The notes beneath the pieces were generated by a model. That model made no database searches. It saw only the letters and a program-made list of their open reading frames with translations, and was not told where the DNA came from. From Lachnospiraceae bacterium MD335 (GTDB lineage Bacteria; Bacillota; Clostridia; Lachnospirales; Lachnospiraceae): 64,000 bases of DNA. A program made the position numbers and the translations under genes. Positions 1-64,000 of the stretch are shown here, one piece after another. The stretch spans positions 913,263-977,262 of the forward strand of contig KE159628.1 of the NCBI GenBank assembly GCA_000403335.2, given 5' to 3'. Within the stretch, counting starts at the first letter, position 1, and each line of letters begins with the position of its first letter.

Positions 1-20
1 CTTACATAAGTGTAAGATAT

Positions 21-66
21 AAAAGGAAAATGTAAGCTTAAAAAATGGCTTGCGTTTTCCTTTTTT
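21..66 (+). terminator. Rho-independent terminator of an upstream gene
   Basis: A 17-bp stem (21-37 with 48-64, two G-U pairs) with a 10-nt A-rich loop runs into a T-tract at 61-66. It ends a transcript entering from outside the window and insulates the ABC operon that begins at 135. Confidence 0.75.
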
Positions 67-134
67 GCTATTATATAGAAAAGAGCAGCAGCTGTGTTCA
101 AGGTTAGAAAAAAGATATGAGAGAGGTAGAGAGG

Positions 135-905
135 ATGTCAATTTTAGAGGTCAGAAATATTAGCAAAATTTATACAACGCGTTTTGGAAGTGCGAAAGTA
201 CAGGCGCTTTCCGATATGAATTTTTCCGTTGAGGAGGGAGAGTATGCGGCGATTATGGGCGAGTCCGGTTCGGGGAAGACGACGCTGTTAAACATTTTGG
301 CGTCGCTTGATAAGCCGACGGGCGGCGAAGTGCTGCTGAATGGTAAAAGTTTAACAATAATCCGGGAAAAAGAGCTGTCGGCGTTTCGGCGCGATAATCT
401 TGGATTTGTCTTTCAGGATTTTAACCTGTTGGACAACTTCTCCTTAAAGGACAATATTCTGCTGCCGTTGGTACTTCAGAAAAAAGCAGTTTCAGAAATG
501 GAGGAGCGTTTGGAGCCGATTGCAGAGCGGCTTGGAATTACGGAGCTGTTGGCAAAATACCCATACGAGGTTTCAGGCGGGCAAAAACAGCGGGCGGCGG
601 TGGCACGGGCAATTATCACAAAACCGCAGTTGATTCTTGCAGACGAGCCGACAGGGGCGCTTGATTCGAAGGCGGCGGCAGGATTGTTAAAGGTGTTTCG
701 TGAGATTAACGGTGACGGGCAGACAATTCTTATGGTGACGCACAGTATCAATGCGGCAAGCCATGCCAACCGTATTCTGTTTATAAAGGACGGCGAAGTA
801 TTCCACCAGTTGTATCGCGGAAATTTAACAAACGAGCAGCTTTATGTAAAAATATCGGACACGCTTACGGTGCTGTCACAAAAAACTAGGGGTGATGTGG
901 TATGA
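135..905 (+). CDS. ABC transporter ATP-binding protein, BceA/MacB-type
   Basis: ATPase subunit of an FtsX-type exporter, 256 aa from the ATG at 135, which has GAGAGG eight bases upstream; an in-frame ATG at 117 is less well placed. Walker A GESGSGKTT is at residues 42-50, the ABC signature VSGGQKQR at 147-153, Walker B LILADEPTGALD near 166-177 and the H-loop TH further on. The stop overlaps the ATG of the permease gene by 4 nt, so the two are coupled. Family knowledge: BceAB-type pairs confer resistance to or sense cell-wall antibiotics and usually sit beside a two-component system; none is visible here, but the upstream side lies outside the window. Confidence 0.9.
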   Translation: MSILEVRNISKIYTTRFGSAKVQALSDMNFSVEEGEYAAIMGESGSGKTTLLNILASLDKPTGGEVLLNGKSLTIIREKELSAFRRDNLGFVFQDFNLLDNFSLKDNILLPLVLQKKAVSEMEERLEPIAERLGITELLAKYPYEVSGGQKQRAAVARAIITKPQLILADEPTGALDSKAAAGLLKVFREINGDGQTILMVTHSINAASHANRILFIKDGEVFHQLYRGNLTNEQLYVKISDTLTVLSQKTRGDVV

Positions 906-2893
906 ATACGTTATATTACAGACTTGCCATGACAAATCTGAAAAACAACAGGCAGTTTTACCTGCCATATATACTGGTGGGAGTGGTATCCGCAATGATG
1001 TTTTATATCATGCGTGCCATTCAGGGAAATAAAGGAATTGACGCAATGCGCGGTTATGGAACGCTGAAAATCGTGCTGTTTTTGGGTGTTATCATCGTCG
1101 GACTGTGTACCTGTATTTTTCTGTTTTACACAAACAGTTTTGTCATGAAACGGCGGAAGAAAGAGCTTGGGGTTTATAATATTCTCGGCATGGAGAAAAA
1201 ACACATTGCGAAGGTGATGGCGTGGGAAGCGGTGATTTTGTATGGAATTTCGGTCGGCGGCGGGCTGGTGTTTGGGATTTTGTTTCACAAGTTTGTTGCA
1301 ATGTTTCTCTATCATCTGACAGGGCTGGCAGAAAGCATTCCGTTTTCCGTTTCGGGATGGGGGTGTTTGCAGACAATAGAACTTTTCGGCATGTTATATC
1401 TTGTGATGCTTTGTTACAACTTTTTTCAGGTAAAACTTGCCGATCCGATTGCGCTGCTGCACGGAACGTATGCAGGGGAGCGTGAGCCGAAGGCAAACTG
1501 GCTGTTTTCCGGATTAGGTGTAGGGTGCATTGTGACGGGATACTATCTTGCGTTGACGGTTTATGGCGTGATTGAGGCAGTCAATATGTTTTTTGTGGCG
1601 GTTCTTTTAGTGATAGCCGGAACATATGCGCTTTTTATTTCGGTGAGCATTGTCATTTTAAAGCTTCTGAAAAAGAATAAGAAATATTATTATCAGACGG
1701 CACATTTTATCACGGTTTCAGGTATGATTTACCGTATGAAGCGCAATGCAACCGGGCTTGCGAATATCTGTATTCTCTCGACAATGGTCCTTGTGATGAT
1801 TTCGACGACGGTGTGTCTGTATGCGGGCACGGAGGCTTCTTTGCAGAACAATTTTCCGAGAGAGATTAATGCGACCCTTTATTTTGACAGTGTGCCGGAT
1901 GACGCGGCGCAGGAATATCTGCGGGAGCAGATTGCGTCTGTGGCAGAAGAACAGGGGAGAAAAATGACACATGTGTCATATTATACGGATGTGGTGGCTG
2001 TAACACACAATGAGGCAAATGCGGTGGAGCGTTATGATAAAAACGCATCTTATGGTTTTTCGGATATGGGAATGCTCTATGTTATGACGAAAGAGGACTA
2101 TGAACTGTATGTGGGAGAACCGATTGACGAGCTGGAGCAGGGCGGCGTGCTGGTTGCGTCCTTGACGGATTTTTTATGGGATACGATAACAGTTTTCGGG
2201 CAGAACTATACCGTGGAGGGGCAGGCGGTGTTTCCCGACGACGCTCCTGACGGAGAGATGACGGATTTTTTGGGAAGTACAAACGTGCTTTATGTCATTG
2301 TGGCGGATGATGACGCGCTTAATCGGTTTTGCGTTCAGGATCAGGTGCAGTACCATATCGGTATCGAAACAGACGGAACGCAGGCGGAGCGAAAGGCATT
2401 TGTATCCGCGTTTCGAGGAGTGGTGGAAGATTGCAAAGCACAGTTGGGATTTACGACGGGATTGATTACTTCAAGGGTGGAGCAGCAGGAAATTTATTTG
2501 GAAATGAACGGCGGATTTTTGTTTCTAGGACTGTTTCTTGGCAGCATGTTTTTGATGATAACGGTGCTGATTATTTATTACAAGCAGATTTCGGAAGGAT
2601 TTGAGGACAGGGAGCGTTTTGCGATTATGACAAAAGTCGGCATGAGCCGCGACATGGTAAAATCCGCAATCCGCACGCAGATGCGCATGGTGTTTTTCCT
2701 TCCGATTACGGTTGCAGTCGTTCACCTTGCGATGGCGTTTCCGATGTTAAAGCTGATGATGCAGATTTTCGGCTTGGCAAATGTACCGTTGTTTGTCGGC
2801 TGTCTGATTGCGACGGCGGCAGTGTTTGCAGTGATTTATTTTATCGTGTTCCGGGTTACGTCGGGGAGTTATTACCGGCTGGTGTATCGGTAA
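902..2893 (+). CDS. FtsX-like permease of a BceAB-type ABC transporter
   Basis: A 663-aa membrane protein whose start overlaps the end of the ATPase gene (ATGA arrangement). Hydrophobic segments cluster at the N-terminus, the middle and the C-terminus, with a large hydrophilic stretch of about 200 residues (roughly 310-510) before the last three helices. That is the BceB layout: ten helices and an extracytoplasmic domain between helices 7 and 8. It probably works with the preceding ATPase in bacitracin-like peptide defence; the substrate cannot be read from sequence. The following gene starts 93 nt downstream without a clear terminator. Confidence 0.88.
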   Translation: MNTLYYRLAMTNLKNNRQFYLPYILVGVVSAMMFYIMRAIQGNKGIDAMRGYGTLKIVLFLGVIIVGLCTCIFLFYTNSFVMKRRKKELGVYNILGMEKKHIAKVMAWEAVILYGISVGGGLVFGILFHKFVAMFLYHLTGLAESIPFSVSGWGCLQTIELFGMLYLVMLCYNFFQVKLADPIALLHGTYAGEREPKANWLFSGLGVGCIVTGYYLALTVYGVIEAVNMFFVAVLLVIAGTYALFISVSIVILKLLKKNKKYYYQTAHFITVSGMIYRMKRNATGLANICILSTMVLVMISTTVCLYAGTEASLQNNFPREINATLYFDSVPDDAAQEYLREQIASVAEEQGRKMTHVSYYTDVVAVTHNEANAVERYDKNASYGFSDMGMLYVMTKEDYELYVGEPIDELEQGGVLVASLTDFLWDTITVFGQNYTVEGQAVFPDDAPDGEMTDFLGSTNVLYVIVADDDALNRFCVQDQVQYHIGIETDGTQAERKAFVSAFRGVVEDCKAQLGFTTGLITSRVEQQEIYLEMNGGFLFLGLFLGSMFLMITVLIIYYKQISEGFEDRERFAIMTKVGMSRDMVKSAIRTQMRMVFFLPITVAVVHLAMAFPMLKLMMQIFGLANVPLFVGCLIATAAVFAVIYFIVFRVTSGSYYRLVYR

Positions 2894-2986
2894 GGATGCG
2901 GCAGGGACCGGCAAAACGTTATACTTGATGAAACCGGCAAAATGTGGTAACGTAAGTAGGAACAGTGTATAAGGAGGAAAATCACT

Positions 2987-4177
2987 ATGGTTTCACAAAA
3001 ATATAAGGACATGCTCGGTGCAAAGTCGGTTATCAGGGAGTTGTCAGAGTGGGCAGGAAGGCGTGCGAAGGAAGTCGGCGCGGAGAATGTGTTTGATTTT
3101 AGTCTTGGCAATCCGTCCGTTCCGGTTCCGCAGGAGTTTACGGACAGAATGATAGAACTTTTACAGACGAAAGATACAATGGAGCTGCACGGTTACAGTC
3201 AGTCGCAGGGGATTTTACCTGTCCGTCAAAAGTTTGCGGAGTTTTTGAATAAGAAGTATGATATGAATTACACGGCAGAACATTTGTTTATGACAACGGG
3301 CGCGGCGGGTGCGGTGGCGCATGCGGCGAGAGTTGTGACGCAGCCGGGGGATGAGGTGATTACGTTTGCACCGTATTTTCCGGAATATAATCATTATATT
3401 AATCAGACGGGTGCTGTTTTGAAGGTTGTGCCTGCGGATACAAAGCAGTTTCAGATTAATTTTGAGGAGTTCGAAAAACTTTTAAATCCAAAGACAATGG
3501 CAGTGCTCATTAACACGCCGAACAATCCGTCGGGTACGGTATATTCGACGGAAACATTAAAGCGGCTTGCAGCGGTTTTGGAGGAAAAGCAGAAGGAATA
3601 CGGACATGATATTTTTATCATTTCGGACGAGCCGTACAGGGAAATTATTTTTGAGGGCGTGGACGCGCCGTATGTGTCGAAGTTTTATGATAACACGCTT
3701 TCCTGCTATTCGTTTGCGAAGTCAATGTCTATTCCGGGCGAGCGTCTCGGGTATGTGGCGGCAAACCCGAAGTGTACGGACAGCGGACTGATTTCCGTGA
3801 TGTGCGCGCAGATTTCAAGGGGTATCGGTCATAATTGCCCGCCGTCAATCATACAGATAGCAGTAGCCGATGTGCTTGGCGTGACGTCGGATTTGTCTGT
3901 GTATGAAAAGAACATGAATATCATTTATGACACGCTTGTCAGTTTAGGGTTTGAGGTGGTAAAACCGGGCGGAACGTTCTACATTTTCCCGAAAGCGCTT
4001 GAGGCGGATTCGGTTGCATTCTGCAAAAAGGCGCTGGATTACGATTTGGTGCTTGTTCCGGCGGATTCGTTCGGATGTCCGGGATATTTCAGAATGGCAT
4101 ATTGTGTCGAAACACAAAAGGTGGAGCGTGCAATGGCGGCGCTGCGTAAATTTGTCGAAACAGAATATAGCATGTAA
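2987..4177 (+). CDS. PLP-dependent class I/II aminotransferase
   Basis: A 396-aa fold-type I aminotransferase. Visible are the NTPNNPSGTVY segment (177-187), the SDEPYREI aspartate region near 213 and the Schiff-base lysine in YSFAKSMSIPGER (K245), which also contains the phosphate-binding arginine. RBS AGGAGG at 2971-2976 precedes the ATG. The family includes aspartate, alanine and aromatic aminotransferases; specificity cannot be assigned. It stands between the ABC exporter and uppP, apparently functionally unrelated to both. Confidence 0.88.
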   Translation: MVSQKYKDMLGAKSVIRELSEWAGRRAKEVGAENVFDFSLGNPSVPVPQEFTDRMIELLQTKDTMELHGYSQSQGILPVRQKFAEFLNKKYDMNYTAEHLFMTTGAAGAVAHAARVVTQPGDEVITFAPYFPEYNHYINQTGAVLKVVPADTKQFQINFEEFEKLLNPKTMAVLINTPNNPSGTVYSTETLKRLAAVLEEKQKEYGHDIFIISDEPYREIIFEGVDAPYVSKFYDNTLSCYSFAKSMSIPGERLGYVAANPKCTDSGLISVMCAQISRGIGHNCPPSIIQIAVADVLGVTSDLSVYEKNMNIIYDTLVSLGFEVVKPGGTFYIFPKALEADSVAFCKKALDYDLVLVPADSFGCPGYFRMAYCVETQKVERAMAALRKFVETEYSM

Positions 4178-4182
4178 ACGAC

Positions 4183-4278
4183 TTCTAAATGACTATGCGC
4201 CATAAGACGCAAAGCTAAAAAGTACGAAGTTTCATGCAGCAAGCTTGTGTGAACACAAGCTTGTATAGGGAGATAGAT
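4183..4278 (+). repeat. Intergenic element with perfect hairpin before uppP
   Basis: The 100-nt spacer before uppP carries a perfect 11-bp stem (4240-4250 with 4253-4263, two-base loop GA) ending five bases from the AGGGAG ribosome binding site. The stretch before it (TTCTAA, AGACGC, CTAAAAAG, CATGC in this order) recurs in the same order before araD (39704-39790), and the CATGCAG-hairpin part resembles 18276-18305. This looks like a weak dispersed leader element; no terminator T-tract is present. Confidence 0.45.
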
Positions 4279-5115
4279 ATGATAGAGATTTTTAAAGCGA
4301 TTATGTTTGGAATTGTTGAGGGTATTACCGAATGGCTGCCGGTCAGCAGTACGGGGCATATGATTATTCTTGATGAGTTTATCAAGCTGGACTGCACGCC
4401 GGAATTTTTGGAGATGTTTCTTGTGGTGATACAGCTTGGCGCGATTATGGCAGTGGTGCTTTTGTTTTGGGGAAAGATTTTTCCGTTTCAGTTTAAGGAT
4501 AAGTCAAAGCCTGTGATTGAGATGGATAAGATTATGCTGTGGCTGAAAATTGCGGTCGCGTGCGTTCCTGCGGCGATTGTGGGACTGCTGTTTGACGATT
4601 TGTGCGAAGAGTTGTTTTATCATGCGATTTCGGTTGCGATTGCGCTGATTGTGTTTGGCGTGGCATTTATTATTGTGGAACGGAAGAATAAGGGAAAGGG
4701 CGCCAAAATAAAGGCGCTGGACGACATTACGTTCCGCACGGCGCTGATTATCGGACTGTTTCAGCTGATTGCCGCAATTTTTCCGGGAACCTCGCGTTCG
4801 GGAGCGACGATTGTGGGCGCGCTGTTAATCGGCGTGTCGCGTAGCGTAGCGGCGGAGTTTACGTTTTTCTTGGCAATTCCGGTGATGTTTGGGGCAAGTC
4901 TTTTGAAAATTGTTAAATTTGGGTTTTCATTTACCGGCGAGGAGGTATGCATTCTGCTTGTCGGGATGGTGGTCGCGTTTGCGGTGTCGGTGTTTGTAAT
5001 AAAGTTTTTGATGGATTATATCAAAAAGCATGATTTTCAAGTATTTGGCTGGTACCGGATTGCGCTTGGGATTGTGGTGATTGCGCTTGGCGTGGGGGGC
5101 GTGATTACGGTATAA
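4279..5115 (+). CDS. uppP: Undecaprenyl-diphosphatase UppP (BacA family)
   Basis: A polytopic membrane protein of 278 aa from ATG 4279 (MIEIFKAI), preceded by AGGGAG. It has the family hallmarks: the N-terminal G(I/V)VEGITEWLPVSSTGH motif near residues 12-28 and the PGTSRSG motif near 170-176. It dephosphorylates undecaprenyl diphosphate to recycle the lipid carrier of peptidoglycan and wall polymer synthesis and gives bacitracin tolerance, so it fits thematically with the BceAB-like exporter upstream. A terminator follows directly. Confidence 0.95.
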   Translation: MIEIFKAIMFGIVEGITEWLPVSSTGHMIILDEFIKLDCTPEFLEMFLVVIQLGAIMAVVLLFWGKIFPFQFKDKSKPVIEMDKIMLWLKIAVACVPAAIVGLLFDDLCEELFYHAISVAIALIVFGVAFIIVERKNKGKGAKIKALDDITFRTALIIGLFQLIAAIFPGTSRSGATIVGALLIGVSRSVAAEFTFFLAIPVMFGASLLKIVKFGFSFTGEEVCILLVGMVVAFAVSVFVIKFLMDYIKKHDFQVFGWYRIALGIVVIALGVGGVITV

Positions 5116-5126
5116 ATAAAATGTTA

Positions 5127-5164
5127 AGCGGAGAATGGATGTTCGCATTCTCCGCTGTTATTTT
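5127..5164 (+). terminator. Terminator of uppP
   Basis: An 11-bp stem (5127-5137 with 5146-5156) is followed by TGTTATTTT. The last T residues are also the start of a 32-nt repeat shared with position 31010, which follows a terminator there too. Confidence 0.8.
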
Positions 5165-5192
5165 ATGCACACGGGCACCCAAAGGAAATATG
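5161..5192 (+). repeat. Dispersed 32-nt post-terminator repeat, copy 1
   Basis: These 32 bases (TTTTATGCACACGGG... ending in AAATATG) are identical to 31010-31041. Both copies begin in the T-tract of a rho-independent terminator and share orientation. Copy 1 lacks the downstream GGGTGTCC arm that pairs with GGGCACCC in copy 2, so it looks like a truncated copy. Confidence 0.7.
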
Positions 5193-5266
5193 CCGGCAAG
5201 GTGATGTTTTTCGATTCGATTTGTTATATAATGGAGATAAAAAGAAATACAAGGATGTCATGGCAG

Positions 5267-5432
5267 ATGCGGTGGGGAATTTTGGCGACAGGAAACACTG
5301 CGGGAAAATTTGCGTCAACCATTCTTGCGATGGAAAACGAAAGGGAGACACTTGCGGCAGCCGGACACCATTCCGACAAGCGCAGGTCCTCCCGGAAGAA
5401 GGCGTCAAAAGGAGAGGATTACAATGACAAAG
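5267..5432 (+). pseudogene. N-terminal fragment of a Gfo/Idh/MocA-type oxidoreductase
   Basis: From ATG 5267 the translation begins MRWGILATGNTAGKFA, the Rossmann-fold start typical of Gfo/Idh/MocA dehydrogenases (GxxGxxA-like nucleotide-binding loop), and continues for about 40 residues before similarity fades. The open frame then runs into unrelated DNA at about 5430. No catalytic domain follows, so this is a remnant of about 10% of a normal 330-350-aa gene, probably left by a deletion joining two gene ends. Confidence 0.6.
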
Positions 5433-5433
5433 T

Positions 5434-5919
5434 AGTCCGGACATTGCCCGTGTGTTTTACCGTGCGGGATATATTGAAAGTTGGGGACGCGGAATACAAA
5501 AAATTTGCGATGCGTGTAAAGCTTTAGGAGCGAAAGAGCCAGAATATATATTGTACATGGTGCGGATATTATGGTGAAGTTTAAGGCATTGCAAAGCACC
5601 AAAACAGAAAATATTGAATGTGTAAAGCCTTAAAATGAAGCTTTGAAAGTAAAAAATGTGGGTAGCATAAAAGAAAAAGCCGGTTAAATCGGACAAAAAC
5701 CCGATGAAAGCCGATAGAAAACAAATGATTATAAGATACGTGTCAGAAAACGGCTCCATTACAAATAAGGAAGCAAAAGAATTATTAGACTTGGCAGCTT
5801 CCACGACGAAAAGAATTTTAAAGTAAATGTCAGAAGAAGGACTTCTGACTGCGGAAGGTGAATATAAAGCAAGAAAGTATCTATTGAACTCCCCGCCCCA
5901 TTCTGTTAAGATGAAATAG
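5434..5919 (+). pseudogene. Remnant of an AlbA_2/COG2865-type ATP-binding regulator (C-terminal part)
   Basis: Frame 5434-5560 reads SPDIARVFYRAGYIESWGRG then QKICDACK, the characteristic GYIESWGRGI block of Schlafen/AlbA_2-like transcriptional regulators. A frameshift near 5550 continues as GADIMVKFKALQ and stops at about 5633. After in-frame stops, 5700-5919 encodes a winged-helix tail (SENGSITNKEAKELLDLA, then EEGLLTAEG) interrupted by a TAA near 5824. Order and spacing match the C-terminal half of one gene that has lost its N-terminus and collected at least one frameshift and several stops. Confidence 0.65.
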
Positions 5920-6005
5920 CACGCGAACCAAACGGCGAAACAGCGCATATTTTATATATAAAAATACTGTTCAAAAATAGATACACAAAATAGGTTGGTG
6001 TTAAT

Positions 6006-7163
6006 ATGAATGAAGTTTATCTTGACAATTCGGCGACCACAAGATGTCTGCCGGAAGTTGCTGCACTAATGACACATATCATGTGCGAGGATTACGGAAA
6101 CCCGTCAAGCATGCATAAAAAGGGCGTGGAAGCCGAAAAATATGTACGTTATTCCAAAGAAACCATCGCAAAAAGTTTAAAGGTTCAGGAAAAGGAAATC
6201 CTATTTACATCCTGCGGAACAGAGTCGGACAATATTGCGCTGATTGGCGGCGCATACGCGAATTACAGAGCCGGAAGACATATCATCACGACGCGGATTG
6301 AGCACCCTGCCGTTTTGCAGACCTGTGCATATTTGGAGGAGCAGGGCTTTGAAGTGACGTACCTCCCCGTCAATGAAAACGGCGTGATAAAGCTCAGTGA
6401 TTTGGAACGCGCAATGACACGAAATACAATTCTCGTGTCGATTATGCATGTCAACAATGAAATCGGTTCCATACAGCCGATTGCGGAGGCAGGCGCGTTG
6501 ATTAAGCGGATGAACCCGAATACGCTGTTCCATGTAGACGCGATACAAAGCTACGGAAAGTGCCGCATTTATCCCAAGCGCATGAACATCGACCTTTTGT
6601 CGGTGAGCGCTCACAAGATACATGGTCCAAAGGGTGTCGGATTTTTATATATCAGCGAAAAAGCGAAAGTGCGTCCTATTCTTTTTGGCGGCGGACAGCA
6701 GCGCGGTATGCGTTCCGGTACGGAGAACGTTCCCGGTATCGCGGGAATGGCAAAAGCAGTAGAACAGGTTTATATGGACCTTGATTCGAAAGTCAATCAG
6801 TTGTATCGTATAAGAGAGCGTTTTATACAGGGTGTCAGCAGGATTGAAGGAATTAAAATTAACGGCTGTCAGGGCGCAGAGAGTGCGCCGCATATTGTCA
6901 GCGTATCTATACAGGGCGTGCGCAGCGAGGTGATGCTGCATGCGCTTGAGGATAAGGGCATTTATGTTTCGGCAGGAAGCGCCTGCTCATCCAATAAGCC
7001 TGCAATTTCAGCAACGTTAAAGGCAATCGGTATCGAGAAACAGTACCTTGACTCGACAATCCGTTTCAGCTTCAGCATGTTTACAACAGAAGAGGAGATT
7101 GATTATACCATAATGTGCATGGGCGAGCTGATCCCGATGCTGCGGCATTATACACGGCACTAG
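6006..7163 (+). CDS. Cysteine desulfurase, NifS/IscS family
   Basis: A PLP enzyme of 385 aa that removes sulfur from cysteine as a protein persulfide. SAHKIHGPKG holds the Schiff-base lysine (K204) and SAGSACSSN carries the catalytic cysteine (C327); N-terminal YLDNSATT is typical. It lies 127 nt upstream of thiI with no terminator between, the arrangement in which a dedicated desulfurase (NifZ type in Bacillus) feeds sulfur to ThiI for 4-thiouridine in tRNA. This role is an inference from context; a general Fe-S role is less likely because no iscU/sufU is near. Confidence 0.92.
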   Translation: MNEVYLDNSATTRCLPEVAALMTHIMCEDYGNPSSMHKKGVEAEKYVRYSKETIAKSLKVQEKEILFTSCGTESDNIALIGGAYANYRAGRHIITTRIEHPAVLQTCAYLEEQGFEVTYLPVNENGVIKLSDLERAMTRNTILVSIMHVNNEIGSIQPIAEAGALIKRMNPNTLFHVDAIQSYGKCRIYPKRMNIDLLSVSAHKIHGPKGVGFLYISEKAKVRPILFGGGQQRGMRSGTENVPGIAGMAKAVEQVYMDLDSKVNQLYRIRERFIQGVSRIEGIKINGCQGAESAPHIVSVSIQGVRSEVMLHALEDKGIYVSAGSACSSNKPAISATLKAIGIEKQYLDSTIRFSFSMFTTEEEIDYTIMCMGELIPMLRHYTRH

Positions 7164-7209
7164 TGGGAAAACTACAAGTATTTTTACAGGTTACATTACA
7201 CGGAGGAAA

Positions 7210-7290
7210 GGTTGAAAATTAAAATTTTCAACCGGCAAATTTGTGCTCACGCTCAAATTCGCACGCTGAGAAAGGAGCATGGTTATAATC
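7210..7290 (+). repeat. Two-hairpin start-codon-proximal element, copy a (thiI leader)
   Basis: Hairpin 1 is a perfect 10-bp stem (7210-7219 with 7224-7233, loop TAAA). Hairpin 2 pairs GCAAATTTG (7235-7243) with CAAATTCGC (7254-7262) around TGCTCACGCT. Then ACGCTGAGAAAGGAGCATGG supplies the Shine-Dalgarno and runs to the thiI ATG at 7291. The same architecture recurs at 13234, 22612, 31361 (minus), 40573 and 47068. Confidence 0.75.
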
Positions 7291-8481
7291 ATGGAATACA
7301 AAGCATTTTTAATAAAATACGCGGAAATCGGCGTAAAAGGAAAAAACAGATATTTATTTGAAGACAGACTATGTGACCAAATCCGCTATGCGCTAAAGCG
7401 GTGCGACGGTGCGTTTGATGTGACAAAATCACAGGGCAGAATTTACGTGAACGCAGACGGGGATTACGATTACGACGAGGTTGTCGAAAACCTGAAAACC
7501 GTGTTCGGCGTCACGGGCATCTGTCCCGTTGTTCAGTTTGCCGACGAGGGCTTTGAAAAGCTTTGCGAGGACGTGATACAATATATGGATGAAGTTTATC
7601 CGGACAAAAATATTACGTTTAAAGTGGAAGCGCGGCGCGCAAGAAAGAATTATCCAAAGGATTCAATGGAAATCAACCGCGAAATCGGAGAGGCGCTGTT
7701 AAAGGCATTTCCCGAAATCAGGGTGGATGTGCATAAACCGGATGTGCTGTTAAGAATCGAGATTCGTGAAAAAATTAACGTATACTCCGTTGTCATCGCG
7801 GGACCGGGCGGACTTCCAATCGGCACGAACGGAAAAGGCACGCTTCTGCTTTCCGGCGGTATTGATTCACCCGTAGCAGGCTATATGATTGCAAAGCGCG
7901 GCGTTAAAATTGACGCGGTGTATTTTAGTGCACCGCCTTATACCAGTGAGCGTGCAACGCAAAAAGTCATGGACCTTGCCAAAATCGTGTCAAAATACAG
8001 CGGACCGATTACGCTCCACATTATCAATTTTACGGACATTCAGCTATATATTTATGATAAGTGCCCGCATGATGAGCTGACAATTATTATGCGCCGATAC
8101 ATGATGCGCATTGCGCAGACGATTGCGGAAAAAAGCGGAAGCTTAGGACTGATTACGGGCGAGAGTATCGGGCAGGTGGCGTCGCAGACCATGCAGTCTT
8201 TGATGGCAACAAACGATGTGTGCACCATGCCTGTTTACCGACCATTAATCGGCATGGATAAACAGGAGATAGTGGAAATTTCGGAAAAAATTGACACCTA
8301 TGAAACGTCGATTTTGCCATATGAGGACTGCTGTACCATTTTTGTGGCAAAGCATCCGGTAACAAAACCGAATTTGAATGTAATCCGTATCCATGAGAAT
8401 AATCTTGAGGAGCGGATTGAGGAGCTTATGCAGACCGCTTTGGAAACGGAAGAGGTTGTGGAGATTAAATGGGAAGTGTAA
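7291..8481 (+). CDS. thiI: tRNA 4-thiouridine synthase ThiI
   Basis: The 396-aa protein has an N-terminal ferredoxin-like/THUMP region and a PP-loop ATPase domain (LLLSGGIDSPVAGYM near residues 184-198). It adenylates U8 of tRNA and installs sulfur donated by a cysteine desulfurase, here most likely the one immediately upstream. There is no C-terminal rhodanese domain, as is normal for Firmicutes. ATG 7291 (MEYKAFLIKYAEIG) matches the usual family start; an in-frame ATG at 7279 lies inside the leader repeat only one base after the GGAG and is unlikely. Confidence 0.95.
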   Translation: MEYKAFLIKYAEIGVKGKNRYLFEDRLCDQIRYALKRCDGAFDVTKSQGRIYVNADGDYDYDEVVENLKTVFGVTGICPVVQFADEGFEKLCEDVIQYMDEVYPDKNITFKVEARRARKNYPKDSMEINREIGEALLKAFPEIRVDVHKPDVLLRIEIREKINVYSVVIAGPGGLPIGTNGKGTLLLSGGIDSPVAGYMIAKRGVKIDAVYFSAPPYTSERATQKVMDLAKIVSKYSGPITLHIINFTDIQLYIYDKCPHDELTIIMRRYMMRIAQTIAEKSGSLGLITGESIGQVASQTMQSLMATNDVCTMPVYRPLIGMDKQEIVEISEKIDTYETSILPYEDCCTIFVAKHPVTKPNLNVIRIHENNLEERIEELMQTALETEEVVEIKWEV

Positions 8482-8484
8482 AAA

Positions 8485-8522
8485 AATCAGGTACAGAATT
8501 TGATCTGTACCTGATAAGCTTT
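8485..8522. terminator. Bidirectional terminator between thiI and the HPr-like gene
   Basis: A perfect 12-bp stem (8486-8497 with 8504-8515, loop ATTTGA) has a T-run on the plus strand after 8518 and a seven-T run on the minus strand (8480-8486 read in reverse). It serves both convergent genes. Confidence 0.85.
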
Positions 8523-8556
8523 TTCAGAAATTCAATTTTTAATCGAACACTTCAAA

Positions 8557-8787
8557 CTAAACTAAGTAAGGATTTAATACTTCCATAATCTCGGCTGCGT
8601 CGCCCTCGGTATGGATATTTAAGTCGATCTGTTTTGATAAATCTAAGCTGAAAATTCCCATAATTGACTTTGCATCGATGACATATCTGCCGGAAACAAG
8701 GTCGAAGTCGTAATCAAACTTAGTAATATCATTAACAAAGGACTTAACCTTATCAATCGAGTTTAAAGAAATCTGAACTGTTTTCAT
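8557..8787 (-). CDS. HPr-like protein lacking the catalytic histidine
   Basis: A 76-aa protein with the length and pattern of the phosphocarrier HPr, including AKSIMGIFSLD (the KSIMG segment around the regulatory Ser46 of HPr, here S41). The GLHARPA segment with the PEP-phosphorylated His15 is absent: the corresponding region reads NSIDKVKSFVN. It therefore cannot act as a PTS phosphocarrier in the usual way; a Crh-like regulatory role is an inference. RBS AAAGGAGG lies just upstream (8796-8803 reversed). Single-gene unit, convergent with thiI. Confidence 0.75.
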   Translation of the reverse strand: MKTVQISLNSIDKVKSFVNDITKFDYDFDLVSGRYVIDAKSIMGIFSLDLSKQIDLNIHTEGDAAEIMEVLNPYLV

Positions 8788-9004
8788 TTCAAAATACCTC
8801 CTTTATTGTTTGCGTTTTCACCTATTATAATAAAGGTAAACCTTGGAAAAGTCAACCAAAGTTAAAAAACAGTTTCAATGAAAATTGACAAAAAAAAGTC
8901 AAAAAAATATACAGGTTGACATGCGAAGTACAAATGTGCCAATAAAAATCAGGTTTTTTTGGAAATATACAGCAACAGTTTTGCAAAAAGAGAGGAGAAT
9001 ACCA

Positions 9005-10306
9005 GTGAAAACCGTAGCATATCACAATTTAGGATGTAAGGTAAACGCCTACGAAATGGATGCAATGCTGCAGGCATTGCGGCAGAAAGGCTATGAAATC
9101 GTACCGTTTGAGGAGAAGGCGGACATCTATATCATAAACACCTGTACCGTGACCAATATTGCGGACCGCAAAAGCCGGCAAATGCTGCACAAGGCAAAAA
9201 AGACAAATCCCGAGGGCATTGTTGTTGCCGTGGGATGCTATGTGCAGTCGGATACACAGGCAGTGCAGGCGGACAAGTCCGTGGATTTAATTATCGGAAA
9301 CAACAGAAAAAAGGATTTGATTTCGATACTCGAAAAATATTTCGACGGAGTAGCGCAGGAGAGTGTAATCGATATTAACCATACACTAGAATATGAAGAA
9401 ATGAAATTGACCGCAACGCAGGAGCATACCCGCGCCTACATTAAAATTCAGGACGGCTGCAACCAGTTTTGCACCTACTGTATGATACCATACGCAAGGG
9501 GACGCGTTCGCAGCAGGCAGCAGGCGGATATTTTGGAGGAAATTAAGGGACTTGCCAATGCAGGCTACAAAGAATTTGTGCTGACCGGCATTCATATCAG
9601 TTCTTACGGCGCGGATGCACTTTTGGAACTGATGCAGGCAATTGACGAAATTGCAGGCGTCGAGCGTATCCGGTTAGGCTCGCTTGAGCCGCGCATTGTA
9701 ACGAAAGAATTTGCGGACAGCCTTGCCCGGTTGAAGCACATCTGCCCGCATTTTCATCTTTCCCTGCAAAGCGGCTGTGCGTCTGTCTTAAAGCGCATGA
9801 ACCGTCACTACACGCCGAAGGAATATTTAGACGGTGTGGAATGCCTGCGTGCGGCTTTTGCGCATCCTGCGATAACGACGGATGTGATTGTCGGATTTCC
9901 GGGTGAAACAGACGAGGAGTTTGCGCAGACGGTGCAGTTTGTAAAAGATGCGGATTTTTATGAGATGCATATTTTTAAATATTCCAGGCGAAAGGGTACG
10001 AAAGCCGCGGTAATGCCAAATCAGGTGCCGGAACATGTAAAAACAGAACGCAGCATGGTTTTACAGGAGCTTGAGGCGCAGATGTCGGAGAAATTCAGGC
10101 AATACTATATAGGAAAGAACGCGGAGGTTCTTTTTGAGGAATGCAGGGAAATCGGCGGAAAGCAGTATTTTGTCGGACATACAAGAGAGTATGTAAAAGC
10201 GGCGCTTGAATGCGGAAGCATAAGCTGTAATCTCGAAAATCAACTGATTGACACAAAAATGACAGGCTTTGCAGATGCGGAAATTCTGACTGCAGAAATA
10301 GAATGA
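9005..10306 (+). CDS. mtaB: tRNA t6A37 methylthiotransferase MtaB
   Basis: A radical-SAM methylthiotransferase of 433 aa from GTG 9005, chosen because AGAGAGGAG lies 7-14 bases upstream and the protein then begins KTVAYHNLGCKVN, the conserved start of the UPF0004 domain; the frame is open further upstream without a recognisable domain. The radical-SAM triad is CNQFCTYC near residue 155, and a TRAM-like tail follows. MtaB converts t6A to ms2t6A at position 37 of ANN-decoding tRNAs. It adds to the tRNA-modification genes in this stretch (thiI, trmR, U32). Confidence 0.92.
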   Translation: MKTVAYHNLGCKVNAYEMDAMLQALRQKGYEIVPFEEKADIYIINTCTVTNIADRKSRQMLHKAKKTNPEGIVVAVGCYVQSDTQAVQADKSVDLIIGNNRKKDLISILEKYFDGVAQESVIDINHTLEYEEMKLTATQEHTRAYIKIQDGCNQFCTYCMIPYARGRVRSRQQADILEEIKGLANAGYKEFVLTGIHISSYGADALLELMQAIDEIAGVERIRLGSLEPRIVTKEFADSLARLKHICPHFHLSLQSGCASVLKRMNRHYTPKEYLDGVECLRAAFAHPAITTDVIVGFPGETDEEFAQTVQFVKDADFYEMHIFKYSRRKGTKAAVMPNQVPEHVKTERSMVLQELEAQMSEKFRQYYIGKNAEVLFEECREIGGKQYFVGHTREYVKAALECGSISCNLENQLIDTKMTGFADAEILTAEIE

Positions 10307-10339
10307 TGGAAATATGACGGAAATATAATAAAGAATTTA

Positions 10340-10368
10340 TTGAATTTTACACCAAACTAAGTTATGAT
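10340..10368 (+). promoter_or_regulatory. Sigma-A-type promoter of the ireB operon
   Basis: TTGAAT (10340-10345), 17-bp spacer, TATGAT (10363-10368), about 68 nt before the ireB start. Confidence 0.55.
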
Positions 10369-10436
10369 AGTTATAAGTGTTCAGAAAAATGTACCACAGA
10401 GAAAAATAAAGCGGTTAGACGAAAGGAGCATAGAAA

Positions 10437-10724
10437 ATGGAAGATTTGACACGCACACAATTTATACAGTTGACACCGGAGGATTTGGGAGAGGCTGCTT
10501 CGGTTCACGATGTGTTGGCTTCCGTGTATGCTGCGCTTACGGAAAAAGGGTACAATCCGGTAAATCAGATCGTTGGCTATATTATGTCGGGTGATCCTAC
10601 TTATATTACGAGCCACAAGGGCGCGCGTGCGATGATTATGAAAGCGGAGCGCGACGAGCTTGTGGAGGAGCTGCTGAAGAATTATATTACAAACCAGGGA
10701 TGGAGCAGTATCCGAAGATTTTAA
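10437..10724 (+). CDS. ireB: IreB family regulatory phosphoprotein (UPF0297)
   Basis: A 95-aa protein with the family signature [15 protein letters not shown]-like block (here [18 protein letters not shown]), [14 protein letters not shown] and a basic C-terminus. In Enterococcus, IreB is a substrate of the PASTA kinase IreK and modulates cephalosporin tolerance. It forms a tight operon with ruvX (12 nt gap) and a DUF1292 gene, the standard Firmicutes arrangement. RBS AAAGGAG 8-14 nt upstream. Confidence 0.93.
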
Positions 10725-10736
10725 CGGGGGATATAC

Positions 10737-11162
10737 ATGAGAAAAATGGGGTTGGACTTTGGCGCAAAAACTGTAGGAGTAGCAGTGAGCGATCCCTTGC
10801 TGATTACGGCGCAGGGGCTGGAAATTGTGCGCAGGAAGTCTGAGAACAAACTTCGTCAGACATTGGCGCGCATTGAGGAACTAATCGTTGAGTATGAGGT
10901 GGACGAGCTTGTGCTCGGGTATCCGAAAAACATGAATGACACGTTGGGAGAGCGCGCAGAGAAAACACAGGAATTCAAGGAGATGCTTGAGAGAAGGACT
11001 GGATTGAGTGTACAATTGTGGGATGAGCGTTTGACTACGGTGGCAGCAGATAAAGCGATGGTAGAAGCCGGTATAAGACGTGAGGAGCGAAAAGAGCACG
11101 TTGACAGAATAGCGGCGGTTTTTATTTTGCAGGGATATTTGGATTACTTGAAAAACAGATAA
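10737..11162 (+). CDS. ruvX: Holliday junction resolvase-like RuvX (YqgF)
   Basis: A 141-aa RNase H-fold nuclease: N-terminal [16 protein letters not shown] carries the first catalytic aspartate, [12 protein letters not shown] the second strand, and [10 protein letters not shown] plus [12 protein letters not shown] complete the active site. Proposed to act in Holliday junction resolution or 16S rRNA 5' maturation. Middle gene of the ireB-ruvX-DUF1292 operon. Confidence 0.93.
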
Positions 11163-11193
11163 ATTGGCAACTGCATGGAGGTTGGTACGGCTT

Positions 11194-11451
11194 ATGGAGA
11201 AGATTACCTTTATGCCGGACGGTGAGGCTGCGGTGGATTTTTATGTGCTGGAGCAGACCGTAATTGGCGGGGTGAATTATATTTTGGTAACAGATGCAGA
11301 AGACGGTGAAGATGGAGAGGCTTACATTTTAAAGGCGGAATCCGCTACGGAGAGCGAAGAGCAGGTTTATCGCATTGTTGAGGATGACAATGAGCTTGCG
11401 GCTGTATCGGGCGTTTTTGAAAGTATGCTGGATGACATTGATCTCGTGTAG
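11194..11451 (+). CDS. DUF1292 family protein (YrzB-like)
   Basis: An acidic protein of 85 aa starting at ATG 11194, with GGAGG 13 bases upstream; an in-frame TTG at 11164 is less plausible. The sequence (EKITFMPDGEAAVDFYVLEQ, then DEDGEAYILKA-like acidic strand pattern) matches DUF1292, a family of unknown function that follows ruvX in Firmicutes. Last gene of the operon; it ends 8 nt before the promoter of the RNase J gene. Confidence 0.85.
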   Translation: MEKITFMPDGEAAVDFYVLEQTVIGGVNYILVTDAEDGEDGEAYILKAESATESEEQVYRIVEDDNELAAVSGVFESMLDDIDLV

Positions 11452-11458
11452 TATACCA

Positions 11459-11487
11459 TTGATAATTAGGCAAACCTGTTTTCTAAT
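11459..11487 (+). promoter_or_regulatory. Promoter of the RNase J gene
   Basis: TTGATA (11459-11464), 17-bp spacer, TCTAAT (11482-11487), leaving a leader of about 65 nt. Confidence 0.5.
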
Positions 11488-11558
11488 ATCGGCGGTACAC
11501 TGCACTGTCTAAAAATCGGTTTAAGAACGGAAATTACATTTTATTCAGGAGGTTAGAT

Positions 11559-13232
11559 TTGAAACAGAACAAAAAACAAAATACGGCAAAGCTCAAGATT
11601 ATTCCTTTGGGAGGGCTTGAGCAGATTGGAATGAACATTACTGCCTTTGAGTATGAAGACAGTATTGTTGTGGTGGACTGCGGTCTGAGTTTCCCGGCGG
11701 ACGATATGCTTGGAGTGGACTTGGTTATACCTGATATTACGTATCTTAAGAACAATCATGATAAGGTAAAGGGGTTCGTGATTACACACGGGCACGAGGA
11801 TCATATCGGGGCGCTTCCGTATGTGCTGCGGGAACTGAATGTGCCGGTTTATGCGACAAAGCTTACAATGGGCATTATTGAAAATAAACTGGAAGAGCAC
11901 AATCTTATTCACAATGTGCGCAGAAAAGTTGTAAAATTCGGGCAGAATATTAATTTGGGATGCTTTCGGATTGAGTTTATTAAGACAAACCACAGTATTG
12001 TGGACGCGGCGGCGCTTGCGATTTATTCGCCTGCGGGCGTTGTGGTGCATACAGGCGATTTCAAGGTGGATTATACGCCGGTTTACGGTGATGCGATTGA
12101 CTTACAGCGCTTTGCGGAGCTTGGCAAAAAGGGCGTGCTTGCGCTGATGTGCGACTCGACTAATGCGGAGCGCGCAGGCTTTACACCGTCCGAGAAAAAA
12201 CTTGGACATGTGTTCGATACGCTGTTTGAGGAGCACAAAAAGACGCGTATTATTATCGCGACGTTTGCCTCCAATGTTGACAGGGTACAACAGATTATCA
12301 ACACGGCTTACAAGTTTGGCAGAAAGGTTGTCGTGGAGGGACGCAGTATGGTGAATATCATCGAAACCGCGTCAGGATTAAACCGTATCAGCATTCCCGA
12401 CAACACGCTGATTGATATTGAACGGCTGAAAAATTATCCGCGCGACAAGACCGTTATTATTACGACGGGAAGTCAGGGCGAAAGTATGGCGGCACTGAGC
12501 CGTATGGCAAACGGGATGCACAAGCGGATTACGATCGGAAAGGGCGACACGGTAATCTTTTCTTCCAGCCCGATACCGGGAAATGAAAAAGCAGTCACGC
12601 GTGTGATTAACGAGCTGTTTAAAAAGGGCGCCGACGTCATTTTTCAGGAAACGCATGTTTCGGGACATGCATGTCAGGAAGAGATCAAACTGATTTATAC
12701 GTTGACAAAACCCAAGTATGCGGTTCCGGTGCATGGTGAGTATAAGCATTTGAAGGCGCAGGCGAAGATTGCACTGGAGCTTGGCTATGAAAAGGATGAG
12801 GTGTTTATTCTGCAGTCGGGTGATGTGCTTGCGCTTGACGGCGAGAGTGCGCAGATTGTGGACAAGGTTCCCGTTGGGGCGGTGCTTGTGGACGGACTTG
12901 GCGTAGGAGATGTCGGAAACGTGGTTTTACGCGACCGTCAGCATCTTGCGGAGGACGGTATTCTGATTGTGGTGCTGTCGCTTGATTCTGCAACGGGTGA
13001 GCTTCTTGCGGGACCGGATATTGTGTCGCGGGGATTTGTGTATGTCAAGGAGTCGGATGCGCTTTTGGAGGAGGCACATAAGATTATTGAGAAGGCAGTG
13101 CTGGGCTGTTTAAAGAAAAATATCACGGATTGGGGCAAAATTAAGGGAACAATTAAGGATACACTGAGTGATTTTGTGTGGAAGAAGACAAAGCGGCGTC
13201 CCATGATATTACCGATTATTATGGAGATTTAA
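11559..13232 (+). CDS. rnj: Ribonuclease J
   Basis: A metallo-beta-lactamase/beta-CASP ribonuclease of 557 aa. The zinc motif THGHEDHIGALPYV is near residues 73-86, HTGDFKVD near 166, the beta-CASP region with SGSQGE-type GSQGES near 306, and the VHGEYKH motif near 391. RNase J acts as 5'-3' exonuclease and endonuclease in mRNA decay and rRNA maturation. The start is TTG 11559 with AGGAGG six bases upstream. Only one RNase J is seen here; J1 versus J2 cannot be decided by eye. Confidence 0.93.
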   Translation: MKQNKKQNTAKLKIIPLGGLEQIGMNITAFEYEDSIVVVDCGLSFPADDMLGVDLVIPDITYLKNNHDKVKGFVITHGHEDHIGALPYVLRELNVPVYATKLTMGIIENKLEEHNLIHNVRRKVVKFGQNINLGCFRIEFIKTNHSIVDAAALAIYSPAGVVVHTGDFKVDYTPVYGDAIDLQRFAELGKKGVLALMCDSTNAERAGFTPSEKKLGHVFDTLFEEHKKTRIIIATFASNVDRVQQIINTAYKFGRKVVVEGRSMVNIIETASGLNRISIPDNTLIDIERLKNYPRDKTVIITTGSQGESMAALSRMANGMHKRITIGKGDTVIFSSSPIPGNEKAVTRVINELFKKGADVIFQETHVSGHACQEEIKLIYTLTKPKYAVPVHGEYKHLKAQAKIALELGYEKDEVFILQSGDVLALDGESAQIVDKVPVGAVLVDGLGVGDVGNVVLRDRQHLAEDGILIVVLSLDSATGELLAGPDIVSRGFVYVKESDALLEEAHKIIEKAVLGCLKKNITDWGKIKGTIKDTLSDFVWKKTKRRPMILPIIMEI

Positions 13233-13233
13233 A

Positions 13234-13313
13234 GTTGAAAAAATTTTTTCAACCGGCAAGTTTGAATTTGACAATCCAAACTCGCGGGCTTTGAAAGGAG
13301 CATAATTATTGAT
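13234..13313 (+). repeat. Two-hairpin start-codon-proximal element, copy b (mltG-like leader)
   Basis: Hairpin 1 is a perfect 20-bp palindrome (13234-13253). Hairpin 2 pairs GCAAGTTTG (13256-13264) with CAAACTCGC (13277-13285). GGGCTTTGAAAGGAGCATAA then leads to the ATG at 13314. Compensatory difference from copy a: the loop-proximal AAGTTTG/CAAACTC retains pairing while its sequence differs. Confidence 0.72.
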
Positions 13314-13697
13314 ATGAACGCAAAACAGCTTTTAGGAGCAATATCAGCCATGATTATTAAAACGGCAGCGGCGGTAGCAATTATTGTTGTTGTGTTCCGC
13401 CTTGCCGTCAGCGCATACGATTTTGGGTATCAGGTGTTTGCGGATATGCCTGTGAGCGAGGGCGAGGGCAGGATTGTCAGCGTCGTGGTCTCGGAGGGAC
13501 AAAGCAGCAGGGAGCTGGCAAAGATTTTAGAGCAGAAAGGGCTGATAAACAATTCCTATGTGTTTTTTATTCAGGAGCAGCTTTCCGATGATTATAAGGG
13601 AAAGATACAGCCGGGTACGTATGAGCTGAGCACGGCGATGAGTTCCGAGGAAATGCTCGAAGTGCTCTGCCATGTCGAGGAGGAGGAAGAAGAGTGA
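13314..13697 (+). CDS. Short MltG/YceG-like membrane protein
   Basis: 127 aa with one N-terminal transmembrane helix (about 12-32) and a periplasmic domain matching only the LysM-like subdomain of endolytic transglycosylase MltG (VVVSEGQSSRELAKILEQKG, then IQPGTYELSTAMSSEEML). The catalytic YceG domain with its ELEKK-type glutamate motif is missing; the protein ends in an acidic run. Normal MltG is about 340 aa. The stop overlaps the GTG of trmR by 4 nt, arguing for a functional short gene, not a decayed one. A regulatory or glycan-binding role is an inference. Confidence 0.7.
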   Translation: MNAKQLLGAISAMIIKTAAAVAIIVVVFRLAVSAYDFGYQVFADMPVSEGEGRIVSVVVSEGQSSRELAKILEQKGLINNSYVFFIQEQLSDDYKGKIQPGTYELSTAMSSEEMLEVLCHVEEEEEE

Positions 13698-14362
13698 CGG
13701 ACGAAAGAATGCTGACTTTTATTCACTCCTTTGACAGGGAAAAGCCGGATTATTTAAACGAATTGGAGCAGTATTCGCTGGAAACCAATGTGCCGATTAT
13801 CAGACCTCAGATGCAGAGCCTGTTAAGGCTGTTGATTACGTGGGCAAAGCCCGTGCGTATTCTTGAGGTGGGGACGGCAATTGGTTTTTCTGCGTTATTT
13901 ATGAGTGAATACGCACCCAAAGGGTGTCATATTACGACGATTGAAAAGTATGAAAAACGGATACCAATCGCGCGCGGGAATTTTATTCAATATGGAAAAG
14001 AGCACGATATTACGCTGCTTGAAGGGGATGCCGTGGAAATTCTTTCCGGACTGCCGGATGACGGGGGATATGATTTGATTTTCATGGATGCGGCAAAAGG
14101 GCAGTATATTCATTTTTTGCCTGACATTCTGCGTCTCCTTTCGCCGGGCGGGATTTTGGTGTCCGACAATATTTTGCAGGAGGGCGAATTGCTGGAGTCA
14201 AAGTATGCGGTAACGCGAAGGAACCGTACAATTCACAATCGTATGCGGGAATACCTTTATGCGTTGACGCACAATGACACGTTGGAAACGATGATTCTGC
14301 CGATTGCGGACGGTGTGACGCTTTCCGTTCGCCGCCAAATGGAGGAAAAGGATGAACAATAA
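13694..14362 (+). CDS. trmR: tRNA 5-hydroxyuridine methyltransferase TrmR (class I O-methyltransferase)
   Basis: A SAM-dependent O-methyltransferase of 222 aa starting at GTG 13694, overlapping the previous gene (GTGA). Motif I ILEVGTAIGFSALFM lies near 56-70 and motif IV-like DLIFMDAAKGQYI near 121-133. Its position before a U32 peptidase-like gene repeats the Bacillus yrrM-yrrN-yrrO arrangement, in which TrmR methylates ho5U34 to mo5U34 and the U32 proteins (TrhP) make the hydroxyuridine. The assignment rests on this synteny plus family. Confidence 0.82.
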   Translation: MTDERMLTFIHSFDREKPDYLNELEQYSLETNVPIIRPQMQSLLRLLITWAKPVRILEVGTAIGFSALFMSEYAPKGCHITTIEKYEKRIPIARGNFIQYGKEHDITLLEGDAVEILSGLPDDGGYDLIFMDAAKGQYIHFLPDILRLLSPGGILVSDNILQEGELLESKYAVTRRNRTIHNRMREYLYALTHNDTLETMILPIADGVTLSVRRQMEEKDEQ

Positions 14363-15602
14363 AAGAGAAGGAAAACCGGAGCTTTTGGTGCCGGCGAGCA
14401 GCTTGGAGGTTTTAAGGACTGCCGTGATATTCGGAGCGGATGCCGTTTATATCGGAGGAGAAGCATTTGGACTGCGTGCGAAAGCGAAGAACTTTTCGCC
14501 GGAAGATATGGCGGAGGGGATTGCGTTCGCGCATGCACACAATGTAAAGGTGTATGTGACTGCGAATATCCTTGCGCACAACGGGGATTTGGAGGGTGCG
14601 CGCAGGTATTTTGAGGAACTGAAAGCATTAAAGCCGGACGCGCTGATTATTTCCGACCCGGGGATGTTTATGATTGCAAAGGAGATTTGCCCCGAAATCG
14701 AAATCCATATTTCGACGCAGGCGAACAACACGAATTATCAGACGTACCGGTTTTGGTGGCAGCAGGGCGCAAAACGTGTCGTGTCGGCACGCGAACTGTC
14801 GCTTGCGGAAATCAGGGAGATCAGGGATAATATTCCGCAGGAGATGGAAATTGAGAGTTTTATACACGGCGCAATGTGTATTTCGTACTCGGGGCGCTGT
14901 CTTTTGTCGAGTTATTTTACGGGCAGGGACGCAAACCGCGGCGCGTGTACGCATCCGTGCCGTTGGAAATACGCCGTTGTGGAGGAACAGCGTCCGGGAG
15001 AATATTTTCCGGTGTATGAGAACGAGCGGGGGACGTATATTTTTAACTCAAAGGATTTGTGCATGATTGAGCATGTTCCGGAAATCGTTGCGGCGGGGAT
15101 TGACAGCTTTAAGATTGAGGGGCGCATGAAAACCGCGCTGTATGTGGCGTGTGTGGCGCGCACGTACAGAAAGGCGATTGACGACTTTTTTGAGTCGGAG
15201 GAAAAATATCGTGCAAACATGGAGTGGTACAGAGCGGAGATTGCAAAGTGCACTTACCGGCAGTTTACTACGGGATTTTATTTTGGAAAGCCGGATGAAA
15301 ACACGCAGATTTATGACAGTAATACGTATGTCAATGAGTCCGTTTATTTGGGAATGGTCGATTTAGTTGACGAGAGGGGCTTTGCGAAGTTTGAGCAGAA
15401 GAACAAATTTTGCGTGGGCGATGTGATAGAAATTATGAAGCCGGACGGAAGGAATGTCAGTGCAAAGGTGCTTTCGATGTATAATGAGGACGGTGAGGCG
15501 GTCGAGAGCTGTCCGCATTCAAAACAGGTGTTATATGCAAAACTGAGCGAGCAAGTTAATAAGTATGACATTATGCGGACAGAGGCGGGGAAAGAACGCT
15601 GA
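14352..15602 (+). CDS. U32 family peptidase-like, tRNA uridine-34 hydroxylation (TrhP type)
   Basis: A 416-aa U32 protein with the family signature around ESFIHGAMCISYSGRCLLSS and the later cysteines of RGACTHPCRWKY, typically Fe-S or metal ligands. N-terminus PELLVPASSLEVLRTAV is standard. It overlaps trmR by 11 nt. Known family role: with prephenate-derived chemistry, TrhP proteins hydroxylate U34 of tRNA; the neighbouring trmR product then methylates it. A single U32 gene is present here, where B. subtilis has two (yrrN, yrrO). Confidence 0.85.
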   Translation: MNNKREGKPELLVPASSLEVLRTAVIFGADAVYIGGEAFGLRAKAKNFSPEDMAEGIAFAHAHNVKVYVTANILAHNGDLEGARRYFEELKALKPDALIISDPGMFMIAKEICPEIEIHISTQANNTNYQTYRFWWQQGAKRVVSARELSLAEIREIRDNIPQEMEIESFIHGAMCISYSGRCLLSSYFTGRDANRGACTHPCRWKYAVVEEQRPGEYFPVYENERGTYIFNSKDLCMIEHVPEIVAAGIDSFKIEGRMKTALYVACVARTYRKAIDDFFESEEKYRANMEWYRAEIAKCTYRQFTTGFYFGKPDENTQIYDSNTYVNESVYLGMVDLVDERGFAKFEQKNKFCVGDVIEIMKPDGRNVSAKVLSMYNEDGEAVESCPHSKQVLYAKLSEQVNKYDIMRTEAGKER

Positions 15603-15777
15603 AAAACGAACGTTTTGCTTGTTAAACATTATGGGAAAAAGTAGTTTAGATTGTTAAAAAAAGCACATTATTAACCATAATAATACAATTTTAATTGACT
15701 TTCAACCCCTTAGTAAATTTTAACAAAAAATTCATAAATTTCCCCATGCTGTACATGAAAAAGAACAAAGAATAATA

Positions 15778-15928
15778 TTGACGTGTATACAAAATAGAGG
15801 CTATAATACAGTTAAGAATGTTAGACAAAAAAAGTCAATACTACTTAGGTAATAACATTCGCAATCTAAGTAACCAGCGGTGTGAATACCGCATAAAAAT
15901 TTAAATTATATTTAGGAGGCTTTGCAAA
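15778..15928 (+). promoter_or_regulatory. Promoter and structured leader of the split pfl operon
   Basis: In the 326-bp AT-rich gap after the U32 gene, TTGACG (15778-15783), an 18-bp spacer and TATAAT (15802-15807) form a good promoter. The leader of about 115 nt carries two small hairpins, ACTTAG/CTAAGT (15843-15848, 15866-15871) and GCGGT/ACCGC (15877-15881, 15888-15892), before AGGAGG. Upstream, TTGTTAA half-sites occur (15619, 15645 region) but no full Rex-type palindrome is seen. The rest of the gap (15603-15777) holds nothing recognisable. Confidence 0.7.
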
Positions 15929-17968
15929 ATGAGACCAGAATGGACAGATTTTGTAGGTGGAAAATGGGACAGCGAAATTAACGTACGTGACTTTATTCAG
16001 AGAAACTACGAGCCGTATGACGGGGATGAAGCTTTCTTGGCAGCACCTACGCAGAACACAAAGGATTTATGGGACATGGTACTTGATCTTCAGAAGAAAG
16101 AGAGAGAGGCCGGCGGCGTATTAGATATGGACACAAAGGTTATCTCTACAATTACTTCTCACGGACCGGGATACCTTGACAAGAACAAGGAAACAATCGT
16201 TGGTTTCCAGACAGATAAGCCGTTCAAGCGTTCTTTACAGCCTTATGGCGGTATCAGAATGGCAGAGAAGGCTTGCGCTGACAACGGATACGAAGTAGAT
16301 CCTGAAGTAAGCGAGTTCTTCTCAACACACAGAAAGACACACAACGCAGGCTGCTTTGACGCGTACAATGCAGAGATGAGAGCATGCCGTTCATCACACA
16401 TCATTACAGGTCTTCCTGATGCTTACGGACGCGGACGTATTATCGGCGATTACAGAAGAGTTGCGCTTTACGGTATTGACAGACTTATCGAGGATAAGCA
16501 GGCTCAGAAGGATTCAACAGGACGTGTTATGACAGATGATGTTATCCGTCTTCGTGAGGAAATTTCAGAGCAGATGACAGCGCTCAAGATGATGAAGGAA
16601 ATGGCTGCTTCTTACGGCTGTGATATTTCTAAGCCGGCTACAAATGTACAGGAAGCGATTCAGGCTACTTACTTCGGATATCTTTGCGCGGTAAAGGAGC
16701 AGAACGGTGCGGCAATGTCACTTGGACGTACTTCTACATTCCTTGACATTTATGCACAGAGAGATTTAAAGAACGGCACATTTACAGAGGAGCAGATTCA
16801 GGAGTTCATTGACCACTTCATTATGAAGCTTCGTCTTATTAAGTTTGCACGTACACCTGAGTACAATCAGATTTTCGCAGGCGATCCGGTTTGGGTAACA
16901 GAGTCACTTGGCGGTGTCGGCGTTGACGGACGTCCTTTGGTAACAAAGATGTCATTCCGTTATCTGCATACATTGGAGAACCTTGGACCCAGCCCTGAGC
17001 CGAACTTAACAGTTCTTTGGTCTACAAGACTTCCTGAGAACTGGAAGAAATACTGTGCAAAGATGTCTATCCAGACTTCTTCAATCCAGTATGAGAATGA
17101 TGACCTTATGAGAGTAACACACGGTGACGACTATGCAATCGCCTGCTGCGTATCTTCAATGGTAGTTGGTAAGGAAATGCAGTTCTTCGGCGCTCGTGCA
17201 AACCTTGCAAAGTGCTTGCTCTACGCTTTGAACGGTGGTGTGGACGAAGTGACAAAGAAGCAGGTTGGACCGAAGTATCGTCCGGTTGTCGGCGATGTGC
17301 TTGACTATGATGACGTATTTGCTAAATTCATGGATATGATGGAATGGCAGGCAGATGTATATGTAAATACATTGAACATCATTCACTATATGCATGATAA
17401 GTACTGCTATGAGAGAGCACAGATGGCTCTTCATGACAGAGACGTTAAGAGATATTTCGCAACAGGTGTTGCAGGTCTTTCTATCGTTGCTGACTCATTA
17501 TCAGCAATTAAGTATGCAAAGGTAAAACCGATTCGTGACGAGGACGGCATTATCGTTGATTTCGAGACAACAGGCGAGTTCCCGAAATATGGTAATGATG
17601 ATGACAGAGTTGACCTGATTGCACAGGATATCGTTCACAGATTCATGACAGCAATCAGAAGACATCACACCTACAGAAATGGTGTTCCTACAACTTCAAT
17701 CCTTACGATTACGTCTAACGTAACTTACGGTAAGGCTACAGGTAACACACCTGACGGACGTAAGAAAGGACAGCCGTTTGCTCCTGGTGCAAACCCGATG
17801 CACGGACGTGATACACATGGTGCAGTCGCTTCACTGTCATCTGTATCAAAGCTTCCGTTTAAGGATGCACAGGATGGTATCTCAAATACCTTTACAATCA
17901 TTCCGAACGCTCTTGGTAAGGAAGCAAAAGTATTCTCAGGAGATATTGAGTTGGATTTGAGCAAGTAA
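15929..17968 (+). CDS. Pyruvate formate-lyase core subunit without glycyl-radical domain
   Basis: 679 aa matching the alpha/beta barrel of pyruvate formate-lyase (formate C-acetyltransferase): pyruvate + CoA to acetyl-CoA + formate. The catalytic cysteine pair is in AIACCVSSM (C406, C407). The protein stops just after [15 protein letters not shown]; canonical enzymes of 740-760 aa continue for about 80 residues through NLVGLLDGY, HLNVNV and the radical loop RVSGYA. That missing piece is encoded separately at 18344. The split is not a simple frameshift: 375 nt, a second gene and two independent ribosome binding sites intervene. Activity must require assembly with the separate glycyl domain and activation by PflA (31545). 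RBS AGGAGG; codon use is of a highly expressed gene. Confidence 0.93.
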
Positions 17969-18017
17969 TTCGGTTGAATTGTTTAGAGTACAAAACAGAA
18001 AGGAATAGGTGTAATCA

Positions 18018-18221
18018 ATGGACGAGAAATCAATGATTGATGACCTTGTGGCACAGCTTGATGCAGGATTTTCCAAAGATAAGGCTGTGGGACATTTCAA
18101 TGTGAATGTCGACGAAGGCTCTTCTACAAAAGAAGTTGAAACGCTCGGATGTACAGACTGTTCCGCTAATCCGATGGCGTGCAGTGTTCCGACATTGCAT
18201 GAGGGGTTAGACAAAGAATAA
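18018..18221 (+). CDS. Cys-rich small protein, paralog of the glycyl-domain N-terminus
   Basis: 67 aa, second gene of the split pfl operon. Residues 1-31 (DDLVAQLD... GHFNVNV) align with residues 1-29 of the stand-alone glycyl-radical protein (DNLVSLLD... HHLNVNV), which in intact pyruvate formate-lyase is the segment leading into the radical domain. After this the radical loop is absent; instead there is a tail with C45, C48 and C55 (C-x2-C-x6-C) and no glycine loop. I know no described family for it. It could dock on the core in place of the glycyl domain, as an oxygen shield, a metal-binding or redox sensor subunit, or an assembly factor; all are inference. RBS AAAGGAATAGG. Confidence 0.75.
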   Translation: MDEKSMIDDLVAQLDAGFSKDKAVGHFNVNVDEGSSTKEVETLGCTDCSANPMACSVPTLHEGLDKE

Positions 18222-18235
18222 AATTTAGGGAGGCG

Positions 18236-18300
18236 TACGCTGAGGCAAACGTTGCCTTGGCGTATCAAATCCTTACATGCAGGCTTGTATTGATACAGGC
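18236..18300 (+). promoter_or_regulatory. Two stable hairpins between pfl small genes
   Basis: Hairpin A: TACGC/GCGTA outside AGGCAA/TTGCCT with a symmetric TG/TG internal loop (18236-18264). Hairpin B: GCTTGTAT/ATACAGGC with a two-base turn (18283-18300). No T-tract follows either, so they look like RNA-processing or stability elements that could set the ratio of core to glycyl-domain mRNA. Hairpin B resembles the one before uppP. Confidence 0.55.
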
Positions 18301-18343
18301 TTGTGAACATAGCAGATTTTAAAAATTTTAGGAGGTATGAAAA

Positions 18344-18583
18344 ATGGACAACGCAGCACAGGTTGATAACTTAGTATCTTTATTAGACGGTTATGCTACA
18401 AAGGGTGGACACCACCTGAACGTTAATGTATTGAACAGAGACACACTGTTAGACGCACAGAAGCATCCTGAGAACTATCCTCAGCTTACAATTCGTGTTT
18501 CAGGCTACGCTGTAAACTTCATCAAGCTTACACCGGAGCAGCAGGCAGACGTTATCTCTCGTACATTCCATGAGGCAATCTAA
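18344..18583 (+). CDS. Stand-alone glycyl-radical domain of pyruvate formate-lyase (GrcA-like)
   Basis: A 79-aa protein that is the missing C-terminus of the core at 15929: [28 protein letters not shown], then [15 protein letters not shown] with the radical glycine G54, and the [11 protein letters not shown] end. Core plus this domain totals 758 aa, the size of a normal enzyme. The E. coli spare-part protein YfiD/GrcA (127 aa) has a comparable domain but an unrelated N-terminus; here the sequence follows the pyruvate formate-lyase C-terminus throughout. Strong RBS GGAGG. A terminator follows at 18597. Confidence 0.92.
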
Positions 18584-18596
18584 TTGTAAATGAATA

Positions 18597-18641
18597 AAAG
18601 CCGTTACTTTGTGATTAAAAACGCAGAGTAACGGCTTTTTT
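18597..18641 (+). terminator. Terminator of the pfl operon
   Basis: A 12-bp stem AAAGCCGTTACT (18597-18608) pairs with AGTAACGGCTTT (18627-18638) and continues into T residues. Confidence 0.85.
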
Positions 18642-18682
18642 GCATGGATGCTTTTTATATCGGTTCTTATGTTTACAACGCA

Positions 18683-18711
18683 TTGTTTGTATTGTTTAGA
18701 CATGCTATAAT
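18683..18711 (+). promoter_or_regulatory. Promoter of the secreted DUF5722-like gene
   Basis: TTGTTT (18683-18688), 17-bp spacer, TATAAT (18706-18711), about 70 nt before the ATG. Confidence 0.6.
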
Positions 18712-18780
18712 GTACAGCGTAAGTTAATACATCATAAATCTGTGTAAGGTGCAGATTACAAAACAAGAAAGAGGTGTTTT

Positions 18781-20397
18781 ATGCAAAAGGAACGGGGGAT
18801 TAAGAAAACAAAACGGTGGGTGTCGGCAATCCTGCTTGCTATGCTTTTGGCGGTATGTATTCCGGCATTGGCATTTGCGGCAAACGTTACACTGACGGTA
18901 AACAGTTGTGCTATAACAGGTAAGGATGTAACCGTAACGGTATCAGGTGCACCGGCGCAGGCAGCGGACGGAATGTATTACTTGTTTGAATTGAAACCAT
19001 ACGAAGAGGAAATCGGCGCGCGTCAGAATTACTGTGCGATGGCTCCGGCAGCAGAGATTGCGACATTTACGACATCACTTGATTTTAATACGGCAAATTC
19101 CAAACTGTATTCGCGTTTTGTAGTGGCAGTTTCGGAAAACGGCATGTTTGTTCCGGTCAGCAATGCGTCGTACATCACAAATCCGGAAGCCGTTGCAGCG
19201 AAGGCAACAGGGTATCCGGTTCGAAGCAGGAAAGGCTTAACTGCGGACTGGCAGTATAGCAGTGATTTGTCTGCACTTGGAGCGGGATATGCCGCATATG
19301 AGCTTGACATTAGCCGTTTTTTTGCAGGCGGCGGCACGAATTATACATATAACGGCAAGACATACAGTTTTAATTCCGGCGTTGTCAGCGAATATGATAT
19401 TGTATGTCAGAAGTTTGCGAAGGAAGGCTGCAACGTGATTATGGTAATCAAGAATTCCTTCAATCCGGCAACGGCAGATTTGATTGCTCCTTTGGGACGC
19501 ATACCGGGCAAGAACTGCTATGCGATGAACGTTTCAGAGCAGGCGGGTGCGGAGAAGATTGCGGCATTAATGTCGTTTCTTGCAAACAGGTATTCGGGTG
19601 ATAAGGGAACGATTCACTCATGGATTATCGGCAACGAGATAAACAACAATTCGCCGTGGCATTATGCGGGCGACATGGGAGAACAGCAGTTCTCTGAGTA
19701 TTATGCAAAAGAGTTTCGACTTTGCTATAATGCAATCAAGAGTCAGAATGCAGGCGCAAGAGTATTCATTAACATTGATCAGCGTTGGACGCATACGGAC
19801 GCCAATACACTTGCATATAAGGGCAGAGATGTTTTAGATCATTTTGCACAGTCTATCAGTGCATCCGGCAATATTGACTGGGGACTATCAATCCACCCGC
19901 ATCCGGTTCCGCTGTTTAACTGCCAGTTTTGGAATTTGCCGCCCGGATATTCCGGAATGAGAAATCTTGTTGTTCATTCTGATGATACAGGAATGGTCAA
20001 TCCGACAAATTTAGAGGTTGTCACAAACCATATGGCACAGCCGTTTTTGCTTGCACCAAGCGGCAATGTACGTCATATTCTGATTTCTGAGATGGGCTTT
20101 ACATCGGCGAATCCGAGCCTGCCGACAGACCAAAATATTCAGGCGGCGGCAATGCAGTATGCGTATAAGCTGGCGGCATCCAATCCGTTTATCGAGGGTA
20201 TTGTTATTCACAGACAGATTGACCATGCTTCCGAGGTTGCAAATGACGGTATGGCAGTTGGTATCAGAGATGCCGGCGGAGCGCCGAAGGTATCGTTTAA
20301 TATGTTCAAATTTATGGATACCGCTGACCCGACGTATGCGAACTTTGCGCTGCCGTACATTGGCGCTTCAAGCTGGGCGGATGTTGGGTTGAATTAA
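18781..20397 (+). CDS. Secreted glycoside-hydrolase-like protein, probably DUF5722 family
   Basis: 538 aa with a clear signal peptide (basic N-terminus, hydrophobic 19-34, cleavage near AFA-AN). The C-terminal two thirds look like a (beta/alpha)8 glycosidase of the GH-A clan type: GNEINNN could give the acid/base glutamate (near 284) and ISEMGFTS the nucleophile (near 438), with SIHPHPVP between. Substrate unknown. Stand-alone unit with its own promoter and terminator. Family naming is from memory of the HPHPVPLFN-type motif, hence moderate certainty; a catalytically active secreted glycosidase is an inference. Confidence 0.65.
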   Translation: MQKERGIKKTKRWVSAILLAMLLAVCIPALAFAANVTLTVNSCAITGKDVTVTVSGAPAQAADGMYYLFELKPYEEEIGARQNYCAMAPAAEIATFTTSLDFNTANSKLYSRFVVAVSENGMFVPVSNASYITNPEAVAAKATGYPVRSRKGLTADWQYSSDLSALGAGYAAYELDISRFFAGGGTNYTYNGKTYSFNSGVVSEYDIVCQKFAKEGCNVIMVIKNSFNPATADLIAPLGRIPGKNCYAMNVSEQAGAEKIAALMSFLANRYSGDKGTIHSWIIGNEINNNSPWHYAGDMGEQQFSEYYAKEFRLCYNAIKSQNAGARVFINIDQRWTHTDANTLAYKGRDVLDHFAQSISASGNIDWGLSIHPHPVPLFNCQFWNLPPGYSGMRNLVVHSDDTGMVNPTNLEVVTNHMAQPFLLAPSGNVRHILISEMGFTSANPSLPTDQNIQAAAMQYAYKLAASNPFIEGIVIHRQIDHASEVANDGMAVGIRDAGGAPKVSFNMFKFMDTADPTYANFALPYIGASSWADVGLN

Positions 20398-20427
20398 ATT
20401 GTATTACAAATAAATTATAATTGCGGA

Positions 20428-20459
20428 AACCGCCGGAGATTTAGCTTCGGCGGTTTTTT
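20428..20459 (+). terminator. Terminator
   Basis: An 11-bp stem AACCGCCGGAG/CTTCGGCGGTT (20428-20438, 20445-20455) followed by TTTTT. The rest of the 231-bp gap to 20629 has GC-rich inverted segments (20460-20515) but no recognised feature. Confidence 0.85.
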
Positions 20460-20628
20460 ACGCGCATGGATGCGCAAAGAAATGAAAGCTGCCCGCATCC
20501 GGCGCGCGGGTAGGAGCACAAACCCAATTTATAGTAGTTGCGCGGCATGGCGTTTTAGTGTAGACTGTAGGTAGCAGTAAACGGCGATAAGGCTGATCGT
20601 AATTGTTAATTTAGAAAGGGTATAAATA

Positions 20629-21795
20629 ATGGATACTATGAAACAAAGGAGACGTATGCCGCGGCAAGGCAGAGGCGGCAACATGGTTATTATCGTACTG
20701 CTTTTGCTCACAACGATAATATCCGCAACGCTTGCGGCAGTGTTTGGAATAGGGTATGTGCAGGGAAATCAGGAGAGAGGAGCGCTTGTCGCAGAATATG
20801 AGGCGCGGATTGCGCAGCTTGAGGCGGCAGCGCCTGCAAATTCCGACAGCTTGGAGGTGCCGGAGGCGGACACAGATACGACATCAAAAGAGTATGTCGA
20901 AGTTATGGGAGACGGCGAAAATGCAATCGACATCAGCGCGCTGCTTCAGGATAAGGAAAATGAGCTGGAAGCGTCCATTAAGGAGCGCATGAAAGAGCTT
21001 GTAATGGCGGAGGACGGCAGCCCGCTGAAAATGCTGCGTTCATTTTTCCCGGAAAATCTGATTTACGCGGATCAGGACGAGTATGTGTTTGCGCCCGTTC
21101 TTGACGGAGTGAAAAAGCACAATTATTCAGAAGAAAACTTTGTGGAAACGGACGACGGAGAAATGCAGTACATAGAAAATGGCACGGTTGTTTCACATAA
21201 GGGAATTGACGTGTCGAAGTATCAGGGCGATATTGACTGGGCAGCGGTGGCATCGGACGGTGTAGAGTATGCTTTTGTAAGGCTTGGATTGCGCGGATAC
21301 GGCTCAGGGAAGCTGGTACTTGACGAATATTTTGACCAAAATATGCGCGGCGCAAAGGAGGCGGGAATAAAAACCGGAGTTTACTTCTTTACACAGGCGA
21401 TAACCGTTGAGGAGGCAATAGAAGAAGCAGATTATGTGTTGGAAAATATCACGGGTTACGATGTGTCGTATCCGGTCGTATTTGACGTGGAAATGATTGT
21501 CAATGATGACGGCAGGGCAAACGGGCTCTCACAGAAGGACCGCACGGATATTACGATTGCATTCTGCGACAGGATAAAGGCGGCTGGCTTTACGCCGATG
21601 ATATACGGGAATGTTAAATGCTTCACAAAGCTGCTGGATATGACAAGGTTAAACGATTATGAAAAGTGGTATGCTTTTTATGACGATTATATGTATATGC
21701 CGTATGAAGTGGGAATTTGGCAGTATACGGAGAAAGGAAAGGTAGCAGGGATTAATACGGGCGTTGATCTTAATATTTCTTATAAGGAATATTAA
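20629..21795 (+). CDS. Membrane-anchored GH25 (lysozyme-type) protein
   Basis: 388 aa. A transmembrane anchor (about 20-45) is followed by a charged linker and a C-terminal GH25 muramidase domain starting at KGIDVSKYQGDIDWAAV (about 190), with FDVEM (catalytic-type DxE, near 287) and GIWQYTEKGKV.. GVDLN near the end. GH25 enzymes cleave the MurNAc-GlcNAc bond of peptidoglycan. The anchor suggests action at the outer face of the membrane. The sirtuin gene follows 46 nt downstream. Confidence 0.87.
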   Translation: MDTMKQRRRMPRQGRGGNMVIIVLLLLTTIISATLAAVFGIGYVQGNQERGALVAEYEARIAQLEAAAPANSDSLEVPEADTDTTSKEYVEVMGDGENAIDISALLQDKENELEASIKERMKELVMAEDGSPLKMLRSFFPENLIYADQDEYVFAPVLDGVKKHNYSEENFVETDDGEMQYIENGTVVSHKGIDVSKYQGDIDWAAVASDGVEYAFVRLGLRGYGSGKLVLDEYFDQNMRGAKEAGIKTGVYFFTQAITVEEAIEEADYVLENITGYDVSYPVVFDVEMIVNDDGRANGLSQKDRTDITIAFCDRIKAAGFTPMIYGNVKCFTKLLDMTRLNDYEKWYAFYDDYMYMPYEVGIWQYTEKGKVAGINTGVDLNISYKEY

Positions 21796-21841
21796 AATAA
21801 GTTGGAAAAATGATTTATTATGGAAAGGAGCGGTTCACAAT

Positions 21842-22567
21842 ATGAAGGCGGAAATTGAAAAGCTGCAGCAAATGATTGACGAAAGTAAAAAAATCGTATT
21901 TTTCGGAGGCGCAGGCGTCTCGACGGAGAGCGGCATTCCGGACTTTCGGAGTGTGGACGGACTTTATAATCAGAAGTATGATTATCCGCCTGAGACCATT
22001 TTGAGTCATACCTTTTATATGAAAAGACCGGACGAATTTTTCCGGTTTTACAGGGACAAGATGCTGTTTACCGACGCGAAACCGAATGCAGCGCATGCAG
22101 CGCTTGCGAAGCTCGAGGAGGCGGGGAAACTTACGGCGGTTGTCACGCAGAATATTGACGGACTTCACCAGTCGGCAGGCAGCAAAAAGGTTTTGGAGCT
22201 GCATGGCAGTGTATTGAGAAATTATTGTGAAACATGCCGCAAATTTTATGATATTGATGCTGTCCTGAATTCTTCCGGCGTGCCTTTCTGCGAGTGCGGC
22301 GGCAGGATTAAGCCGGATGTGGTGCTCTATGAAGAGGGGCTTGACCAAAACACACTGTCCGAGTCGGTGCGTGCAATCAGCGAGGCGGATATGCTGATTA
22401 TCGGCGGAACGTCGCTTGCGGTTTATCCGGCGGCGGGTCTGATTGATTACTATCATGGCAATAAGCTTGTGCTTATTAATAAAACGCCGACCGCGCGCGA
22501 CACAATGGCGAATTTGGTGATTACCGACAGTATCGGGGAAGTGTTTTTGCAGATTAAGATCGTGTGA
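21842..22567 (+). CDS. NAD-dependent protein deacylase, Sir2 family
   Basis: 241 aa from ATG 21842 with GGAAAGGAG upstream. Sirtuin motifs are clear: GAGVSTESGIPDFRS (about 20-34), VVTQNIDGLHQSAG (about 101-114), catalytic histidine in LHGS, and a zinc ribbon of four cysteines (CETC and CEC.. region, about 129-152). It removes acyl groups from lysines using NAD+. A short cysteine pattern CEC-G instead of CxxC on the second half of the ribbon is a variant seen in several Firmicutes sirtuins. Confidence 0.92.
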   Translation: MKAEIEKLQQMIDESKKIVFFGGAGVSTESGIPDFRSVDGLYNQKYDYPPETILSHTFYMKRPDEFFRFYRDKMLFTDAKPNAAHAALAKLEEAGKLTAVVTQNIDGLHQSAGSKKVLELHGSVLRNYCETCRKFYDIDAVLNSSGVPFCECGGRIKPDVVLYEEGLDQNTLSESVRAISEADMLIIGGTSLAVYPAAGLIDYYHGNKLVLINKTPTARDTMANLVITDSIGEVFLQIKIV

Positions 22568-22611
22568 GGCAGTGTTTTTCATTGAACCTGGTTAAGGCGG
22601 TATGGAGGGTA

Positions 22612-22692
22612 GTGTGAAAAATAAATTTTTCACACGGCAAATTTGTGCTCACGCCCCAATTTGCAGACTGAGAAAGGAACATGGCTATTATA
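22612..22692 (+). repeat. Two-hairpin start-codon-proximal element, copy c
   Basis: Hairpin 1: perfect 10-bp stem (22612-22621 with 22626-22635, loop TAAA). Hairpin 2: GCAAATTTG (22637-22645) with CAATTTGC (22657-22664). Then GACTGAGAAAGGAACATGG to the ATG at 22693. It is the copy closest to the thiI leader. Confidence 0.74.
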
Positions 22693-23040
22693 ATGAAAAG
22701 TCGGATTATAGGTTATCGCATGAAAATTGATACGCTGTTGGCGCAGCCGCCGGAGGATGTGCAGTGGGAGCCGATATTACAGGAACACCTGACACAAGTG
22801 TCATTTTTTCAGCATGAGCGGTTGGTTCATTTGATTGTGACAGTGACGTTTGCGATTCTGACAATGATTGCGTTGGCGATTTATTGTATCGCGGAGTACA
22901 TACCGGTTTTGGCATTGATAGCGCTGCTTTTGGTACTGCTTGTTCCGTACATCGGGCATTATTATACGCTGGAGAATGAAGTACAGAAAATGTATCGGCA
23001 GTACGATGAGATATTGCGCAGGGTAAAGCGTGAAACATAA
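22693..23040 (+). CDS. Small two-helix membrane protein, function unknown
   Basis: 115 aa from ATG 22693 (MKSRIIGYRM); the in-frame ATG at 22681 lies in the leader element. Two adjacent hydrophobic helices occupy about 45-66 and 71-92, flanked by a soluble N-terminus and a charged C-terminal helix (ENEVQKMYRQYDEILRRV). I do not recognise a family. It precedes the DUF951 gene and the rpsF operon. Confidence 0.7.
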   Translation: MKSRIIGYRMKIDTLLAQPPEDVQWEPILQEHLTQVSFFQHERLVHLIVTVTFAILTMIALAIYCIAEYIPVLALIALLLVLLVPYIGHYYTLENEVQKMYRQYDEILRRVKRET

Positions 23041-23075
23041 ATAAAGCGGAAGCAGTGATGAAAAGGGGACGCGGA

Positions 23076-23267
23076 ATGGATTATGAAGTAGGTGACATTG
23101 TAAAGTTGAAGAAGAAACACCCGTGCGGCAGCTTTGACTGGGAAATTCTGCGCGTCGGTGCGGATTTCCGGCTCAAATGTACGGGCTGCGGACATCAGAT
23201 TATGATTGCGCGCCGTCAGGTGGAAAAGAGCACGAAGGAATTGTCAAAGCGGCAGCAGGAGCAGTGA
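23076..23267 (+). CDS. DUF951 family protein (YyzM-like)
   Basis: 63 aa from ATG 23076 (MDYEVGDIVKLKKKHPCG), with AAGGGG eight bases upstream. The pattern HPCGSFDWEILRVGADFRLKC then CGH is typical of DUF951, a zinc-finger-like family of unknown function that lies next to rpsF-ssb-rpsR in Firmicutes, as here. Confidence 0.87.
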   Translation: MDYEVGDIVKLKKKHPCGSFDWEILRVGADFRLKCTGCGHQIMIARRQVEKSTKELSKRQQEQ

Positions 23268-23300
23268 GTGGAAAAATTCTAAGAAAATACTGGCAAAGTC

Positions 23301-23404
23301 TTGCAAAAAGATACAAGCTATGGTATCATAAATTTTCGTGATATATAAAAAATCCTTGCTTTTCCGATAAGGGGAAAGGCCAGAGACCAAAAGGAGGTAA
23401 CAAG
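23301..23404 (+). promoter_or_regulatory. Promoter and leader of the rpsF operon
   Basis: TTGCAA (23301-23306), 17-bp spacer, TATCAT (23324-23329). The leader has a hairpin CTTTTCC/GGGAAAG (23359-23365 with 23372-23378) containing a CCG in the loop-side strand, then AAAGGAGG. rpsF leaders in many bacteria carry an S6:S18-binding motif with a conserved CCG; this hairpin is a candidate, not a confirmed match. Confidence 0.55.
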
Positions 23405-23695
23405 ATGAACAAATATGAATTAGCCGTTGTTGTCAGCGCGAAGCTTGAGGACGATGACAGAGCAGCTACCGTCGAGAAAGTGAAAAACATGATTACAAAG
23501 CACGGCGGTACAATCACAAACGTAGATGAGTGGGGTAAGAAGAGACTTGCTTACGAAGTACGTAAGATGAAGGAAGCCTTTTACTATTTCATCCAGTTTG
23601 ATGGCGAATCAGATGTTCCGGCAGAAGTTGAGTCAAGAATTCGTCTCAACGAGAATGTTGTCAGATATTTGTGCGTTAGACAGGACGAGGAATAG
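23405..23695 (+). CDS. rpsF: 30S ribosomal protein S6
   Basis: 96 aa with the S6 fold pattern: MNKYELAVVVSAKLEDDD start, GGTITNVDEWGKKRLAYEV core and the FYYFIQFD strand. Binds the 16S rRNA central domain with S18. First gene of rpsF-ssb-rpsR. Confidence 0.97.
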   Translation: MNKYELAVVVSAKLEDDDRAATVEKVKNMITKHGGTITNVDEWGKKRLAYEVRKMKEAFYYFIQFDGESDVPAEVESRIRLNENVVRYLCVRQDEE

Positions 23696-23738
23696 AAAAT
23701 ACGCAGATAGGACTGCGTATCGTGGGAGAACTTAAAAT

Positions 23739-24191
23739 ATGAATAAAGTAATTTTAATGGGACGCTTAACAAGAGATCCTGAGGTAAGATATACACAGGG
23801 TGATAATCAGATGGCAATTGCAAGATATACGCTTGCGGTTGACAGACGGTTTAACCGCAGCGGCGATGACAACACAGCAGATTTTATTTCGTGTGTTGCG
23901 TTTGGCAAGTCGGGGGAATTTGCAGAACGGTATCTGCGCAAGGGTACAAAGATTGCCGTGACAGGTCGTATTCAGACTGGAAGCTATACCAATAAGGACG
24001 GCGTAAAAGTTTACACCACAGACGTTGTTGTTGAAGATCAGGAATTTGCAGAGAGCAAAAACAGTAACGGTAACAGCAGCTTTGACGGAAACTATGGCGG
24101 CGGAAACAGCAGCCAGCCTGCACCGATGGCGGCGGGTGACGGTTTCATGAATATTCCGGACGGAATAGACGAGGAATTACCGTTTAATTAA
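23739..24191 (+). CDS. ssb: Single-stranded DNA-binding protein
   Basis: 150 aa: N-terminal OB fold (MNKVILMGRLTRDPEVRYT, DFISCVAFGKSGEFAERYL), Gly/Ser/Asn-rich linker and the acidic tip DEELPFN that recruits repair and replication proteins. Sits between rpsF and rpsR as in other Firmicutes. Confidence 0.96.
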   Translation: MNKVILMGRLTRDPEVRYTQGDNQMAIARYTLAVDRRFNRSGDDNTADFISCVAFGKSGEFAERYLRKGTKIAVTGRIQTGSYTNKDGVKVYTTDVVVEDQEFAESKNSNGNSSFDGNYGGGNSSQPAPMAAGDGFMNIPDGIDEELPFN

Positions 24192-24231
24192 TCCTGAATG
24201 ATTTGAGATTTTAAAGATAGGAGGCTTTATC

Positions 24232-24495
24232 ATGGCTTTTAATAAAACTGAGAAGACTGATTCTCCGATGAAGAGAAGAGGCGGTATTCGTAGAAGAAAA
24301 AAAGTTTGCGTATTTTGCGGCAAGGACAATGTAATTGATTATAAGGATACAGCAAAGTTAAAGAGATATGTGTCTGAGAGAGGCAAAATTCTTCCGAGAA
24401 GAATTACGGGTAACTGTGCAAAGCATCAGAGAGCGCTTACAGTAGCAATTAAGCGTGCACGTCACTTAGCGCTTATGCCTTATACAATGGATTAA
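24232..24495 (+). CDS. rpsR: 30S ribosomal protein S18
   Basis: 87 aa with [14 protein letters not shown] near the start and the [19 protein letters not shown] core. The C-x2-C pair makes this a zinc-type S18 N-terminus. RBS AGGAGG; last gene of the operon. Confidence 0.97.
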
Positions 24496-24513
24496 GATGA
24501 AATAAGAAACGAG

Positions 24514-24553
24514 AAGACCAATGAACGCTTTAACACTGTTCATTGGTCTTTTT
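24514..24553 (+). terminator. Terminator of the rpsF operon
   Basis: A perfect 13-bp stem (24514-24526 with 24538-24550) followed by T residues. Confidence 0.88.
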
Positions 24554-24605
24554 GATGCGGGAAGTAACCTTCCCTGCCGGATTAAAAAGGAAAGGAAGAA
24601 AAGAT

Positions 24606-25856
24606 ATGGAGAAAAAAATGTATTCCGCAGTCGTGGAAAATTTTTTAAGATATGTGAAAATCGATACGCAGTCGCTTGAGCAGTATGCCGACAAAACGCC
24701 GTCTACCGAAAAACAGCGGGATTTGGCAGTTCTGCTGCGGGACGAGCTTTTGGTGTTAGGCGCATCGAACGTGCGTTATGATGAGGAGCATTGTTATGTT
24801 TACGCGGAAATTCCGTCCAATTTAAGGGTAAAAAAACGTGTTCCGAAAATCGGGTTTATTGCGCATATGGATACTTCCGAGGCAGTGAGCGGTGCAAACG
24901 TCAAGCCACGCATAATTGAGAATTATGACGGAGAGGACATTGTACTTGACGAGAAGCTGAACATTGTGACACGCGTGTCGGAATTTCCGATGTTAAAGGC
25001 GTGCAAAGGAAAGAGCCTGATTGTGACGGACGGCAGTACGCTGCTTGGCGGGGACGATAAAGCAGGTGTGGCGGAAATTATGGCAATGGCGGAATACTTT
25101 CTAAGACACCCAGAGGTAGAGCATGGAAAAATCTGCATCGGCTTTACACCGGACGAGGAGGTAGGAAACGGTGTGGCGTTTTTTGACATTGACGGATTTG
25201 ACGCGGATTATGCTTACACGGTTGACGGCGGGGAACTCGGTGATATGAGCTACGAGTGTTTTAATGCGGCAGGCGCGACGCTTACGGTGAAGGGAAAGAG
25301 TGTTCACCCCGGCTATGCGAAGAATATTATGAAAAATGCCATTACGCTTGCGTATGAATTTATCAGTACCATTTCGGGAGAGTGTCCGGAAAATACGGAG
25401 GGCTATGGGGGATTTTACCATGTGGACAGCATTCATGGAGATGTGGAGAAGGCGGTTGTGGAATTTATTATTCGTGACCATGACAGCAAAAAATTTGAGC
25501 AAAGGATACAAACGGTCAGAAACAATGTTGAGATGTTAAATAGTAAGTACGGTGAAAAACGGTTTACGGTGGAAATCAAGGAGCAGTACCGCAATATGCG
25601 GGAGCGGATTGAGAAGGAGCTTTATATCGTTGAGTATGCGGTTGAGGCAATGCGGCGCGCGGGAGTAGAGCCAAAGGTTTCGCCGATTCGCGGCGGTACT
25701 GACGGAGCAAGGCTTTCTTTTGACGGTCTGCTGTGCCCGAATATTTGTACGGGTTCAGAAGGGCATCATGGCAGAAATGAATTTGCATGCATAGAAGACA
25801 TGGAAACGATTGTGGAAATCCTGAAAAATATTGTGTTACTTCCCTGCAGTGAGTAG
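24606..25856 (+). CDS. pepT: Peptidase T
   Basis: An M20 aminotripeptidase of 416 aa starting at ATG 24606 (AAAGGAAGG upstream). Metal and catalytic motifs: AHMDTSEAVSG (H and D, near 80-90), LLGGDDKAGVAE (bridging D), FTPDEEVGNGV (catalytic and metal glutamates), VDGGELG (D ligand) and the final EGHHGRNEFA histidine. It cleaves N-terminal residues from tripeptides in the cytosol. Length is normal. Confidence 0.95.
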   Translation: MEKKMYSAVVENFLRYVKIDTQSLEQYADKTPSTEKQRDLAVLLRDELLVLGASNVRYDEEHCYVYAEIPSNLRVKKRVPKIGFIAHMDTSEAVSGANVKPRIIENYDGEDIVLDEKLNIVTRVSEFPMLKACKGKSLIVTDGSTLLGGDDKAGVAEIMAMAEYFLRHPEVEHGKICIGFTPDEEVGNGVAFFDIDGFDADYAYTVDGGELGDMSYECFNAAGATLTVKGKSVHPGYAKNIMKNAITLAYEFISTISGECPENTEGYGGFYHVDSIHGDVEKAVVEFIIRDHDSKKFEQRIQTVRNNVEMLNSKYGEKRFTVEIKEQYRNMRERIEKELYIVEYAVEAMRRAGVEPKVSPIRGGTDGARLSFDGLLCPNICTGSEGHHGRNEFACIEDMETIVEILKNIVLLPCSE

Positions 25857-26050
25857 AAAAAACCCGCTTTTCCCCAAACAAGTGTATATTAAGACAAAAT
25901 ATGCTATGGAACTTTGCTTAAATTGATGTTATACTTAAATAGTATCAGCAGATAAAATTTCATATTAAAAATTAAATATATTTAGGAAAAATCCCGACTT
26001 TCGTTGCGGAAGGCAATGGTGAATTTGGCAGGAATGGGAGATTAGTATAC

Positions 26051-28096
26051 ATGAATGGAAAAATGAAACTGAAAGGGCATCTGAGGGCGTACCTTCAGAC
26101 AGCCCTGCTGTTAGGAATTTTCCTGGCGGCAGTGAATGCAGGAATCTATTTTATCAATATATTGGCAGGAATATGTGTATCCGGCTTTTTGGCAGTATAT
26201 CTGATTGCAATGAGTATACTGCTGTGCCGCAGCAAGCCTGTGATTGTGAATGAGTTTATTGATTTTGCCACACAGTACGGACAAGTTCAGAGCCGGCTTT
26301 TAAGAGAGCTTGACCTTGCGTATGTGCTGATGGATGAGACAGGCAAGGTGATATGGACAAACGAGGCATTTGAGCGGATTATACATAAGGACAAGAGCTG
26401 GAGAAGGCAGATATCCGTTGTTTTTCCGGCAGTAACAAAGGAGAAGCTGGAATTTGAACAGGAGCTTGAGCTTGACATTGCGTTTGAAGAGCGCGAGTAT
26501 AATTTGAAGCTGAAGCGCATTTCGATTAAGGAAGTGCTTGATAACAGCCAGCTCGTCGACAATGGTGACGTTGATACATGCATGATTGCCGGTTACCTCT
26601 ATGATGAGACAGACTTAAAAAGGGCGATTCGGGAACTCGATGACCAAAGCCTTGCGGTCGGTATGATTTATATTGACAATTACGATGAAGCGCTGGAAAG
26701 CGTGGAGGATGTCCGGCGTTCGCTTTTGATGGCGCTGATTGACCGCAGAATCAATAAATATCTGTTTGCGCGTGACTGTATTGTGCGCAAGACGGAAAAG
26801 GACAAATATTTTGTCATTATGCGAAAGTCGGCGGTTTCCGCATTAAAGGAGTCGCGTTTTGATCTTCTTGAGGATGTAAAAACGGTCAATATCGGAAATG
26901 AAATGGCGGTCACGGTCAGCATTGGTGTCGGACTGGACGCGCCTACGTATGCGCAGAAGTGTGAATTTGCACGTACCGCAATTGATTTGGCGCTTGGACG
27001 CGGCGGCGATCAGGCGGTGGTAAAAACGCCGGACTCGATTATTTATTATGGCGGAAAGAGCCAGCAGATAGAAAAAAGCACGCGTGTGAAGGCGCGTGTG
27101 AAGGCAAATGCACTTCAGGAGATAATTAACAGTAAGGACAAGGTGCTTATTATGGGGCATAGACTCTCTGATGCCGATGCGTTTGGCGCAGCGGTCGGGG
27201 TTAGCTGTATTGCGCGCACGCTTGGCAAAAAGTGCTATATTGTCATCAACGATATTACCTCTTCGGTTAAACCCTTGGTAGAGCTTGTCAGAGACAAGAA
27301 TGCGTATGAGGAGGACTTTATTATAGGAAGCTCGGATGCGCTTGAACTTGCGGACAGCAGTACGGTGCTTGTGGTGGTTGACGTTAACAAGCCAAGCATT
27401 ACAGAATGTCCTGAGCTGATTAAATCCTGCCGGACCGTGGTGGTGCTTGATCATCACAGGCAGAGCTCTGAAGTGATTGAAAACGCCACACTGTCGTATG
27501 TGGAGCCGTATGCGTCAAGCACATGCGAAATGGTAGCGGAGGTATTGCAGTATATCTCGGGCGGGAATGTGAAGGTCAAAAGCAACGAGGCGGACTGTAT
27601 TTACTCCGGAATTATGGTAGATACCAACAACTTTACGGCAAAAACAGGTGTTCGGACTTTTGAGGCGGCAGCATTTTTAAGAAGATGCGGCGCAGATGTG
27701 ACGAGGGTGCGCAAGATGTTTCGGGACGGCGCGGCGGAGTACAAGGCGAAGGCGGAAACGGTCAGAAATGCCGAAATATACAAAAATGCCTATGCAATGG
27801 GCATCTGTCCCACGGAAGGGCTGCAGAGTCCTACGGAAATAGGCGCGCAGGCGGCAAACGAGCTTTTGGGCATCAACGGTATCAAGGCGAGTTTTGTTGC
27901 CACGGAATACAACGGGAAGATTTATATTTCCGCAAGGTCAATTGATGAAGTAAACGTGCAGATTATTATGGAGCGTCTCGGCGGCGGCGGTCATATGAAC
28001 ATCGCGGGAGCGCAGCTTCAGGATATGTCGTCTGAGAGGGCGGTCGCGGTTATCAAGGATACTGTAAACCAAATGCTTGAGGAGGGCGCAATCTGA
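26051..28096 (+). CDS. gdpP: c-di-AMP phosphodiesterase GdpP (DHH/DHHA1)
   Basis: 681 aa: two transmembrane helices (about 13-60), a PAS-like domain (about 75-190), a degenerate GGDEF region (about 190-330, no GGDEF motif), then DHH (MGHRLSDADAFGAAVG near 363, VLDHHRQ near 471) and DHHA1 (GGGGHMNIAGAQ near 640). GdpP hydrolyses c-di-AMP to pApA and so affects wall homeostasis and potassium control. It leads the gdpP-rplI-dnaB operon. The 194-bp gap upstream holds no clear promoter. Confidence 0.94.
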   Translation: MNGKMKLKGHLRAYLQTALLLGIFLAAVNAGIYFINILAGICVSGFLAVYLIAMSILLCRSKPVIVNEFIDFATQYGQVQSRLLRELDLAYVLMDETGKVIWTNEAFERIIHKDKSWRRQISVVFPAVTKEKLEFEQELELDIAFEEREYNLKLKRISIKEVLDNSQLVDNGDVDTCMIAGYLYDETDLKRAIRELDDQSLAVGMIYIDNYDEALESVEDVRRSLLMALIDRRINKYLFARDCIVRKTEKDKYFVIMRKSAVSALKESRFDLLEDVKTVNIGNEMAVTVSIGVGLDAPTYAQKCEFARTAIDLALGRGGDQAVVKTPDSIIYYGGKSQQIEKSTRVKARVKANALQEIINSKDKVLIMGHRLSDADAFGAAVGVSCIARTLGKKCYIVINDITSSVKPLVELVRDKNAYEEDFIIGSSDALELADSSTVLVVVDVNKPSITECPELIKSCRTVVVLDHHRQSSEVIENATLSYVEPYASSTCEMVAEVLQYISGGNVKVKSNEADCIYSGIMVDTNNFTAKTGVRTFEAAAFLRRCGADVTRVRKMFRDGAAEYKAKAETVRNAEIYKNAYAMGICPTEGLQSPTEIGAQAANELLGINGIKASFVATEYNGKIYISARSIDEVNVQIIMERLGGGGHMNIAGAQLQDMSSERAVAVIKDTVNQMLEEGAI

Positions 28097-28127
28097 CACG
28101 TTTAAAAACAGAAAGGACAGCAGTACA

Positions 28128-28574
28128 ATGAAGATAATTTTGTTAGAAGATGTAAAATCAGTAGGAAAGAAGGGAGAGCTGGTTGAGTTAAAAGAGGGCT
28201 ATGCCCGCAACTTTATTCTTCCGAAAAAGCTTGGAGTGGAAGCGACAGGCGAAAATATGAATAATCTGAAGCTCCAAAACCAAAACAAGGAAAAAATTGC
28301 AAAAGAGCAGCTTGATGCGGCAAAGGCACTTGCAGAAGAACTGGAAAAGATGACGGTAAAGCTTGAAATCAAGGGCGGCGAAGGCGGAAAAACTTTTGGC
28401 TCCGTGTCATCCAAGGAGATTGCGAAGGGCGTTTCGGAGCAGTATGGCAAGGAAATTGACAAGAAGAAGATACAGCTTTCCGACGCGATTAAGACAGAAG
28501 GTACGCACGAAGTAACAGTGAAGCTTCATCCGAAGGTGTCGGCAAAGCTGAAAGTACACGTCACGGCAGTCTAA
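28128..28574 (+). CDS. rplI: 50S ribosomal protein L9
   Basis: 148 aa from ATG 28128 ([30 protein letters not shown]-type start, here GYARNFILP), long connecting helix and C-terminal lobe ending in [15 protein letters not shown]. The start is set by the conserved N-terminus and GAAAGGA upstream; the frame overlaps the end of gdpP only if extended. Confidence 0.97.
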   Translation: [148 protein letters not shown]

Positions 28575-28604
28575 GAAAAGCCGTGCAGGAATTGGGGGAT
28601 TACG

Positions 28605-29942
28605 ATGCCTGAAATGGATGAGGCGGTTTTAAAGAGAGTCCTGCCTCACAGCATTGAGGCGGAGCAGTCGGTTATCGGCTCCATGCTTATGGACAAGGAG
28701 GCTATCACCATAGCGAGTGAGCAGATAAACGGAGCGGACTTCTATGGAAAACAGTACGGTATTCTTTTTGACGCAATGGTTGAGCTTAATGACGAGGGGA
28801 AGCCGGTTGACTTGGTGACGCTCCAGCAAAGGCTCAAGGAAAAAAGCGTTCCGCCGGAGATATACAGTTTGGAATACATAAGGGATGTTATGGCGGCAGT
28901 GCCGACGTCGGCAAATGTAAAATATTACGCCAAAATTGTGGCGGAGAAATCCGTTCTGCGCAAGCTTATCCGGGTGAACGAGGAGATTGCAAACAGTTGT
29001 TATGCACAAAATGATACACTGGAAGCAATTCTTGAGACATCCGAGAAAAATATTTTTGACATTGTGCAGAACCGCAATAACGGCGATTTCGTGCCAATCC
29101 GGCAGGTCGTTATGAACGCGATGAACATGATTGAGGAGGCATCTAGACATCATGGAGCAGTCACGGGTATTGCAACGGGATTTCTTGATTTGGATTACAA
29201 GACTGCCGGAATGCAGCCGTCGGATTTAATCCTTGTGGCGGCGCGCCCTTCTATGGGAAAAACGGCGTTTGTCTTAAACATTGCGCAGCATGTGGCATTT
29301 CATGAGGACAAGGCAGTTGCAATTTTTTCACTGGAAATGTCGAAGGAACAGCTTGTGAACCGCTTGCTCTCACTAGAGTCAAAGGTTAATTCGCAGGCAA
29401 TCCGTACGGGAAACATGAAGGATGACGAGTGGGAGCGTCTGATTGAGGGCGCGGATGTCATCGGAAAGTCAAAGCTTTTGATTGACGATACGCCGGGAAT
29501 TAGTTTCGGTGAGCTGCGTTCTAAGTGCCGGAAATTCAAATTGGAGTACAATTTGGAAATGATTATTATCGATTATCTGCAATTGATGACCGGCTCGGGA
29601 AAAAACGAGTCAAGACAGCAGGAAATTTCGGATATTTCAAGGTCGTTAAAGGCGCTGGCGCGTGAACTGCATGTGCCTGTTATAGCGCTGTCACAGCTTT
29701 CAAGAGCCGTGGAGCAGCGCCCTGACCATCGTCCGATGCTTTCGGATCTTCGAGAGTCGGGAGCGATTGAACAGGATGCCGATGTGGTGATGTTTATTTA
29801 CCGTGACGATTATTACAATAAAGATACCGAGCGGAAAAATGTGGCGGAAATTATCATTGCCAAGCAGAGAAACGGTGCAATCGGCACAATCAATTTGGCG
29901 TGGCTGCCGGATTATACACAGTTTGCAAATCTTGCAAAATAA
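28605..29942 (+). CDS. dnaB: Replicative DNA helicase DnaB
   Basis: 445 aa: N-terminal primase-interacting domain (PHSIEAEQSVIGSMLMD near 10-26), RecA-like ATPase with Walker A ARPSMGKTAF (near 209), IIIDYLQLM Walker B (near 322) and SDLRESGAIEQDADVV (near 378). Ring helicase of the replication fork. No intein is visible and length is normal. Confidence 0.97.
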   Translation: MPEMDEAVLKRVLPHSIEAEQSVIGSMLMDKEAITIASEQINGADFYGKQYGILFDAMVELNDEGKPVDLVTLQQRLKEKSVPPEIYSLEYIRDVMAAVPTSANVKYYAKIVAEKSVLRKLIRVNEEIANSCYAQNDTLEAILETSEKNIFDIVQNRNNGDFVPIRQVVMNAMNMIEEASRHHGAVTGIATGFLDLDYKTAGMQPSDLILVAARPSMGKTAFVLNIAQHVAFHEDKAVAIFSLEMSKEQLVNRLLSLESKVNSQAIRTGNMKDDEWERLIEGADVIGKSKLLIDDTPGISFGELRSKCRKFKLEYNLEMIIIDYLQLMTGSGKNESRQQEISDISRSLKALARELHVPVIALSQLSRAVEQRPDHRPMLSDLRESGAIEQDADVVMFIYRDDYYNKDTERKNVAEIIIAKQRNGAIGTINLAWLPDYTQFANLAK

Positions 29943-30055
29943 AAACATTAAGAAATACGAAATGCTGCAAAATACGCAGCATAAGAGTTTCTAAATGTTT
30001 AGAAAAACGCAAAGGACAGCGTTTTTCACAGATAAGAATAAAATTATAGACTACG

Positions 30056-30090
30056 AAAGAGGACATGAACATGGGACATGCCCTCTTTTT
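30056..30090 (+). terminator. Terminator after dnaB
   Basis: AAAGAGGACATG (30056-30067) pairs with CATGCCCTCTTT (30077-30088) with one mismatch, then T residues. A second hairpin AAACGC/GCGTTT lies at 30004-30025. Confidence 0.78.
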
Positions 30091-30113
30091 ATATTTTAGA
30101 AAGGAGAGTCAGA

Positions 30114-30947
30114 ATGGTAAAAGAAACATATTTAATTAATGAGGCTGCAAAAGAGGTTCATGTAGAGGCGCATGTACTGAGATACTGGGAAGAGGAGCTG
30201 GAGCTGCCGATTAAGCGGAATCCGCAGGGGCACAGGATTTATACACAGGAGGATATTGAACGGTTTGTGAAAATCAAGAGCTTAAAGGATAAAGGGCTGC
30301 AGCTAAAAGCAGTTAAAACAGTTTTGTCGGACAATCCCTTTGCACAGAAGCAGCTCACCAAGATTTCAAAGCCGGCGGCAGAAACCGCGGAGAAGGAACA
30401 TGATGAGGATTATTACGATAAGCCTGGTCATGATGCGTCTGACAATGATAATTCACATCATAAGAAGAATATGATAGAGATTAAATCCATTAAGTCGATT
30501 ATGAAGCCGAAAAATGAGATTTCGGAGGTGAAGGTGACACAGGAAGAGCAGACCGAGCGGCTGCAGTATTTATTCCAAAAGCTTGTTAAAGAAGCCGTGG
30601 CGGCGAATAATGAGGAGATGATTGGAAAGATTGTGGAGCGTATTTCCGAAAGTGTCAAGGGTGATGTCTGCAAGGAGCTTGATTATCAGTTCCGGCTTAT
30701 GGAGGAGCGTGACGACGAGCGTGAAACGAGCAGGATGTCGGAGGAGGACAGGCGCAACGAGGAGTATTATAAACGGATAGACGAGCTTTTAAGGCAGTAT
30801 AGGGGAAAGGGCAGATTTGCAAAAAACGCAAAGAAAGAAAAGGAGGATAAGACAATTAACTTTCCGCTTGCAAATAAGGAGAAAGAGCCTAAGGCAAAAA
30901 AGGAGTTTCGGCTGTTTAAGAAGACGCCTGAGGCAAAGTTCCAATAA
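30114..30947 (+). CDS. MerR-like helix-turn-helix protein with long charged tail
   Basis: 277 aa from ATG 30114 (AAAGGAGAG upstream). An N-terminal MerR-type winged helix (TYLINEAAKEVHVEAHVLRYW.. GHRIYTQEDIERF) is followed by a low-complexity acidic/basic linker, a predicted coiled coil (about 145-230) and a Lys-rich C-terminus. No effector or metal-binding domain is visible. The layout is like RacA/YfmP-type DNA-binding proteins with coiled coils; target unknown. Between dnaB and a terminator. Confidence 0.72.
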   Translation: MVKETYLINEAAKEVHVEAHVLRYWEEELELPIKRNPQGHRIYTQEDIERFVKIKSLKDKGLQLKAVKTVLSDNPFAQKQLTKISKPAAETAEKEHDEDYYDKPGHDASDNDNSHHKKNMIEIKSIKSIMKPKNEISEVKVTQEEQTERLQYLFQKLVKEAVAANNEEMIGKIVERISESVKGDVCKELDYQFRLMEERDDERETSRMSEEDRRNEEYYKRIDELLRQYRGKGRFAKNAKKEKEDKTINFPLANKEKEPKAKKEFRLFKKTPEAKFQ

Positions 30948-30978
30948 GTTGACAATATGTTTCGACAGTACATAAAAA

Positions 30979-31013
30979 GACCGCACGGATACGATGAAAC
31001 GTGTGGTCCTTTT
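30979..31013 (+). terminator. Terminator of the MerR-like gene
   Basis: A 9-bp stem GACCGCACG/CGTGTGGTC (30979-30987 with 31000-31008) followed by CTTTT. Confidence 0.72.
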
Positions 31014-31115
31014 ATGCACACGGGCACCCAAAGGAAATATGTCATCAAACCGATAAATCGGTTCTCTGACGGGTGTCCGGCGCGACGAGTAGGGAAGATA
31101 AATCTTCTCTACTCG
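31010..31115 (+). repeat. Dispersed post-terminator repeat, copy 2, with extra hairpins
   Basis: 31010-31041 is identical to 5161-5192. Here GGGCACCC (31022-31029) can pair with GGGTGTCC (31071-31078), enclosing GTCA/TGAC and AACCGA/TCGGTT (31048-31053, 31058-31063). A separate 13-bp hairpin CGAGTAG.../...CTACTCG spans 31086-31115. No gene is visible here; the ferredoxin gene is read from the other strand. Confidence 0.6.
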
Positions 31116-31144
31116 ATTATTTCACAATATGTTTTTGAATCTGA

Positions 31145-31315
31145 TTATGCCTGAGAGATTGAGCCTGTCGGGCAAGCGCCTGCGCAAGAACCGCAATCAA
31201 TGCACTTATCTGCGTCGATTTCGAACTTACCGTCACCCATGCTGATTGCGCCAACCGGGCACTGAGCCTCACATGCTCCACAGCAAACACATGCATCTGA
31301 AATTACGTATGCCAT
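31145..31315 (-). CDS. 2[4Fe-4S] ferredoxin
   Basis: A 56-aa bacterial-type ferredoxin starting at 31315 with AAGGAGGAA upstream. It begins MAYVISDACVCCGACEAQCP and has a second CxxCxxCxxxCP set (CIDCGSCAGACP), so all eight ligand cysteines are present. It is a low-potential electron carrier in fermentative metabolism. It lies 229 nt downstream of pflA on the same strand with its own structured leader, so it may be transcribed separately. A role in reducing PflA's cluster is possible but is inference. Confidence 0.93.
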   Translation of the reverse strand: MAYVISDACVCCGACEAQCPVGAISMGDGKFEIDADKCIDCGSCAGACPTGSISQA

Positions 31316-31360
31316 AATAAATTCCTCCTTATATTATATTAATCCTATACGCTGTATACA

Positions 31361-31429
31361 GCCTGCAAATTTGGGCATCACCACAAATTTGCCGTTTGAA
31401 AAAAACTGTCGTATATAGTCTTTTCAAAC
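31361..31429 (-). repeat. Two-hairpin element, copy d (ferredoxin leader, minus strand)
   Basis: Read on the minus strand: hairpin 1 GTTTGAAAA (31421-31429) with TTTTCAAAC (31394-31402) around a longer 18-nt loop; hairpin 2 GCAAATTTG (31384-31392) with CAAATTTGC (31365-31373), then AGGCT. It lies 46 nt before the ferredoxin start, so here the element is separated from the Shine-Dalgarno. Confidence 0.68.
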
Positions 31430-31544
31430 GAATCACACAAGAAACTTACATTGACAAATACTTGTCAACACAGATATTGTAATATAAAACACCTTGAAAT
31501 ACAAGGAGAAATCATAAAAATTTTACTTGTTAAAATATTGGCAA

Positions 31545-32303
31545 TCAGTTTACAGGGATACCGCGGCGCTCCTTGATACCGTCAAGAATATACTGCTTTA
31601 GTTCGGGAACTTTTCCCTTGTCCATATCGGGAACACCCTCAAGACGGTACTCCATGCCAAGCTCCTTGTATTTTTTCTTGCCCATTGTATGGTACGGAAG
31701 AACATCCAATGCTTTGAGATTTTTCAGACCGCCGATAAAGACGCCAAGCCTGTGCAGATCATCAGGATTGTCGGTAATACCGGGAACGACCACATGGCGT
31801 ATCCACATTTCCACGCCTTTTTTGTCAAGATACTCTGCAAACGCAAGAATGCCTTCGTTTGGCTGTTTTACAAGCTCCTTGTGTTTTTCGGGATCAATGT
31901 GCTTGATGTCGAGCATTACAAGATTTGTCACTTCACACAGCTTGTCAAGCTTTGCAAGCCATTCGGGATTGTTGTTCGGCTTGTAGGCAATGCCCGAAGT
32001 ATCGAGACAGGTGTGAATGCCGCGCGCGCGCGCTTTTGTGAAAAGGTCAAGCAAAAAGTCAATCTGCATCAGCGGTTCTCCGCCCGTGACCGTAATGCCG
32101 CCTTCGCGGTAAAAAGGCTTATTGCGCTCATAATTTTCAAGGATTTCTTCCGGCTCCATAAGCGTTCCGCCGTTCATTTCCCAAGTGTCCGGATTGTGGC
32201 AGTACGCGCAGCGCATGGGGCATCCCTGCACAAAGACAACGTAACGCACGCCCGGCCCGTCAACGGTTCCAAAAGATTCCAGTGAATGTATTTTTCCTTT
32301 CAT
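31545..32303 (-). CDS. pflA: Pyruvate formate-lyase activating enzyme
   Basis: A radical-SAM enzyme of 252 aa from 32303, with GGAGG 9-13 bases upstream; the open frame extends further but without a ribosome binding site. The SAM cluster motif is CPMRCAYC (C-x3-C-x2-C), followed by GGITVTGGEPLMQ. It abstracts hydrogen from the RVSGYA glycine, here on the separate domain at 18344. It is 13 kb from the pfl genes and on the opposite strand. Confidence 0.93.
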   Translation of the reverse strand: MKGKIHSLESFGTVDGPGVRYVVFVQGCPMRCAYCHNPDTWEMNGGTLMEPEEILENYERNKPFYREGGITVTGGEPLMQIDFLLDLFTKARARGIHTCLDTSGIAYKPNNNPEWLAKLDKLCEVTNLVMLDIKHIDPEKHKELVKQPNEGILAFAEYLDKKGVEMWIRHVVVPGITDNPDDLHRLGVFIGGLKNLKALDVLPYHTMGKKKYKELGMEYRLEGVPDMDKGKVPELKQYILDGIKERRGIPVN

Positions 32304-32338
32304 ATCAATAACCTCCATTTTGACTTTTAAGAATATAT

Positions 32339-32411
32339 ATATTATACCATGTCTTTCAGACATGGTACGCTTCGCGATGCACACTCGCTTCGCTCGGCGC
32401 GGGTATAATAT
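32339..32411. repeat. 73-bp palindromic element upstream of pflA
   Basis: Outer inverted repeats ATATTATACC/GGTATAATAT (32339-32348, 32402-32411) enclose a perfect 8-bp hairpin CCATGTCT/AGACATGG (32347-32354, 32358-32365) and a GC-rich stretch with CGCTTCGC repeats. Likely a small mobile or REP-like element; the TATAAT-type ends could also act as -10 boxes. Confidence 0.5.
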
Positions 32412-32476
32412 CTAATGCTATTATATCCTAAATTGCAATAAAAACGATAGAAAATATAAAAAATCCGAATGTTTAA

Positions 32477-32501
32477 AAAGGAGACACATTCCGTCCCCTT
32501 T
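32477..32501 (-). terminator. Terminator of the membrane protein gene (minus strand)
   Basis: Minus strand AAAGGGGAC (32493-32501) pairs with GTCTCCTTT (32477-32485), then T residues. Confidence 0.7.
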
Positions 32502-32546
32502 CTAAAACCTGTAATTGTCCAATATTCAATTTAAAATATCGCCGGT

Positions 32547-33443
32547 CTAATTTGCCATGATTTCATCAATATTAGCAATGATGCTCTGAAGGGTCTTGGT
32601 GATGTCGGTATCAATCTGATACTGAATCAGTTCGCTTAAAATGCGTTTTGCCTTGATGGTATCGTATGTCTCAAGCGCATTGAATGCTTCCTGAAGCTGC
32701 TCGCCCCAACGCTTGTACGTCATCGGACTATCTCCCTTATAAGAAGGATTTTCGAGTCCTAAGGAATTGAGATATTCAAAAAAAATACCGTATGCTTCGT
32801 CAAGCTCAAAGGAGAGTTTTTCCCAATTTGCGCGAACAACGTCTAAACTGCCCGCGTAGGCTTCTATTTCATGGAAAAAGGCAGTGTCCGTAAGATTGGA
32901 GATACCAAGCTCGTTTGCCTTCACTCTTAAGGCATGTGCCTTGCTGCCGTATTGAAACAGCGTTTCAGGCTGCATTAAGTCGAAAAGGTCGTCCTCAAGT
33001 TCATCGCTTTCTCCTAAAAATGAAAGAACAAGCTGGTTGTAGGCATCAACATTTCCGTCGATGCGTTTTAAGGCATTGTCTACGTCAATTCCGTTTTTTG
33101 CCAAATAACGCATTCGAATGTGGCAGTCGCTTAAAAAAGTATCAGGAAATTCCTGCTGCAGAGTATCGATGACTTTCTTTGCATGAAATGCCATAACGGA
33201 GATCTGCTGTTTTTTGGCAAAGGTTCCTGCTTTTCTGTGATAATAGAAGACCACAAGAATTAGTGCAACGGCAGAAGGGATAATCCCCAAAAGCGCCCAA
33301 AGAACCTGCAAAGGAAGCACGCCTGCGGCACATGAAACACCGATAATGAGTGACATGCCTGTCAAAAAGCTAAGCCAAACAAGAGCGGATTTGTTCACAA
33401 GCTGCCTGATTTCTTCCAATATTCGGTTGTAATTGTACTCCAT
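32547..33443 (-). CDS. Membrane protein with large cytoplasmic helical domain, unknown
   Basis: 298 aa. Two hydrophobic helices (about 20-42 and 48-69) form a hairpin near the N-terminus; the remaining 225 residues are hydrophilic and mostly helical, with no cysteine cluster or known catalytic motif. Start has GGAGGG nine bases upstream. I do not recognise the family. It is a single-gene unit between folT and pflA. Confidence 0.68.
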   Translation of the reverse strand: MEYNYNRILEEIRQLVNKSALVWLSFLTGMSLIIGVSCAAGVLPLQVLWALLGIIPSAVALILVVFYYHRKAGTFAKKQQISVMAFHAKKVIDTLQQEFPDTFLSDCHIRMRYLAKNGIDVDNALKRIDGNVDAYNQLVLSFLGESDELEDDLFDLMQPETLFQYGSKAHALRVKANELGISNLTDTAFFHEIEAYAGSLDVVRANWEKLSFELDEAYGIFFEYLNSLGLENPSYKGDSPMTYKRWGEQLQEAFNALETYDTIKAKRILSELIQYQIDTDITKTLQSIIANIDEIMAN

Positions 33444-33671
33444 TATATCCCTCCGGTAGAAAAATTATGCTGTCATTTTCCTTCATCAATAGCCCTTATT
33501 CTTGCCGATTAAAAAATCTTTGATTTTTCAATCTATACTCCCTAAATAACTCCGATAGAACTATCTTACCACACTTTGTTCGCGGATAAAAGTCTAAATT
33601 TGTGTTCAGACAAAAGTGAAACGGGTTTGTAAGTTCTTATGTAACTGGAATCTTTAGTGTACTAAAGCGGG

Positions 33672-33719
33672 TGTGGATAAAATGGAAAAACACAAGATGT
33701 TGTGGTTTGGTTATCCACA
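33672..33719. other. Inverted pair of consensus DnaA boxes
   Basis: TGTGGATAA (33672-33680) and TTATCCACA (33711-33719) are perfect DnaA boxes facing each other 30 bp apart in the 290-bp gap between two minus-strand genes. The gap also has an AT-rich hairpin (about 33511-33538). No dnaA or dnaN is near. Confidence 0.5.
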
Positions 33720-33733
33720 AGAGTGGGGACAAA

Positions 33734-34291
33734 TCACTCGTGTTTTGTGTGAATCAGTGTGGGAATTTTTTTCAGCATTGTCAGTGCGAAAAACAAAATC
33801 ATTGTGTCAAGCGGAAGCATAACCGCATTTTTGATAATCCGTGCGGGAAGAAGGACAAAAAACCCTTTTCCGTAGAGCATGGAAATCCAAAGCGTGTTGA
33901 AAAAGCAGTTGACAATCAGCTTGGTAATCAGCTCGGCAAGGGCAATGCGCCACAGTTTTACGGGTTTTTTATACAGAAAAGAACCGTAAATTACACTTGC
34001 GAGCATCGCGTCAAACGTAAAGCCGAAGAAAAACGGACCGCTTGGTTTAACCAGATATTTCAGGATGTCAAGCATCCCGCCGAAAATCGAGCCGACAATC
34101 GGACCGAACAGAAACTCAATGATGCGGTTTGGAATACCGGAAAAGCCGATGCGGATGTAGGGACCGACTTCAATGCTTGCCACGTAACTCAGTACGACGG
34201 CGAGCGCTGCCATAAGTCCGCAGATGACAAGGTTTTGGGTAATTTTGAGCTGGTTAATAGAATCGAGATAGAACTGTTTGATTTTTTGCAT
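33734..34291 (-). CDS. folT: Folate ECF transporter S component FolT
   Basis: 185 aa with about six hydrophobic segments and the S-component helix-1 pattern AALAVVLSYVA that docks on the shared EcfT. The body (GPYIRIGFSGIPNRIIEFLFGP, split here as GFSGIPNR and FLFGPIVGSIFGG; DILKYLVKPSGPFFFGFTFDA) matches folate-specific S components. It binds folate and uses the EcfAAT module encoded elsewhere. It is preceded by a structured leader of about 130 nt. Confidence 0.88.
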   Translation of the reverse strand: MQKIKQFYLDSINQLKITQNLVICGLMAALAVVLSYVASIEVGPYIRIGFSGIPNRIIEFLFGPIVGSIFGGMLDILKYLVKPSGPFFFGFTFDAMLASVIYGSFLYKKPVKLWRIALAELITKLIVNCFFNTLWISMLYGKGFFVLLPARIIKNAVMLPLDTMILFFALTMLKKIPTLIHTKHE

Positions 34292-34420
34292 AAAAAAACG
34301 CCTCCACTAATGCAGCGAGACCGAAAACTACACAAAAATATGTAGCAGCGGGATGCGAACCTCGTACCGCAAAGCCCCAGAGGGCTTTTTCGTCCCTGTG
34401 ACAACTCCCTGTTCACAAGG
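34292..34420 (-). promoter_or_regulatory. Structured leader of folT, candidate cis-regulatory RNA
   Basis: On the minus strand four stems follow each other: CCTTGTGA/TCACAGGG (34413-34420, 34394-34401), AAAGCCC/GGGCTTT (34381-34387 region with 34370-34377), GCGG.../...CCGC enclosing a GGTTCGCATCC loop (about 34347-34370), and CTACA/TGTGTAG (about 34330-34350). A folate-related riboswitch would be expected here, but I could not fit the tetrahydrofolate class I consensus by eye, so the class is open. Stem edges are approximate to a few bases. Confidence 0.5.
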
Positions 34421-34582
34421 CACTTAAGGAACTGCTAACAAAGAACTTATAACAATGACTTGTATAAATATTCACCTACGGCATCAGACAATCTTGGCGT
34501 AGCCCGCTACGACTGCGATTGTCTTCTTTGTAGTTGAACATTTATACTGTGTCCTTGTCACAAGTTATTTGCTAACAGTGCC
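34419..34582. repeat. 164-bp long imperfect inverted repeat, copy 1
   Basis: The arms (34419-34503 and 34506-34582) pair over nearly the whole length at roughly 70% with one 9-nt bulge, from GGCAC/GTGCC at the base to the apex CGTAGC-CC-GCTACG followed by ACTGCG. The same apex and size occur at 53865-54034. No coding potential. Probably a MITE-like element or a long hairpin RNA. Confidence 0.62.
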
Positions 34583-34706
34583 TAACGCACGCGATTCTAC
34601 TCTGCATGAAATATGTTTACATAATGGGTTACAAAAGAAACTATACAATAATTTGAAACGTTTGTAAACAGGTAATTTGGAAAAAAGACAAATTTTCAAA
34701 ATTAGG

Positions 34707-34736
34707 TTGCGCGAACTGACGTTTGCGTGATATGAT
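34707..34736 (+). promoter_or_regulatory. Promoter of the Mrr-ylmH unit
   Basis: TTGCGC (34707-34712), 18-bp spacer, TATGAT (34731-34736), 60 nt before the start. Confidence 0.5.
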
Positions 34737-34796
34737 GTTATTGACTAAAAAACGATTGTTAAGGCAGAGTGTCAATAAGGAAGAGGGAACAAAAGA

Positions 34797-35264
34797 ATGA
34801 CAGGAAATACGATAGGAATAATGCTTGCCGTTATTGCGGGAATTGCAATTGCAGCGGCGGCAGGCATAGCGCTTTGCAGGCGGTTTCGCAGAAATGTGCG
34901 GGCACATGCATTGGATCATATGGAAGGGCTGGAGTTTGAGTATTATTGCGCGGACTTGCTTGCCGCAAACGGATTTATTGAGGTGGAAGTGACAAAAGGA
35001 AGCGGTGATTACGGGATTGATATTCTTGCGGAAAAGGACGGCGTGACGTATGCGGTGCAGTGTAAACGGTATACGGGACTTGTGGGCGTAAAGGCGGTGC
35101 AGGAAGCGTATGCGGGGCGCGATTATTATGACAGAATGGTAGGCGCGGTGATGACGAACCAGTATTTCACAAGGCCGGCGGCTGAGGCGGCGAGAAAGCT
35201 TAAGATATTGATGTGGGACAGGGACTATATTGAATTTTTGGAGGATAATGAAGATGGACGCTGA
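34797..35264 (+). CDS. Membrane-anchored Mrr-type restriction endonuclease
   Basis: 155 aa. One N-terminal transmembrane helix (about 6-26) is followed by an Mrr_cat domain: GLEFEYYCADLLAANGF, then the nuclease core GDYGIDI (D75) and VQCKRY (Q88-x-K90), a PD-(D/E)xK variant with Q in place of E. Mrr domains cleave DNA, often methylated or foreign. No methyltransferase is nearby. It overlaps the ylmH start by 11 nt, so both are translated together. Confidence 0.82.
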   Translation: MTGNTIGIMLAVIAGIAIAAAAGIALCRRFRRNVRAHALDHMEGLEFEYYCADLLAANGFIEVEVTKGSGDYGIDILAEKDGVTYAVQCKRYTGLVGVKAVQEAYAGRDYYDRMVGAVMTNQYFTRPAAEAARKLKILMWDRDYIEFLEDNEDGR

Positions 35265-36012
35265 TGAAATATTGTTTAAAAAGCGGCTTGCGGAGCTTGC
35301 GAATAAGGCGTATACGGACAGCCGGTATTTGTTTACGGGCTTTTTGTCACTTGCGGAACAGAATGTATATTATCAGATGGAGCGGGAGCTTTCTTATGTT
35401 CCGGTGACAGCTTTTGGCGGCACGGCGGACTGTGAGCGGGTGATGCTGCGATTTGGCGATAAGGCGCTTTGCGGTTATGAGGAGTCGTTTCCGATTGCGT
35501 GTGTGGAAATTGCGCCGCTTGTCGAAAAGTTTGGGGAGGAGCTGACCCATAGGGATTATTTGGGGGCGCTGATGAACCTGGGAATTGAGCGCGCAACGTT
35601 TGGGGATATTGTGATTGTGGGAAAACATGCGTTTTTGTTTTGCACGGAGAAGATGTCTTCTTATATTATGGAGGCGTTGGATAAGGTACGGCATACGAGT
35701 GTCCGGTGCCAGATTGCAGAGGAGGCGCCCGAAAGTACGGTTACGAGGCTGGAGCGGAGGACGTTTCAGGTGAATGCGGCGCGGGCGGACAGTGTGATTG
35801 CAAAGCTGTACAATCTGTCGCGCAGTGAGAGCGTGGAGCTGTTCCGAGCAAAGAAGGTGTTTGTGAACAGCAGATTGAATGAGAATAACAGCGGGCAGTT
35901 GAAGCCCGGAGATAAAGTTTCTGTCAGAGGGTTTGGGCGTTTTGTGTTTGTTGGCGTATCGGGTGAAACCCGTAAGGGGAAACTGAATGTGGAGGCGGAT
36001 TTGTATTGCTGA
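35254..36012 (+). CDS. ylmH: S4-domain RNA-binding protein YlmH
   Basis: 252 aa; ATG 35254 is preferred over ATG 35248 because GGAGG (35240-35244) is nine bases before it. An N-terminal domain of the YlmH type is followed by a C-terminal S4 domain (ADSVIAKLYNLSRSES, then GDKVSVRGFGRF). In Gram-positives ylmH lies in the division locus, and recent work on the family implicates it in rescue of stalled ribosomes. Here it is coupled to a nuclease gene, not to the sepF/divIVA cluster. Confidence 0.85.
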   Translation: MDADEILFKKRLAELANKAYTDSRYLFTGFLSLAEQNVYYQMERELSYVPVTAFGGTADCERVMLRFGDKALCGYEESFPIACVEIAPLVEKFGEELTHRDYLGALMNLGIERATFGDIVIVGKHAFLFCTEKMSSYIMEALDKVRHTSVRCQIAEEAPESTVTRLERRTFQVNAARADSVIAKLYNLSRSESVELFRAKKVFVNSRLNENNSGQLKPGDKVSVRGFGRFVFVGVSGETRKGKLNVEADLYC

Positions 36013-36067
36013 ATTTTGCGGGGCAGGATGGCGTTGTAAATGCACGGGATTTTAGGTAATAGTTCAG

Positions 36068-36100
36068 TCAGGGACTTTGCACTGGCTGCAAAGTCCCTGA
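36068..36100. repeat. Perfect 14-bp inverted repeat
   Basis: TCAGGGACTTTGCA (36068-36081) and its exact complement (36087-36100) flank CTGGC. There is no T-tract, so terminator function after ylmH would be weak; a protein-binding site is possible. Confidence 0.5.
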
Positions 36101-36146
36101 AATAACGTATAGGTAGAGATTTTAGGGGTTACCTGTTGTGACTGTC

Positions 36147-36175
36147 TTGTTAATTTGTACTGTTTCACATATAAT
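36147..36175 (+). promoter_or_regulatory. Promoter of the AAA-ATPase-like gene
   Basis: TTGTTA (36147-36152), 17-bp spacer, TATAAT (36170-36175). Confidence 0.6.
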
Positions 36176-36199
36176 GGAGTGTAGGGGAGGTTAGAGCGT

Positions 36200-37777
36200 A
36201 TGGGAATTTATTTAAATCCGGATAATAAGGGGTTTCGCCAGGCAATTCGCTCTGAAATCTATGTGGATAAGACGGGCATGATAAAATATACAAACAAATG
36301 TTTAAACACGGAGCAGAAATATATCTGCGTAAGCAGACCGCGGAGATTCGGGAAGTCAATGGCGCTTAAGATGCTTGCGGCGTATTACAGCCGAGGGTGT
36401 GATTCGGCGGAGTTGTTTCAAGGGTATGCAATTAAACGGGATAAAACCTTTTTGGAGCATTTGAACCAATATGATGTGATTTTCCTGAATATGCAGCAGT
36501 TTCTGATACGGGCAAAAAATCAGGAAGTGACGGAATATCTTGAGCGGGTTGTGATTGCGGAAATCCGCAAGGCGTATGGGGAGTTGTTTCCAGAGGAGGA
36601 AACAATTCTTGCCGCTGTTTTGGAGCAGATTTATGCGGAAACGGGGAAGGAGTTTGTTTTCCTGATAGACGAATGGGACTGTGTGATGCGTGAGCGGCAG
36701 GAGTCGGAGGAGCTGCAGAAGCAGTATCTTGATTTTCTGCGCAATCTTTTGAAAGATCAGTCGTATGTGGCGCTTGCGTATATGACGGGGATTTTGCCGG
36801 TTAAGAAGTATGGTGTGCATTCGGCGCTGAATATGTTTTCGGAGTATTCCATGACGGACCAGTACGCATTGGGGGAATATACAGGTTTTACGGAGCGGGA
36901 AGTAAAAGAGCTGTGCGCACGGTTTAACATGGATTTTGTGGAAACGGGCAGTTGGTATGACGGATATATGCTTACGGAATTTCGGCATGTATATAATCCG
37001 AAATCGGTGGTCGAGGCAATGCGCCGTCATAAATTTTCGAATTACTGGACTTCCACGGAGACATATGATGCGTTAAAACCTTACATGGAAATGAATTTTG
37101 ACGGACTGCGTTCGGACATTGTGCGGATGCTTGGCGGGGAATGTATCAAGGTAAATACGTTGAGCTTTCAAAATGACATGCGCAATTTTAGGACGAAGGA
37201 CGATGTGCTTACGCTGTTGATTCATTTGGGATATCTTGCTTACGATTCGGAAAACGAAGAGGCATTTATTCCCAATAAGGAAATTATCAGGGAATTTGAA
37301 AATGCGATGAGTGTGGGCGGCTGGCAGGAGGTTATGCGTGTATTAAAGGCATCGGAAAGGCTGCTCGAAGATACGCTCAATGGTGACGGACAACGTGTTG
37401 CCGAGGCATTGGACAAGGCGTATACAGAGGTCGCATCCATTCTTACGTATAATGACGAAAACTCGTTGAGTTGTGCAATCGGCCTTGCATATTACAGCGC
37501 GCGCAAGGATTACAGATTAATCAGGGAGTTTCCGACGGGGCGCGGCTTTGCGGACGTTGTTTTTCTCCCGCTTCCGCATACGGATAAACCGGCATTGGTG
37601 GTAGAGCTGAAATACGACAAAACAGTTGAAACGGCAATGAAACAAATCAAGGACAGACATTACACGCAGGCGCTTGAGAGGTACTGTGGTGAGATTTTAC
37701 TTGTCGGGATTAATTATAATAAGGAGAATGCCAATAAGCCGCACACCTGTGCAATAGAAAAGGTGAATTGGCGGTAA
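36200..37777 (+). CDS. AAA-ATPase-like protein with C-terminal PD-(D/E)XK domain
   Basis: 525 aa of a family abundant in gut anaerobes (AAA-ATPase_like plus PDDEXK_9 domains). N-terminus YLNPDNKGFRQAIRSEIYVD, then Walker-type SRPRRFGKSM (about 46-55), LIDEWD (Walker B, about 154-159), and a C-terminal nuclease-like block with VVELKYDK. Function is unknown; often present in many paralogs. Own promoter; next comes a tandem repeat array. Confidence 0.85.
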   Translation: MGIYLNPDNKGFRQAIRSEIYVDKTGMIKYTNKCLNTEQKYICVSRPRRFGKSMALKMLAAYYSRGCDSAELFQGYAIKRDKTFLEHLNQYDVIFLNMQQFLIRAKNQEVTEYLERVVIAEIRKAYGELFPEEETILAAVLEQIYAETGKEFVFLIDEWDCVMRERQESEELQKQYLDFLRNLLKDQSYVALAYMTGILPVKKYGVHSALNMFSEYSMTDQYALGEYTGFTEREVKELCARFNMDFVETGSWYDGYMLTEFRHVYNPKSVVEAMRRHKFSNYWTSTETYDALKPYMEMNFDGLRSDIVRMLGGECIKVNTLSFQNDMRNFRTKDDVLTLLIHLGYLAYDSENEEAFIPNKEIIREFENAMSVGGWQEVMRVLKASERLLEDTLNGDGQRVAEALDKAYTEVASILTYNDENSLSCAIGLAYYSARKDYRLIREFPTGRGFADVVFLPLPHTDKPALVVELKYDKTVETAMKQIKDRHYTQALERYCGEILLVGINYNKENANKPHTCAIEKVNWR

Positions 37778-37806
37778 AAGCTGTTGCATTCATTTTGTAT
37801 AATTGA

Positions 37807-38011
37807 TATAATGTCGATAGACATTATACACGCCCGAATGGGCATAAACTTCCATAATTGCGAAGTAATTATGGTATAATGTCGATAGACATTATACATG
37901 CCCGAATGGGCATAAACTTCCATAATTGCGAAGTAATTATGGTATAATGTCGATAGACATCATACACGCCCGAATGGGCATAAACTTACCATAGTTGCGA
38001 AGTAACTATGA
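37807..38011. repeat. Three tandem 68-bp units, each with three hairpins
   Basis: Units start at 37807, 37875 and 37943 (period 68, last unit 69). Each holds TATAATGTC-GATA-GACATTATA, a GCCC-GAAT-GGGC hairpin, and CCATAATT/AATTATGG around GCGAAGT. In unit 3 the last stem changes to CCATAGTT/AACTATGG, a compensatory pair change that keeps the stem. Each unit ends next to a TATAAT box; the last (38012-38017) lies 80 nt before the FGGY kinase gene. No coding frame. Confidence 0.8.
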
Positions 38012-38097
38012 TATAATAGGGGCAGAGCGTGACAGATATTTTGTGCATATTGACAAAATATTTGTGAAAAATATAACAAACAGGAGGTTAAAGTTTT

Positions 38098-39714
38098 ATG
38101 GGACTTGACGAGAACAATGCGGTTGCAAAGAGCGCGATTGAGAGCGGTAAAACTGCGCTCGGCATTGAGTTTGGTTCGACCCGCATCAAGGCGGTGCTGA
38201 TTGACGAAAATCAAGAGGTAATTGCGGTTGGAAACCATGATTGGGAAAATCAGTTGGAAAACAACATTTGGACGTACAGTCTTGATGCGATTTGGAAGGG
38301 GCTTCAGGACTGTTATCAGGATTTGGCAGGACAGGTGAAGGACAAGTACGGCATTCCAATCAAGACGATTGGCTCCATTGGATTTAGCGCCATGATGCAT
38401 GGGTACATGGCATTTGATAAGAATGATGAGCTGCTGGTGCCGTTTCGGACGTGGAGAAACACGATTACGCAGGACGCAAGCGAAAAGCTTACAAGCCTAT
38501 TTAACTACCACATTCCCCAAAGATGGAGCATTGCGCATCTCTATCAGGCGATTTTGAATGGTGAGGAGCATGTGGGCAGTGTTACGTTTTTTACGACGCT
38601 TGCAGGTTTTATTCACTGGAAATTGAGCGGTGAAAAGGTGCTCGGGGTTGGGGATGCTTCAGGTATGTTCCCGATTGACATTGACACAAAAGACTTTAAT
38701 GAGAAAATGATTGCGCAGTTTGACGCGCTTGTGGCAGATAAAAATTTCAGTTGGAAGCTTGCGGATATTCTTCCGAAGGTGCTGATTTCAGGCGATAAAG
38801 CGGGAACGCTTACGACGGAGGGCGCAAAGCTGCTTGACGTGACGGGTACGCTGCAGGCAGGCGTTCCGATGTGTCCGCCGGAGGGCGACGCGGGTACGGG
38901 TATGGTTGCGACGAACAGTGTGGCGCAGAGGACGGGTAATATTTCCGCAGGAACTTCCGTGTTTGCGATGGCGGTTTTGGAGAAAGATTTGTCAAAGTCG
39001 TATGACGAGCTTGACCTTGTGACGACGCCGGACGGCAGTTTGGTTGCAATGGTGCACTGCAATAACTGTACTTCTGATTTGAATGCGTGGGTAAATATTT
39101 TTAAAGAATTCCAAGAGGCAATGGGACAGAAAACCGATATGAACGAGTTGTACGGAACGCTTTACAGGAAGGCGCTTGAGGGCGACGCGGACTGCGGCGG
39201 ACTGTTGGCATACGGTTACTTTTCGGGTGAGCATGTGACGGGCTTTGCCGAGGGCAGACCGCTCTTTGTGCGCACACCGGACGCGAAATTCAGCCTGGCG
39301 AATTTTATGCGCGTGAACTTGTTTACGGCGCTTGGCGCGATTAAGATTGGTATGGATATTTTGTTCAAGCAGGAGCATGTGACGCTGGATGAACTTTTAG
39401 GACATGGCGGACTGTTTAAGACAGAAGGCGTGGGTCAAAAGGTCGTTGCGGCAGCTGTGAACGTGCCTGTTTCCGTGATGAAAACAGCGGGCGAGGGCGG
39501 CGCATGGGGCATTGCGGTGCTTGCGAATTATATGGCAACAAAAGGAGCGGACGAGTCGCTGAGCGATTACCTGAACAATAAGGTATTTGCGGACGAGGAG
39601 TCTGTGCGTATGGAGCCGGATGCGAAGGACGTGGCAGGTTTTGAGACGTTTATTGAGCGGTATAAGAAAGGGCTTGTGATTGAGCGCGCAGCATGTGAAG
39701 GGCTTCTAAGTTAG
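38098..39714 (+). CDS. FGGY-family carbohydrate kinase (ribulokinase-like)
   Basis: 538 aa with the actin-like ATPase core: N-terminal phosphate loop [16 protein letters not shown] (about 21-36), [12 protein letters not shown], and [12 protein letters not shown] (about 280-291) plus [15 protein letters not shown] near 465. FGGY kinases phosphorylate pentoses and related sugars; the next gene is a ribulose-5-phosphate epimerase, so L-ribulose or a related ketose is the likely substrate (inference). AGGAGG precedes the ATG. No isomerase gene is in the operon. Confidence 0.85.
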
Positions 39715-39790
39715 CAAAAGACGCTGACTAAAAAGCGCTAAGTCACATGCTCAACGAATGCAAATCTAACAAGTTTGCTTTGTATTCGTT
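39704..39790 (+). repeat. Intercistronic element with long hairpin before araD
   Basis: Shares TTCTAA, AGACGC, CTAAAAAG and CATGC in order with 4183-4240. A 12-bp imperfect stem AACGAATGCAAA/TTTGTATTCGTT spans 39753-39790. It begins inside the end of the kinase gene. Confidence 0.45.
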
Positions 39791-39834
39791 CGGGTAACGG
39801 AAGATATGGAAGTCTAGGAAAGGGGTTCAGACAT

Positions 39835-40533
39835 ATGCTGGAAGAATTAAAGAAAAAGGTGTATGAGGCGAATATGGATTTGCCGAAGTACGGTCTTGTG
39901 ACGTTTACGTGGGGAAACGTGAGCGCGATTGACCGTGAGAGCGGACTGTTCGTCATCAAGCCAAGCGGTGTTGACTATGATTTGCTCAAACCCGAGGACA
40001 TGGTTGTTATGGATTTAGAGGGCAACAGAGTTGAGGGAAAATATAATCCGTCGTCCGATACACCGACACATTTGGAGCTTTACAAGGCGTTTCCCGAAAT
40101 TGGCGGCGTTGTGCACACGCACAGTACATACGCCACAAGCTGGGCACAGTCGGGGAGGTCTATTCCTTGCTATGGTACGACACACGCGGACTATATGTAC
40201 GGGGAAATTCCGTGCGCGCGTGTGCTGACGCAGGAGGAAATTGACGGCGGCTACGAGAAGAATACGGGAACGCTGATTATCGAAACATTTAAGGATAAGG
40301 ATGTTATGGCAGTTCCTGCAGTGCTTTGCAAAAATCACGGACCGTTCGCGTGGGGCAAGGACGCGAAGGAGGCGGTACATAATGCCGTTGTGCTTGAGGA
40401 AGTCGCAAAAATGGCGCTTTTTACGGAGCAGCTGAATGCGGACGTGGAACCTGCTCCGCAGCGGATACAGGATAAGCATTATTACAGAAAGCATGGCGCC
40501 AATGCGTACTATGGAAATAAGGTGGAAGATTGA
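39835..40533 (+). CDS. araD: L-ribulose-5-phosphate 4-epimerase
   Basis: 232 aa from ATG 39835 (AAAGGGG upstream). Class II aldolase fold: [32 protein letters not shown] and the zinc histidines of [12 protein letters not shown]. It converts L-ribulose-5-P to D-xylulose-5-P, the entry to the pentose phosphate pathway used by the transketolase genes that follow. Confidence 0.93.
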
Positions 40534-40572
40534 TGTTTTTTTGACAATTTTCCAATATATTAATGTGAGGTA

Positions 40573-40656
40573 CTGTGAAAAATAAATTGTTCACAGAGCA
40601 AATATGTGCGAGGGCACAGATTCGCAGGCTTTAATAAAGAATGGAGGTAGTTTAAC
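40573..40656 (+). repeat. Two-hairpin start-codon-proximal element, copy e
   Basis: Hairpin 1: CTGTGAA (40573-40579) with TTCACAG (40590-40596). Hairpin 2: GCAAAT and ATTCGC, with an inner TGTGC/GCACA stem around GAGG (40605-40618). AATGGAGGTAG then leads to the transketolase ATG. More diverged from copies a and c, but arrangement is the same. Confidence 0.65.
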
Positions 40657-41490
40657 ATGACAAATTTGGAACTTCAAAGAGCAGCAAATGAAGTTCGTAA
40701 AGGCATCGTCACAGGTGTTCATGCGGCAAAGGCGGGACATCCGGGCGGTTCCTTATCGGCAGCGGATATTTTTACATATCTATATTTCGAGGAAATGAAC
40801 ATTGATCCGAAGGACCCGAAGAAAGCAGACAGAGACCGTTTTGTTCTCTCAAAGGGACACACGGCTCCGGGGCTGTATTCGGCGCTTGCAAACCGCGGAT
40901 TTTTCCCGGTTGAAGATTTGGTGACGTTAAGAAAGCTTGGCTCTTATTTACAGGGACATCCCTGTATGCAGCATGTGCCGGGTGTTGACATGTCGTCAGG
41001 ATCGCTTGGACAGGGCATTTCCGTTGCGTGCGGTATGGCGCTTGGCGCAAAGATGTCGAATGCGGATTATCGTGTATACACGCTGCTTGGCGACGGCGAG
41101 ATTGAGGAAGGACAGGTTTGGGAGGCTTCAATGTTTGCGGGGCATAGAAAGCTTGACAATCTCTGTGTGATTGTAGATAACAATGGTTTGCAGATTGACG
41201 GCAAGATTGAGGATGTATGCTCACCTTATCCGATTGACAAGAAATTTGAGGCGTTTAATTTCCATGTGATTAATCTTGATGACGCGCATGATTTTGATAA
41301 AATTCGTGCCGCTTTTAAGGAGGCAAGGGAGACGAAGGGAATGCCGACGGCGATTATTGCACATTCATTAAAGGGTAAGGGCGTATCCTTTATGGAAGGA
41401 AATGTTGACTGGCACGGTAAGGCTCCGAACGACGAGGAGTATGCTGTTGCTATGGCGGATTTAGAGAAAATCGCGCAGCAATTAGCGTAG
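40657..41490 (+). CDS. Transketolase, N-terminal (thiamine diphosphate-binding) subunit
   Basis: 277 aa forming the first half of a transketolase: AGHPGGSLSAADIFTYLYF (22-40), FVLSKGHTAPGLYSAL, and the ThDP/Mg motif GDGEIEEGQVWEA (about 147) with DNNGLQIDG. With the C-terminal subunit it transfers two-carbon units between pentose phosphates. Split transketolases are common in Clostridia. Confidence 0.94.
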   Translation: MTNLELQRAANEVRKGIVTGVHAAKAGHPGGSLSAADIFTYLYFEEMNIDPKDPKKADRDRFVLSKGHTAPGLYSALANRGFFPVEDLVTLRKLGSYLQGHPCMQHVPGVDMSSGSLGQGISVACGMALGAKMSNADYRVYTLLGDGEIEEGQVWEASMFAGHRKLDNLCVIVDNNGLQIDGKIEDVCSPYPIDKKFEAFNFHVINLDDAHDFDKIRAAFKEARETKGMPTAIIAHSLKGKGVSFMEGNVDWHGKAPNDEEYAVAMADLEKIAQQLA

Positions 41491-41512
41491 ATTGGGAAAG
41501 GAGCATAGAAAA

Positions 41513-42457
41513 ATGGCAGATGTAAAAAAGGTTGCAACAAGAGAGAGCTATGGAAATGCTCTCGTTGAAATAGGAAAAGAAAATCCGAATTTGGTCGTTC
41601 TTGACGCGGACCTTGCGGCGGCGACAAAGACAGGTGTTTTTAGAAAAGCATTTCCGGAAAGACACATTGACTGCGGTATTGCAGAGTCAAATATGGCAGG
41701 TGTGGCAGCAGGACTGTCACTTGCAGGAAAAATTCCGTTTATGAGTTCGTTTGCAATGTTTGCGGCAGGGCGTGCATTTGAGCAGGTGCGCAATTCCATC
41801 GGTTATCCGCATTTAAACGTAAAAATCGGTGCGACACATGCAGGAATTACGGTAGGTGAGGACGGTGCTTCACATCAGTGTAACGAGGATATTGCGCTGA
41901 TGCGGACAATTCCGGGTATGGTTGTAATGTGTCCGGCGGATGATGTCGAGGCGAAGGCAGCAGTCCGTGCGGCTGTGGAATATGAAGGACCTGTGTATAT
42001 CCGTTTCGGACGTGCGGCAGTTCCCGTGATTAACGACAGACCGGACTACAAGTTTGAGATTGGTAAGGGCACGGTTGTCAGAGAAGGAACAGATGTAACG
42101 ATTGTGGCGACGGGTATCTGCGTGGACTCAGCGCTCGGAGCAGCCGAGATGCTGGAAAAGGATGGTGTAAGCGCTGAGGTTGTCAACATTTGTACGATTA
42201 AGCCGCTCGACGAGGAGGTTATTGTCAATTCCGTGAAAAAGACGGGCAAGTGTGTGACAGCGGAAGAGCATTCCGTTATTGGCGGACTTGGCAGCGCGGT
42301 TTGCGATGCGCTTTGCAAGTCGTATCCGGCGCCTGTTTATAAGATTGGTATGCAGGATACGTTCGGCGAGTCCGGTTCGGCGGCGGCTTTGATTGAGAAG
42401 TATAAGCTGGACGCAAAGGGCGTTTATGAGCAGGTGAAGGAATTTTTGAATAAATAG
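41513..42457 (+). CDS. Transketolase, C-terminal subunit
   Basis: 314 aa from ATG 41513 (AAAGGAG upstream): pyrimidine-binding domain with HIDCGIAESNMAGVAAGLSLAG (start near 48; the ESN glutamate activates ThDP), FAMFAAGRAFEQVRNSI, and the C-terminal domain (VTAEEHSVIGGLGSAV). 22 nt after the N-terminal subunit gene. A terminator follows. Confidence 0.94.
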   Translation: MADVKKVATRESYGNALVEIGKENPNLVVLDADLAAATKTGVFRKAFPERHIDCGIAESNMAGVAAGLSLAGKIPFMSSFAMFAAGRAFEQVRNSIGYPHLNVKIGATHAGITVGEDGASHQCNEDIALMRTIPGMVVMCPADDVEAKAAVRAAVEYEGPVYIRFGRAAVPVINDRPDYKFEIGKGTVVREGTDVTIVATGICVDSALGAAEMLEKDGVSAEVVNICTIKPLDEEVIVNSVKKTGKCVTAEEHSVIGGLGSAVCDALCKSYPAPVYKIGMQDTFGESGSAAALIEKYKLDAKGVYEQVKEFLNK

Positions 42458-42477
42458 GTCTGAAATGACGTTGACTG

Positions 42478-42512
42478 GCAGAGTCCGCTATGCTGTGGCG
42501 GGCTCTGCTTTA
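42478..42512 (+). terminator. Terminator of the pentose operon
   Basis: An 11-bp stem GCAGAGTCCGC/GCGGGCTCTGC (42478-42488 with 42498-42508), then TTTA. Confidence 0.8.
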
Positions 42513-42592
42513 TTACATGGGAAATTGGGGCTGGCGTATATTATGAGAAGTATTAGTTGTGTGAAAAAGAGTGAAAATCAGGAGGAATATGA

Positions 42593-43726
42593 ATGAATAG
42601 TTCAAAGGTATATTTTACAACATTTAAGGCAACGGGCAGCGAGAACCTCTTGCAAAAACTGCACAGATTGATGAAAACTGCGGGATTTGAAACGATAGAC
42701 TTTAAAGAGAAATATGCAGCCATTAAAATCCATTTTGGCGAGTATGGAAATCTTGCGTTTCTGCGTCCGAACTATGCGCGGGTTGTGGCGGATTACGTCA
42801 AGGAATTGGGCGGTAGGCCGTTCCTGACTGACTGTAATACGTTATATGTCGGCAGCAGGAAAAATGCGCTTGACCATTTGGAAACAGCGTATATTAACGG
42901 ATTTTCACCATATCAGACAGGGTGTCATGTAATTATTGGCGACGGTTTGAAGGGAACGGACGAGGCGCTTGTGCCGATTAACGGTGAGTACGTGAAAGAG
43001 GCGAAAATCGGTCAGGCGATTATGGATGCGGATATTTTCATTTCACTGACACATTTCAAGGGACACGAGATGGCGGGCTTTGGCGGCACGCTGAAAAATA
43101 TCGGCATGGGCTGCGGTTCAAGAGCGGGCAAAATGGAGCAGCACTGTGACGGAAAGCCGAGCGTGGATCAAAGCGGCTGTATCGGCTGCGGCGCGTGCAG
43201 CAGGATTTGTGCGCACGGTGCGCCGGTTATCACGGACGGCAAGGCGAAGATTGACCATGAGAAGTGTGTCGGCTGCGGACGTTGTCTTGCGGTTTGCCCG
43301 AAGGACGTGATTGCGGCGGATTTTTCGGATTCGATTGCCGTTTTGAATTATAAAATGGCGGAGTACAGTCTTGCGGTGTGCAAGGACAGACCATGTTTCC
43401 ATGTTTCGCTGATTTGTGATGTTTCACCGAACTGTGACTGTCATGCGGAGAATGATATTCCCATTATTCCGAATGTCGGAATGCTTGCATCGTTTGATCC
43501 TGTGGCGCTTGATCGGGCGTGTGCGGATTTGTGTAATCAGATGGAGCCTGTTGAAGACAGTATTTTGGGCGAGAATTTGAAGGAGCACGGAAATCATGAA
43601 GGCAATGCCGATGCTTCGCATGACCATTTCCATATGACGCACCCGGATACGGAATGGAAGTCGTGCATTGCACATGCGGTTAAGATTGGACTTGGTACGG
43701 ACAAATACGAGTTGGTTAAGATTTGA
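42593..43726 (+). CDS. DUF362 protein with two [4Fe-4S] cluster motifs
   Basis: 377 aa. N-terminal DUF362 domain (VYFTTFKATGSENLL.. KIHFGEYGNLAFLRPNY, and SLTHFKGHEMAGFGGTLKN) with an inserted ferredoxin domain: CIGCGACSRICAHGA and CVGCGRCLAVCPKD (about 193-240). Probably a cytosolic redox protein of unknown reaction. Stand-alone unit with AGGAGG before the ATG. Confidence 0.87.
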   Translation: MNSSKVYFTTFKATGSENLLQKLHRLMKTAGFETIDFKEKYAAIKIHFGEYGNLAFLRPNYARVVADYVKELGGRPFLTDCNTLYVGSRKNALDHLETAYINGFSPYQTGCHVIIGDGLKGTDEALVPINGEYVKEAKIGQAIMDADIFISLTHFKGHEMAGFGGTLKNIGMGCGSRAGKMEQHCDGKPSVDQSGCIGCGACSRICAHGAPVITDGKAKIDHEKCVGCGRCLAVCPKDVIAADFSDSIAVLNYKMAEYSLAVCKDRPCFHVSLICDVSPNCDCHAENDIPIIPNVGMLASFDPVALDRACADLCNQMEPVEDSILGENLKEHGNHEGNADASHDHFHMTHPDTEWKSCIAHAVKIGLGTDKYELVKI

Positions 43727-43745
43727 TAATATTTTTAGAGAAAGC

Positions 43746-43806
43746 CGGCAGGGAGAGCTGCGCCATAACGCAATTTTCGTTATGGCACGACTCGTCCTGC
43801 CTTTTA
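43746..43806. terminator. Bidirectional terminator, DUF362 gene and rsiV
   Basis: A long hairpin: GGCAGG with CCTGCC at the base and GCCATAACG/CGTTATGGC at the top, ending in CTTTTATTT on the plus strand. It separates convergent genes. Confidence 0.75.
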
Positions 43807-43807
43807 T

Positions 43808-44752
43808 TTATCTTAAAAAGCCTTCCTGAACGAAGTCTTGCACAACCTCCGTAGGAATTTCAAACTCCACGCTTCCCATATATCCCGGCGCGACCTCGTA
43901 TTCATCAAATACAATCACAAGCTTTCCGTTTTCGTTGACGTAAAATGTCGTATCTGCTGAAATAGCCTGAAAATCCCATTCCGGCACATCGCTGTCCAAA
44001 AAGTATGAAACCGATTCATCCGCCGCCATCTGCGCTTTCATTTGCTGCTTGATATTCTCTGAAATCGGCGTGATAAAGTCAGTCCCGTCCTTGAATAATC
44101 CCGACAGTCCGATTATCTCTCCGGATTGTTTGTCGATATGATAAATCTTGACCATCTGCGTACCGCTTGCCATGACAAGCAGCTCGTCAAAACGAATCGA
44201 GAACAAACGTTCATCATCCGTAATCACGGAATAATCCAACGATACATTCATATGCCCTTCGCTCTCGCCTGCCGCCGCGACATCTGCTTCATACTGCGCA
44301 ATGATTGCGTCAGTGTATTCCTGAATGCTCTTGTTAATCTTTTGTGTTGTTTCTTCGTTTACCGTACCATCCTCATTTTTGACGCTGACCTCGGGAATTT
44401 TGATGTCTGCGTCCATATTATTTTTTGAGCTCTCATAGTGGCGAAATGTTACAATTTCGGCAATCGTGCCAATCACCGGAATTTTTGACATTGCGTGCGC
44501 AATTCCCGCCCCCGAATTTGCCATGACTGTGATAAGCAACAGTGCGGCGGCTGCGGCGCTTACAATTCTTCCGATATATACCGCAATCGTTGATTTCTTA
44601 TTTTCATTGTTCTCATTTTTTATTTCCTTCATATTCTCGCTCTCCTCTCCTTTTGCCTGCCGGATTCCTGCCTCCACCCGCTGACGCAGCTCCTTTGGGA
44701 TTTTGATGTGTTCGTAGTCCTGTTTCATTTCTTCTAATTTTTTCTCATTCAT
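43808..44752 (-). CDS. RsiV-type anti-sigma factor (DUF3298 domain)
   Basis: 314 aa: cytoplasmic sigma-binding N-terminus, one transmembrane helix (about 58-80), and an extracytoplasmic domain with the DUF3298 ending (SEFEI-type strands, VVQDFVQEGF). It overlaps the sigma factor gene by 8 nt. In Bacillus, Enterococcus and C. difficile, RsiV binds lysozyme and is degraded to free SigV, which turns on lysozyme-resistance genes. Lysozyme sensing here is inferred from this homology. Confidence 0.82.
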   Translation of the reverse strand: MNEKKLEEMKQDYEHIKIPKELRQRVEAGIRQAKGEESENMKEIKNENNENKKSTIAVYIGRIVSAAAAALLLITVMANSGAGIAHAMSKIPVIGTIAEIVTFRHYESSKNNMDADIKIPEVSVKNEDGTVNEETTQKINKSIQEYTDAIIAQYEADVAAAGESEGHMNVSLDYSVITDDERLFSIRFDELLVMASGTQMVKIYHIDKQSGEIIGLSGLFKDGTDFITPISENIKQQMKAQMAADESVSYFLDSDVPEWDFQAISADTTFYVNENGKLVIVFDEYEVAPGYMGSVEFEIPTEVVQDFVQEGFLR

Positions 44753-45248
44753 ATCTTTGCGCTCCTTCTGCCGCTTCCGGCTGTAGTATCAGCTTCAGCT
44801 TTTTCAGACTTCGGTATAAAATGGTCTTGACCGTATTGGTATTTTCGTCTAAAATCTCCGCAATCTCATGCAGCTTTTGTTCCTCGAAAAAGCGGAGCAC
44901 CACAACCGTTTTTTCCTTCTCTGTCAATGTGTTCAAGGCATTCAGGGTATCAAAATCGGGATAGCTGTCCTCCTGTCCGCCCTCATAAAAGGTATCGGTT
45001 GCGATTTCTTTGTTGTTTTTGCGGATAAAGTCCAGTGCGGTATTCATGACAATCCGCCACAGCCATGTTTTGATGTACGTCTCTTCTTTGACGGAAGACG
45101 CGTGTTTTATGGCTTTATATACACTTTCCTGCACAATATCAAGCGCGTCCGCCTCATTGCGCGCATAAGTGTATGCCAAACGGTACATCGCCTCATAGGA
45201 GCTTAACACCGTTTCTTCTACTTTCTTTTGTTTGTTGTCGGTTCGCAT
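44745..45248 (-). CDS. ECF RNA polymerase sigma factor, SigV-type
   Basis: 167 aa with sigma region 2 (YRLAYTYARNEADALDIVQE, about 22-41) and region 4 (LTEKEKTVVVLRFFEEQKL.. EIAEILDENTNTVKTILYRSLKKL). Cotranscribed with rsiV. Its upstream region has an ECF-type promoter suggesting autoregulation. GAGGAGG precedes the ATG. Confidence 0.9.
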   Translation of the reverse strand: MRTDNKQKKVEETVLSSYEAMYRLAYTYARNEADALDIVQESVYKAIKHASSVKEETYIKTWLWRIVMNTALDFIRKNNKEIATDTFYEGGQEDSYPDFDTLNALNTLTEKEKTVVVLRFFEEQKLHEIAEILDENTNTVKTILYRSLKKLKLILQPEAAEGAQRYE

Positions 45249-45274
45249 AGGCTCGTTCCTCCTCTCTGTAATGG

Positions 45275-45303
45275 TTAGACGGCGGGGGAGTCGAAAAAGT
45301 TTT
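45275..45303 (-). promoter_or_regulatory. ECF-sigma-type promoter of sigV-rsiV
   Basis: On the minus strand AAAACTT (45297-45303) and CGTCTAA (45275-45281) are separated by 15 bp, the layout of ECF promoters (AAC and CGTC cores). It fits autoregulation by SigV. Confidence 0.62.
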
Positions 45304-45340
45304 AAAGATCTTAAATATATTTTAAACGGTTGTTAATGGA

Positions 45341-45748
45341 ATGATTACAAAGAATATGCTAAACTTATGCATAATATCAGTTATTTTAGTACAGTTTTTT
45401 ATGGGGGGAGAAATGGTTCGGTTATTGTCTGCTGGAATTACTTGTTTATCGTCAATAATTTTTTTGGTTCCTGCCGTTATTGTTTTGCAGTATTTTGTGT
45501 TGAGACAACGCAGTTTTTGCAAATGGTTTATGGTTCTTCTTTTGGCGGTTTATCTGACGGCGGTTTTCTCGGTAACGGGGCTGCCGACCGCATATACGCT
45601 GCAGTTTGATTTGAGCGTGAACCTTGTGCCGCTTGCAGACATTGTAAACAGTCCTTTGGAATATGTCAAAAATACGTTGCTGAATATTGTTTTATTTATG
45701 CCGCTGGGATTTTTGCTGCCTGTTATTTGGAGAGAGTACCGCTTGTAG
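45341..45748 (+). CDS. VanZ-like membrane protein, truncated
   Basis: 135 aa with about four hydrophobic segments and the VanZ pattern NLVPLADIVNSPLEYVKNTL followed by NIVLFMPLGFLLP. Full VanZ proteins are 160-200 aa with one or two more helices after this motif; the frame stops soon after WREYRL, and no continuation was recognised downstream. Could be a decayed copy or a short variant. Confidence 0.6.
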   Translation: MITKNMLNLCIISVILVQFFMGGEMVRLLSAGITCLSSIIFLVPAVIVLQYFVLRQRSFCKWFMVLLLAVYLTAVFSVTGLPTAYTLQFDLSVNLVPLADIVNSPLEYVKNTLLNIVLFMPLGFLLPVIWREYRL

Positions 45749-45831
45749 AAAATACGGTGTGGGAGGCTGTTTTGTCAGGGACGTGGTGGGAACGCATCAG
45801 ATAGCTGCGTGATTTGGGGGCTGTGGTGTGC

Positions 45832-46326
45832 CTATCGGTGAAAAGTGGTTAAATAGTCGTCTGCTTCCGCTCTTGACTGGAGAACGATGACTTTTCGCGA
45901 TGATTGATATTTTCTTAACAAATCATAAATCCCTGGTAACTGTGTTTTGGGAAAATCAATAATTGATTGTTGAAATTCCTCGTCAACTTCCGTTTCGATC
46001 CACGGCAAATCCTCCCGTTTTGTCCCGATACGTGTCTGTGCGCCAAGAAGACAAACCTCCAACGGGAAGTCCAGCAGAAAAACCGTATCGCATGCTTTGA
46101 GGCGCGGCTCGAGCGTGCGCTGATAATTTCCGTCGATAATCCAGTAATCTTTTTTGAGAATCTCATTTAATTGTAGGTCAAATGATTCTCTGGAAATGGT
46201 TGTCCGATCCGGTTTGTGCCACAACATATCCAAATAATATAACGGAAGTCCCGTAACATCTCTAAGTTTCCGGGCAAATGTACTTTTCCCTGCTCCCGGA
46301 CTTCCGATAATAATGACTTTCAACAT
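45832..46326 (-). CDS. P-loop kinase-like protein (FlaR/topology-modulation type)
   Basis: 164 aa from ATG 46326 with GGAGGGT upstream. It begins MLKVIIIGSPGAGKSTFARK (Walker A) and has the LPLYYLDMLWHKPDRT and YWIIDGNYQRTL blocks of the adenylate-kinase-like family often called topology modulation protein. Substrate unknown. The frame is open upstream to 46422, where a degenerate copy of the leader element supplies another ATG; the family start at 46326 is preferred. A second copy survives as a fragment at 49326-49394. Confidence 0.82.
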   Translation of the reverse strand: MLKVIIIGSPGAGKSTFARKLRDVTGLPLYYLDMLWHKPDRTTISRESFDLQLNEILKKDYWIIDGNYQRTLEPRLKACDTVFLLDFPLEVCLLGAQTRIGTKREDLPWIETEVDEEFQQSIIDFPKTQLPGIYDLLRKYQSSRKVIVLQSRAEADDYLTTFHR

Positions 46327-46387
46327 AGTTTCACCCTCCGAAGATAGTAGTATGGGTATCATATCACAAATTTTCACAAAAATCATC

Positions 46388-46425
46388 ATGCTCCTTTCTG
46401 AACCTGCAAATTTATTTTTCACATT
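46388..46425 (-). repeat. Degenerate copy of the two-hairpin element
   Basis: Minus strand: GTGAAAAATAAATTTGCAGG, then TTCAGAAAGGAGCATG. The 3' half of hairpin 1 and the 5' half of hairpin 2 are missing, as if deleted between them. Confidence 0.45.
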
Positions 46426-46499
46426 ATCCTCCGTTTTGCCTTAGAAATATTTTTTACAGGATTCTCATTTAATCTTTTCATCGCGCAGACAGGTACAGA

Positions 46500-46528
46500 T
46501 TGCGTTTCAAAAAATTTTGTGCTATAGT
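46500..46528 (+). promoter_or_regulatory. Promoter of the zinc-ribbon membrane protein gene
   Basis: TTGCGT (46500-46505), 17-bp spacer, TATAGT (46523-46528). Confidence 0.5.
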
Positions 46529-46577
46529 GGTCAGGAAAGAAAGCAGAGCGAAAAGATACATTTGGAGGAAATGAAAT

Positions 46578-46946
46578 ATGGTATGGTTTTTGTTGCTTTT
46601 TTGTATTCATGGTTACATTTGCGGAAAGATAGTCAATCGGATTATAGAAGATAAAGGACGTACAGAAGATTGGTTTTTGTGGGCATTTTTCTTTGGCGTG
46701 TATGTGATAATTGCTGCGTTGCTGCTGCCTAAGGTAGAAATTTATATCAATGAAGATGAAAATTATTTTGGTTCCGACGAGTCTGTCGTTGCGCATAGTG
46801 ATACATATAAGAACTTTGAGGATTCAAAGAAAATGATTGCTGCCGCGGAACTGTCGAAGGGTTGGAACTGTCCGGTCTGCGGGGACATGAATGCAGGTCA
46901 TGCAGGCACTTGCAGTTGTGGCTATAGCGTAACCAGGAATATGTAA
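46578..46946 (+). CDS. Small membrane protein with C-terminal zinc ribbon
   Basis: 122 aa: two hydrophobic helices at the N-terminus (about 2-20 and 29-52), a polar linker, and a C-terminal treble-clef-like end WNCPVCGDMNAGHAGTCSCG with four cysteines. Function unknown. TTTGGAGG precedes the ATG. Confidence 0.7.
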   Translation: MVWFLLLFCIHGYICGKIVNRIIEDKGRTEDWFLWAFFFGVYVIIAALLLPKVEIYINEDENYFGSDESVVAHSDTYKNFEDSKKMIAAAELSKGWNCPVCGDMNAGHAGTCSCGYSVTRNM

Positions 46947-47067
46947 TTTTTAACAAAGAAGATTTGTGATACGAAAAGATTACCCGCAAATGTCAAATTG
47001 ATTTTGTGGGCAATTTTCTTTTTTGAAAAAGAACAGAATGATATTTACCGTAGTCCGGGAGGTATTA

Positions 47068-47145
47068 CTGTGAAAAATAAATTTTCACAGGGCAAATGTG
47101 TGCTTGCGCCCCGATTCGCAAATGCATCAAGTATGGAGGATTTCT
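47068..47145 (+). repeat. Two-hairpin start-codon-proximal element, copy f
   Basis: Hairpin 1: CTGTGAAAA (47068-47076) with TTTTCACAG (47082-47090). Hairpin 2: GCAAAT (47092-47097) with ATTCGC (47114-47119). TATGGAGGATTTCT then leads to ATG 47146. Confidence 0.66.
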
Positions 47146-47841
47146 ATGAGAAAAAATCTAAAGCGCATTGTATTAACGATATTGTTTTTATTTTTAATTA
47201 CTTCCACCGCACTCTTGACCTATCTGCATTTTTTTGCACCAGGTGACAAGGACCTGTCCGGAAGCTGGACCGCAAAACTGGACATGACGGACCAGGCGGC
47301 TGTTACGGCGCTTGACTGGCTGCAGGACATAGAGGCGGTTTCTCTTACCCTGGAGGATATGGAACAATATATGCAGGGGTTGACCGTTGAAGTCAATTTG
47401 ACCTTGGAACAAACTGCCCGTGAGCAAGGAATGTTTTCCTGCAATATCCGGTCGGAAAGCTACGATGCCTGCAATCAGGCTGCATATGAGGCATTTGCCG
47501 GGGCTTTTGAAGACCTCTTGATTGAGCGGCTCAAAAAGGCAGGCTATTCGGGCGGCACGGACAAGGAAAGCATTGAAACGCTTGTAACGGAAACCTTTGG
47601 AATGCCCACCGTTTCCTATTTGATGTCCTGCGGACCACAACTTCTGCCCTCCTTAGAGGATTTGCAGGCGCAATATGACGGCAGCGGCGCCTATACAACA
47701 GAGGAAGGCGTCTTAATAAGGCAATTCGATGACGGCTGGCAGGTTAGCGCAAAGACAGAATATTACCTTCGAAAAGACAATACATTGCTTTTGTCCGAGG
47801 AGGCGGGATATGAATGTCCCATGATATATATTTTGCAGTAA
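47146..47841 (+). CDS. Membrane-anchored extracytoplasmic protein, unknown
   Basis: 231 aa from ATG 47146 (GGAGG seven bases upstream). An N-terminal hydrophobic segment (about 7-28) anchors or exports it; the rest is a soluble domain beginning LSGSWTAKLDMTD, reminiscent of lipocalin-like or DUF-type secreted domains of this family of bacteria. No lipobox cysteine. It precedes a DD-carboxypeptidase gene by 37 nt, so a cell-envelope role is plausible. Confidence 0.65.
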   Translation: MRKNLKRIVLTILFLFLITSTALLTYLHFFAPGDKDLSGSWTAKLDMTDQAAVTALDWLQDIEAVSLTLEDMEQYMQGLTVEVNLTLEQTAREQGMFSCNIRSESYDACNQAAYEAFAGAFEDLLIERLKKAGYSGGTDKESIETLVTETFGMPTVSYLMSCGPQLLPSLEDLQAQYDGSGAYTTEEGVLIRQFDDGWQVSAKTEYYLRKDNTLLLSEEAGYECPMIYILQ

Positions 47842-47878
47842 TCTCCAAACCGGTAAAGTGAGTGAGAAAGGAGAGCCC

Positions 47879-49324
47879 ATGAAAAAAACAATACGGAAAA
47901 TCAATTCTGTTATCCTGTCGGTAATTTTAGTATGTCTTATTTTTCCTGTCAGGGCGTCCGCAAGCTATGAAATACCTAAAACCTGTCAGGTGCAGACAGA
48001 TACCGGCGCCGCATACACAGTAAAAACGCTGGATTATAGCTATGACTGCAACACGTATTTTTCCATGCGGGATATTGCCGTGGCTTTGAACGGTACGGAT
48101 AAATCCTTTTCGTTGGAAATCACAAAAAACGCCGTCTCTTTAACACCGGGGAGCGCCTATACGCCCGTGGGCGTCGAAAATATTCCTTGGGAAGATGTCG
48201 AAAATCCGGACATTTCCCTGCGGCGAAACGAAATGAAAGTAAACGGACAAGAGGTTCGTTATTATACGCTGATTATGGCATTGCCTTCCGGTCATTACGA
48301 TTGTTTCATGATGGCGGCAGATTTGGCGATGATTTTGGATATGAATATCACGGTTTCCGAAGCAGGTGTCCTGCAGCTTCAAACGCAGGCTCCGTTTCGC
48401 ATTGACCCTGCTGCTTTGGAACAGGCAGGATACTTTTACGGAGTCAATAGTGTGTTGGTAGGAGATGCTGCCACAGGGGAATATTATTATCAGTATCAGT
48501 CCGATATTTCCTATCCCATAGCCAGCACTTCCAAGCTTATGACGTGTCTGCTGGCAATGGAGGCAATCTCGGAAGGACGGCTTTCTCTTGAAGAGCCGGT
48601 TATTATTTCCGAGGCAGTGCAGGCGCTGTCTGCGTCAGATGACGGCGTAATTCCTTTGGAAACAGGGGAACAGATTACCGTACAGGAGCTTTTGCTGGGT
48701 GCTCTTTTGCCCTCCAGTAATGAATGCGCGTTGTGCCTTGCCGAGGCGATTGCCGGTTCGGAGGAAGCTTTTGTCGAAAAAATGAACCAAAAAGCACTGG
48801 ATTTGGGACTTTCTCAGGCAATTTTTTTCAACTGTAACGGTCTGCCCTCTTACACGCAGGAACCCATTCCCGCAAAGCGTCAGAACCGCATGAGCGCAGA
48901 AGATATGTTCCGGCTGGTATCGTATCTTTTACGCGTTTATCCACAGGTCACGGATATGACGTCTCTGCAATCCGCGACATTGCAATCCCTTGACCTTGAG
49001 GTGCGCAACACAAATCCGCTTTTGCATAATCTGCCAGAAGTCACCGGTTTGAAAACCGGAACGACCAATAAATCCGGCGCCTGCCTGGTGACGTCTTTGA
49101 CTGTGGATGACGGGAATATGAAGCATGATTTAATCGTGATTGTTTTGGGTACGGAGGATTCTATAGAAAGAGGACGTGTTTCGGAATTACTTGCAAAATA
49201 CGCTTTGCAGGTCTTTGACACAGGCATGGAAGAAACAAAAAACGAGGCGCTTCCTCAAAATCTGCCCACGCACGCCAGGGCGGCAGTGGATTGGATATTG
49301 CGAACCGCACGTACAAAACAATAA
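47879..49324 (+). CDS. D-alanyl-D-alanine carboxypeptidase, S11 family
   Basis: 481 aa from ATG 47879 (AAAGGAGAG upstream), with signal peptide (about 1-28). An N-terminal domain with FSMRDIAVALNG resembles the copper-amine-oxidase-like domain found in Clostridia wall enzymes. The peptidase domain has the S-x-x-K motif (S216, K219), the SSN motif (PSSNECAL) and the KTGTTNKSG motif. It trims stem pentapeptides of peptidoglycan. Confidence 0.9.
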   Translation: MKKTIRKINSVILSVILVCLIFPVRASASYEIPKTCQVQTDTGAAYTVKTLDYSYDCNTYFSMRDIAVALNGTDKSFSLEITKNAVSLTPGSAYTPVGVENIPWEDVENPDISLRRNEMKVNGQEVRYYTLIMALPSGHYDCFMMAADLAMILDMNITVSEAGVLQLQTQAPFRIDPAALEQAGYFYGVNSVLVGDAATGEYYYQYQSDISYPIASTSKLMTCLLAMEAISEGRLSLEEPVIISEAVQALSASDDGVIPLETGEQITVQELLLGALLPSSNECALCLAEAIAGSEEAFVEKMNQKALDLGLSQAIFFNCNGLPSYTQEPIPAKRQNRMSAEDMFRLVSYLLRVYPQVTDMTSLQSATLQSLDLEVRNTNPLLHNLPEVTGLKTGTTNKSGACLVTSLTVDDGNMKHDLIVIVLGTEDSIERGRVSELLAKYALQVFDTGMEETKNEALPQNLPTHARAAVDWILRTARTKQ

Positions 49325-49325
49325 A

Positions 49326-49394
49326 GGCGTTAAGTTTTCGTGCAAACGTGCTTTTTCCTGCGCCCAGACTTCCGATAACGATTGCTTTTAGCAT
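49326..49394 (-). pseudogene. N-terminal fragment of a second P-loop kinase gene
   Basis: From ATG 49394 on the minus strand the translation reads MLKAIVIGSLGAGKSTFARK, nearly identical to the start of the gene at 46326, then loses similarity after KL. The upstream DNA also matches (GGTATCATA with an AT-rich stretch). It is the remnant of a duplication or of a larger gene replaced by the carboxypeptidase. Confidence 0.7.
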
Positions 49395-49514
49395 GGCTTT
49401 TTCCTCCGTAAACGTTAAGTGATTTGTGTACAGGTATCATAACACGGATTTTTGTAAAACATCAAGATACGTATTGCTGAAGGAGAACGGAATATGATTT
49501 GCGTAATTCTTCGC

Positions 49515-49568
49515 GCAGCCAATTCATATTGTTGTGTCATGATGTCTGGAATTGGTTGCCTTTTTTTT
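49515..49568 (+). terminator. Terminator/attenuator overlapping the chemoreceptor promoter
   Basis: An 11-bp stem (49515-49525 with 49549-49559) with a 23-nt loop and an eight-T tract. Its 3' end contains the -35 box of the following promoter. Confidence 0.65.
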
Positions 49569-49584
49569 GCAGTATTGTTATAAT
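49556..49584 (+). promoter_or_regulatory. Promoter of the chemoreceptor gene
   Basis: TTGCCT (49556-49561), 17-bp spacer, TATAAT (49579-49584). The 369-bp gap otherwise holds the P-loop fragment and the terminator. Confidence 0.58.
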
Positions 49585-49693
49585 AGAAACGGAATGTAAG
49601 ACATTAATTTTGTGCATTTTGACGAAATTCCGGCGAATATCAGGCATGGCTGCCGCCTCTTGACGCCAAAAAACAAAGGAGGAAACATAGGAC

Positions 49694-51568
49694 ATGAAGA
49701 AAATTTTTACACAAAGACTTTTCTGTTACATGCTTGCGGCGCTTCTTATTACGATTACGGCAATATTTGGGCTGCAGACTGTGGTCAGTCAGACGGGCAA
49801 TGATTCCGCCAGCCGGGACAAACTTGGGGCTGTCAGGGAAAAGTTAGAGGACAACGAGGCAAATATCCAACAGCTTACGGACAATCTTGGTCAGGACAAT
49901 CTTGCCAAGACAAGGGCATTCGCGGACATGCTTGCCGCAGACAAGTCCATTTATGGCAACGCGGCAAAGCTCAATGAGATTAAGGAACGGCTGATGGTGA
50001 ACGAGCTGCATATTATTGATGAAGAGGGGATCATCACGAGCAGCACGATTGATGCCTATATCGGTTTTGACATGAAGAGCGGCGAACAGTCCAACGCGTT
50101 TATGGTAATTGTGGACGATCCTTCCATTGAAATTGTACAGGAGCCGCAGGTAAACGTTGCCGAGGGCGTTGTTGTGCAGTACATTGGCGTGGCGCGGACG
50201 GATGACAAGGGACTTGTGCAGGTTGGTGTGCGTCCGGAGGTTTTGGAGCGGACGCTCGCAGGAACGGAGATTTCCGTGGTACTTCGGGATATTGATTTTG
50301 GCGAGACTGGATATGTCTATGCGATTGATGCCGCGAGCGGACAGATTTTAGCACATCAAAATGAAAGTTTAATCGGAATCGCCGCAACGGATGCAGGTTT
50401 TCCATCAAACCTGACAGGAAAAGGAAAAGCGGTGATTGACGGGAAAAAAGGTTATTATATGGCGGAGGAATATAACGGCAGGATTATCGGAACCTTTATG
50501 CCGGCGAGTGAATATTACGCGGGGCGTCTCAATCAGACAGTTGTGGTATCGCTGAGTCTGCTTCTGATTTTCGGCGTGCTGCTATTGATGATTAACCGCA
50601 TGGTAGATGATAAAATCGTGAGCGGGATTAACCGCATTTCCAATTCCATGAAGGAAATCGCAGGGGGAAAATTTGACATTACCGTAAATGAACAGGGAAA
50701 TCCCGAGTTTTCAATGCTTTCTGACAGCATTAACAAAATGGTTGAGGGGATTTGTCAAAGTATTAAGGAAAATGAATCGCTTTTGGTTCTGCAAAGTCAG
50801 GATATGGAAAACAACCAGCGAATGATTGGAGACGTAAAGGGTGTCTGTACGGAGCTGAATGAGGTATCGGGGGAAACGCTCAGGAATGCCGACGACATCT
50901 TTAACGGAACAGGTGAACAGGAAAAGGCTGTGGAGGACTTAAAGCAGATTATGAGCCAGTTGACGCAGGAGCTTAACAGAAGTGTAAGCGCCACGGTTGA
51001 GGTTACGGAAGCGACAGGAAACACGTCGGAAAAAATTATCGAGACGCAGTCCCGTATGGAGCTGTTAAAGGATTCGATGCAGAAAATCAGCGATATGTCA
51101 ATTGCGATTGAAAAGATTATCGGTGAGATAAACTCCATTGCACAGCAGACAAACATGCTTTCGCTCAATGCCTCAATTGAGGCGGCAAGAGCCGGGGATA
51201 TGGGCAAAGGTTTTGCCGTTGTGGCAAGGCAGGTTGGAGAGCTTGCTGCAAGAAGCGCGCAGGCGGCAAAAGAAACCAGCGAATTAATTATGAACTCCAT
51301 TAAGGCGGTGGAAGACGGACGCGAGATTACTGACCAAACGGTGGAGGCGTTCGGGATTGTTGTGGAAAACATTGAGAAAACGGATCATGATGTGGAAGCA
51401 ATCACCGATATGGTGAAACAGAATGTGGACATCGTATCGCATGCTGTCAGTCAGATTGAGCGTATTTCCAATGTTGTGGAACAAAACGTGCGCATTTCCC
51501 ACGACACGAAACAGGTTTCCACAAATATGGCGGAAATTACAGGAAGACTGCTTGAGATTGTGGAGTAA
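49694..51568 (+). CDS. Methyl-accepting chemotaxis protein
   Basis: 624 aa: transmembrane helix 1 (about 11-32), a Cache-like sensor domain (about 33-275; [20 protein letters not shown] is typical), helix 2 (about 277-299), HAMP, and the cytoplasmic signalling domain with the conserved tip [20 protein letters not shown]. It transmits ligand state to CheA. No che genes are in the window. Confidence 0.92.
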
Positions 51569-51635
51569 AAGATGCCAAAATTCATCCTTTTTTTATCGTA
51601 TCTACATCATTTTTGCATCATTTTGTCGCATCTTC

Positions 51636-51663
51636 TTGCATACATTATATCGTCTGATATAAT
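51636..51663 (+). promoter_or_regulatory. Promoter of the SIMPL-domain gene
   Basis: TTGCAT (51636-51641), 16-bp spacer, TATAAT (51658-51663). Confidence 0.5.
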
Positions 51664-51746
51664 GAAAACAACGAAGAGATTAAGGAAGCAATGATGTAAT
51701 CGGCATTTCCTTAACTATGTGTATGATAAGAACAGGGGGAATAATT

Positions 51747-52547
51747 ATGGAACAAAATGAAAACAGTTTACCGCAGACATTGCAGGAAAAACCGCCCAAA
51801 AGAGGCGTGTCCATTCCGGTTATTATCGCACTGATAGCCGGAATTTCGGCAATTATCTGCATGAGCATTTTTTCAAACGGTATTGTGAACTACAAAAAGT
51901 ATTCCAGCAGCAGCGGCATCACCGTTACCGGATCGGCAAGCTGTGATTTTGAGTCGGATTTGATTGTATGGCGCGGCAGTTTTTCCTCATATGGTTCGAC
52001 GCCGAAGAGGGCATATCAGTCCATTAAAGACAGCGCCGAAGTCATTCGGAAATATTTGGTCGATAACGGTATATCGGAGGACGAACTTTCGTTCAGCTCC
52101 GTATCCATTTCGCAGCGTTGGGTGACGGAGTATAACGATGACGGAAAGCGCACGGGCGAGCATTTGGCGGGTTACGATCTTTACCAGTCTGTCACGGTAA
52201 CGTCCGAAGACGTAGATAAGGTTGATGCAATTTCAAGGGATATTACGGAGCTGATTGAATCTAATATTGAATTTGAATCGGATTCACCCGAATATTACTA
52301 CACAAAACTTGATGAGCTGAAATTAAACCTGATTGAACAGGCGACGGACAACGCAATGGCGCGTATGGAAATCATCGCGGACGGTACCGACGCAAGTTTG
52401 TCGAAACTGCTTAGCGCAAACCTGGGGGTTTTCCAAATCACTGCGCAAAATTCCAACTCCGAGTACAGCTACGGCGGTGCGTTTGACACAAGCTCAAGAG
52501 ACAAGACAGCGACCATTACGGTGAAGCTGAATTATGCGGTAGATTAA
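51747..52547 (+). CDS. SIMPL domain (DUF541) protein
   Basis: 266 aa from ATG 51747 (GGGGGA upstream). A transmembrane helix (about 21-45) is followed by an extracytoplasmic SIMPL domain: GITVTGSASCDFESDLIVW, ISEDELSFSSVSIS, and the final TATITVKLNYAVD. The family includes oxidative-stress defence proteins (BP26/OMP28 type); its biochemical role is unknown. Confidence 0.85.
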   Translation: MEQNENSLPQTLQEKPPKRGVSIPVIIALIAGISAIICMSIFSNGIVNYKKYSSSSGITVTGSASCDFESDLIVWRGSFSSYGSTPKRAYQSIKDSAEVIRKYLVDNGISEDELSFSSVSISQRWVTEYNDDGKRTGEHLAGYDLYQSVTVTSEDVDKVDAISRDITELIESNIEFESDSPEYYYTKLDELKLNLIEQATDNAMARMEIIADGTDASLSKLLSANLGVFQITAQNSNSEYSYGGAFDTSSRDKTATITVKLNYAVD

Positions 52548-52573
52548 AAGCGGAATGATAAAAACAGATTGTA

Positions 52574-52606
52574 AAAAGGAGCGGCAGATTTTGAACCGCT
52601 CCTTTT
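52574..52606 (+). terminator. Terminator after the SIMPL gene
   Basis: Perfect 11-bp stem AAAAGGAGCGG/CCGCTCCTTTT (52574-52584, 52596-52606). Confidence 0.82.
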
Positions 52607-52702
52607 GTAGTTATCCTGCCAAATTCACCCGAGAAAAATTTATTTTTTACAGTACCCCTTTATAAAACCGAATTCATATGCTACAATATCAATGATTAGC
52701 AA

Positions 52703-52802
52703 GTCCGTGCGAATTAAATCGTGAAAAAATTCACATATAACCGCACGGATTTTGAAAAGAGCAGTCGAACCTGCATGTTCAGAAAGGAGCATGGTTATAA
52801 AA
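52703..52802 (+). repeat. Variant two-hairpin leader before the Sua5 gene
   Basis: A nested hairpin GTCCGTGCG/CGCACGGAT (52703-52711, 52742-52750) around GTGAA/TTCAC (52721-52725, 52730-52734), then GCAG/CTGC (52761-52773) and TTCAGAAAGGAGCATGG. The last part matches copy h (46388) and copy a; the first part is diverged. Confidence 0.5.
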
Positions 52803-53870
52803 ATGAATACGCAAATCGTGCCCCTGATACAGGACGAGGATAAGGAAACGCTGCTTGCAAAGCTTGCGCAGGCAGGTGAGGTCATCAAAAACGGAGGACT
52901 TGTGGCATTTCCGACGGAAACGGTCTACGGTCTTGGCGGAGACGCTTTGAATGAAACATCGTCAAGAAAAATATACGCTGCAAAAGGGCGTCCGAGCGAT
53001 AACCCGCTCATTGTACATATTGCCGACATGGAGCACTTGGAAAAAATCGTGCAAGACGTGCCGGAAAATGCAAAAAAACTGGCAAACGCATTTTGGCCCG
53101 GACCGCTTACCATGATATTGAAAAAATCAGATGCCGTGCCCCGGCAGACGACAGGCGGATTGGAAACGGTCGCGGTTCGAATGCCCGCGCACCCGCTTGC
53201 GCTGATTTTTATTAAAGAGGCGGGCGGATATGTGGCGGCGCCGAGCGCAAACCTGTCGGGGAAACCAAGCCCTACAACGGCAAAATACGTGATACAGGAC
53301 ATGGACGGCAGAATTGACATGATTTTGGACGCTGACGCGGGAGCGGACGGCGCAATCGGCATTGAATCGACAATTGTTGACATGACTGGCGAAGTGCCGA
53401 TGATTTTGCGTCCCGGATACATTACGCAGGAAATGATTACAAATGTTATTGGAAAAACTGACACAGATGTCACAATTTTGGATAACGATTCAAAACAGCC
53501 CCCGAAAGCGCCCGGCATGAAATATCGTCACTATGCGCCAAAAGGTGAGCTTGTGATTGTAGAAGGCACGCCTGAAAATGTTGTAAATTATATTAATGAA
53601 CAGACAGCGCTGCACGCCGGGAAAGGCGAGCGGACAGGCGTAATCGGAACTACGGAAACGATACGGCGCTACAAAGCGGACAGCGTAAAAGACGCGGGTG
53701 CGCGCGACGATTTGCTGTCGGCGGCAAAACGGCTTTATACGTTTCTGAGGGAGTTTGACGACGAAAACATCGCGTACATTTATTCGGAGGCATTTTGTGC
53801 AGGCGGTATCGGACAAGCGGTTATGAACCGGTTGTTAAAGGCGGCAGGACACCAATGCATAAAGCTCTAG
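52803..53870 (+). CDS. L-threonylcarbamoyladenylate synthase, Sua5 type
   Basis: 355 aa from ATG 52803. The YrdC-fold domain has GGLVAFPTETVYGLGGDAL (residues 31-49) and KGRPSDNPLIVHI, with SPTTAK-like PSPTTAKYV; a C-terminal Sua5 domain follows (APGMKYRHYAPKGEL). It makes threonylcarbamoyl-AMP for tRNA t6A37, the substrate that MtaB later thiomethylates. The in-frame ATG 52791 lies in the leader element. The stop codon lies within the long inverted repeat that follows. Confidence 0.92.
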   Translation: MNTQIVPLIQDEDKETLLAKLAQAGEVIKNGGLVAFPTETVYGLGGDALNETSSRKIYAAKGRPSDNPLIVHIADMEHLEKIVQDVPENAKKLANAFWPGPLTMILKKSDAVPRQTTGGLETVAVRMPAHPLALIFIKEAGGYVAAPSANLSGKPSPTTAKYVIQDMDGRIDMILDADAGADGAIGIESTIVDMTGEVPMILRPGYITQEMITNVIGKTDTDVTILDNDSKQPPKAPGMKYRHYAPKGELVIVEGTPENVVNYINEQTALHAGKGERTGVIGTTETIRRYKADSVKDAGARDDLLSAAKRLYTFLREFDDENIAYIYSEAFCAGGIGQAVMNRLLKAAGHQCIKL

Positions 53871-54034
53871 TGTACTGACTCGTTCATATTCAGGCAAACC
53901 TCCTTGCCTATTTCCCTGATAGCACTACTTCCCAAGCCTCGCCGTAGCCACCGCTACGCCTGCGTTTGTAAAGCAGCACTCTCAGGAAAATATTCTGCGG
54001 AGTTTTACTAGATATGAAGCGGTCAGTACTCTAG
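53865..54034. repeat. 170-bp long imperfect inverted repeat, copy 2
   Basis: The arms run from CTCTAG/CTCTAGA-type ends (TGTACTGAC with GTCAGTACT) to an apex CGTAGC-CAC-CGCTACG followed by CCTGCG. Arm identity is about 75%. The left end overlaps the stop of the Sua5 gene. Same architecture and apex as 34419-34582; the arm sequences differ. Confidence 0.62.
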
Positions 54035-54116
54035 ATTTTCCGTCAATATAAGGTAAAGAAAGTGTTATAGTATCATAAAAACAACAGTTTAAAAATGGAA
54101 AGGAGCACGGTAAAAC

Positions 54117-54548
54117 ATGATTGCATTAGGCAGTGACCACGGCGGACTGGAGTTAAAAAACAAAATAATAAAGTACCTTGAGGAGCATAATATCGCATAT
54201 AAGGACTTTGGCTGTTATGAAAACAAGTCCTGCGATTATCCCGTATTCGGAAAGGCGGCGGCAAAGGCAGTCGCAAGCGGTGAGTGTGAGAAAGGAATTG
54301 TGGTTTGCACATCGGGAATCGGCATTTCCATTGCTGCAAACAAAATCAAAGGAGTACGCTGTGCGCTGTGCAGTGAACCGCTTTCCGCAAAAATGACAAG
54401 ACTGCACAATGACGCAAACATGCTTGCACTCGGCGGCGCTTATGTAGGCGAGCTGCTTGCGCTTGAAATTGTGGAAACTTTTTTAAACACACCCTTTTCT
54501 GATGAAGAAAAGCATATCAGACGCGTTGCACAGTTGGATGAAGATTAA
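54117..54548 (+). CDS. rpiB: Ribose-5-phosphate isomerase B
   Basis: 143 aa: MIALGSDHGGLELKNKI start, CTSGIGISIAANK with the catalytic cysteine, HNDANMLALGG, and the C-terminal HIRRVAQL. It interconverts ribose-5-P and ribulose-5-P. AAAGGAG lies upstream; it and upp are 47 nt apart and likely an operon (ribose-phosphate and pyrimidine salvage). Confidence 0.95.
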   Translation: MIALGSDHGGLELKNKIIKYLEEHNIAYKDFGCYENKSCDYPVFGKAAAKAVASGECEKGIVVCTSGIGISIAANKIKGVRCALCSEPLSAKMTRLHNDANMLALGGAYVGELLALEIVETFLNTPFSDEEKHIRRVAQLDED

Positions 54549-54595
54549 AAATGCGCTGACACCTGTATTTTAAGGTGCGGCAGAATGGAGATTAC

Positions 54596-55225
54596 ATGGC
54601 AAAAACAGTAGTAATGGATCACCCGTTAATTCAGCACAAAATCGGCAGGATCCGACGGACTGAAACAGGTACAAAGGATTTTAGACAGACCATCGGCGAA
54701 ATCGCAAACCTTATCTGCTATGAGGCGACAAGGGAACTAAAGCTTGCGGACGTGGAAATCGAAACGCCCATCTGCACAACAACCGTAAAAGAGCTTGCCG
54801 GAAAAAAACTTGCGGTTGTGCCCATTTTGCGGGCAGGACTTGGCATGGTAGACGGTATCTTACAATTAATTCCTACTGCAAAAGTAGGACATATCGGACT
54901 CTACCGCGACCCGGGCACCTTGGAGCCGGTCGAGTATTACTGCAAGCTGCCCGAGGACTGCGACCAAAGAGAAGTCTTTGTCGTGGACCCGATGCTTGCG
55001 ACGGGGGGGTCTTCGGCAGCGGCAATCAGAATGCTGAAAGATAAAGGCTGCAAAAGCATTCATTTTATGTGTATCATCGCCGCGCCCGAGGGCGTAGAGC
55101 GCATGCAGCGTGAACACCCTGACGTGGATCTTTACATTGGCGCACTTGACGAGAAGCTCAATGACCACGGCTACATCGTGCCGGGATTGGGAGACGCGGG
55201 AGACCGTATTTTCGGTACAAAATAG
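54596..55225 (+). CDS. upp: Uracil phosphoribosyltransferase
   Basis: 209 aa from ATG 54596 (TGGAGA upstream): [20 protein letters not shown] start, [12 protein letters not shown], the PRPP-binding [16 protein letters not shown], and the [17 protein letters not shown] tail. Uracil + PRPP to UMP. Confidence 0.96.
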
Positions 55226-55261
55226 AAATGAAAATTATGAGTTTGGGGAATGGTTTAGAAC

Positions 55262-56434
55262 ATGACAAAATCGGCATTAAAAAGGTTTGCTGCGGTAACG
55301 GTTGCGGCAGTGCTTGCGGTCACTGTTGCTGAGTGTCCGACCGTGCCCGTGCACGCGGAAACGACGTTGGAACGCCTGCAGCGTGCGAAAGAGGAAAAGG
55401 AAAAAACCGAAGATGCAAAAGAGAATACGGAAGACAGAAAGGCTTCCCTTCAGATAACCAAAAATTCGCTTTTGGGAGAGCTTGGCACATTAAATGACGA
55501 TTTGGCGGCAGTTTCTGCAAAACTGGAAACAATCGAGGCGGACATTGTCACAAAGCAAACGGAGATTACGCAGGCACAGGCGGATCTTGAACAGGCAAAA
55601 ATCGTTGAGCGCGAGCAGTATGAAAATATGAAGCTGCGCATCAAGACGATGTACGAAAGCGGTGCAAGCTACGGTTATTTAAATTTTCTTTTTAACTCTG
55701 ATAATTTTGCGGATTTTTTAAACAAGAGCGATTACATTGAGCAGATTAACCAGTATGATCAAAAAATGCTGCGGAAATATGAGGAGAGCCGAAAGGACGT
55801 AGAGCAGAAAGAGGCGCAGCTCACGCAGGAGCTGGAGGATCTCCACACATTGCAGGAGGAGGTAAACGCCGAAAAGAGCAAGGTTGCGGAGCTTGTGCGC
55901 AAGACCTCGCAGAACGTGGCAAGCTATTCGGACCAAATTGCGGACGCGGAGGAAACCATCGACGCGCTCGAATCCATGATTGACGAGCAGGAGCAGGACA
56001 TTGCCGCACTTCAGAAGCAGTATGAGGAAGAGCTTGCGAAGTCAAGACTTGCGGCGCAGTCGAGCTGGCGTGATATTTCGGAAGTCAAATTTGAGGAAGG
56101 CGACCGTATGCTGCTTGCAAACCTGATATACTGCGAGGCGGGAGCGGAGCCGTACAGCGGACAAGTTGCGGTTGGTGCGGTGGTAATTAACAGGGTGCTT
56201 AGTTCGCGTTATCCTAACACGATTGTTGGCGTTATTTACCAAAATAAGCAGTTCTCACCGGTAAACGACGGACATCTTGCGCTTGCGCTTGCAAACGACA
56301 GGGCGACGGCAAGCTGTTATCAGGCGGCGGATGAGGCGATGAGCGGCGTGACGAATGTCGGGCATTGTGTCTATTTCAGGACGCCGATTCCCGGGATTAA
56401 CGGGATACGGATTGGCGGGCATGTATTTTACTAA
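55262..56434 (+). CDS. Secreted cell wall hydrolase with coiled coil and SleB domain
   Basis: 390 aa: signal peptide (about 1-32), two long coiled coils (about 33-265, PcsB/EnvC-like), and a C-terminal Hydrolase_2 (SleB) domain: LLANLIYCEAGAEPYSGQVAV (the E is the likely catalytic residue, start near 282), VINRVLSSRYP, QFSPVNDG. The coiled coil may be a regulatory arm for activation at the division site, as in PcsB-FtsEX; that link is inference. Confidence 0.87.
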   Translation: MTKSALKRFAAVTVAAVLAVTVAECPTVPVHAETTLERLQRAKEEKEKTEDAKENTEDRKASLQITKNSLLGELGTLNDDLAAVSAKLETIEADIVTKQTEITQAQADLEQAKIVEREQYENMKLRIKTMYESGASYGYLNFLFNSDNFADFLNKSDYIEQINQYDQKMLRKYEESRKDVEQKEAQLTQELEDLHTLQEEVNAEKSKVAELVRKTSQNVASYSDQIADAEETIDALESMIDEQEQDIAALQKQYEEELAKSRLAAQSSWRDISEVKFEEGDRMLLANLIYCEAGAEPYSGQVAVGAVVINRVLSSRYPNTIVGVIYQNKQFSPVNDGHLALALANDRATASCYQAADEAMSGVTNVGHCVYFRTPIPGINGIRIGGHVFY

Positions 56435-56521
56435 TCAATATAGGACAAAAGTACCATTGACACAGAGATAACGCGTATAGTACCATTGAAAACGCTATAG
56501 AACAGGAAGGCTGACAGCATT

Positions 56522-57106
56522 ATGAAATACAGAGTAGGTGTATCGGAGAAGATTACAAAAGACGGTAAGGACTATCAGGTATGGAAAGTGTCGGAGCAGG
56601 CAGGATTTTATCTTGCTGACAGCATTGCAAGAGAGGATGCACAGGGGCTGATTGACCGGATTATCGCTTCCTGCATTGCACTTGCGGTAAAATTGGAGAC
56701 AGAGGAGCAGACGGATGAAAGCGGAACGACGCAGCCCTTTGACACACTTCAAAAGGAGGCAGAGGACAGCGTTGCGTTGAAGAACAAGACGCGCGAGCTT
56801 CATGAGAAACTTCCCTTTTTAGTGCGTAAACGGACAGGTGAAAAGATTGCGATTGATAAAAATATTTTTAAGCTTGGAAAGGATGCGGCGTACGTAGACT
56901 ATTTTGTGGATGACAACCCTACCATCAGCAGAAATCATGCCGACATTGTGCGCAGGGACGACGGCTTTTATGCCAAGGATAAGGGTTCGCTAAATCATAC
57001 CTTTGTGGACGGAAAGAAGCTGGAGCCCGAAAAACCGGTGAAGCTTGTATCGGGAAGCCTGTTGCAGCTTGCTGACGAAGTGTTTGAGTTCCTGGAGGAA
57101 GTGTAG
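56522..57106 (+). CDS. FHA domain protein
   Basis: 194 aa. N-terminal half of unknown type with a Thr-rich stretch (ESGTTQPFDTL); C-terminal FHA domain (about 95-190): FKLGKDAAYVDY, TISRNHADIV with the phosphothreonine-binding R/S/H region, and LNHTFVDGKKL. It should bind phosphothreonine peptides made by the kinase two genes downstream. 27 nt before the phosphatase gene. Confidence 0.87.
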   Translation: MKYRVGVSEKITKDGKDYQVWKVSEQAGFYLADSIAREDAQGLIDRIIASCIALAVKLETEEQTDESGTTQPFDTLQKEAEDSVALKNKTRELHEKLPFLVRKRTGEKIAIDKNIFKLGKDAAYVDYFVDDNPTISRNHADIVRRDDGFYAKDKGSLNHTFVDGKKLEPEKPVKLVSGSLLQLADEVFEFLEEV

Positions 57107-57132
57107 TTGGCAACAGGGAGGACGAAGATGCA

Positions 57133-57960
57133 ATGAAGCTGTATTATACAGTGGCAGCGCAAACGGATGTAGGAATTGAAAAGCGCGTTAATCAGGACAG
57201 TCTGACCGTAAAGGTTGCAAATACGCCCTATGGGGAGGCCGCGGTGGCGGTGATATGCGATGGAATGGGCGGTCTGACCCAGGGGGAAATTGCAAGCGCC
57301 GTGGTGGTACGCGCATATGAACAGTGGTTTTTAAAGGAGTTTCCCCTGGCGCTGGGTGACAGCAGCGGCGTGCCGGATGTTTCGCGGCTTCGGGAAAGCT
57401 GGGATACGCTTGCAAACGACTGTAATACACGGATACTGGATTACAGTAAAGAGCGCAGGACCACAATGGGAACGACGCTTACCGTGCTGCTTTTATTTCA
57501 GGGAAGCTTTTACATATCGCATGTCGGAGACTGCCGGGTGTATCATATGACGGATACCGGAAACAAAATGAATTTGCTGACAGCGGATCAGACATATGTC
57601 GCACGTGAAGTCGCTTTGGGTCATATGACACCGGAGCAGGCAAAAAATGATGCCCGCAGGAATGTGCTGCTGCAGTGTATCGGAACGGTTCGCCATGTAG
57701 AGCCGGACTTTGTAAGCGGAAGCTATCGGTCGGGGGACAGCTTTCTGCTCTGCTCGGATGGTTTCCGTCATGAGCTGTCTGAGCGGGAAATATACGATTA
57801 CTGTCATTTGGCATTAAACAGGATTACGTGGCATGTGGATTGCAGACAGGAAAATTCGCGTGTTATGAGTGGACAGTTGAAGTATTTAATTGAGCAGAAT
57901 AAAAACCGCATGGAGCGGGATAATATTTCCGCCATTCTTTTAAAGGCAGCGGATCGTTAA
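57133..57960 (+). CDS. PP2C-family Ser/Thr phosphatase
   Basis: 275 aa with PP2C motifs: VNQDSLTV, ICDGMGGLTQGEIAS (metal aspartate and DGMGG), TMGTTLTVLL, ISHVGDCRVY, LLCSDGFRHEL, and the final RDNISAILL. It reverses phosphorylation by the adjacent kinase. Gap of 17 nt to the kinase gene. Confidence 0.92.
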   Translation: MKLYYTVAAQTDVGIEKRVNQDSLTVKVANTPYGEAAVAVICDGMGGLTQGEIASAVVVRAYEQWFLKEFPLALGDSSGVPDVSRLRESWDTLANDCNTRILDYSKERRTTMGTTLTVLLLFQGSFYISHVGDCRVYHMTDTGNKMNLLTADQTYVAREVALGHMTPEQAKNDARRNVLLQCIGTVRHVEPDFVSGSYRSGDSFLLCSDGFRHELSEREIYDYCHLALNRITWHVDCRQENSRVMSGQLKYLIEQNKNRMERDNISAILLKAADR

Positions 57961-57977
57961 GGAGTTTTGACCATTTT

Positions 57978-59663
57978 ATGTTGAAAATTGGTTCCGTGAT
58001 TGACGGAAAATATAAGATTTTGGACGAAATCGGACATGGAGGGATGAGCACAGTCTATCTTGCCATAAATGAGAAGGCGAATAAGCCGTGGGCAATTAAG
58101 GAGGTGCGAAAGTCCTTCCGCCGTGATTTCGATATTCTGAAGCAGAGTCTGATACTGGAAACGGATATGCTCAAAAAATTAAGTCATAAAAATCTTCCAA
58201 GTATTGTCGATGTCATCGATTCCGATGAGAATTTCCTGATAGTTATGGATTATATTGAGGGAAATACCCTTGAAAAGTTGATAGAAGAAAACGGCGCTTA
58301 TCCGCAGGAGGATGTAGTGGATTGGGCGGTGCAGCTTTGCGATGTGCTGCGGTATCTCCATGAGCGTCCCAATCCGATTATCTATAGGGATATGAAGCCG
58401 TCGAACGTGATGCTGAAATCCGACGGAAATGTTGTTTTGATTGATTTTGGAACGGCGCGGGAGTTTAAGGAGCAAAATGCAGGTGATACAACCTGCCTTG
58501 GTACGCAGGGATATGCGGCTCCGGAACAGTTCGGCGGAATGGGGCAGACCGATGCGAGGACGGATATTTACTGCCTTGGCGCCACGATGTATCATTTGCT
58601 CACGGGACATAATCCTTCTGAGCCGCCTTATGAGATGTACCCAATTCGCCAATGGAATTCTGCACTTTCGAGCGGTTTGGAGAAAGTGGTTTTGAAGTGT
58701 ACGCGGAAAAATCCGGCGGACCGGTACCAGTCTGCAAGCGAACTGATGTATGCACTTAAACATTATAGGGATTTGGAGACTAAAACACAGATACAGTGCC
58801 AAAAAAGACTTGGCGGATTTGCGGCAACGCTTTTTTTATGTTTCGTTTGCGCCGTGTGCGGGGCAGGATTTCGGGCGGCGGCAAATGAGAAAATCAGGGA
58901 CGATTATATGACATTGGTTGCGGCAGCAGGACGGACGGCGGATACGCTTGATGCATGCGGATTATACATGGAAGCGATATCGCTTGACGCGGCGCAAGGG
59001 GATGCGTATCATGCATATTATGACAGAGTGGTGGATGACGGGATTTTTGATACGGATGAAGAGGAGTTCCTGATTAAAATGAATATGAGCGCAAAGGAAT
59101 ATTTAAACGTGTTTGAAACACAAAATCCTTTGGGATATGCGGACTTTTGCTATGAGATTGGAAATGCTTACTGGTATTATTATTCTCATGAGGAAAACCG
59201 CAAAACGCGAGCGCTTGGCTGGTATGAATCGGCGCTTGCCTGCTATGAGGGGAACAGCGAGCGTAGCCTTGCATATGGAAGATGCAGGCTTTATGTGGAG
59301 ATTGGCGGCTTTTACAAGAAAATGATTGCGGCACAGATTGACGGTACGGATGAGGGGATTTATCGAAAATACTGGAACAGTTTATCGCAGCTCAAGGCAT
59401 TGAATGATGAAAATCCTGACAGAGAACTTATCACGCTGCGCATGTATCATGAGATTGTCGTGCGCGTGACAGAGTATGCGCGGTATTTTATGGATGACGG
59501 TGTGCCGCGTGCAGAAGTTGAAACGATGTTTGACAGTATTGATGCCGATTTATGCAGAATGAAAGAGGGAGCGGCGCCTGCGGTATGTACGGAAATCGAA
59601 AAGATACAGACTTTAAGGACGCTTGCGGATAAAATTGTGCGTTCCACGTATAAGGAGGAATAG
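57978..59663 (+). CDS. Membrane Ser/Thr protein kinase
   Basis: 561 aa. Kinase domain (about 10-265): glycine loop IGHGGMSTVYLA, AIKEV lysine, catalytic IIYRDMKPSNVML, LIDFGTAREF, GTQGYAAPEQF. One transmembrane helix (about 278-298) is followed by an extracytoplasmic helical, TPR-like domain (about 300-561), not PASTA repeats. It likely reads an envelope or load signal. Part of the FHA-PP2C-kinase unit. Confidence 0.92.
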   Translation: MLKIGSVIDGKYKILDEIGHGGMSTVYLAINEKANKPWAIKEVRKSFRRDFDILKQSLILETDMLKKLSHKNLPSIVDVIDSDENFLIVMDYIEGNTLEKLIEENGAYPQEDVVDWAVQLCDVLRYLHERPNPIIYRDMKPSNVMLKSDGNVVLIDFGTAREFKEQNAGDTTCLGTQGYAAPEQFGGMGQTDARTDIYCLGATMYHLLTGHNPSEPPYEMYPIRQWNSALSSGLEKVVLKCTRKNPADRYQSASELMYALKHYRDLETKTQIQCQKRLGGFAATLFLCFVCAVCGAGFRAAANEKIRDDYMTLVAAAGRTADTLDACGLYMEAISLDAAQGDAYHAYYDRVVDDGIFDTDEEEFLIKMNMSAKEYLNVFETQNPLGYADFCYEIGNAYWYYYSHEENRKTRALGWYESALACYEGNSERSLAYGRCRLYVEIGGFYKKMIAAQIDGTDEGIYRKYWNSLSQLKALNDENPDRELITLRMYHEIVVRVTEYARYFMDDGVPRAEVETMFDSIDADLCRMKEGAAPAVCTEIEKIQTLRTLADKIVRSTYKEE

Positions 59664-59678
59664 TTTGGAGGTTGTGAT

Positions 59679-60017
59679 TTGAATATTACGGAAATGACAT
59701 ATGTGTCATATTTTTTCTTGATTATGGCTGCGTTGTTCGGAATTACGGCTATTATTCTATATGTTACATTGGACATCAGGCGGTGCTGGAGGATTGTGCG
59801 GGGAAACCGGCATGTTCCTATGCCGAATACTGCTGCGGTACGTGCAGCGCGTTCGTGCCCACGGCAGGAAAGCGGACCAGAAAATATTTCAGCCGGGGAA
59901 ACGCAGCGGCTGTCCGCAAACGCAGCTACACTGCTTTTGGAGCCGGAGGAGACCGTGCCGCTTGGGACGATGGCGCTGGTCCAGGATATTGTTATGATGG
60001 ATGCGGAACTTGGCTAA
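59679..60017 (+). CDS. Small membrane protein with TxxL sites, possible kinase substrate
   Basis: 112 aa from TTG 59679 with GGAGG eight bases upstream. One helix (about 10-32), an arginine-rich juxtamembrane stretch, then ANAATLLLEPEETVPLGTM. Two threonines in this tail have leucine at +3 (TLLL and TVPL), the pTxxL type recognised by many FHA domains. Unknown family; its position right after the kinase suggests it is the substrate linking kinase and FHA protein (inference). Confidence 0.65.
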   Translation: MNITEMTYVSYFFLIMAALFGITAIILYVTLDIRRCWRIVRGNRHVPMPNTAAVRAARSCPRQESGPENISAGETQRLSANAATLLLEPEETVPLGTMALVQDIVMMDAELG

Positions 60018-60086
60018 ATCCTTGACGTGAGGGAAACTCTTATATATACTGATAGAGGGTCTTTATAAGAATGGGAGTGGTTTGGA

Positions 60087-60749
60087 ATGAAACAAATAAA
60101 GAAGATAGGTGCAGTGGTAAGCTGTTTGCTCGTATGCGGTCTGCTTGCGGCGTGCGGTGCGAAGCTTGATGCGCGTGCGTATTTGCAGGCAATGCTTGAT
60201 TTGTCGTACAAGGGAGATTCGGCAGCCTATGTGGAGATGAAGCTTGGAACGAGTGAGGAGGCTGCCGCACTGTATGAGCGCGGCATCGATTCCGAAATGA
60301 CATTTTTTACGGAAAAGCTGAGTATGTCAGAGGATTTAGAGGCGGATTTCCGCAGTTTGTTTAAGGAAATTTACGGGAAAGCGAAATACACGGTCGGCGA
60401 GGCAAAAAAACAGGAGGACGGATCTTATGTTGTGGAAATTACATATGAACGCATGAAGGTTTTTGAGCCGGCACTCACTGTTTATAACAATAATATTGCA
60501 AGCCTTCCGGAAGCATGGGAAGCAATGGAGGAGACGCCCGTACAGGAGGAGATGCTTGAAGATATGACGGAGGTTTTGCGCGACGCGCTGCAAGAAAGTA
60601 TAGGAAGCGTGGAATATGAAGCGGCGCAATCGCTGACCATTCGGATAGAGCTGGTGGAGAATGTTTATACGCCGAACAGTGAGGATGTGATTGCACTGGA
60701 AAGGGCGCTGTTTGATTCGGATTACAGTTTAGAGGATGCAGAATTTTGA
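60087..60749 (+). CDS. Lipoprotein, DUF5105-like
   Basis: 220 aa with a lipoprotein signal (VCGLLAAC, lipobox cysteine near 22). The mature part is helical and acidic (DARAYLQAMLDLSYKGDSAAY, then FRSLFKEIYGKAKY), like DUF5105 lipoproteins of Clostridia. Last gene of the FHA/kinase unit and 18 nt before the metal ABC transporter genes, so the two groups may be cotranscribed. Confidence 0.72.
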   Translation: MKQIKKIGAVVSCLLVCGLLAACGAKLDARAYLQAMLDLSYKGDSAAYVEMKLGTSEEAAALYERGIDSEMTFFTEKLSMSEDLEADFRSLFKEIYGKAKYTVGEAKKQEDGSYVVEITYERMKVFEPALTVYNNNIASLPEAWEAMEETPVQEEMLEDMTEVLRDALQESIGSVEYEAAQSLTIRIELVENVYTPNSEDVIALERALFDSDYSLEDAEF

Positions 60750-60767
60750 TAGGAATGGAGACGTGAA

Positions 60768-61469
60768 ATGTCTTTTATAAAATGTGAGAATTTGGTGCTG
60801 GGGTATGAAGGAGTTCCTGTAGCGGAGAACATCAGTTTTGAGGTTTGCCGAGGAGATTATCTTTGCATCCTTGGCGAGAACGGGGCAGGAAAAAGTACGC
60901 TTATGAAAACGCTGTTAGGACTTACGCCCCTGATGAACGGCAATATAACATACGGCGACGGACTGGAGCGGTACGAGATTGGCTATCTTCCGCAGCAGAC
61001 GTTTGTGCAGAAGGATTTTCCGGCATCGGTATGGGAAATTGTGCTTTCTGGTACACTTTCGAAATGCGGCAGACGTGCTTTTTTTGGAAAGGAAGAGAAA
61101 AAGCTGGCGGAAAAGAATATGCGACGCATGGACATTTGGGAGTTGAAAAAGGAGTGCTACCGCAATCTGTCCGGCGGGCAGCAGCAGAGGGTTCTGCTTG
61201 CAAGGGCGCTTTGTGCATCTTCAAAGCTATTGGTGCTGGACGAGCCTGTGACCGGATTGGACCCGAAGGTGACGGTGGAATTTTACCAGTTAATTAAGGA
61301 TTTAAACAATGAGGGGCTTACGATTATTATGGTAAGCCATGATATTCATGCCGCGGTAAAATATGCAAGTCATGTGCTGCATGTGGAGAAGGAGCGGTCG
61401 TTTATCGGGACTCCAAAGGAGTATGTAAAGAGCGATTTTTGGAAGGATATAGGGGGGAGTGTGCGATGA
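60768..61469 (+). CDS. Metal ABC transporter ATP-binding protein (ZnuC/MntB type)
   Basis: 233 aa: Walker A GENGAGKST (about 38-46), signature LSGGQQQRVLLARAL, Walker B LLVLDEPVTGLDP, H-loop VSHD. Sequence and partner gene match zinc/manganese importers. The substrate-binding protein is not in the window. Confidence 0.9.
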   Translation: MSFIKCENLVLGYEGVPVAENISFEVCRGDYLCILGENGAGKSTLMKTLLGLTPLMNGNITYGDGLERYEIGYLPQQTFVQKDFPASVWEIVLSGTLSKCGRRAFFGKEEKKLAEKNMRRMDIWELKKECYRNLSGGQQQRVLLARALCASSKLLVLDEPVTGLDPKVTVEFYQLIKDLNNEGLTIIMVSHDIHAAVKYASHVLHVEKERSFIGTPKEYVKSDFWKDIGGSVR

Positions 61470-62302
61470 TTGAAACGTTACAGTTTTATTTGTCCTATCC
61501 GTTTGTGCGTTATGCGTTGATTGTGGGAACGCTGATTGCGCTGTGTTCATCGCTGCTTGGCGTTACGCTTGTGCTGAAACGGTTTTCTTATATTGGCGAC
61601 GGGCTTTCGCATGTGGCGTTTGGGGCGCTTGCAATCGGCACAATCTTTGACCTTACAAGCACGTCTGTTATTGTAATGCCGGTGACGATTGCCGCGGCGG
61701 TTTTGATACTTCGGACAGGTCAAAATCCCAAGATACATGGAGATGCGGCAATTGCAATGCTTTCCGTAGGTTCGCTTGCGATTGGGTATTTGGTGATGCA
61801 TCTTTTTTCGACGTCTGCAAATATTTCGGGCGATGTGTGCAGTACGCTGTTTGGCTCAACGTCGATTTTAACGCTGACGAAGGCGGAGGTGTGGTTGTGC
61901 GTCGTCATGTCGGTGATTGTTGTGGCGGTTTTTGTTGTTCTGTATAACCGGATATTTGCGGTGACGTTCGACGAGAACTTTGCGAAAGCGACGGGCATTA
62001 AAACCAATACATATAATACACTGATTGCAGTTATCACGGCAATCATTATTGTGCTTGCAATGAATCTTGTGGGTTCGCTGCTGATTTCCGCGCTTATTAT
62101 TTTTCCGGCGCTTTCGGCTATGCGCGTGGTTCAAAATTTTAAAGGCGTGATTATTTATTCTACGGTGATTTCAGTGTTTTGTGCGCTGTTTGGAATTGTG
62201 GTGTCTATTCTGTTTTCAACGCCTGTCGGTTCTACGATTGTGGCGGCGGATATTATGATGTTTGCCCTAAATTGCTTTGCTGGGAGAATGTTAAGGAAAT
62301 AA
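61466..62302 (+). CDS. Metal ABC transporter permease (ZnuB type)
   Basis: 278 aa from ATG 61466, which overlaps the stop of the ATPase gene (ATGA). About eight hydrophobic helices; FSYIGDGLSHVAFGALAIG (about 41-59) and LLISALIIFPALSAM are typical of ABC-3 family zinc/manganese permeases. A terminator follows. Confidence 0.92.
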   Translation: MIETLQFYLSYPFVRYALIVGTLIALCSSLLGVTLVLKRFSYIGDGLSHVAFGALAIGTIFDLTSTSVIVMPVTIAAAVLILRTGQNPKIHGDAAIAMLSVGSLAIGYLVMHLFSTSANISGDVCSTLFGSTSILTLTKAEVWLCVVMSVIVVAVFVVLYNRIFAVTFDENFAKATGIKTNTYNTLIAVITAIIIVLAMNLVGSLLISALIIFPALSAMRVVQNFKGVIIYSTVISVFCALFGIVVSILFSTPVGSTIVAADIMMFALNCFAGRMLRK

Positions 62303-62423
62303 AAAAACAGCGGCATTTCGACCGCTGCTTCTTATTTTTCCGTCTCCCTAGCAGTTGAAAAATAGCAAAACCAGCAATTACAACAAATGCAATGTCAGCT
62401 ATTTGTTTAAAAGTTTCATACAT
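62253..62423 (-). CDS. Small hydrophobic basic-tailed peptide, type I toxin/holin-like candidate
   Basis: From ATG 62423 with a strong AAAGGAGG eight bases upstream: MYETFKQIADIAFVVIAGFA then a short hydrophobic run and GRRKNKKQR. One transmembrane helix with a basic tail and a MxxYE(S/T)-like start recalls Gram-positive type I toxins (TxpA/BsrG) and holin-like toxins. The frame has no stop before the minus-strand terminator at 62302-62340; the formal stop is at 62253, inside the znuB-like gene on the other strand. So either transcripts end without a stop codon or read through. 56 aa to the formal stop. Confidence 0.5.
   Translation of the reverse strand: MYETFKQIADIAFVVIAGFAIFQLLGRRKNKKQRSKCRCFFISLTFSQQSNLGQTS
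62302..62340. terminator. Bidirectional terminator
   Basis: CAGCGG/CCGCTG (62308-62313, 62322-62327) with T-rich flank on the plus strand and a seven-T run on the minus strand. Ends the metal transporter unit and the minus-strand small peptide gene. Confidence 0.75.
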
Positions 62424-62457
62424 TTTCCAGTCCTCCTTTTTCCTGTAGACTGTAATT

Positions 62458-62486
62458 ATTTTAACATATTTGCATTAATAGCACAA
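62458..62486 (-). promoter_or_regulatory. Promoter of the minus-strand small peptide gene
   Basis: Minus strand TTGTGC (62481-62486), 17-bp spacer, TAAAAT (62458-62463), about 35 nt before the ATG. Confidence 0.5.
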
Positions 62487-62620
62487 CTTAGGTAACGTTA
62501 ACATATGTAAAATATGCATTTTTGTCGATTTATTAAAGACTTAGCCACTGGATATTAAAGTCATGGAAAAAATTCTTTTGGCATATTATTTATAGAGTTA
62601 CATATGTGTGGGTAGAATGT

Positions 62621-63340
62621 ATGGGTGTGAAGCAGGGAAAAAATACTGCAAAAATATTGACAATGCTTTTGGTGTTTGCAATGCTTTTGGTAGCACACGA
62701 GTCGGCACAATTTGTAAGCACGCTTGAAGAGCACATACGCGCGGCAAAAAATAAGTCGGTAACGATTGTGGTGGATGCCGGACATGGCGGAATTGACCCT
62801 GGAAAGGTCGGTATCAACAAAGCGTTGGAGAAGGATATTAATCTTGCAATCGCCCTGAAGCTTGAACGCAATTTGAAGGAAAGCGGCGTTAATGTGGTGA
62901 TGACGAGAACGGATGACAGCGGACTTTACAACGAGGGTGATTCCAATAAAAAGGTACGCGATATGAAGAAGCGTCTTTCGATTATTGAGGAGGCAAAACC
63001 GGAGCTTGCGGTGAGCATTCATCAGAACAGCTATCCCGACCCGTCAGTGTGCGGTGTGCAGGTGTTTTATTATAAGGATTCCGTAAAGAGCAAAGCTGCG
63101 GCGGAGATTATGCAGACACAGCTTGTAAAAAGTTTAAAACCATCAAAGGAGCGGGCTGCAAAGGATAACAGTAGTTATTATTTGCTAAAAAAGACATCTG
63201 TGCCGATTATGATTGTGGAATGTGCATTTATGAGCAACCCTACAGAAGCGGATTTATTGATTAAAGACGACTATCAGGAGAAGGTGGCGTGGGCAATTTA
63301 TATGGGCATTATGCAGGTGATAAACAGTGATAGTCCTTGA
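62621..63340 (+). CDS. N-acetylmuramoyl-L-alanine amidase, CwlD-like
   Basis: 239 aa from ATG 62621 (a GTG at 62606 is possible; no strong ribosome binding site). N-terminal signal/anchor (about 10-30), then Amidase_3: IVVDAGHGGIDPGKVG (zinc histidine), AVSIHQNSYPD (second histidine), and IMIVECAFMSNPTEADLL (catalytic glutamate). CwlD-type amidases make muramic-delta-lactam of spore cortex in spore formers; vegetative use is also possible. Confidence 0.9.
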   Translation: MGVKQGKNTAKILTMLLVFAMLLVAHESAQFVSTLEEHIRAAKNKSVTIVVDAGHGGIDPGKVGINKALEKDINLAIALKLERNLKESGVNVVMTRTDDSGLYNEGDSNKKVRDMKKRLSIIEEAKPELAVSIHQNSYPDPSVCGVQVFYYKDSVKSKAAAEIMQTQLVKSLKPSKERAAKDNSSYYLLKKTSVPIMIVECAFMSNPTEADLLIKDDYQEKVAWAIYMGIMQVINSDSP

Positions 63341-63365
63341 CATAAACATAATATTAGGATAAAAT
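63337..63365 (+). promoter_or_regulatory. Promoter of the DUF1266 lipoprotein gene
   Basis: TTGACA (63337-63342), 17-bp spacer, TAAAAT (63360-63365); the -35 box overlaps the stop codon of the amidase gene. Confidence 0.65.
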
Positions 63366-63427
63366 CATTTATCGGTGGTAGATTTTATAGAGTACCAAGG
63401 AGATTTAGAAAGGGGTATAGGTATCAA

Positions 63428-64000
63428 ATGAAAAAGATAAACAAAAATTTAGTAGTTGTAACGTTGTCGGTTGCTTTGGCAGCGTCAAGTCTGACGGGGT
63501 GCGGGGCAAGAACGATCGCAGACACTTCAAATGATGTCGCGGTTTCTAATGACGATGCAAAAAGTACGGCAGATGAAGCATCAACGGCTGAAGCTTCTTC
63601 GGAAGTTGTAGACAGCGTGGAGGGTGAGACAGATACGGTTCAATGGTTTAACGCTACTTACGCAATTCTTACATATTTAAACGGTCAGGATTATAATGTA
63701 TTTGGCGGTTCGGAACCCAGCATGATAATGGAAGCGCAGTATCAGTCAATGCTGGACAGCTCATGGGGTGTAACAGATCGCACGAGCGCAGACGAGACGC
63801 TTGACTGGATTTTGACAGAGGGACATCGTGATGATTTCATGATAACAGGCGAGCTGCTTTCACAGATTGTTGAAGAATGCGGAGAGGAAGAGTTGGTAGA
63901 TTTTCTGATTCAGGAATTTGAGGAAACTCCGGAGGAAGCGCAGCTGGATGCTGCGACATATAATATGTACAAAGAGTATGGTGAGACGGCAATTGACGGA
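63428..64000 (+). CDS. DUF1266-type lipoprotein, 3' end outside the window
   Basis: At least 191 aa from ATG 63428 (AAAGGGG upstream), open to the window edge. Lipobox SSLTGCG (cysteine near 25), Ser/Thr/Ala/Asp-rich linker, then SSWGVTDRTSADETLDWILT with EGHRDDF, the DUF1266 signature (WG(I/V) ... LdWL ... GHR). Surface-anchored, function unknown. Confidence 0.8.
   Translation, partial: MKKINKNLVVVTLSVALAASSLTGCGARTIADTSNDVAVSNDDAKSTADEASTAEASSEVVDSVEGETDTVQWFNATYAILTYLNGQDYNVFGGSEPSMIMEAQYQSMLDSSWGVTDRTSADETLDWILTEGHRDDFMITGELLSQIVEECGEEELVDFLIQEFEETPEEAQLDAATYNMYKEYGETAIDG

Follow-up and report, generated by a model that had tools for sequence, protein, structure and literature searches.

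Pyruvate formate-lyase (PFL) holds a central place in the fermentation of anaerobes and is well known to be oxygen-sensitive. In the window, which here means the whole stretch of 64,000 nucleotides that was analysed, the gene for a PFL core breaks off immediately ahead of the glycyl-radical (GR) domain, which a separate gene of 79 aa supplies. The question raised by this locus is whether such a core is a working PFL or a broken or dead gene, and what its separation from the radical glycine could mean. Our analysis makes it probable that this PFL is modular by obligation: its radical subunit would be exchangeable, a spare supply of that subunit would probably be linked to O2, and a further protein would serve as a Cys adaptor.

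The split enzyme in the window

The locus and its activating enzyme comprise the following features.

15929..17968, + strand: PFL core subunit, 679 aa, with Cys406-Cys407 and without a GR domain (TIGR01255, AF2, Foldseek)
18018..18221, + strand: middle protein gene, 67 aa, N-terminal half GR-like, C-terminal half with a Cys motif (GCTDCSANPMACSVPTLHEG)
18222..18343, + strand: intergenic stretch from the middle to the GR gene, two predicted strong hairpins, then the Shine-Dalgarno site of the GR gene
18344..18583, + strand: GR subunit gene, 79 aa, radical Gly54 (RVSGYA), NCBIfam GrcA3
18596..18640, + strand: terminator-like hairpin and U run 3' of the GR gene, fold -26.1 kcal/mol, z -9.05
~31545..32303, - strand: PflA, the PFL activating enzyme (TIGR02493 match G000:C12:944855-945556)

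The original prediction held that the core keeps the active-site Cys pair, that the radical glycine lies in a GrcA-like domain on its own gene, and that the two together equal one canonical enzyme, and all of this agreed with our profile searches. The core matched TIGR01255 over positions 2-665 of 744 (E=0, 1099.4 bits), above the equivalog cut-off of 994.2 for its catalytic part, and the GR gene matched positions 662-743. As these matches overlap by about 4 positions, the model is fully covered and nothing of the canonical enzyme is missing; what the core lacks is the radical glycine domain that PflB has on the same chain, its own match stopping at 665 of 744. The GR gene also scored 160.9 bits against NF038360 (GrcA3), above the cut-off of 158. 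The prediction of a two-part enzyme was thus right about the separation of core and GR domain, but it passed over the middle gene, which is a third part, and a second GR gene that is not linked to the operon.

The core aligned with E. coli PFL up to residue 680 and the GR gene with residues 678-758, and Gly54 of RVSGYA, counted on the translation, faces E. coli residue 734 (positions within the alignment were counted by hand). Cys406-Cys407 was invariant in a 50-row core alignment, the ACC-S pattern occurred in 122 of 123 complete split cores with one exception, and RVSGYA was found in 151 of the 152 GR ORFs of the set, the remaining one reading RLSGYA. The AF2 model of the core, made from the 50-row alignment, had a pLDDT of 85, with residues 654-679 below 50 as an unstructured acidic tail, and Foldseek superposed it on E. 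coli PFL 2pfl with a TM of 0.93 over the query and 63% identity in the structure alignment.

In the window pflA does not adjoin the split genes and lies 13 kb downstream on the opposite strand; it scored 293.9 bits against TIGR02493 (cut-off 231.75), and its start was chosen as the ATG ahead of KGKIHSLES. A pflA-like ORF starting no more than 500 nt after the GR gene was found at 39 of 78 named loci and is absent at that place in the window. The hairpins ahead of the GR gene (18219-18343) folded with -43.2 kcal/mol (z -5.69); a repeat search (seed 9) of 18222-18343 gave no inverted pair. The terminator hairpin at 18596-18640 was absent from the output of the consensus terminator scan, and no Rfam family was found in 15500-18900.

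That the split is an artefact, in which a frameshift, an assembly error or programmed read-through would restore one chain, can be practically dismissed. The core and GR genes of the window do share a reading frame, by chance, but over 126 distinct split loci the GR start was in frame with the core stop at 41, off by one at 55 and off by two at 30, the core-GR gaps ranged from 16 to 673 nt, and a Shine-Dalgarno-like site preceded 124 of the 126 GR genes. The layout is common to whole clades, and a conserved third ORF and two intergenic stretches lie between the core and GR genes, which disposes of the concern that resequencing would join the frames. An assembly error was also rejected for this contig of 1.14 Mb, in a genome of 4.96 Mb with 19 contigs and 97.8% completeness. 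Open frames of about 785-900 aa at some split loci were considered as fusions with inserts, and this reading was rejected where the locus was inspected; the core has its own stop, for example, at L023, L025, L026, L162, L248, L254 and L258, which are not all of such rows.

Sole PFL status, gene order and origin

The source genome carries one core, two stand-alone GR genes and one PflA above the cut-off, and the core is its single PFL-like barrel gene. A second, full-length pfl, whose presence would have made the operon an accessory, was found neither there nor in the 24 genomes of the genus. In the same family, 60 genera were surveyed with TIGR01255, each by one genome at least 95% complete: 29 had a full-length enzyme, 21 a split one, 10 neither and none both. 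Six of the 10 had no TIGR01255 match and four had weak matches only; among the 21, the core was broken over contigs in G165 and G096. A second family of 31 genomes gave 6 full-length, 22 split, 3 neither and again none with both, and 26 further split genomes had no full-length copy. As no full-length pfl occurs in these 69 split genomes, the GR-less core is the sole PFL there. Within the genus, the core was missing or fragmented in G002, G005, G008 and G013, which we put down to broken assemblies.

These surveys bear on the idea that the core is dead or has become another enzyme and that the GR subunit is there solely for the repair of other glycyl radical enzymes. In principle, other enzymes can make use of GR domains too, and some split genomes do contain other glycyl radical enzymes, seen as weak TIGR01255 rows. 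However, the source genome has no other PFL-like barrel gene, and its core scores above the TIGR01255 equivalog cut-off, keeps the Cys pair and shows a dN/dS of 0.03-0.06, so that we regard this idea as very improbable.

A count of the gene order had been proposed, and the order core, middle, GR does recur widely; the arrangement is not special to this genome and goes back to one deep origin. In the genus, the middle and GR genes followed the core at 19 of 20 loci, the other (L029) being cut by a contig end. At the 30 loci with the best GR scores, which are not a random draw, a core lay upstream in 30/30 and a middle gene was present in 24/30. All 131 loci having the three parts showed them in this order on one strand, although many had been chosen by the middle gene: L071-L150 are the best 80 of 359 confirmed middle-gene matches, so gene order there is no independent evidence. 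Most of the named records are metagenome bins of Lachnospiraceae, and one, Eisenbergiella tayi DSM 26961, is a named isolate.

In trees of the core columns, the split cores formed one group, which also held two fused genes, L176 and L189 (bootstrap/SH-aLRT 100/100 in a 42-row tree). Holding the split rows together without these two was rejected by the AU test (p = 2e-6), which was framed after the first tree had been seen. Parsimony on the core tree needed two changes, and by these trees the split arose once and was later undone by one re-fusion; several independent splits would cost more changes and seem less likely. The first tree contained 24 of the 80 named loci, and the 42 rows of the second tree and the AU test were hand-picked after it. 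For the parsimony tree, 17 name prefixes (near-identical or long-branched) were dropped and the named loci cut to 7, and ten further prefixes were dropped for the tree that placed the PDB entries 38la and 38lb. The fusion junctions of L176 and L189 carry no insert, and the two genomes have no stand-alone GR gene and no true middle gene, a weak match in G265 being its own GR domain. The fused GR domain of the L176 genome scored above the GrcA3 cut-off and that of the L189 genome just below, as expected if a GrcA3-type subunit had rejoined the core.

The second GR gene of the source genome follows the end of groEL and a Crp/Fnr-family gene. Among 18 genus loci of this second gene, a Crp/Fnr gene was present at 16 and absent at L267, and L265 is cut by the contig (16 of 17 testable); these loci share one ancestral layout and therefore count once. 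L281 (G002) was excluded from the count of spare copies as an operon copy, since its contig is as long as that of L085, which has a middle gene. In other genera, redox neighbours (Crp, thioredoxin, rubrerythrin, desulfoferrodoxin) were found at five of 10 unlinked GR loci, which were drawn from search rows without even sampling: all four at L186, thioredoxin and rubrerythrin at L188, Crp and thioredoxin at L262, thioredoxin about 1.2 kb off at L252, and Crp, by tblastn only, at L279. No Crp or redox-defence neighbour was found at L173, L177, L179, L253 and L280. In the survey of the same family, a second GR gene was counted in five (at most 7) of the 21 split genomes, which means that spare copies are no general feature.

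A neutral history would account for part of this picture. A stop and a new start may have arisen once at a permissive domain junction and been kept by constructive neutral evolution, giving a permanent complex without any repair advantage, with the middle protein making up for the break as a structural adaptor. The single origin with long stable inheritance, the one re-fusion, showing that the split can be lost, and the lack of redox neighbours at half of the 10 unlinked GR copies in other genera are in line with such a history. Second GR genes away from the operon, often near Crp/Fnr or redox genes, are odd for a permanent complex, and on balance we think the neutral history rather unlikely.

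The middle protein and its Cys motif

At E 1, neither Pfam nor NCBIfam gave a match to the middle protein of the window. Among 43 aligned middle proteins, 29 gave weak matches to GrcA3 at E ≤0.1 (best E 5e-5), and nine other families matched one or two members each, which is chance level. A profile comparison (hhalign) of the middle and GR families gave 93.1% and E 3e-7 over residues 3-35 only, that is, the first half. The middle profile (positions 1-33) also cross-matched GR domains in whole genomes, including full-length PFLs of distant families at E of about 1e-4 to 1e-3. Judged by these matches, the middle protein is best read as a partial GR paralogue, with homology limited to the first ~33 residues, that ends in a Cys motif. 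The radical-loop glycine (RVSGY) is absent from the 43-row consensus and from the individual sequences inspected. By reading of the alignment, a G-H-x-N-V stretch in the GR-like half faces E. coli residues 703-707, and we place it in strand beta10 because residues 693-759 of E. coli PFL fold as beta10, radical loop and helix in the account available from PMC8683613.

The C-terminal half carries the conserved Cys motif (consensus C-x4-8-AC-x-VPTL). The pattern C-x5/6-[AP]C-x-[VSAIT]PTL was found in 103 of 113 distinct middle proteins; nine of the others have it by eye with altered spacing or residues, and L256 ends too early. The AF2 model of the middle protein was weak (pLDDT 60, helix at 3-17). 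A profile search of PDB chains at E 10 for a known Fe-S subunit gave four unrelated weak matches, and this candidate identity was rejected. Compared with nine genus members, dN/dS was 0.06-0.19 for the middle gene and 0.03-0.06 for the core; several of these pairs were close to saturation at synonymous sites. All three genes are under purifying selection. A full-length middle match (E <1e-14) was found in 42 of 295 genomes of the order, each with a stand-alone GR gene, and in 2 of 398 genomes of the phylum, both of the source genome's family. In viruses, none of 8 pattern stretches was confirmed as a middle protein, and plasmids gave no match.

The Cys motif also occurs fused to cores. Nine of the 10 split cores without a middle gene in the tree set carry a Cys tail, which is VPTL-like at L157, L158, L255, L259 and L261 and of the form C-x-C-x-E-P at L159, L162, L170 and L257; the latter is presumably equivalent to the former. 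The remaining one, L172, has neither a middle gene nor a Cys tail, which means that the Cys element is not an absolute requirement. The VPTL-like tails are scattered on the tree, with five parsimony changes, at least 2 of them forced by well-supported branches. The presence of the motif both separate from and fused to the core suggests that the core and the bearer of the motif meet. The split cores have a further tail, V-F-x-G-D-(L/I), found with a looser search pattern in 96 of 99 cores with a middle gene and recognised by eye in the remaining three; it was present in 7 of 10 cores without a middle gene and in 0 of 50 full-length enzymes.

A GR paralogue with conserved Cys and no radical glycine could also point to regulation, where the free GR subunit would dose or sequester PFL activity and the middle protein would be a redox-controlled inhibitor competing with it. 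The hairpins ahead of the GR gene could set the dosage, and the available text of PMC12590467 offers a precedent in benzylsuccinate synthase (BSS), where an accessory subunit controls the radical chemistry. Nevertheless, a Cys motif fused to the core, as in some lineages, would inhibit permanently, and we hold such a regulatory split to be unlikely.

A proposed modular, repairable PFL and its known relatives

In the modular enzyme that we favour, the core would provide the substrate site and the Cys pair, and PflA would install the radical on Gly54 of the GR subunit, which would dock in the core, contribute the radical loop as well as strand ten of the barrel, and allow normal PFL chemistry. 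It is very likely that core and GR subunit form an active complex. That O2 cleaves the backbone of glycyl-radical PFL is established chemistry, and the argument that damage would be cheap follows from it: a cut at Gly54 would lose only the 79-aa subunit, and a new copy would replace it. The second, unlinked GR gene, often next to Crp/Fnr or redox-defence genes, lends this idea some indirect support. We find such O2-linked exchange fairly likely, and in the genus the second GR gene beside the Crp/Fnr-family regulator would probably be the emergency supply.

Work on the E. coli enzyme gives some indication of what the middle protein may do. In the part of that study available (PMC8683613), O2 cuts PFL at Gly734, YfiD brings the cleaved enzyme back to wild-type activity, the first 60 residues of YfiD matter for binding, and residues 696-733 of PFL are a recognition element; a core cut at 695 showed no spare-part binding detectable by calorimetry and a 32-fold lower activation. 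By analogy, something would have to replace residues 696-733 when the core is cut so early, and the obvious candidate is the middle protein. Poor assembly would be expected without help, because the chain of the split core stops short of 695 and its GR subunit has no YfiD extension. We therefore suggest that the middle protein may be the recognition element in detached form, and a placeholder as well. It has a copy of the beta10 region and a Cys motif and would most likely dock where the GR subunit sits in the core, either in trans or, in other lineages, fused to the core as its tail; it may act as placeholder, recognition element and thiol guard while the GR subunit is absent or being activated. 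Any such role is tentative. The full picture, in which the GR-derived Cys adaptor fills the empty radical site, completes the tenth strand and guards the Cys pair until an activated GR subunit displaces it, so that the enzyme is held pre-cleaved and ready for repair under an O2-controlled second GR supply, is possible but somewhat doubtful.

Most glycyl radical enzymes, including PFL, are described as single-chain homodimers in the available part of a 2025 paper (PMC12590467). The parts of the natural split can be mixed separately, so exit of the radical domain, its encounter with the activase and its return become testable, and the split PFL lends itself readily to experiments in which radical subunits are swapped or labelled. 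The middle proteins add a small family that has no Pfam or NCBIfam model. Many Lachnospiraceae could be misjudged where annotation or a metabolic model requires PflB at full length. More broadly, a separate radical part with a Cys-bearing helper may keep an oxygen-fragile enzyme repairable.

The chemistry of PFL and the logic of spare parts are known; as far as our searches of the open-access literature reach, with subscription papers mostly outside their scope, no paper describing either a split PFL or GrcA3 was found, and the obligate three-part layout with a Cys adaptor is undescribed. A Roseburia genome paper mentions PFL and its activase, and no split in its available portion (PMC7478625). 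The PDB entries 38la and 38lb ("Formate acetyltransferase") are the nearest solved sequences to the core, and their deposition means that somebody works on such enzymes. Their chains had no match to the GR domain at E 0.001 and are thus GR-less; 38lb fell inside the split group and 38la beside it, in a comparison by sequence that does not distinguish a natural chain from a cut construct. Neither was among the 50 best Foldseek matches to the core model (library of April 2026).

E. coli PflB (TIGR01255; PDB 2pfl, 1h16) shares the barrel fold, the Cys pair and the radical-loop sequence with the split enzyme, but it is one chain, whereas the window core ends near E. coli residue 680 and the remainder is a separate gene. 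YfiD/GrcA and Y06I of phage T4 are likewise free GR domains with a radical glycine, which can replace a lost PFL C-terminus according to the available text of PMC8683613. However, they repair a full-length enzyme after cleavage, while the split core never has the domain, and YfiD has an N-terminal extension of about 60 aa that the window GR subunit lacks. Against TIGR04365 (YfiD/GrcA), the window GR subunit scored 99.7 bits, below the cut-off of 170, and matched only positions 65-125 of 126. As a side observation, a phage search with the GR subunit returned 1539 records, mostly enterobacterial by tally. Since it passes NF038360, the subunit belongs to a family already named "autonomous glycyl radical cofactor GrcA3"; that name describes an autonomous cofactor, and the obligate split core and the middle gene stand outside this model.

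The accessory subunits of BSS and 4-hydroxyphenylacetate decarboxylase (HPAD) are small and Cys-bearing like the middle protein, and BSS-beta touches the GR domain and helps the thiyl radical to form, according to the available text of PMC12590467. These subunits bind [4Fe-4S] clusters, and the GR domain is retained on the catalytic chains that they accompany. For the middle protein, a sequence-profile search found no PDB relative, and it appears to be partly derived from the GR domain itself.

Putative regulatory elements around the operon

The gap between the middle gene, which encodes a 67-aa protein, and the gene of the glycyl-radical (GR) subunit (window 18222-18343) was predicted by folding to form two strong hairpins, with a free energy of -43.2 kcal/mol and a z-score of -5.69. 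An inverted-repeat search of the same gap with a seed of 9 found no pair. It is possible that the predicted hairpins set the dose of the GR subunit. Upstream of the core gene, the consensus scan indicated a promoter-like site, TTGACG-18-TATAAT, which matched at 11 of 12 positions and is located at window 15778-15807, about 120 nt 5' of the core; the scanned region held 9 such sites against 6.8 expected, which is no excess over chance.

The next gene past the operon (window 18781-20397) encodes a DUF5722 protein of 538 aa that has no relation to PFL, and its N-terminus, as judged by eye, is hydrophobic and signal-like.

GR domains outside the operon

The genome of MD335 harbors a second stand-alone GR gene (L001, G000:C13:801100-804297). 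It is flanked on one side by a Crp/Fnr-family gene, which itself follows the end of groEL, and on the other by an NfeD-like and a stomatin/SPFH-like ORF, both names being assigned by eye. GR domains with 65-84% identity to that of the window were also observed in short unannotated records of the phage collection (hits H1-H7), which are filed as phages and may be viral.

Unusual loci in relatives

In one relative (L256), the ORF of the middle gene stops after GCTDCAK and the remainder of the Cys motif is absent, suggesting either a truncated gene or a variant. The split core of L172 (G211) has neither a middle gene nor the Cys tail, the C-terminal Cys motif of most split cores without a middle gene, and its junction reads ALGC rather than ALGK. 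Genome G135 carries an extra pair of middle and GR genes (L260, contig C97) together with a complete operon.
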